The notes beneath the pieces were generated by a model. The model searched no databases and was not told where the DNA came from. It saw only the letters and a program-made list of their open reading frames with translations. A DNA stretch of 21,065 bases from an uncultured Alphaproteobacteria bacterium (GTDB lineage Bacteria > Pseudomonadota > Alphaproteobacteria > Puniceispirillales > Puniceispirillaceae), in assembly GCA_913042065.1 (NCBI GenBank), contig CAJWKB010000011.1, forward strand, positions 1 to 21,065. Reading direction: 5' to 3'. A program made the translations under genes and the position numbers. Positions 1 to 21,065 of the stretch are shown here, piece by piece (positions within the stretch are counted from its first letter, which is position 1; each line of letters begins with the position of its first letter).

Positions 1-228
1 GATGCCGACATTAGGTTTCAACTCGGTACTGATACCGAGAACATCATTTTGGTCCTCGCCAGCGCCAGCGGCGGCGTGAGCCAAATTGGAGCATGATAAT
101 TTACCCCTATCAGAGTCAGGGGAGTCGGTCATCGCTGCGATATCGTCAAGATAGTGGCGTCGGCTGTCCTGACTTCGCCTGCGAACCCGGTCTTGGATCT
201 CTAGAATACGGTCATTGAGCTTGGCCAT
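1..228 (-). CDS. edd: 6-phosphogluconate dehydratase, N-terminal fragment
   Basis: Edd dehydrates 6-phosphogluconate to 2-keto-3-deoxy-6-phosphogluconate in the cytosolic Entner-Doudoroff pathway. Only the first 76 codons are present; the frame is open to the window edge, so the gene continues to the left. The visible part begins MAKLNDRILEIQ and includes RGKLSCSNLAH, which matches the conserved segment just before the catalytic region of Edd (E. coli has RSQLACGNLAH); the Cys there is expected to be an iron-sulfur ligand. The ATG at 228 is preceded by a strong Shine-Dalgarno, AAGGAGG, at ideal spacing. It lies 54 bases after the pgl stop on the same strand, so it is the third gene of a zwf-pgl-edd operon. 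The related IlvD dehydratase is a less likely alternative given the context. Confidence 0.88.
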   Translation of the reverse strand, partial: MAKLNDRILEIQDRVRRRSQDSRRHYLDDIAAMTDSPDSDRGKLSCSNLAHAAAGAGEDQNDVLGISTELKPNVGI

Positions 229-238
229 GTCTTTTCGT

Positions 239-245
239 CCTCCTT
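239..245 (-). promoter_or_regulatory. Ribosome binding site of edd
   Basis: On the minus strand this reads AAGGAGG, ten bases before the ATG at 228. It fixes the start of the edge-truncated edd gene. Confidence 0.8.
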
Positions 246-282
246 GAGCTAAAATGGCCCTTATTGCGGTGTGTGTTTCACG

Positions 283-897
283 TTAGTCCGTGATGATTTC
301 TAGGGGCGTTTTATCCTGTTTCAACAGCGCGTGAACCGGAAGCCGCGGGTCGATCCTGGCAGCTTTGAGAGTTGCTTGCTTCTCGATGCCATTCACAAGC
401 AGGATCAGCAGTTTTGATTGTAGGATCATGGCAAGGTTCATCGAGATACGTGGCAATGATGGAAATCCCTTCGCCTGGGTTTCTAAAATCATCGGTGGAG
501 CGTCGGCTCTTAGTGACACCTCGCCCACCATGTCGGGAAACAGCGAGGCAAAATGACCGTCAACACCCATGCCAAGCAGCATGACATCGAATGGCCGTCT
601 GATATCGCCCGCTGCATTGTCGATTGCCAGTGGAATGAAGGTTGCCGCCGCCACAGCGCCACACAACAAATGATCATGCACTAATTTCTGATTGCTATGT
701 TGATGATCGGCAGGAACTAGCCTGTCATCAACAAGGGTAATCGTCACGTGCGACCAATCTACAATGCCCTCATGCGCGCTAGATGTCAGAGCCGTGAAAA
801 TGCTGACTGGGCTGGTACCACCACAAACGACAAGACTTGCTTGCCCTTTTGTGACGATGGCTTCAATTAATTGGTGAGCAATTTGATCAGCGATCAT
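283..897 (-). CDS. pgl: 6-phosphogluconolactonase
   Basis: Hydrolyses 6-phosphogluconolactone, the product of Zwf, to 6-phosphogluconate, the substrate of Edd. Numbered from the ATG at 897, the 204-residue protein shows the family signatures: CGGTSP (25-30) in the phosphate-binding loop, LVDDRLVP followed by HSN (55-69), and LLGMGVDGHFASLFP (107-121), which carries the catalytic Asp-Gly-His. The length is slightly short of the usual 220-240. The frame also allows a TTG start at 906, overlapping the zwf stop. The ATG at 897 is preferred because AGGA lies nine bases upstream, inside the last zwf codons, and the zwf TAA falls just before it. This stop-start arrangement implies translational coupling to zwf. 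Confidence 0.92.
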   Translation of the reverse strand: MIADQIAHQLIEAIVTKGQASLVVCGGTSPVSIFTALTSSAHEGIVDWSHVTITLVDDRLVPADHQHSNQKLVHDHLLCGAVAAATFIPLAIDNAAGDIRRPFDVMLLGMGVDGHFASLFPDMVGEVSLRADAPPMILETQAKGFPSLPRISMNLAMILQSKLLILLVNGIEKQATLKAARIDPRLPVHALLKQDKTPLEIITD

Positions 898-899
898 CT

Positions 900-2351
900 T
901 TACCAATCCTCATGCGGGTCGATCCACGAGCGACCATCAGCCTGGAGAAAATCATCTGTCGGCCCCATAGAACCTGCCTTGTATGGCACCGGTGTCCGGG
1001 TTTTTGCCAGCGCCAGAATCGGGTCAATGAACTCCCAGGCGGCAAGCACCTCATCGACCCGCATGAATAGAGTCTGATTGCCACGCGCGGTGTCCATCAA
1101 AAGCCGTTCATAGGCGTCGGGCAGACGTTCCTCGAAGGTCTCGTCAAAGCTCAGGTTGAGATCTGATGAGAATAGTCGCATGCCACCAGGGCCGGGTTGC
1201 TTCGATGTCATCTGCAGCCGCAGACCCTCACTTGGCTGCAGCCTGATGATCAGGCGGTTTGGCTGTCCCAGAATTGTACCATCCCGGGAATTAGAAAAAA
1301 TATCATGCGGTCGGTCCTTGAAGGTGATAATGATTTCAGAGGCGCGCTGCCTTAGCTTCTTGCCCGTCCTGATATAGAACGGCACACCTGCCCAACGCCA
1401 ATTATCAATCGCTAGCTTCATCGCAACAAAGGTTTCCGTGGTTGAAGAGGTGCCTAGCTCTTCTGCATAATTCTCATATTGACCAAGCATCAGCGAATCC
1501 GCACCAAGGGGGCGCAGGGCGCGCAGGACACGCAGTTTCTCATCACGGACCTGATTAGCGTTGAAATGGGCCGGTGGCTCCATTGCGACAAGACAGACAA
1601 GCTGCAACAAATGGTTCTGCACCATGTCACGGATCGCTCCATATTGATCGTAATAGGATGCACGGCCACCAATGCCGACGGTCTCCGCTACAGTGATCTG
1701 CACATGATCAATATGGTTATTATCCCATAGCGATTCGAAAATCACATTGGCAAAACGAAGCGCCATCAGATTTTGAACGGTCTCCTTGCCGAGATAATGG
1801 TCAATCCGGTAAATTTGACTTTCCGAAAAGACCATCGCTAGCTCATCATTGATTTTTTGTGATGACTCGCCACTGTTGCCAAGAGGTTTCTCCACGACAA
1901 GCCGCGCCTGTTCGGTTGCAAGCCCGACTGCTTTTAGTATCAGCACAGCCGAACTAAACAGGCTTGGCGCGATCGCCAGGTAATAGATTGTTGGCCTGTC
2001 TGCAGACTGCTTTTTCGCAATCTTTTCTGCTAGTGATGCCGCGCCATCACCATTTGACAGATCAAGGTTCACGATCTGGATAATCTTCAGGAACGACTCC
2101 CATTTCCCCGCTGTCGCACGCCGAACAGCAAATGCGCTCTCGCAAAAAGGCCGCAACTTTTCAGCGAATTCCGTGAGAGTCAGCGTGGCGCGCGACGTTG
2201 CAAAAAGCCGGTACTCATCGGTGAGTTGGCCATCGAGGTAGCGCCAGAAAAAGGCGGGAAAAATCTTGCGAAGTGACAGATCGCCCGTTCCACCGATAAT
2301 GACATAGTCACTGGGTGGCAGGGATGCTGTTGGGGGGAGAGACGCCGACAT
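900..2351 (-). CDS. zwf: Glucose-6-phosphate 1-dehydrogenase
   Basis: Oxidises glucose-6-phosphate to 6-phosphoglucono-lactone with NADP or NAD, the first step into the Entner-Doudoroff and oxidative pentose phosphate routes. The 483-residue length is normal. The nucleotide-binding loop IGGTGDLSLRK is at 19-29; EKPLG is at 154-158; the substrate signature RIDHYLGKE is at 182-190, and the expected catalytic His lies in MVQNHLLQ at about 247. The ATG at 2351 has an AGGA about nine bases upstream. It is the first gene of the zwf-pgl-edd transcript. Regulation is not visible beyond an imperfect inverted repeat in its leader (2381-2406). Confidence 0.96.
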   Translation of the reverse strand: MSASLPPTASLPPSDYVIIGGTGDLSLRKIFPAFFWRYLDGQLTDEYRLFATSRATLTLTEFAEKLRPFCESAFAVRRATAGKWESFLKIIQIVNLDLSNGDGAASLAEKIAKKQSADRPTIYYLAIAPSLFSSAVLILKAVGLATEQARLVVEKPLGNSGESSQKINDELAMVFSESQIYRIDHYLGKETVQNLMALRFANVIFESLWDNNHIDHVQITVAETVGIGGRASYYDQYGAIRDMVQNHLLQLVCLVAMEPPAHFNANQVRDEKLRVLRALRPLGADSLMLGQYENYAEELGTSSTTETFVAMKLAIDNWRWAGVPFYIRTGKKLRQRASEIIITFKDRPHDIFSNSRDGTILGQPNRLIIRLQPSEGLRLQMTSKQPGPGGMRLFSSDLNLSFDETFEERLPDAYERLLMDTARGNQTLFMRVDEVLAAWEFIDPILALAKTRTPVPYKAGSMGPTDDFLQADGRSWIDPHEDW

Positions 2352-2380
2352 TTTAATCTTGTCCTGTTATCTTCGTTGGT

Positions 2381-2406
2381 GGCCATTCAACTAATTTGTT
2401 GTGGCC
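2381..2406. repeat. Imperfect inverted repeat in the zwf leader
   Basis: The arms are GGCCA-TT-CAAC and GTTG-TGGCC around the six-base centre TAATTT, with a two-base bulge in one arm. It lies 30-55 bases upstream of the zwf ATG, where a repressor operator or a leader hairpin would sit. Sugar-responsive regulators such as HexR/RpiR-family proteins control zwf in other bacteria, but nothing here identifies the binder. Confidence 0.35.
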
Positions 2407-2664
2407 TGGACCATTTAGCCCAATAGTTGATTCCATCGATGCACTGGAGCTGGATTAGTTACTATGGTCACAGACCAGGCATCGACTGTCCGATAAAGCG
2501 TACCGTAAAGCCGCATCACCGCCCTCTGAGGATCATGGGTGGTACTGCGAATGTCATAGCTTAAATCATAGTGCATGCCTACGTTGACGGCTAGTGCAGC
2601 CCTGCCAAAAACAAAGTGAATTAATCGTTTTCAGCACTTTTTGGCTTTAATTTGTCACTTCCCG

Positions 2665-2681
2665 TTCCGTTTCTGACGGAA
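2665..2681 (-). terminator. Small hairpin after the PHP-like gene, possible weak terminator
   Basis: TTCCGT and ACGGAA form a perfect six-base stem around a five-base loop, ten bases past the stop of the 2691-5027 gene. No T run follows on the minus strand, so intrinsic termination is doubtful. Confidence 0.25.
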
Positions 2682-2690
2682 TAGGTTCAC

Positions 2691-5027
2691 TTAGCGATAG
2701 ACGTAGATGGGGCTGCTCCAACACAGGGTCCCATCTTCTTGCGTCAGGCGAATGAAAATCGGATTGTCGCCAGCTGACTTTAGGTTGATATGCCGGGTAA
2801 ATTTAAGTGTCTTGTTAGGATTTCTATCCGGTAGGCGAAATAGTTTCAAATAGCGCGGCAGATTTCCACTATTGTCGAAAATTTCATCCTCATAGCCAAT
2901 ATCCTCTATTGGGATGCCAGCTTTGATGAGGGGTGTTTCGAGTTTCAAGGTACCCCGATAGGGGTCGGCAAGCGTCATCTCGATCCCGCCAATATTGCCT
3001 GTTGTAAGTGCCCGCCAGTTCAGCTCGGTTGCACAGGGCTGGTTAAGTGTCTTGTCCTTGTTGAAGAAATTGATTGCTGTGGCTGATATCACCTCATTGT
3101 CCGACAAAAAGGCCGATCCGTCCCAAATTACTTGGCGGAATCGGCCCCGATATTCGGCGCCTTCCCAGATCACTCGGATGCGACTGCCAAGCTCTTCCGC
3201 CTGGTAGGGTCGGATCGTTTCAACTCGGTCAAGCCCGTTGAAAATATCTACTCTCTCGATGGGTGCGCTTGTCTGGATTTCAACTGTTAGCGAAGCATCG
3301 CCTTCCAACAGATGAACAATATCTCCCATCTGGGCCAGGCGGGTCGCATATCCATCGTAATGGCCGTGGCGGGGGTCATCATGATACAACATTCCATCCC
3401 GAGAGAAATGCGCCGTGACAGTGATCAAGGGGCGTCCATGCTCGCCGCCTGTCGTCGCGTAATGGTGGCGCTTTCGAATGCAGTCAAGAATGCCGTCACG
3501 GGTGAGCGTGTTGGTTAGAAAGCAGGTAAGCCCGCCCACAGCGCCAAACAGCGCTGCACCGGGGTAGCTGGCACCGGGTCGGCCCTTATGACCATCAGAA
3601 TTGGCTACAATCCCGACGCGATAGCCAAGCCGAAACGCATCCTGGACAAGCCATTCGAAGGTGCCCCAACTTGAATGGATTTCCATGGATTTCTCGAAAC
3701 GGCTATCATGGGCAAGCTCGATATCGGCGTATCTGCCGCCACAATGCGCGAAGACAACAACGTCGTCCTCGCCATTTTCAGCGAAGGCGGTAAACAGTTC
3801 CGTTGCGGAGTTGCAGTCGGTGTCGATGTCTGAATGGTCGCTGACAAGTGCATGTGATGACCGACGAATGGTTCTGCCCTCGGAGGCAAAATAGACATTT
3901 CGATCGCCACCAAGGCCGGTGTTGCCCGACCATTCGTAGCCCGGAATAGTAACGAATTCGCCGTCCCTATTAAACCTAGCGCATAATTCATCGAGATTTT
4001 GCCAGAAATCCTTGGTGATCTGAAAATCATTTCCTTGATGGCCGGTTACATCAACGAAGGCGCGGTCGCGGGCAAATCTAAAATATTCTTCGGCGGATCC
4101 AGTGCCGATGGTCTCTTCCGATTGACCGTGAATGTCACCCCAGAAATGCCGTGACATCGGATTTTCCTCAATCCGGATTGGGTTGGTAGAAAAAACCAGG
4201 ACACCGCTTTCATCGTGAAAATCAATGGCCAAATTACCCGGCTCATGCGCCACTAGATTGTCAATGCCGCCAGCAAATTCACCAAGTTCTAAGCACACAG
4301 TTTCTGGCAATCCAGCAAGCGGCAGACTAGCCCTAGTATGAAATGTCACGTTGCACTGATTAGAGGGGTTGCCCCATTTGTCCTCACCTTTGATTCTAAT
4401 CGAGAAAATTTCACCAACGGCCCTAATTGTCGGGCCAATCGCGATATATCTCTGCGGTGCGCCAGGAACAATTTTGATCGTTGGCTGTATAGGAACAGGT
4501 TGGTAGCAATAGGTTGCGATCGGATCGATCAATGTGTGAAATTCATAGCTTTCCTCACAAAATGTCTGAAGCCGCATCCCTAGCGATCCGCCTGATCGAT
4601 CGCCAAAAGTGATTCTGATCTGGTCACCTTTTTTGAGGAATCCACGTACTACCTTGACGGTTAACGTTCTGTCCCATGGACGCACATTGCCTTTTGGATC
4701 GTAATGGTGGGTCAACACGGCATTGTTCGATGCAGTGACGGTGGTGTAATTTGGACCCGCTGGATTTTCGAATTGTGGCCGTGTCTGGTCACTAGCAAAC
4801 CGGAAACAGACGCGCAGCGATCCAGAGTCGTCAATCCCAAACTTGCCGGCGGTATAGGTTAGTGTAAAGGTTTGATAGCTGCCCGCTTCGAAAGCACCTG
4901 AGGGTGAGATCTTAACATCGCCCAATTCTTGGGCTGGGACAGGAAAGCTGTTGGGAGAACTCGTTGTGCCGCCAGTGCCACCTACAGCATGAATGTCATC
5001 TCGGCTTCCGAGTGGTGTTTCGCTCAT
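2691..5027 (-). CDS. PHP-like metal-dependent hydrolase, DUF3604 family
   Basis: A 778-residue protein with a central PHP-type fold at about 294-525. Probable metal-site motifs are WGDIHGQS (296-303), DVTGHQ (326-331), PGYEWSG (362-368), FAHCGGRYAD (426-435), EIHSSWG (449-455) and NSDGHKGRPG (476-485). The last closely resembles the SDNHSGRPG-type signature of DUF3604 proteins. Residues 40-290 and 540-778 are rich in beta-strand patterns and may be sandwich domains flanking the catalytic core. No signal peptide or membrane segment is visible, so it is probably cytosolic. PHP-fold enzymes hydrolyse phosphoester or related bonds; the substrate of this family is unknown to me. It stands alone, with an 819-base upstream gap. 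The ATG at 5027 has only a distant AGGA, so the exact start is less sure than the gene. Confidence 0.75.
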   Translation of the reverse strand: MSETPLGSRDDIHAVGGTGGTTSSPNSFPVPAQELGDVKISPSGAFEAGSYQTFTLTYTAGKFGIDDSGSLRVCFRFASDQTRPQFENPAGPNYTTVTASNNAVLTHHYDPKGNVRPWDRTLTVKVVRGFLKKGDQIRITFGDRSGGSLGMRLQTFCEESYEFHTLIDPIATYCYQPVPIQPTIKIVPGAPQRYIAIGPTIRAVGEIFSIRIKGEDKWGNPSNQCNVTFHTRASLPLAGLPETVCLELGEFAGGIDNLVAHEPGNLAIDFHDESGVLVFSTNPIRIEENPMSRHFWGDIHGQSEETIGTGSAEEYFRFARDRAFVDVTGHQGNDFQITKDFWQNLDELCARFNRDGEFVTIPGYEWSGNTGLGGDRNVYFASEGRTIRRSSHALVSDHSDIDTDCNSATELFTAFAENGEDDVVVFAHCGGRYADIELAHDSRFEKSMEIHSSWGTFEWLVQDAFRLGYRVGIVANSDGHKGRPGASYPGAALFGAVGGLTCFLTNTLTRDGILDCIRKRHHYATTGGEHGRPLITVTAHFSRDGMLYHDDPRHGHYDGYATRLAQMGDIVHLLEGDASLTVEIQTSAPIERVDIFNGLDRVETIRPYQAEELGSRIRVIWEGAEYRGRFRQVIWDGSAFLSDNEVISATAINFFNKDKTLNQPCATELNWRALTTGNIGGIEMTLADPYRGTLKLETPLIKAGIPIEDIGYEDEIFDNSGNLPRYLKLFRLPDRNPNKTLKFTRHINLKSAGDNPIFIRLTQEDGTLCWSSPIYVYR

Positions 5028-5278
5028 ATCAACGCTCTATTCCTTTATCTTCACAGACCAGCAAGGGCCTGCTCTCAAATGCCCCAGACCGTGGTTTGCC
5101 AGATATGCACGAAAGACGATAGCAGTCATCTCGCGAAGGACAAGGGTAACCCCAGATAAAAGAATTAAGCCAGATTTAGGTTTTGAGAAAAATTGTTGCA
5201 GGCAATTTGTGAAAGGTCAGGTGTCCCACTTGCGTTTTAGTGGTTGAGGTAAGAGTCCCTAATAGGGCGAGCCCGGTT

Positions 5279-5324
5279 GACATATCGCCTAGCAAATTTT
5301 GCCGGTGCAATTTTTGGATATGTC
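5279..5324. repeat. Inverted repeat GACATATC/GATATGTC
   Basis: Two perfect eight-base arms (5279-5286 and 5317-5324) are separated by 30 bases that include the A+T-rich tracts AAATTTT and AATTTTT. The spacing is about three helical turns, which would suit a looped regulator, but the arms are short enough to occur by chance. Confidence 0.25.
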
Positions 5325-5516
5325 TCTAAATTGGTGAAATACAGCCCAAACAGTACCAAAAACGCCCGATAATCATTTTGACTAAAATAACATTTATCCA
5401 GTTAAGAACGGTAAATCAGACGCCAATGCCAAGAAATGTGGGCCTCAGAAACCAGTCAAGGTCGGGTGTGTCAATTGAGAACCGAATTATGAACGACCCT
5501 GAACACTGCTAAAGAT

Positions 5517-5699
5517 TTATATGACAATCAACAGCGAGACCGGATCATTGATCGGCAGCGCTGTAAACCATCAGCCAAGGTCAAACAGGCTGGTGCCAAA
5601 CCCGGTCAAACCTTTGACAGGGCTGCCAGCAAACGCGGTAATGGATACTATCAGCATGGCAAAGAAGCCCATCCATGGGGTTCTGGTCGTATGTTGCAT
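5517..5699 (-). pseudogene. Remnant of a TauE/SafE-type permease N-terminus
   Basis: On the minus strand an ATG at 5699 opens a 42-codon frame. It has a hydrophobic stretch (MGFFAMLIVSITAFAG) followed by VKGLTGFGTSLF, which strongly resembles the conserved first-helix motif of TauE/SafE membrane exporters (typically QGLTGFGGALV). A TGA interrupts at 5573-5571. The same frame then continues with TALPIN and VSLLIVI, as the second helix might, before a TAA at 5519-5517. Nothing like the remaining 200 residues follows, so this is read as a decayed gene. These exporters often move small organosulfur anions. The call rests on a short motif and could be coincidence. Confidence 0.35.
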
Positions 5700-5846
5700 T
5701 GGGAAAAACGGTAGGCATCAATTCCAATTTAGACAATCTATTTGCGTCGTAACGTTCTATCTCTTGATGTTTGGCTAGATGTTGGACAAGATTGAATCTG
5801 TGTTTCGCCATAATCCCAAACTCGTAGACGCTTAGGTGCCAAGATC

Positions 5847-6647
5847 ATGCATCCACTTATCACTACCCGCCACATCGAGGATTATCAGCGTGATGGTGCC
5901 GTGCTGATCAAAGGCCTTTTTGCCGAATATATTGATCTTGTCCGTGATGGCATAGAGGCGAATATGCGGTCCCCCGGCCCATATGCAGCAGAAAATCTGA
6001 AACCGGGCGAATCGGGGCGGTTCTTTGATGATTATTGCAACTGGCAACGTATCAATCAGTTCCGGGACGTGATCCACCTGTCACCTGCTGCGGAGGTCGC
6101 GGCTGATCTGATGGGATCTCAGACAGTGCAGATTTTTCATGATCATGTGCTTGTGAAGGAGCCAGGAACGTCAAAGCCAACGCCATGGCACCAGGACAGC
6201 CCCTATTATTTTGTCGAGGGCCAACAGACGGTGAGTTTCTGGTCGCCTGTTGATCCTGTCAGTGATGCCTCGCTTCGCTGTGTTGCTGGCTCGCACCTAT
6301 GGGGGCGCCCAGTGTTGCCGGTGCGCTGGTTAGCAGAGGATCAATTCTATCCTGATGAGGACAGCTACATGCCGGTCCCTGACCCCGACGCAGAAGCGAT
6401 GGAAATCCGCGAATGGGCGATGGAGCCCGGTGATGCGGTAGCATTCGATTTTTGTGTTCTGCATGGTGCCCGTGGAAATGAGAGCACGCAGCGTCGGCGC
6501 GCCTTTTCGTTGCGGTTTGTGGGTGATGATGCCCGTTATGTTGAAAGACCGGGACGTACCTCACCTCCGTTTCCCGGGCATGGGATGACGCCAGGGCAAA
6601 GACTTCGGGATGATTGGTTCCCCATTGTCTTCCAGCGAGACGTGTGA
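5847..6647 (+). CDS. Phytanoyl-CoA dioxygenase (PhyH) family protein
   Basis: A 266-residue Fe(II)/2-oxoglutarate-dependent oxygenase. The facial triad is visible: His115 and Asp117 in PTPWHQDSPYY, and His206 in VLHGARGN. A downstream Arg in the RRRAFSLRF segment (217-223) is suited to bind 2-oxoglutarate. The opening ITTRHIEDYQRDGAVLIKGLF is typical of PhyH proteins, which hydroxylate substrates as varied as phytanoyl-CoA, ectoine and small metabolites. The substrate here cannot be told. It is a single gene with about 190 bases to the next one. The chosen ATG has only a weak AGG about eleven bases upstream, but it precedes the conserved start of the domain. Confidence 0.85.
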   Translation: MHPLITTRHIEDYQRDGAVLIKGLFAEYIDLVRDGIEANMRSPGPYAAENLKPGESGRFFDDYCNWQRINQFRDVIHLSPAAEVAADLMGSQTVQIFHDHVLVKEPGTSKPTPWHQDSPYYFVEGQQTVSFWSPVDPVSDASLRCVAGSHLWGRPVLPVRWLAEDQFYPDEDSYMPVPDPDAEAMEIREWAMEPGDAVAFDFCVLHGARGNESTQRRRAFSLRFVGDDARYVERPGRTSPPFPGHGMTPGQRLRDDWFPIVFQRDV

Positions 6648-6677
6648 GCGAAATGATTTATTTTCAGAAACATGTGA

Positions 6678-6692
6678 TTTTTTGACAAAAAA
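6678..6692. repeat. T6-GAC-A6 inverted repeat upstream of the GAF gene
   Basis: TTTTTT GAC AAAAAA lies 30 bases after the PhyH stop. It overlaps a TTGACA that could be a -35 element, but no good -10 follows at the usual spacing. It may instead be a weak terminator or a bent-DNA element. Confidence 0.2.
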
Positions 6693-6838
6693 CCCTTTGT
6701 TTGAGAAAACTGATTTGACTCGTGGTAGGTTTTCTTGAAAGGTTTATAGGCCGAAAGTGGATAAGCGTTAAACGAAAGTCTACCTCAAATTTGTTTCTAC
6801 CGCTCAACGGTCAGTCTGTGTTTTAGGAGATAATAATC

Positions 6839-7666
6839 ATGAATGTGGCACTTGCCCCACGTCCAGCAAATGAGGAATTAAGAGCTCAAACAGTTATGAA
6901 AACTGGGCTCATTGATGCGCCAAACCCTGACTTATTTCAAATATATTGCGATTTGGCTAAGGATATAACGGGTTTTGAAACCGCGAGTTTTAGTTTGTAC
7001 GACGGTGAAATGAAATGCTCGATTGCACAAGCTGGTGGGGACAACTTTGAAGTTGGAGCAAAGTCAGAGAGGCACGAATTCAATGTCTGTTCATATGTGT
7101 TGTTAGATACTGAGCCTCTTTTGATGGAGGATATGTGTCAAGATCCTACTTGGAAAGATCACCCCCACCTCGAGGGGTTAGACAAGGGCCCTGGATACGC
7201 AGGATTTCCCGTCATCAACAGCGAAAATTTTGCTCTTGGAACGCTGTGTATGATGAACATGTCTGGCCCGAAAAAACTCTCTGTAGAACAGATTGAGCAG
7301 GTAAAGAAAATTACCCGAAGTATAGCGCATATGCTTGACTTGCAGATTAAGCAGAAAGAGTTGACGTCGGAGAGAATGTTGGACGCCCTATCACATTTTC
7401 AAAAAGTTGATCCAAGTTTTGGTCTCACAGACTTCAAAATGTACGTATCTCTGTGTGCTGAATTGGGTGTCTCTAACGCAGATGCTGGGGGTATTATCAA
7501 GGTTGGCTTAGCAGAAGATGTTGGAGAAGGTCGTGTCCAGTTAACTGAACTTGGCAGGAGGCTGCAATTTGATATGAACCTCCAACAAAAGGCCATGAAG
7601 AGGATCAAAATGGACGGTGGCGAAGCCGATGCTTTGCTAGATGAAATGTTTGCGGAGATTGAATAG
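6839..7666 (+). CDS. GAF-domain sensory protein
   Basis: A 275-residue cytosolic protein. Residues about 25-170 form a GAF domain. This is supported by the amphipathic start (LFQIYCDLAKDITG), the SFSLYDG strand, the VLLDTEPLLMEDMCQDPTW stretch and the hallmark GYAGFPVI (119-126) and ALGTLCMMN (132-140). GAF domains bind small ligands, chromophores or cofactors. Cysteines at 37, 60, 84, 100 and 137 could take part, but no clear chromophore or haem motif is seen. Residues 180-275 are predicted mostly helical and match nothing I know. No kinase, GGDEF, HTH or other output domain is present. An AGGAGA Shine-Dalgarno lies nine bases before the ATG. It is visibly A+T-rich compared with the genes from 8.1 kb on, and is followed after two bases by the small 7669-7989 gene. 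Confidence 0.8.
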   Translation: MNVALAPRPANEELRAQTVMKTGLIDAPNPDLFQIYCDLAKDITGFETASFSLYDGEMKCSIAQAGGDNFEVGAKSERHEFNVCSYVLLDTEPLLMEDMCQDPTWKDHPHLEGLDKGPGYAGFPVINSENFALGTLCMMNMSGPKKLSVEQIEQVKKITRSIAHMLDLQIKQKELTSERMLDALSHFQKVDPSFGLTDFKMYVSLCAELGVSNADAGGIIKVGLAEDVGEGRVQLTELGRRLQFDMNLQQKAMKRIKMDGGEADALLDEMFAEIE

Positions 7667-7668
7667 TC

Positions 7669-7989
7669 ATGTACGCGAAAATTTTTAATTTCAAATTTAA
7701 CGGTGTTGCCGAAGCCAAAGTGGCTGCTTCTTTCATCTCGGATGCTTTTGGCAAATTGATTGTTGCCAACAACATGCGCTCGCTAAATATATCGATTGGT
7801 AAGTGTGGCAGTCTGTCAATCCAAACAAAGTTCGAAACAGGCGACGATCTTAAATTGTTTGAGATCAAGGCCAATGAGGTGTTTATGGACCTTAAGCAAA
7901 CCTTTGTTTACAAGGAAGATACATACGCTGGAGTCTATATTTTTAATTATGAAGCAGAGGCCATTAAGGCGGAGGTCGTGGCCGGATAG
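7669..7989 (+). CDS. Small unknown protein, possibly ABM-like ferredoxin fold
   Basis: A 106-residue protein I do not recognise. The pattern (beta KIFNFKFNG, helix AEAKVAASFISDAFGKLI, beta SLNISIGKCGSLSIQTKF, helix DDLKLFEIKANEVFMDLK, beta YAGVYIFNYEAEAI) resembles an alpha+beta dimeric-barrel fold such as antibiotic biosynthesis monooxygenase or EthD proteins. This is inference from secondary-structure feel only. No signal peptide or membrane span is seen. It starts two bases after the GAF gene stop (TAG TC ATG), so the two are almost certainly co-transcribed and translationally coupled. A strong terminator follows 39 bases later. The low GC matches the GAF gene, suggesting the two travel as a unit. 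Confidence 0.75.
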   Translation: MYAKIFNFKFNGVAEAKVAASFISDAFGKLIVANNMRSLNISIGKCGSLSIQTKFETGDDLKLFEIKANEVFMDLKQTFVYKEDTYAGVYIFNYEAEAIKAEVVAG

Positions 7990-8027
7990 TCTCCATGGGG
8001 TCTTATTGCTGGATTGGTAAACTGAAG

Positions 8028-8055
8028 GGCAACATCAATCGGTGTTGCCTTTTTT
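8028..8055 (+). terminator. Rho-independent terminator of the GAF/small-protein unit
   Basis: GGCAACATC and GGTGTTGCC form a nine-base stem with one G-U pair around the tetraloop AATC, followed directly by six T residues. It closes the 6839-7989 unit and isolates it from pobA. Confidence 0.9.
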
Positions 8056-8105
8056 GGTGATCGGAAATTACGACTACGCCATCAGGTTTTATGAGGTAGG
8101 CTGCA

Positions 8106-9275
8106 GTGCGGACGCAAGTTGTGATTATTGGTGCTGGGCCGGCTGGGTTACTGCTGGGCCGGCTTCTTGATCTTTCCGGCATCGACAATGTGCTGCTCGA
8201 GCGCCAGACTCGTGAGCATGTTCTTGCTCGCATCCGCGCTGGTATTCTGGAACAGACAACGGTTGATCTCCTGAAGTTTGCCAAGGCGGGTGACAGATTG
8301 ACCATTGAAGGAATTCCACATTATGCCGTGCAGCTGGCCTTTGACTATAAATCTGTCGCTATAGATTTACCGTGCAATACTGGCGGCAAGGTGGTCACCG
8401 CCTATGGCCAGACCGAGGTTACCCGTGATTTATGTGATGTGCGCGAGGCTGCGGGTAGGCAGACGATCTATCAGGCAGATGCTGTGCAGTTGTTCGATTT
8501 CAACTCGGACAACCCTTATGTCACTTACCGCAAGGATGGAGTGGATCAACGTATCGATTGCGATTTGATCGCTGGTTGTGATGGCTATCATGGCGCAAGC
8601 CGTGCTGCGGTACCGGAAGCAGCAATCACTACCTATGAAAAGCTTTACCCTTTCGGTTGGCTCGGTGTTCTGGCAAATACGGCGCCTGTTGCCTCGGAGG
8701 TTGTGTATGCAAACGCCGAACGTGGCTTCGCGTTATGCTCGATGCGGTCGATGACACGGAGTCGCTATTACATCCAATGCTCTGCCGATGACCGAGTTGA
8801 GAACTGGAGTGATGAGGCGTTCTGGGACGAGCTGCGCATGCGCCTGCCGCCAGCGATGGCGGAAACATTGCAAACGGGACCATCACTTGAGAAAAGTATC
8901 GCGCCGCTGCGCAGTTTTGTTGCTGAACCGATGGTTTTTGGTCGACTGCTGCTAGCCGGTGATGCGGCGCATGTAGTGCCGCCTACTGGAGCCAAAGGGC
9001 TCAATCTTGCGGCTTCTGATATTTATTATTTGCATAAGGCAATGCAGTCCTTTTTTGCTGATGATGACATCGCAGCATTGCCTCATTATTCTAGGGTTGC
9101 TCTGGATAGGGTTTGGAAAAGTGAGCGGTTTTCCTGGTGGTTGACCAATCTGACGCACCGCTTCTCTGATGACAGGTTTGAACAGAAGATGAAAGAAGCC
9201 GAGCTTGCCTACGTTACGACCTCTGAAGTGGGACGGCAGATGGTTGCCGAAAATTATGTCGGCTTGCCATTATGA
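8106..9275 (+). CDS. pobA: 4-hydroxybenzoate 3-monooxygenase
   Basis: FAD-dependent hydroxylase that converts 4-hydroxybenzoate to protocatechuate with NADPH and O2, feeding the beta-ketoadipate pathway. The 389 residues align end to end with Pseudomonas PobA. The FAD fingerprint VVIIGAGPAGLLLG is at 5-18, RIRAG with Arg44 at 42-46, and the substrate-site residues Tyr201, Ser212, Arg214 and Tyr222 are at the same numbers. LLAGDAAHVVPPTGAKGLN contains Pro293, and the C-terminal ENYVGLP carries the second active-site Tyr (384). The start is GTG with GAGG upstream. The protein begins where the family does, so the GTG is sound. No pobR or pca ring-cleavage gene lies beside it. It converges on dinB with six bases between stops, and its promoter must fit in the 50 bases after the preceding terminator. 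Confidence 0.96.
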   Translation: MRTQVVIIGAGPAGLLLGRLLDLSGIDNVLLERQTREHVLARIRAGILEQTTVDLLKFAKAGDRLTIEGIPHYAVQLAFDYKSVAIDLPCNTGGKVVTAYGQTEVTRDLCDVREAAGRQTIYQADAVQLFDFNSDNPYVTYRKDGVDQRIDCDLIAGCDGYHGASRAAVPEAAITTYEKLYPFGWLGVLANTAPVASEVVYANAERGFALCSMRSMTRSRYYIQCSADDRVENWSDEAFWDELRMRLPPAMAETLQTGPSLEKSIAPLRSFVAEPMVFGRLLLAGDAAHVVPPTGAKGLNLAASDIYYLHKAMQSFFADDDIAALPHYSRVALDRVWKSERFSWWLTNLTHRFSDDRFEQKMKEAELAYVTTSEVGRQMVAENYVGLPL

Positions 9276-9281
9276 ATTCTT

Positions 9282-10607
9282 TCACTTGGCTTCGTGTCCT
9301 TTTCCACGCCCTAATTTCTGGTTTCGCTGAAACATTCGGCCTGTTTGTAGGGCATTTTCACCTAGCTTCTGCTGCACCTGATCCATCGCCGCCTCTAGTT
9401 TGTTCTGCCTGTCGTTGAAACCACCCTCAATATCCAGAAGGGATGGTGCTTCCGGCACGCCCAGCTGGTCCACGCCAAAACCGATCAGCCGGAATGACCG
9501 CCTGGGTTTGACCTCGGCAAGTAGTAGTTTGCGCGCTGCAGAAAACAGCAGGTGCGCCTTGTCAGTTCTGCTCTGCAGGCTCTGGCTGCGCGTCAAGATT
9601 TGGTGATCCGGACGCTTCAGCTTAAGTGTGATCCGCCCGCCGGCAATTTCCGCATTTTTCAGGCGCGCAGAGACCTTCAGGCAGAGCACTTCGAGCTCAG
9701 CTTCGAGCTCGGAAAATGTACCAAGATCGGCATGAAAAGTGGTTTCGCTGGAAATGCTCTTGGCAATCCTTTCGGTTGTTACCGGACGGGTGTCTATCCC
9801 GGTGGCGAGATTTTGAATCTGCTTTGCCTGCTTGCCAAGAATAGCGGTGAGCTGTCTGATGTCGGCCTCAACAAGATCACCGCAGGTGCCGTATCCGGCC
9901 GCATTCAGCCGGCCTGCGGCTGACTTGCCCAGACCGAACAGTACGGATACGGGTTGCGGCGCGAGCCAGCTTTTGGCTTCGAGCTGGCCAACGGCAAAAA
10001 AACCGTCGGGCTTGTCCCTGTCCGACGCCATTTTCGCCAGCGATTTGGTTGGCGCAAGCCCGATGGAAACGGTAATGCCGATCTCTTCGCGAATCTGTGT
10101 CTGCATGCGAACCAGAGCCACCGCCGGGCTGCACCCATGCAGCGCCTCGGTCCCAGCGAGGTCGAGAAAGGCCTCGTCAATTGAGATAGGTTGGACGAGC
10201 GGTGTCAATTCCAGCATTTTCTGTCGAATCTGCCGGCTGATTTTCACGTAATGCGCCATCCGTGGTCTGATCACGATGGCGTCAGGACACCGTCTCAGCG
10301 CAGTCCAGGTCGGCATTGCCGAGCGCACGCCATATTGGCGCGCACGGTAACAGGCAGCGGCAACAACACCGCGTTCCCGCCCGCCAACAATCACCGGCCT
10401 GTCAGCCAGCTGCGGATTGTCGCGTTTTTCCACCGAGGCATAAAAGGCGTCACAATCGACATGGGCAATGCACAGGTCAAACAGCTCTGCATGCCACCGC
10501 ACATCCTCACCATGGCAATGTGGACATGATGTGGGCGGGTCCTCGCCGCCGACAAAGCCGTTGCTGCCACAGCGCCTGCACAGCATTGGATAGGATGAGA
10601 CCGGCAT
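9282..10607 (-). CDS. dinB: DNA polymerase IV (Y-family) with N-terminal Cys4 motif
   Basis: Translesion DNA polymerase. Catalytic acids are visible: Asp51 and Asp53 in HVDCDAFYASVEKRD, and Asp144-Glu145 in ISIDEAFLDL. The palm segment GVVAAACYRARQYGVRSAMP and the finger/thumb motifs SIGLAPTKSLAKMASD and LFGLGKSAAGRL follow, with the little-finger domain in the last 110 residues. At 441 residues it is longer than E. coli DinB because of an extra N-terminal 40 residues with C10-x2-C13 and C28-x2-C31, probably a zinc ribbon; this extension is common in alphaproteobacterial DinB. The ATG at 10607 has a perfect AAGGAGG eight bases upstream (10616-10622), so the extension is translated. It is not clearly in an operon; no LexA box could be pointed out with confidence. 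Confidence 0.94.
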   Translation of the reverse strand: MPVSSYPMLCRRCGSNGFVGGEDPPTSCPHCHGEDVRWHAELFDLCIAHVDCDAFYASVEKRDNPQLADRPVIVGGRERGVVAAACYRARQYGVRSAMPTWTALRRCPDAIVIRPRMAHYVKISRQIRQKMLELTPLVQPISIDEAFLDLAGTEALHGCSPAVALVRMQTQIREEIGITVSIGLAPTKSLAKMASDRDKPDGFFAVGQLEAKSWLAPQPVSVLFGLGKSAAGRLNAAGYGTCGDLVEADIRQLTAILGKQAKQIQNLATGIDTRPVTTERIAKSISSETTFHADLGTFSELEAELEVLCLKVSARLKNAEIAGGRITLKLKRPDHQILTRSQSLQSRTDKAHLLFSAARKLLLAEVKPRRSFRLIGFGVDQLGVPEAPSLLDIEGGFNDRQNKLEAAMDQVQQKLGENALQTGRMFQRNQKLGRGKGHEAK

Positions 10608-10718
10608 GCCATGCGCCTCCTTGCGCGCCTGAAAGTCTATGGTGCCATCAGCAAACAGACAAGACCGGATGGTGGTGGGCGGACAGGTGAGGCTGGTATA
10701 GCAGGGGCAGACGGGTGA

Positions 10719-11504
10719 TCAGACCCCGGCCATGAAGCTGGCCGCCTCGCGCACCCGCGCTGCATTGTCGCTGGCAATGCTGCCATCTGCCATATAGACC
10801 GAATTTTCAAAGCCGACGCGCACCTTGCCGCCCGCGGCGATCGCTGCCTTCAGACACGCGGCCTCTTCGGTTGCAAAGGCGCAGATGGCCCAGTCGCTGT
10901 CGATGCCGGCCTGTTTCAATTCTGCCAGAAAGGGAGGCAATAACCCGGGGTAGCTGATCCGCCCGGTGTAGTGGCCGATGACAAACAGACACCAGATGCC
11001 CTGTCTTTCGAGTTCTGTCACATCCAGCAATTTTGCCAGCAAAGCAACATCCTCTGGGCCGTAGCATATATGTTGAAGCTGGATTCCGGCTTCCAATGTC
11101 CAGTTGTAGAACGCAATATCTTCTGGCTTTGGCACGCCATTCGGGATCATTTCCCGAACGCCAACGGATGCTCCCTGCGGGACCACCGCCCGGACAATGT
11201 CGCGCATGTCACCTGGACGATATTTGCCGACAGTTTCCGTCGTCATCTGCAGATGCATGTCTGGCACGGCGCGCTGCAGTTCGGCAATCGCTTCATGATA
11301 CAGCCCCGCATCAAGAATGTGACCACCATCAGTGTCACGGACATGATAATGGATAGCGCCGGCTCCGGCATCGGCGCAGTCACGCGCAACAGCGGCGATC
11401 TCGCCGGCATCAAGCGGCACCTGTGGGTGGTCGGCCTTTACTTTGCGGGCGCCATTGGGGGCAACCATGATCGGTGGTAGGGTTAATGATGGGGTGCTGG
11501 GCAT
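10719..11504 (-). CDS. Beta-keto acid cleavage enzyme family (BKACE, DUF849)
   Basis: Members of this Zn-dependent TIM-barrel family condense a beta-keto acid with acetyl-CoA and split it into a CoA thioester and acetoacetate. The founding member is Kce of lysine fermentation; others act on 3-dehydrocarnitine or beta-ketoadipate. Over 261 residues, PIMVAPNGARK (11-21) opens the barrel. The Zn ligands His52 and His54 are in IHYHVRD, TTET is at 88-91, and the third ligand Glu233 is in VGFENSVYM. The ATG lies nine bases after the stop of the GcvT/DmdA-like gene, so the two form one transcript. No specificity residue could be judged, so the keto acid is unknown. It is slightly shorter than the usual 275-310 residues. 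Confidence 0.85.
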   Translation of the reverse strand: MPSTPSLTLPPIMVAPNGARKVKADHPQVPLDAGEIAAVARDCADAGAGAIHYHVRDTDGGHILDAGLYHEAIAELQRAVPDMHLQMTTETVGKYRPGDMRDIVRAVVPQGASVGVREMIPNGVPKPEDIAFYNWTLEAGIQLQHICYGPEDVALLAKLLDVTELERQGIWCLFVIGHYTGRISYPGLLPPFLAELKQAGIDSDWAICAFATEEAACLKAAIAAGGKVRVGFENSVYMADGSIASDNAARVREAASFMAGV

Positions 11505-11513
11505 GATTTTGAT

Positions 11514-12692
11514 CTACCCGGCGGCAATGGATTTTTTGGGGTCATAGAACGGGATCGGAACAATGGTCGCCCGGTGCTGTTGTTCCTGACCGGACATAAT
11601 AACTTCAACCTCCTGGCCGATGTCGCTCATTCCGGTCTCGATCATGCAGAGCGCGATGTTCTTTTTGAGACGTGGTGAATGGATTGCCGATGTCACCTTG
11701 CCGACCTGCCGTCCATTGACGGACAATGGCCAAAATTCATTGTTTGGCGATGTCAGCGGCTCTCCCTCAATCACAATGCCGATCTGGATGCGGCCAATGC
11801 CCTCGGCCTTGATCTGGCGCAGCGCGGCCTTGGCAACGAAATCCGCGTCCATCTCGAGATCGACGAGCCGGTCAAGGCGCAGTTCGAACGGATTTGTCTC
11901 GATATCCATGTCGGCGTGATAGGACAGCATACCACCCTCGATCCTGCGGATTGATGAGGTGTGGCCTGGGCGCAGATCATAATCGGCCCCGGCTGTCATG
12001 ATGATTTCCCACAGTTCCGTGCCGCGTGATCCGTCGCGCAAAAAGATCTCATAGCCAAGTTCGCTGGACCAGCCCGTGCGTGACACCACGAGGGGGATGC
12101 CATCCAACTCAGTTTCGGCAAACCAGTAATATTTCAATTCAGCGATGGCATCACCGAATACCCGGCGGATGATTTCACGTGAATTCGGCCCCTGAAGCTG
12201 CAGGGGCGAGACATCAGGTTCACGGATTTTCACATCCATTCCGGCATTGGCGGCAAGCCCCCTTGCCCAGAGCAGGACGTCGCTGTCACCGATGGAAATC
12301 CAGAAATGATCGTCAGCCAGTTTCAGCAAAACCGGATCATTGATGATGCCGCCATGCTGATCGGTGATCAGGATATATTTGGCCTGACCAACGGCCATGT
12401 TCGTCAGATTGCGCGGCGTCATATATTGAACGAAACGCGCAGCATCAGGGCCGGTGACTTCAACCTGCCGCTCAACCGCGACATCGCACAGGATGGCGGT
12501 CCTTGTCAGGTTCCAGAAATTTTCCACCGGGTCGCCAAAATCGCGCGGGATATACATGTGGTTATAAACTGAATAGCCCGCAGCGCCCCATTTCTCAGTT
12601 GCCGCGAAGAAGGGTGACCGGCGGATCTGGGTGCCGAATCCTGCGGATGCGATCTTGGAAGTCGGCTTTGGTGAGGCTGGTACTGAGTTCAT
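11514..12692 (-). CDS. GcvT-family aminomethyltransferase, DmdA-like
   Basis: Tetrahydrofolate-dependent methyl or aminomethyl transferase, 392 residues. The opening RRSPFF...GYSVYNHMYIP, the central VAVERQVEVTGPDAARFVQ, INDPVLLKL, SIGDSDVLLWARGL, LQLQGPNSRE and VSRTGWSSELGYEIFL, and the C-terminal VTSAIHSPRLKKNIAL follow the DmdA (dimethylsulfoniopropionate demethylase) branch more closely than true glycine cleavage T protein. Authentic DmdA usually reads GWSKQGGYE where this protein has GWSSELGYE, so a different methylated substrate is likely. It is first in a two-gene transcript with the BKACE gene. No gcvH or gcvP is nearby, which argues against glycine cleavage. No clear Shine-Dalgarno precedes the ATG at 12692, so the first 20 residues are uncertain. 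Confidence 0.8.
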   Translation of the reverse strand: MNSVPASPKPTSKIASAGFGTQIRRSPFFAATEKWGAAGYSVYNHMYIPRDFGDPVENFWNLTRTAILCDVAVERQVEVTGPDAARFVQYMTPRNLTNMAVGQAKYILITDQHGGIINDPVLLKLADDHFWISIGDSDVLLWARGLAANAGMDVKIREPDVSPLQLQGPNSREIIRRVFGDAIAELKYYWFAETELDGIPLVVSRTGWSSELGYEIFLRDGSRGTELWEIIMTAGADYDLRPGHTSSIRRIEGGMLSYHADMDIETNPFELRLDRLVDLEMDADFVAKAALRQIKAEGIGRIQIGIVIEGEPLTSPNNEFWPLSVNGRQVGKVTSAIHSPRLKKNIALCMIETGMSDIGQEVEVIMSGQEQQHRATIVPIPFYDPKKSIAAG

Positions 12693-12728
12693 CCGATTAA
12701 ACTTTCACTGGGGTAAGTCGCTGTCCGG

Positions 12729-12749
12729 CAGTCTGCGGGACCGCAACTG
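12729..12749. repeat. Hairpin or operator upstream of the DmdA-like gene
   Basis: CAGT-C-TGCGG and CCGCA-ACTG form nine pairs with one bulged C around a two-base centre GA. It is centred about 47 bases upstream of the ATG at 12692. With such a short centre it is better read as a protein-binding dyad than as an RNA hairpin. Confidence 0.35.
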
Positions 12750-13062
12750 AGTTATTCATATAGGTACGAATGTTTCAATCGACCAACCTGTCACAGTTCT
12801 CGAAAGAAAATGTTTCAAAGCTGCCACATCATGGCGGATTTGGTCTTTTGGCTCGTCCGCTTTGCGGCACCGATGTATGAATGCGCCATGTTTCCGTGCG
12901 GAATGCCGGAACATCACGGTGCCAAAACCAGAAAATCTGTCGACATTCACTTTTTGTTCCTGACTTTTATGGAGAGTTGGTTTTAATGTCCCGGTCCTTT
13001 CGGAACTGACAAAGGACATTTTAATGACCACCTCTTACCTACAAATTCCAACCGATCTTAAC

Positions 13063-13084
13063 GCCCCGCCAGCTGGCTCGGGGC
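13063..13084 (+). terminator. G+C-rich hairpin, possible terminator or attenuator
   Basis: GCCCCG and CGGGGC form a perfect six-base stem around CCAGCTGGCT, itself nearly palindromic, followed by TCTTT. It lies about 175 bases upstream of the 13259 gene. The T tract is weak, so it could be an attenuator-like hairpin in a long leader or the end of an unseen short transcript. Confidence 0.3.
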
Positions 13085-13200
13085 TCTTTGACACGCCTGT
13101 CCCAGCCATGATCGCCTTATGTCTGGGGCCTGATCTAACTGTGACAATCGGGATTGGGAGTTGATCCGCTCGATCCGTGATGATTACATGATCAGGGCCT

Positions 13201-13224
13201 GCCCATGGCATTATGGCCACGGGC
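13201..13224 (+). repeat. Leader hairpin before the enoyl-CoA hydratase-fold gene
   Basis: GCCC-A-TGGC and GCCA-C-GGGC pair as two four-base stems with one A/C mismatch around ATTATG. It ends about 35 bases before the ATG at 13259, inside the probable leader. Confidence 0.3.
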
Positions 13225-13258
13225 ATCCGGCCTGATCTGAAAATTGAAGGAGCAATTG

Positions 13259-14086
13259 ATGGCCCATGGTGATATGCAGCAACCGCAGTTGATTGAGGAG
13301 GTTTGTGACAGTGACGGTGTCCTGCGCCTGACGCTGAATGATCCGGCAACGCGCAACTCCCTTTCGGAGGCGATGCTGGCCGCGCTTGCCGGCACATTGG
13401 CGGCGGCACGCGACAATCCCGCGGTTCGGGTGATTGTTCTGGCCGCCAACGGCCCGGTATTCTGTGCCGGCCATAATCTGAAGGAGATGACGGCCGCTCG
13501 CACTGCTCCGGACAATGCTGCCGACAGGGGCCGAGCCTATTTCAGCCGCGTTCTGAAAAGCTGTTCGGCTGTCATGCAGTCAATCCCCGCGCATCCAAAG
13601 CCGGTGATCGCCGAGGTGGCGGGAACAGCGACCGCTGCCGGCTGTCAGTTGGTGGCAAGCTGCGATCTTGCGATTGCCGCCGACACGGCACAATTTGCAA
13701 CGCCGGGTGTCAATATCGGTCTGTTCTGTTCAACGCCGATGGTGGCGCTGTCGCGCAATGTTGCCGCCAAACACGCGATGGAGATGCTGTTGACGGGCGA
13801 TATGTGTCCGGCTCCCAAAGCGGTCGAGATCGGCTTGCTCAACCGCTGTGTGGCGCTTCCGGACCTCACTGGCGAGGTGATGGAACTTGCCCGCAGGATT
13901 GCCACGAAATCAACGGTAACCCTCGCCTATGGCAAGCCGACCTTTTATCGCCAGGCGGAAATGACCCTACCCGAAGCGTACGATTTCGCCACTGAAATCA
14001 TGGTCAACAACATGCTGGCCAATGATGCCGAGGAGGGCATCAATGCATTCATCGAGAAACGTCCAGCCATATGGAAGGACAGCTAG
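13259..14086 (+). CDS. Enoyl-CoA hydratase/isomerase-fold protein, ECHDC3-like
   Basis: A crotonase-fold protein of 275 residues. FCAGHNLKEM (68-77) and GTATAAGCQ (122-130) supply the two halves of the oxyanion hole that holds the acyl-CoA thioester. The two glutamates used for hydration in classical enoyl-CoA hydratase (Glu144 and Glu164 of the rat enzyme) are replaced here by Gln130 and Gly150, as in the poorly understood ECHDC3-type branch. Simple hydratase activity is therefore doubtful; isomerase, thioesterase or another role is possible. The ATG at 13259 is chosen over an upstream TTG because AAGGAG lies seven bases before it. It stands alone behind a long leader and converges on the LysR gene with seven bases between stops, so co-regulation with the 15-20 kb operon is possible but not shown. 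Confidence 0.85.
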   Translation: MAHGDMQQPQLIEEVCDSDGVLRLTLNDPATRNSLSEAMLAALAGTLAAARDNPAVRVIVLAANGPVFCAGHNLKEMTAARTAPDNAADRGRAYFSRVLKSCSAVMQSIPAHPKPVIAEVAGTATAAGCQLVASCDLAIAADTAQFATPGVNIGLFCSTPMVALSRNVAAKHAMEMLLTGDMCPAPKAVEIGLLNRCVALPDLTGEVMELARRIATKSTVTLAYGKPTFYRQAEMTLPEAYDFATEIMVNNMLANDAEEGINAFIEKRPAIWKDS

Positions 14087-14093
14087 GCAGCCG

Positions 14094-14930
14094 TTATTCA
14101 AGACCATTCAGAAACGTCGTGATATCATCGGCGTAGGCGTTTGTGCTGTCGCGGACGACCATGAAACAGGGCCGCTGGAAATCGGGTACGCCGTCAAGGG
14201 CAAACAGGCTCCTTCTGTCAATTTCCGGTGCAACGAGGCGGTGCGGCAGATAGGCTGATCCTCTATGCTGGCGCAGATGGGCAAGCGCCCAGCTGGCATT
14301 GTTGAAGCTGATCTTCGCGGTGTCGGCATCTGCATAGGCGGCGGTATGCTCGCGTTCAAAATCCGGACCGGCCTCGACATAGATGTAACCGGGATCATGC
14401 CGGGTCGGGCGGTTGGGCTCGGTGCCGACTAGACACAGCCGGTCAGCGCTGAGGGTGTGGAGCATCTGGCCAGCCTGCCCCGGCGGAGGGGCAAAGGTGA
14501 AGGCAACATCAACAAGCCCGTTGGCCAGCCATTGGGTGATGCGGCCGTCATCGCCCTGCCAGACGGACAGGGCAATCGAGGGGCGGGTCCGGCGCAATGA
14601 CTCGAAGAAAAGGGTTCCATACCCCGCCCATAAATCTGCATGTACGCCGATATTGCAGATGGCGTCGATTCCAGGTGGCAGCGACGTTTCCTGTTTTGCC
14701 TGGAGCCAGAGTTGAGTCATTGCCTCGGCATAGCGCCGGAGCTTGATTCCAGCGGCGGTGAGGGTCGCGCCATTTTTCTGCCGCAGGACGAGTGTCTGGC
14801 CAAGCTCGGCCTCAAGGGTCTGCAGGCGTGATGTCACGGTTGACTGGGTCACATTCATCGCGGTTGACGCCCGCACAAGAGACCCGGTTTTGACGATCGC
14901 AAGGAAGGTCTGCAGGGCAACCAGATTCAT
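14094..14930 (-). CDS. LysR-family transcriptional regulator
   Basis: A 278-residue regulator. The N-terminal winged helix-turn-helix is clear (LVALQTFLAIVKTGSLVRAS, then VTQSTVTSRLQTLEAELG at about 28-45, then LVLRQKNGATLTAAG), followed by a periplasmic-binding-protein-like effector domain from about 88 (ICNIGVHADLWAGYG...). It is divergent from the aldehyde dehydrogenase operon across about 118 bases that contain two palindromes, the classic LysR arrangement. It probably activates that operon in response to the substrate or an intermediate and represses itself. The ATG at 14930 is preferred to a GTG at 14936, since AGGA is nine bases upstream. Confidence 0.93.
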   Translation of the reverse strand: MNLVALQTFLAIVKTGSLVRASTAMNVTQSTVTSRLQTLEAELGQTLVLRQKNGATLTAAGIKLRRYAEAMTQLWLQAKQETSLPPGIDAICNIGVHADLWAGYGTLFFESLRRTRPSIALSVWQGDDGRITQWLANGLVDVAFTFAPPPGQAGQMLHTLSADRLCLVGTEPNRPTRHDPGYIYVEAGPDFEREHTAAYADADTAKISFNNASWALAHLRQHRGSAYLPHRLVAPEIDRRSLFALDGVPDFQRPCFMVVRDSTNAYADDITTFLNGLE

Positions 14931-14954
14931 CCACACTCATCCTTTCGCCAAAGT

Positions 14955-14966
14955 AAATTCGAATTT
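14955..14966. promoter_or_regulatory. Perfect 12-base palindrome, candidate LysR operator
   Basis: AAATTCGAATTT is a perfect dyad 25 bases upstream of the LysR start and about 85 bases upstream of the aldehyde dehydrogenase start. That is the position expected for a LysR recognition or autoregulation site. It is not a textbook T-N11-A box. Confidence 0.4.
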
Positions 14967-14983
14967 CCAGAATATTATATGAA

Positions 14984-14999
14984 GAAAATTTTGATTTTC
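14984..14999. promoter_or_regulatory. Inverted repeat GAAAAT-N4-ATTTTC, candidate operator
   Basis: Two perfect six-base arms surround TTTG, about 50 bases upstream of the aldehyde dehydrogenase ATG at 15049. Together with the palindrome at 14955 it could be the activation half of a two-site LysR control region, near the -35/-10 area of the operon promoter. Confidence 0.4.
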
Positions 15000-15048
15000 A
15001 AATATGAAATCTACTGTAATCTCAAATCAATCGTCTGGGGAGACAAGC

Positions 15049-16569
15049 ATGACAGACAGTAATGCCAAGGGCATTTCAACGGTCGATGCCGCCGGCATCA
15101 GGACTTATTCAATGCTGATCAATGGCCAATGGTCGCGGGCGGCGGACGGCGGGTTGTTCGACAGTGTCAATCCGGCGACGGGTGCGGTGTGGTCCCGAGT
15201 TCCCGAAGCGACGGCTGAGGATGTTGACGGCGCTGTCAGGGCGGCACATGCCGCGCTTTACAACGGTCCATGGGGCAGGATGACTGCCACTGAGCGCGGC
15301 CATTGTCTGCGCAGATTGGGAGATTTGCTTGCCGCACATTCCCAGACGCTTGGTGAGGTGGAAACCACCGATACGGGTAAGATGCTCAAAGAAACGCGGT
15401 GGCAGGCAAAATACATTGCTGAATATCTGTATTTCTATGCCGGTGCCGCCGACAAGGTTTCCGGTGAAACGCTGCCAATCGACAAGCCGGATATGTTTGT
15501 CTTTACTGACAGGGAGCCGCTGGGCGTGATTGCAGGGATCGTGCCATGGAATTCCCAGCTGTTTTTGAGCGCTGTCAAGATCGGGCCGGCGCTCGCTGCT
15601 GGCAACACAATTGTATTGAAAGCCTCGGAACATGCCTCGGCGGCCATGCTCGAATTTGGAGGATTGATTGCCGAGGCTGGCATTCCAGACGGTGTGGTCA
15701 ATATCGTCACCGGCCATGGTGACCCATGTGGCAGGGTGCTGACCTCACACCCCCTCGTCGCCCGCATTTCCTTTACCGGCGGCCCTGTTTCGGCGCAGCA
15801 TGTAATCCAGAATTCGGCGCAGAATTTTGCCGAGGTGTCGCTTGAACTGGGTGGAAAATCGCCTTTCATCGTGTTTGAGGATGCGGATATCGAGAGTGCG
15901 GTCAACGGGTCCATCGGTGGTATCTTCGCCGCCTCCGGGCAGAGCTGCGTTGCGGGGTCGCGGGTCTATCTGCAGGAGGCTGTCGCAGATGAGTTCCTGC
16001 AGCGGATGATTGAAATTGTCAGCAAAATCCGGATCGGTGATCCGCTCACCGAGGCGACCGAAATGGGGCCGCTCTGCACGCCAGCCCAGCTTGCCACGGT
16101 TGAGAGCGAGGTTGCGCATGCGGTTAGCGAGGGTGGTAGGCTGCTGTGCGGTGGCAATCGTGTTGCCGGGTTGGACGGCTATTTCTTCGAGCCAACCATC
16201 ATCGAATGTCCAAGCCAGTCGCTGCGGATCGTCGATACCGAGCTGTTTGGCCCGGTGCTGTCGGTGATCAGGTTTAAGACCGAGGAAGACGTGATTGCGC
16301 TGGCAAATGACACCAGACATGGGTTGGCCGCCGGCATTTTCACCCGTGACTCTGCCCGTTCGCTGCGCGTTGCCAAAGCGGTGCGGGCCGGTATTGTTTG
16401 GGTGAATACCTATCGCGCCATTTCTCCCATCGCAGAATTTGGTGGCACCAAGACATCGGGCTATGGGCGTGAAAGCGGCTTTCAGGCAATCTATGATTAC
16501 ACGCGGCCAAAGACCGTGTGGATGAATACATCCAGCACACCGTTGGCGAGCCAGTTTGCACCACGCTGA
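15049..16569 (+). CDS. NAD(P)-dependent aldehyde dehydrogenase
   Basis: Oxidises an aldehyde to the carboxylic acid. Numbered from ATG 15049 (506 residues, normal length), the family residues are all present: Asn168 in IVPWNSQL, Lys191 and Glu194 in VLKASEHAS at the cofactor site, FTGG (242-245), the general base Glu266 in LELGGKSP, and nucleophile Cys300 in ASGQSCVAGSR. The late motif ELFGPVLSV is also present. An in-frame ATG at 15004 exists, but ATG 15049 has GGGGAGA about seven bases upstream and the earlier one has none. It is the first gene of the LysR-controlled operon; the flavin monooxygenase gene follows after 19 bases. It resembles betaine- and hydroxymuconic-semialdehyde-type dehydrogenases, but the substrate cannot be assigned. 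Confidence 0.93.
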   Translation: MTDSNAKGISTVDAAGIRTYSMLINGQWSRAADGGLFDSVNPATGAVWSRVPEATAEDVDGAVRAAHAALYNGPWGRMTATERGHCLRRLGDLLAAHSQTLGEVETTDTGKMLKETRWQAKYIAEYLYFYAGAADKVSGETLPIDKPDMFVFTDREPLGVIAGIVPWNSQLFLSAVKIGPALAAGNTIVLKASEHASAAMLEFGGLIAEAGIPDGVVNIVTGHGDPCGRVLTSHPLVARISFTGGPVSAQHVIQNSAQNFAEVSLELGGKSPFIVFEDADIESAVNGSIGGIFAASGQSCVAGSRVYLQEAVADEFLQRMIEIVSKIRIGDPLTEATEMGPLCTPAQLATVESEVAHAVSEGGRLLCGGNRVAGLDGYFFEPTIIECPSQSLRIVDTELFGPVLSVIRFKTEEDVIALANDTRHGLAAGIFTRDSARSLRVAKAVRAGIVWVNTYRAISPIAEFGGTKTSGYGRESGFQAIYDYTRPKTVWMNTSSTPLASQFAPR

Positions 16570-16588
16570 CAGTAAGGGAGGGCAGATC

Positions 16589-17623
16589 ATGAAATTTCAC
16601 CTTGCGGTCAATCTGGAGAGGATAAATGACGCCACCGACATGATGGCGGTGCAAAAACATACGCTGGAAATGGTGCAGATGGCTGATCGCGCGGGGTTTG
16701 AAATCGCCTGGGCAGCTGAACATCATGCGTTGGAAATGACGATTGCTCCAAACCCGTTTCAACTGCTCACCTGGTGGGCCGACCACACTGACAGCATTCG
16801 TCTCGGATCTGGTGTTGCCAATGCTGCCTACTGGCATCCAATCAATATCGCGGGTGAGGCGGCGATGGTGGATTTGATCTCCGGCGGACGTCTTGAATTC
16901 GGTCTTGGCTCGGGTGCCTATCAGCGCGAATTTGACCGGATGCACCCCGGCCTCGACCAGAAGGACAGCTATCGCTACATGCAGGAGATGCTGCCGCTTG
17001 TGCGTCAGCTCTGGCAGGGTGATGTGGCGCATGAGGGCGAGTTCTGGCAGTTTCCAGCGGCAACATCCTGTCCGAAACCGGTGCAAGAGGAAGTGCCATT
17101 CTGGGTTGCGGCACGATCACCCATTACCTTTGACTATGCAGTCGCCAATAACTGCAACATCATGAGCTGGCCGCTGACGCTGCCGATGTCTGAGGCTGAG
17201 ACATACCGCCGAAATCTTGATGAGGCCATCGCCAAGGCAGACAATGGGTGGGCAGGAACCTTTGCCATGATGCGCCATACGGCTGTCTATGCAAATGCTG
17301 CCGACCGCAGCGCCGCGGTTGCTGCCATCCGCAATGTGCTGGCGCAATTTGGCAATCTGATGATGAAACGGGGCACGGTTGATAACGGATTTCCCGAACC
17401 GATCCCTTTTGCCGCGCTTGAGGGCAATGTCCGGGTTGATCCCGACATGCTGGAGGAAAATTTGATGTTTGGATCGCCCGAGCAGGTGATCGCCAAATTA
17501 CAGGATTATCAGAGGCTGGGGGTCGACGCCTTTATCTATTATGCGTCGATGGGCCTTGGGATGGATGAACAGAAACGCTCAATGGAGCTATTCTGCAGGG
17601 AAGTCATGCCTGCCTTTCAGTGA
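16589..17623 (+). CDS. LLM-class (luciferase-like) flavin-dependent monooxygenase
   Basis: A 344-residue TIM-barrel oxidoreductase using reduced FMN or F420. Family hallmarks are MADRAGFEIAWAAEHH (31-46), IRLGSGVANAAYWHP (70-84) and the AAMVDLISGGRLEFGLGSG block (91-109). Near the C-terminus are MFGSPEQVIAKL and LGVDAFIYY. Members oxidise sulfonates, long-chain alkanes, aldehydes or heterocycles, and some cleave C-S or C-N bonds. A partner flavin reductase is not in the window. The start at 16589 is preferred over an in-frame ATG at 16556 inside the previous gene, because GGGAGG lies seven bases before it. It sits between the aldehyde dehydrogenase and the hydrolase in one operon. Confidence 0.9.
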   Translation: MKFHLAVNLERINDATDMMAVQKHTLEMVQMADRAGFEIAWAAEHHALEMTIAPNPFQLLTWWADHTDSIRLGSGVANAAYWHPINIAGEAAMVDLISGGRLEFGLGSGAYQREFDRMHPGLDQKDSYRYMQEMLPLVRQLWQGDVAHEGEFWQFPAATSCPKPVQEEVPFWVAARSPITFDYAVANNCNIMSWPLTLPMSEAETYRRNLDEAIAKADNGWAGTFAMMRHTAVYANAADRSAAVAAIRNVLAQFGNLMMKRGTVDNGFPEPIPFAALEGNVRVDPDMLEENLMFGSPEQVIAKLQDYQRLGVDAFIYYASMGLGMDEQKRSMELFCREVMPAFQ

Positions 17624-17654
17624 GAAGGCGGGGATTTGAGGGGATGTCAGCTGA

Positions 17655-18566
17655 ATGGATGAGGCTGCGATGACAGGGCAAGGTGATGGCAAATGTGAGG
17701 GGACAGCCTATTCATGGCATCCTGCCCGTGACTGCGGTGCCGATGCCAGAGTGCCTGATGCCGGGGTGATTGTCCTTATCCATGGGCTTGGCCTAACGCG
17801 GGCCACATGGGCTGGGCAGATTGTAGCGTTGAGCCAGCATCACGATGTTCTTGCCTACGACCTTGCCGGACATGGCGAGTCTGATTTGCCATCTGGCACA
17901 CCGGGTTTGACTCTATATAGCGCCCAACTGCGCCACCTGCTTGACAGGCTGGGCATCGGAGAATGCCATCTGGTCGGCTTTTCACTTGGCGGCATGATCA
18001 ACCGCCGGTTTGCGATGGATCACCCGGACAGGGTTCTCTCATTAGTGATCCTGAACTCACCCCATGAACGATCGCCGGAGGCGCAGGCACTTGTTGAAAA
18101 ACGCGCCACGGACACAGAAGGAGGCGGCCCGGGGGCCACGATTGATGAGACGTTGGCGCGCTGGTTCACGCCAGCCTTCCTCACTGAACGCCCTGATGTA
18201 GTTGCAGTTATCCGCGATTGGGTTCTGGCGAATGATCCGCAAAGTTATGCCGCCTGTCGTGCTGTCCTCGCGCATGGCGTGCGTGAATTGATCAGACCAG
18301 AGCCGGCGATCACACATCCGGCTTTGGTTGTCACCTGCGAGAATGACAGCGGCAGCACGCCGGCAATGTCGCATGCCATTGCCAGTGAAATCATCGGGGC
18401 GCAGGTCGAGATCATTCCCCGGTTGCAGCATCTGGGCCTCGTTGAGAATCCTGACCTGTTCACAGCATCAATTCTACGGTTTATTGAGGGGCTATCCCCC
18501 GGCTGCCAACCCAACCATTCCCCGGCCAATGTCTCTAAGGAAAAATCTCATGAACAAGACTGTTAA
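17655..18566 (+). CDS. Alpha/beta hydrolase, PcaD-like
   Basis: A 303-residue alpha/beta hydrolase. The oxyanion loop is IHGLGLTRATW (42-52) and the nucleophile elbow is GFSLGG with Ser110. The catalytic acid is probably Asp231 in VTCENDSGSTP, and the catalytic His259 is in RLQHLGLVENP. The pattern is close to 3-oxoadipate enol-lactonase (PcaD) and related C-C or lactone hydrolases, but context does not fix the substrate. The ATG at 17670 (MTGQGDG) has a closer GAGG and may be the true start. The last 17 bases overlap the next gene, whose Shine-Dalgarno lies inside this one, so translation is probably coupled. It is the third gene of the operon, 31 bases after the LLM gene. Confidence 0.88.
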   Translation: MDEAAMTGQGDGKCEGTAYSWHPARDCGADARVPDAGVIVLIHGLGLTRATWAGQIVALSQHHDVLAYDLAGHGESDLPSGTPGLTLYSAQLRHLLDRLGIGECHLVGFSLGGMINRRFAMDHPDRVLSLVILNSPHERSPEAQALVEKRATDTEGGGPGATIDETLARWFTPAFLTERPDVVAVIRDWVLANDPQSYAACRAVLAHGVRELIRPEPAITHPALVVTCENDSGSTPAMSHAIASEIIGAQVEIIPRLQHLGLVENPDLFTASILRFIEGLSPGCQPNHSPANVSKEKSHEQDC

Positions 18567-20253
18567 CAAAATGATCTCAGGTGGGCAGGCAGCTGTAAGG
18601 GCGCTGCAGGTTGAAAAGACAGACCATGTGTTTGGCTTGATTGGCTCAGCCACGATGGAAATGTTTGATGCGCTTTATGATGCGGATGACATCAATTTCA
18701 TTGGTATCCATGATGAACGGACCGGAACGCATATGGCTGATGGATATGCGCGTGCCTCCGGCCGTGCGGGCGTTGTCCTTGCAGGCCAGAATGGTCCCGG
18801 GGCGACCAATCTCGTCACCGGTCTTGCCCAGGCGAAAGCAGCCTTCTCGCCGGTGATATCGATTGCTGGTGCGCTGTCGAGTGAGCATCAATATCGCGAT
18901 GCCTTTCAGGAAGTGGACCAACAGGCGCTGTTTACGCCGGTCACCAAGAAAACCTGGACAGCGCCAAGTGCAGAGCGTGTTCCCGAACTTTTCCGCGAGG
19001 CGTTCCGTCTTGCACTGACGCCTCGTATGGGACCGGTACAGCTGAATCTGCCGCGCGACGTGTTAGCGGCGCAGATCACCGCTCCAGATTTTCAAGAACC
19101 GCAACATTATAGGACAACTTCGCGGCCTGCAGGCGCTAACTCTGAAATTACTGCTGCGGCAGCTTTGCTGGGTGGTGCAGCGCGGCCAGTAATCGTTGTT
19201 GGGGGTGGTATAAAGAATACGGGTGGAGAGGATGCTGCGCTAGCGCTTGCCACAGCAATGAATGCCCCACTTGTTTCAGCGCCGGGTCATGGTGATGCGA
19301 TTTCCTTTGGCCATCCCCTGAATGCTGGCCAGATGGGCCCAAGGGGCAATGTGGTTGCATCACGACTAGTCCGTGAGGCTGACGTCATTCTCGCATTAGG
19401 AACGCGGCTTGGCTTCAATTCTACCTTCTATTCCTATGATAACATTAACCGTGATGCCAAAATCATCCAGATAGAGCTGGAGCCAACTGCCATTGGTCGC
19501 TTTTTTCCGATTGAGATTGGGATTTGGGCCGATGCTCCCACCGCAGCCCTGCAGCTGGCCGAGGCTGTTTCGTTGCAGCAGGCACGATCTGCCGTTGACG
19601 CCTGGACAGCGCAGTTTCAGGATGATCGCGCGGCCTACCGCGCCCAGCGTGATGCAGATGCGGTGCTTGATACGGCGCTGATCCAACCTTCCGGCCTGTT
19701 CAAGACATTGCGTGATGTGTTGCCTGCCGAGGCAGCATTCACCATGGATGCGGGGACTTTGTGTCTGCAGGCCACTGACGCGATGAACTACTGGCACCCA
19801 AAATCGCTGTTCACGCCATTGGATTTTGGCCTTGTCGGCTTTTCCTTCTCCTGTGGTCTTGGTGTAAAACTGGCAAATCCGGAACGGCCGGTCATTTCAA
19901 TGATGGGTGATGGCGGCTTCGGCATGACCATTTCCGAGCTCAGCACAGCTGTGGATCACGGTATCAACACAGTGACCATCGTGATGAACAATCAATGCTG
20001 GGGGGCAGAGAAAGCCTATCAGAGAGATTTCTTTAATGGACGCTACATTGGCGCAGATGTCTCTAGCCCGTCCTTTGACGAGGCTGCCGAGCTTTATGGC
20101 GCGGTAGGTTTCAAGGTTGATCATTTGGACCAGGTTGGCGACGCTGTTGGTGCGGCCCTTGCTGCCGCCCGCCCGGCGGTCATAGACATATCGGTGGATC
20201 CCGCCGCGCTCTACAGTTTCCGGAGAGACAGCTTCAAACATCGGGGGGGGTGA
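18550..20253 (+). CDS. Thiamine-diphosphate-dependent enzyme, Xsc/acetolactate synthase-like
   Basis: A 567-residue ThDP enzyme with the three standard domains: Pyr (1-175), central (195-345) and PP (about 375-567). The catalytic Glu56 is in IHDERTGTHMADGYAR. The FQEVDQQALF segment (119-128) and RDVL follow, and the ThDP/Mg motif is MMGDGGFGMT...NN (451-481). The segment NNQCWGAEKAYQRDFFNGRYIG and the ending FRRDSFK recall sulfoacetaldehyde acetyltransferase (Xsc), which makes acetyl phosphate and sulfite, more than acetolactate synthase. No pta gene or sulfite exporter adjoins it, so Xsc activity is not claimed. A longer in-frame ATG at 18328 lies inside the hydrolase gene and is rejected; ATG 18550 has AAGGA ten bases upstream. 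It is the last gene of the operon. Confidence 0.87.
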   Translation: MNKTVNKMISGGQAAVRALQVEKTDHVFGLIGSATMEMFDALYDADDINFIGIHDERTGTHMADGYARASGRAGVVLAGQNGPGATNLVTGLAQAKAAFSPVISIAGALSSEHQYRDAFQEVDQQALFTPVTKKTWTAPSAERVPELFREAFRLALTPRMGPVQLNLPRDVLAAQITAPDFQEPQHYRTTSRPAGANSEITAAAALLGGAARPVIVVGGGIKNTGGEDAALALATAMNAPLVSAPGHGDAISFGHPLNAGQMGPRGNVVASRLVREADVILALGTRLGFNSTFYSYDNINRDAKIIQIELEPTAIGRFFPIEIGIWADAPTAALQLAEAVSLQQARSAVDAWTAQFQDDRAAYRAQRDADAVLDTALIQPSGLFKTLRDVLPAEAAFTMDAGTLCLQATDAMNYWHPKSLFTPLDFGLVGFSFSCGLGVKLANPERPVISMMGDGGFGMTISELSTAVDHGINTVTIVMNNQCWGAEKAYQRDFFNGRYIGADVSSPSFDEAAELYGAVGFKVDHLDQVGDAVGAALAAARPAVIDISVDPAALYSFRRDSFKHRGG

Positions 20254-20255
20254 TG

Positions 20256-21065
20256 TTACAGTGATTTCATCAGGGCTTTGACATTGGACGAGAGTGGCAC
20301 CGCCTTGGTCTCGTTGAATTCTTCATGGTTCTTCTCCACCACATCCAGATCATAGCGATAGTTCACCATCAGCCCGCCGGCCTGTGCCACTGCTTTTGGT
20401 GAACGATCGCCTCCATAATTTAGCTGCTCCAAGAAGGCGCCATTGCCTAGGTGAAATCGCGCTACAGGGTCATTTGGCAACCCATCGCGCCGGTCAGACA
20501 CAGTCAGATATTCGAGGGCAGCGCGTGTGAATTCTGTTTGCAATTTCCCGGCTTCTTCTGACCAGAAGCCTTCGTCTATGTCGGTAAACTTTGAGGCCAG
20601 ACCGGGTTTGACCGTTTTCATCCATTTCATCAAGCCTAGGACAGGAGACAATGTGACAAAGCGCGACAGGTTTGGCAATTCCTGACGTAACTGGCTAGCA
20701 ACGCGCTTGATTAGAAAATTACCAAAAGAAATGCCAGCCAAACCACTTTGACAGTTTGAAATAGAATAGAACACAGCAGTAGTTGCCGCATTGGCGGCAT
20801 CAGCATCACGGTTCAACGCCAGAACATTGTCGATGCGTTGCGGGATGTCGGTCGTAAGGGCCACTTCGACGAAAATCAGCGGCTCATTGGGCATGGCAGG
20901 ATGAAAAAAAGCGAAACAGCGCCTGTCTTCTGGCGCGAGACGTGCTCTCAAATCCTCCCAAGACGTGATTTCATGGACCGCCTCGTAAGCAATTATTTTT
21001 TCGAGAATATTTGCTGGAGTTGACCAGTCTATCGGTTCCAAAACAAGAAAACCGGGGTTGAACCA
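20256..21065 (-). CDS. Malonyl-CoA decarboxylase, C-terminal part
   Basis: Converts malonyl-CoA to acetyl-CoA and CO2. The 269 residues visible are the catalytic acetyltransferase-like domain. WFNPGFLVLEPIDWSTPA begins at the right edge, then come CFAFFHPAMPNEPLIFVEVALT, FYSISNCQSGLAGISFGNFLIK with the catalytic Ser region, FVTLSPV, and ARFHLGNGAFLEQLNYGGD with the catalytic His. The frame is open to base 21065, and the apparent first Met (21041) is an internal TTG leucine, so the gene continues off the window. It converges on the ThDP gene with two bases between stops and no terminator hairpin. It may be a separate malonate-metabolism locus rather than part of the neighbouring operon. Confidence 0.93.
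   Translation of the reverse strand, partial: WFNPGFLVLEPIDWSTPANILEKIIAYEAVHEITSWEDLRARLAPEDRRCFAFFHPAMPNEPLIFVEVALTTDIPQRIDNVLALNRDADAANAATTAVFYSISNCQSGLAGISFGNFLIKRVASQLRQELPNLSRFVTLSPVLGLMKWMKTVKPGLASKFTDIDEGFWSEEAGKLQTEFTRAALEYLTVSDRRDGLPNDPVARFHLGNGAFLEQLNYGGDRSPKAVAQAGGLMVNYRYDLDVVEKNHEEFNETKAVPLSSNVKALMKSL

What the first reader, a model, noticed from the sequence alone, without database searches (positions are those of the whole stretch)
14094..20253. LysR-controlled four-gene oxidative operon of unknown substrate ending in an Xsc-like ThDP enzyme
Seen: LysR divergent from four closely spaced genes (19-base gap, 31-base gap, 17-base overlap) encoding aldehyde dehydrogenase, LLM flavin monooxygenase, PcaD-like hydrolase and a ThDP enzyme with Xsc-like C-terminal motifs. 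Known: LLM enzymes oxygenate sulfonates, aldehydes or heterocycles, and ThDP enzymes of this group cleave or join C-C (or C-S) bonds. Inference: the set forms a self-contained route in which monooxygenation, hydrolysis, aldehyde oxidation and ThDP cleavage happen in series. I know no characterised pathway with exactly this set, so the substrate may be new.
Basis: partly seen in the sequence, partly recalled or inferred. Interest (0 to 1): 0.72.

Follow-up and report, generated by a model that had tools for sequence, protein, structure and literature searches.

The report
Marine pyridine-ring catabolism operon, probably homarine
A conserved set of genes in ocean bacteria looks like a pathway for breaking open a methylated pyridine ring, most likely the algal metabolite homarine; the type of pathway is largely known, but what its thiamine-dependent enzyme does is not.

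Summary
The four genes and divergent LysR are real and at the stated coordinates. The window is SAR116-like (ThDP protein 94% identical to SAR116 MAG MED-G116). The set is a conserved operon in SAR116, Rhodobacteraceae and a few other MAGs and, with a different LLM and no LysR found, in SAR11. Most orthologous operons also carry a PF06684 gene (the TgnF family) and some a flavin reductase; both are missing from the window. LLM + ALDH + alpha/beta hydrolase + PF06684 is the kind of gene set used for trigonelline (N-methylnicotinate) ring cleavage (Tgn); a ThDP-free sister cluster lies on Sinorhizobium pSymA, the replicon needed for trigonelline growth. The ThDP protein falls in its own clade outside Xsc. 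Best reading: a Tgn-type operon opening an N-methylpyridinium betaine, most likely homarine, and probably the homarine operon published in 2026. That paper was not readable here, so identity rests on taxa, gene count (recalled) and chemistry. The open question is the ThDP step.

The parts
14094..14936 (-). LysR-type regulator, divergent from the operon
   Evidence: Pfam HTH_1 60 bits, LysR_substrate 36.7 bits; a LysR match in the same divergent place in 20 of 31 genome regions
14937..15048 (.). Intergenic control region with AAATTCGAATTT and TTTTGATTTTCAAAT elements (candidate LysR sites)
   Evidence: ATTCGA/TCGAAT in 16 of 27 orthologous regions (500 shuffles: mean 4.0, max 9); TT[CT][GA]NTTT[TC] in 19 of 27 (mean 3.8, max 9); patterns chosen after seeing 17 of the regions
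15049..16569 (+). Aldehyde dehydrogenase (TgnC-like role proposed); alternative start 15004
   Evidence: Pfam Aldedh 527 bits; 72-75% identical to one type A and two type B relatives
16589..17623 (+). LLM flavin monooxygenase (TgnA-like role proposed: ring opening); searches used 16592 onward, i.e. without the first Met
   Evidence: Pfam Bac_luciferase 188 bits; start and gap
17655..18566 (+). Alpha/beta hydrolase (TgnD-like role proposed)
   Evidence: Pfam Abhydrolase; PcaD and RutD models below cut-off
18550..20253 (+). ThDP-dependent enzyme, own clade outside Xsc
   Evidence: Pfam TPP_enzyme N/M/C; tree; alignment

Best explanation
The operon is a Tgn-type ring-opening pathway for a pyridinium betaine, most likely homarine (N-methylpicolinate) from phytoplankton. 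Proposed steps (inferred from families): LysR senses the substrate or a product; the LLM enzyme, with reduced flavin from a reductase encoded elsewhere, oxygenates the N-methylpyridinium ring and opens it to an N-formyl-N-methylamino aldehyde; the ALDH oxidises an aldehyde; the alpha/beta hydrolase removes the formyl group; the PF06684/TgnF-type protein (in most other operons, probably in trans here) helps handle the resulting enamine or imine; the ThDP enzyme completes conversion of an aldehyde or 2-oxo acid intermediate, taking the place of TgnE (succinate semialdehyde dehydrogenase). Shown: gene content, conserved linkage, separate ThDP clade, presence in SAR11, SAR116 and Rhodobacteraceae, betaine-type transporter genes beside a few copies. 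Inferred: substrate, order of steps, ThDP reaction. I put about 0.8 on ring opening of an N-heterocycle and about 0.55-0.6 on homarine.
For: A PF06684-family homologue lies in the operon in 23 of 31 genome regions (Pfam itself run on two copies), and PF06684 is the family of TgnF of the Acinetobacter trigonelline cluster (passage of PMC7913881). A ThDP-free sister cluster (GntR, PF06684, hydrolase, flavin reductase, LLM, ALDH, NIPSNAP, ABC transporter, SSADH) sits on S. meliloti ml45 pSymA beside nodL-noeAB, and S. meliloti without pSymA does not grow on trigonelline (passage of PMC4207669). A flavin-reductase-like gene lies between LysR and ALDH in 8 of 31 regions and in L004 (PF01613 confirmed in the 3 copies tested). 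ThDP profile hits: SAR116 family 14 of 61, SAR11 family 24 of 247, Rhodobacteraceae family 20 of 394 at 886 bits or more. Glycine-betaine-type ABC genes lie beside the ThDP operon in L008, L155, L156 and L163 (OpuAC domain in the L155 copy; ProX and choline-permease models below cut-off). Homarine was detected in Synechococcus (up to 18 mM), in four of six diatoms and in one Emiliania strain (corrected values, passages of PMC10134881). Mgd (N-methylglutamate dehydrogenase) is reported to take part in homarine catabolism (passage of PMC13390433), which fits the predicted N-methylamino C5 product. Recalled only: the homarine operon is homABCDER (five enzymes plus a regulator) in Rhodobacterales, SAR11 and SAR116.
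Against: The homarine paper was not held, so its gene list was not compared. Heal et al. judged TgnA/TgnB unlikely to act on homarine for steric reasons (PMC8269262); their companion statement that R. pomeroyi grew less well on homarine was withdrawn in the correction. The ThDP enzyme has no evident role in a trigonelline-type scheme. SAR11 copies use a different LLM (23% identical, L009). The window lacks PF06684 and flavin reductase. Neighbours of some copies suggest other chemistry (GbcA-like Rieske gene in L004 and L150; arginase-like pair and DDAH-like gene beside L155). Billgrantia (L015) and Rhodovulum (L024) carry the ThDP clade without an LLM operon and without PF06684 or a close LLM in the genome.
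Confidence: 0.6

Rival explanations
1. A Tgn-type operon for another N-heterocycle or quaternary ammonium compound (trigonelline itself, another N-methylpyridinium acid, or a related betaine), with the ThDP enzyme cleaving the resulting 2-oxo acid or aldehyde.
For: Same core gene set. A GbcA-like Rieske gene is inserted between ALDH and LLM in L004 and L150. Related cluster types B, C and D exist with LLM identities of 35-63% to the window, so substrates probably differ among types.
Against: For trigonelline itself, the better fit is the type D cluster, which has an SSADH beside it in S. meliloti and Rhizobium; in the marine Leisingera, Ruegeria and Marivivens copies no SSADH is annotated in the stretch shown, so this argument is weaker there. 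The SAR11/SAR116/Rhodobacterales spread fits the recalled homarine report.
Confidence: 0.25
2. A sulfonate or organosulfur route ending in an Xsc-type desulfonation.
For: The best NCBIfam models of the ThDP protein are Xsc (408 and 391 bits); QNGPG and WGAEKxxQ motifs are shared with Xsc rows.
Against: Far below both Xsc cut-offs; outside a 48-row clade of which the 5 members scanned all pass the Xsc cut-offs. Alkanesulfonate monooxygenase and SfnG models give the LLM 35 and 63 bits against cut-offs of 518 and 383.
Confidence: 0.05
3. Baeyer-Villiger-type route: the LLM turns a ketone into a lactone or ester, the PcaD-like hydrolase opens it, ALDH oxidises the product, and the ThDP enzyme joins or splits an acyloin.
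For: Some LLM enzymes are type II Baeyer-Villiger oxygenases (recalled). The hydrolase is closest to enol-lactonase models.
Against: 3,6-diketocamphane monooxygenase is not among the 33 solved sequences matched by the window LLM at E 0.001. It does not explain the PF06684 gene shared with trigonelline-type clusters.
Confidence: 0.07

Closest known systems
Trigonelline degradation genes tgnABCDEF (Acinetobacter baylyi ADP1; Perchat et al. 2018, recalled; TgnA/TgnB role and TgnF family from passages)
   Same: LLM oxygenase, ALDH and hydrolase here; PF06684 protein and, in some, flavin reductase in orthologous operons.
Homarine operon homABCDER (Ferrer-Gonzalez et al. 2026, Nat Microbiol 11:1531; only the reference entry and a citing sentence seen; the name and outline recalled)
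   Same: Full copies have five enzyme genes plus a LysR (ALDH, LLM, PF06684, hydrolase, ThDP); found in Rhodobacteraceae, SAR11 and SAR116 families.
   Different: Gene families of the published operon not read, so identity unproven; the window copy lacks PF06684; SAR11 copies here have another LLM and no LysR match.
Type D cluster of S. meliloti pSymA, Rhizobium, Leisingera (L179, L144, L142)
   Same: PF06684, hydrolase, flavin reductase, LLM, ALDH in one row.
   Different: No ThDP; GntR regulator; SSADH and ABC transporter beside it in L179 and L144; LLM 36-39% identical to the window (L144, L142).
Type B cluster of Parasedimentitalea and Aminobacter plasmids (L082, L083)
   Same: LLM 63% and ALDH 73-75% identical to the window; PF06684 and hydrolase nearby.
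   Different: No ThDP; RidA, enoyl-CoA hydratase-type, 3-hydroxyacyl-CoA dehydrogenase, BKACE-type and acyl-CoA dehydrogenase genes instead.
Sulfoacetaldehyde acetyltransferase Xsc
   Same: ThDP superfamily, QNGPG and WGAEKxxQ motifs.
   Different: About 33-37% identity, below family cut-offs, separate clade.
Pyrimidine Rut pathway (RutA LLM, RutC RidA, RutD hydrolase, RutF flavin reductase; recalled)
   Same: Logic of LLM ring opening followed by an alpha/beta hydrolase.
   Different: RutD model 74.5 bits against a cut-off of 238.5; no RutB or RutC seen in the operon.

Membership tests
Xsc (sulfoacetaldehyde acetyltransferase) | Score above TIGR03457 / PRK07525 cut-offs | tested here: not met
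   391 of 676 and 408 of 620 bits
Xsc (sulfoacetaldehyde acetyltransferase) | Falls inside the Xsc clade | tested here: not met
   40-row clade separate from a 48-row clade; 5 of the 48 checked by model, all above both cut-offs
Tgn-type ring-opening cluster | LLM, ALDH and alpha/beta hydrolase in one operon | tested here: met
Tgn-type ring-opening cluster | PF06684 (TgnF-family) gene | tested here: inconclusive
   No match in the window; homologue in 23 of 31 genome regions and 15 of 15 SAR11 loci; elsewhere in the genome in 7 of 8 relatives whose operon lacks it (not G034)
Tgn-type ring-opening cluster | Flavin reductase partner | tested here: inconclusive
   No match in the window; between LysR and ALDH in 8 of 31 regions, PF01613 in the 3 copies tested
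Tgn-type ring-opening cluster | SSADH (TgnE) in the cluster | tested here: not met
   ThDP gene instead; only one ALDH match in the window
Tgn-type ring-opening cluster | Direct sequence kinship to TgnA, C, D | not tested
   A. baylyi tgn sequences were not found in a named collection that I could search
hom operon (homarine) | Five enzymes plus regulator | tested here: inconclusive
   Full copies match the recalled count; the window has four enzymes plus LysR; published gene families not read
hom operon (homarine) | Present in Rhodobacterales, SAR11, SAR116 | tested here: met
   ThDP profile in 20 of 394, 24 of 247, 14 of 61 genomes; the expectation itself is recalled
hom operon (homarine) | Needed for growth on homarine | not testable with these tools
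   Needs mutants
3-oxoadipate enol-lactonase PcaD | TIGR02427 cut-off | tested here: not met
   164 of 256 bits

The most novel reading that the evidence does not exclude
The ThDP enzyme catalyses an internal redox (umpolung) of the ring-opening enal: OHC-CH=CH-CH(N)-COO- becomes acyl-ThDP by vinylogous protonation and is hydrolysed to N-formyl-N-methylglutamate, which the hydrolase deformylates to N-methylglutamate without outside reductant or oxidant. This would explain why N-methylglutamate dehydrogenase takes part in homarine use, and would be a catabolic homoenolate-type ThDP reaction.
Probability: 0.1. Interest if true: 0.75.

Novelty: new member of a known kind. Interest (0 to 1): 0.42.

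Why it matters
It ties a poorly annotated operon of abundant ocean bacteria (ThDP profile in 14 of 61 SAR116-family, 24 of 247 SAR11-family and 20 of 394 Rhodobacteraceae-family genomes) to consumption of phytoplankton pyridine betaines, gives a marker protein (the ThDP clade), and leaves one clear enzymological question, the ThDP step.

Tried and rejected
Sulfonate/Xsc route: rejected on cut-offs and tree. Acetolactate synthase, glyoxylate carboligase, cyclohexane-1,2-dione hydrolase: models or PDB matches score lower than, or as poorly as, the rest. The R. pomeroyi megaplasmid ThDP protein (44.8%) belongs to a sister clade in a different cluster. Co-occurrence with N-methylglutamate dehydrogenase was considered but not tested (no specific query at hand). 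No structure prediction was run. A statement that R. pomeroyi grows less well on homarine than on trigonelline (PMC8269262) was dropped as evidence because the authors' correction deletes it.
Full report
What is there. The window carries LysR (14094-14936, -), divergent from ALDH (15049-16569), LLM monooxygenase (16589-17623), alpha/beta hydrolase (17655-18566) and a ThDP enzyme (18550-20253), with gaps of 19 and 31 bases and a 17-base overlap. Pfam confirms each family. Among the best 25 NCBIfam models shown for each of these five proteins none reaches its cut-off, so none is a textbook member of a named family.

Where it comes from. The best genome match is SAR116 MAG MED-G116 (L001), with ThDP 94%, LLM 92%, ALDH 91%, LysR 89% and hydrolase 81% identical and the same flanking genes on both sides.

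Conservation. Of the 26 loci with ThDP identity of 59-94% (L001-L025, L037), 23 have a hydrolase homologue within about 1.5 kb of the ThDP gene; L002, L015 and L024 do not. All 15 SAR11 loci share the order LLM'-ThDP-PF06684 homologue-hydrolase, followed by ALDH in 13 (in the other two the contig ends), and none gave a LysR match. In 31 regions cut from Rhodobacteraceae- and SAR116-family genomes (L146-L176; L164 and L176 repeat loci) a hydrolase is next to ThDP in 30, LLM in 23, PF06684 homologue in 23, ALDH in 22, divergent LysR in 20, and a flavin-reductase-like gene before ALDH in 8; some misses are contig ends. PF01613 was confirmed in the three reductase copies tested, two of these eight and L004. 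A profile of the ThDP clade hits 14 of 61 SAR116-family genomes (one partial), 29 of 394 Rhodobacteraceae-family genomes (20 at 886 bits or more, one of them the Rhodovulum without LLM operon; 9 at 578-605 bits belong to a sister clade) and 24 of 247 SAR11-family genomes (one truncated with stops; neighbours not checked for these).

What the window lacks. No PF06684 or flavin reductase match was found in the window. Of 8 genomes whose operon lacks PF06684 (G001, G023, G024, G026, G034, G040, G181, G450), 7 have a copy elsewhere; G034 has none. Of 4 whose operon lacks LLM (G034, G036, G040, G450), 3 have an LLM 65-66% identical elsewhere; G040 has none. In G001 the spare PF06684 copy lies in a type B-like cluster with hydrolase, RidA and ALDH (L177). 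The system looks modular rather than self-contained. G008 (Billgrantia) and G009 (Rhodovulum), with the ThDP clade but no LLM operon, have neither PF06684 nor a close LLM.

What kind of pathway. LLM + ALDH + hydrolase + PF06684 recurs in other cluster types. A: with ThDP (this one). B: Parasedimentitalea and Aminobacter plasmids, with RidA and CoA-pathway genes. C: Agrobacterium pAt and Thalassospira, with a carboxymuconolactone decarboxylase family gene. D: S. meliloti pSymA, Rhizobium, Leisingera, Ruegeria and Marivivens, with flavin reductase and GntR, and SSADH plus an ABC transporter annotated beside it in S. meliloti ml45 and Rhizobium N731 but not in the stretches shown of the other three. 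Identities to the window LLM: B 63%, C 45-46%, D 35-39%, SAR11 23%. The key link is a passage of PMC7913881: the PF06684 (DUF1185) family includes TgnF of the trigonelline pathway of A. baylyi, said there to stimulate TgnE. A passage of PMC8269262 states that TgnA/TgnB open the trigonelline ring. A passage of PMC4207669 says that only wild-type S. meliloti, not the strain without pSymA, grows on trigonelline; the type D cluster lies on pSymA beside nodL-noeAB in strain ml45, and strain 1021 has the LLM on pSymA too (no annotation held). pSymA is over 1.3 Mb, so this link is suggestive. TgnC, D and E roles are recalled from Perchat et al. 2018.

Which substrate. Homarine, the isomer of trigonelline, was detected in Synechococcus (up to 18 mM) and in four of six diatoms; these are the corrected values, 1/25 of those first published (passages of PMC10134881). 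R. pomeroyi draws it down quickly from diatom lysate (passages of PMC12817926). Mgd is reported to take part in homarine catabolism (passage of PMC13390433, citing Ferrer-Gonzalez et al. 2026). Opening homarine as TgnA opens trigonelline would give a 2-(N-methylformamido)-C5 aldehyde acid, leading to N-methylglutamate or 2-oxoglutarate (inference). I recall that the 2026 work names homABCDER in Rhodobacterales, SAR11 and SAR116; five enzymes plus a regulator equals a full type A operon. The paper is not held, and no title listed (40 of 78 listed; 15 of 54 listed) describes that operon. Against: the authors of PMC8269262 expected TgnA not to act on homarine for steric reasons. Glycine-betaine-type ABC genes beside L008, L155, L156 and L163 fit a quaternary ammonium substrate, though they flank only four of the loci examined. 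A GbcA-like Rieske gene inside L004 and L150, and arginase-like and DDAH-like genes beside L155, are unexplained.

The ThDP enzyme. In a 106-row quick tree it sits in a 40-row clade (support 99) with a 9-row sister clade (R. pomeroyi megaplasmid type), separate from a 48-row clade (support 100) of which the five members scanned all pass the Xsc cut-offs. It keeps the conserved Glu (E56; catalytic role recalled) and a GDG...NN stretch, and shares QNGPG and WGAEKxxQ with Xsc rows; its C-terminus YSFRRDSFKHR differs from theirs. In Billgrantia the clade member is followed by a GMC oxidoreductase gene, and the sister clade sits beside a class III aminotransferase; both could make aldehydes, so an aldehyde substrate is my guess.

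Control. In the first 70 bases downstream of LysR's start, ATTCGA/TCGAAT occurs in 16 of 27 regions (shuffles: mean 4.0, max 9 of 500) and TT[CT][GA]NTTT[TC] in 19 of 27 (mean 3.8, max 9); patterns were picked after viewing 17 of the regions and the rows are related, so this is supportive only.

Verdict. Most likely this is a SAR116 copy of a Tgn-type, probably homarine, operon; the ThDP step is the open point.

Noticed in passing
window 20256-21041 (-): Malonyl-CoA decarboxylase C-terminal domain gene (PF05292) convergent with the operon; probably cut by the window edge, since the ORF at this place in L001 is 435 aa. In the loci examined it adjoins the ThDP gene only in the close SAR116 relatives (L001, L165, L166).
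   Followed up: partly
window 11514-12692 (-): GcvT-fold protein scoring 374 bits with the DMSP demethylase model, cut-off 410, beside a BKACE gene (10719-11504): a near-DMSP-demethylase of unknown substrate.
   Followed up: no
L081:375-10671: R. pomeroyi megaplasmid cluster: LysR, trimethylamine methyltransferase family, class III aminotransferase, two FAD oxidoreductases and a sister-clade ThDP enzyme; looks like demethylation and transamination of a betaine to an aldehyde for the ThDP enzyme.
   Followed up: partly
L009:7778-8989 and other SAR11 loci: SAR11 copies use a different LLM (403 aa, 23% identical) with the same ThDP, PF06684, hydrolase and ALDH partners.
   Followed up: partly
L155:4268-13954; L156:11990-13955 (operon orientation): Two adjacent arginase-family genes after the operon (family checked in L155) and, in L155, a DDAH/arginine-deiminase-like gene before it.
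   Followed up: no
L165:7433-7850: In relative G024 the ALDH reading frame between LysR and LLM appears internally deleted (only start and end of the gene left); may be real or an assembly fault.
   Followed up: no
L126 (G256): ThDP gene with one in-frame TAG in an otherwise intact-looking operon.
   Followed up: no
L003:10696-11019, L037:10681-11004 and others: Conserved small protein of about 107-111 aa just after ThDP, with no Pfam match for the L003 copy; other loci have a small carboxymuconolactone decarboxylase family gene there instead (L155).
   Followed up: no
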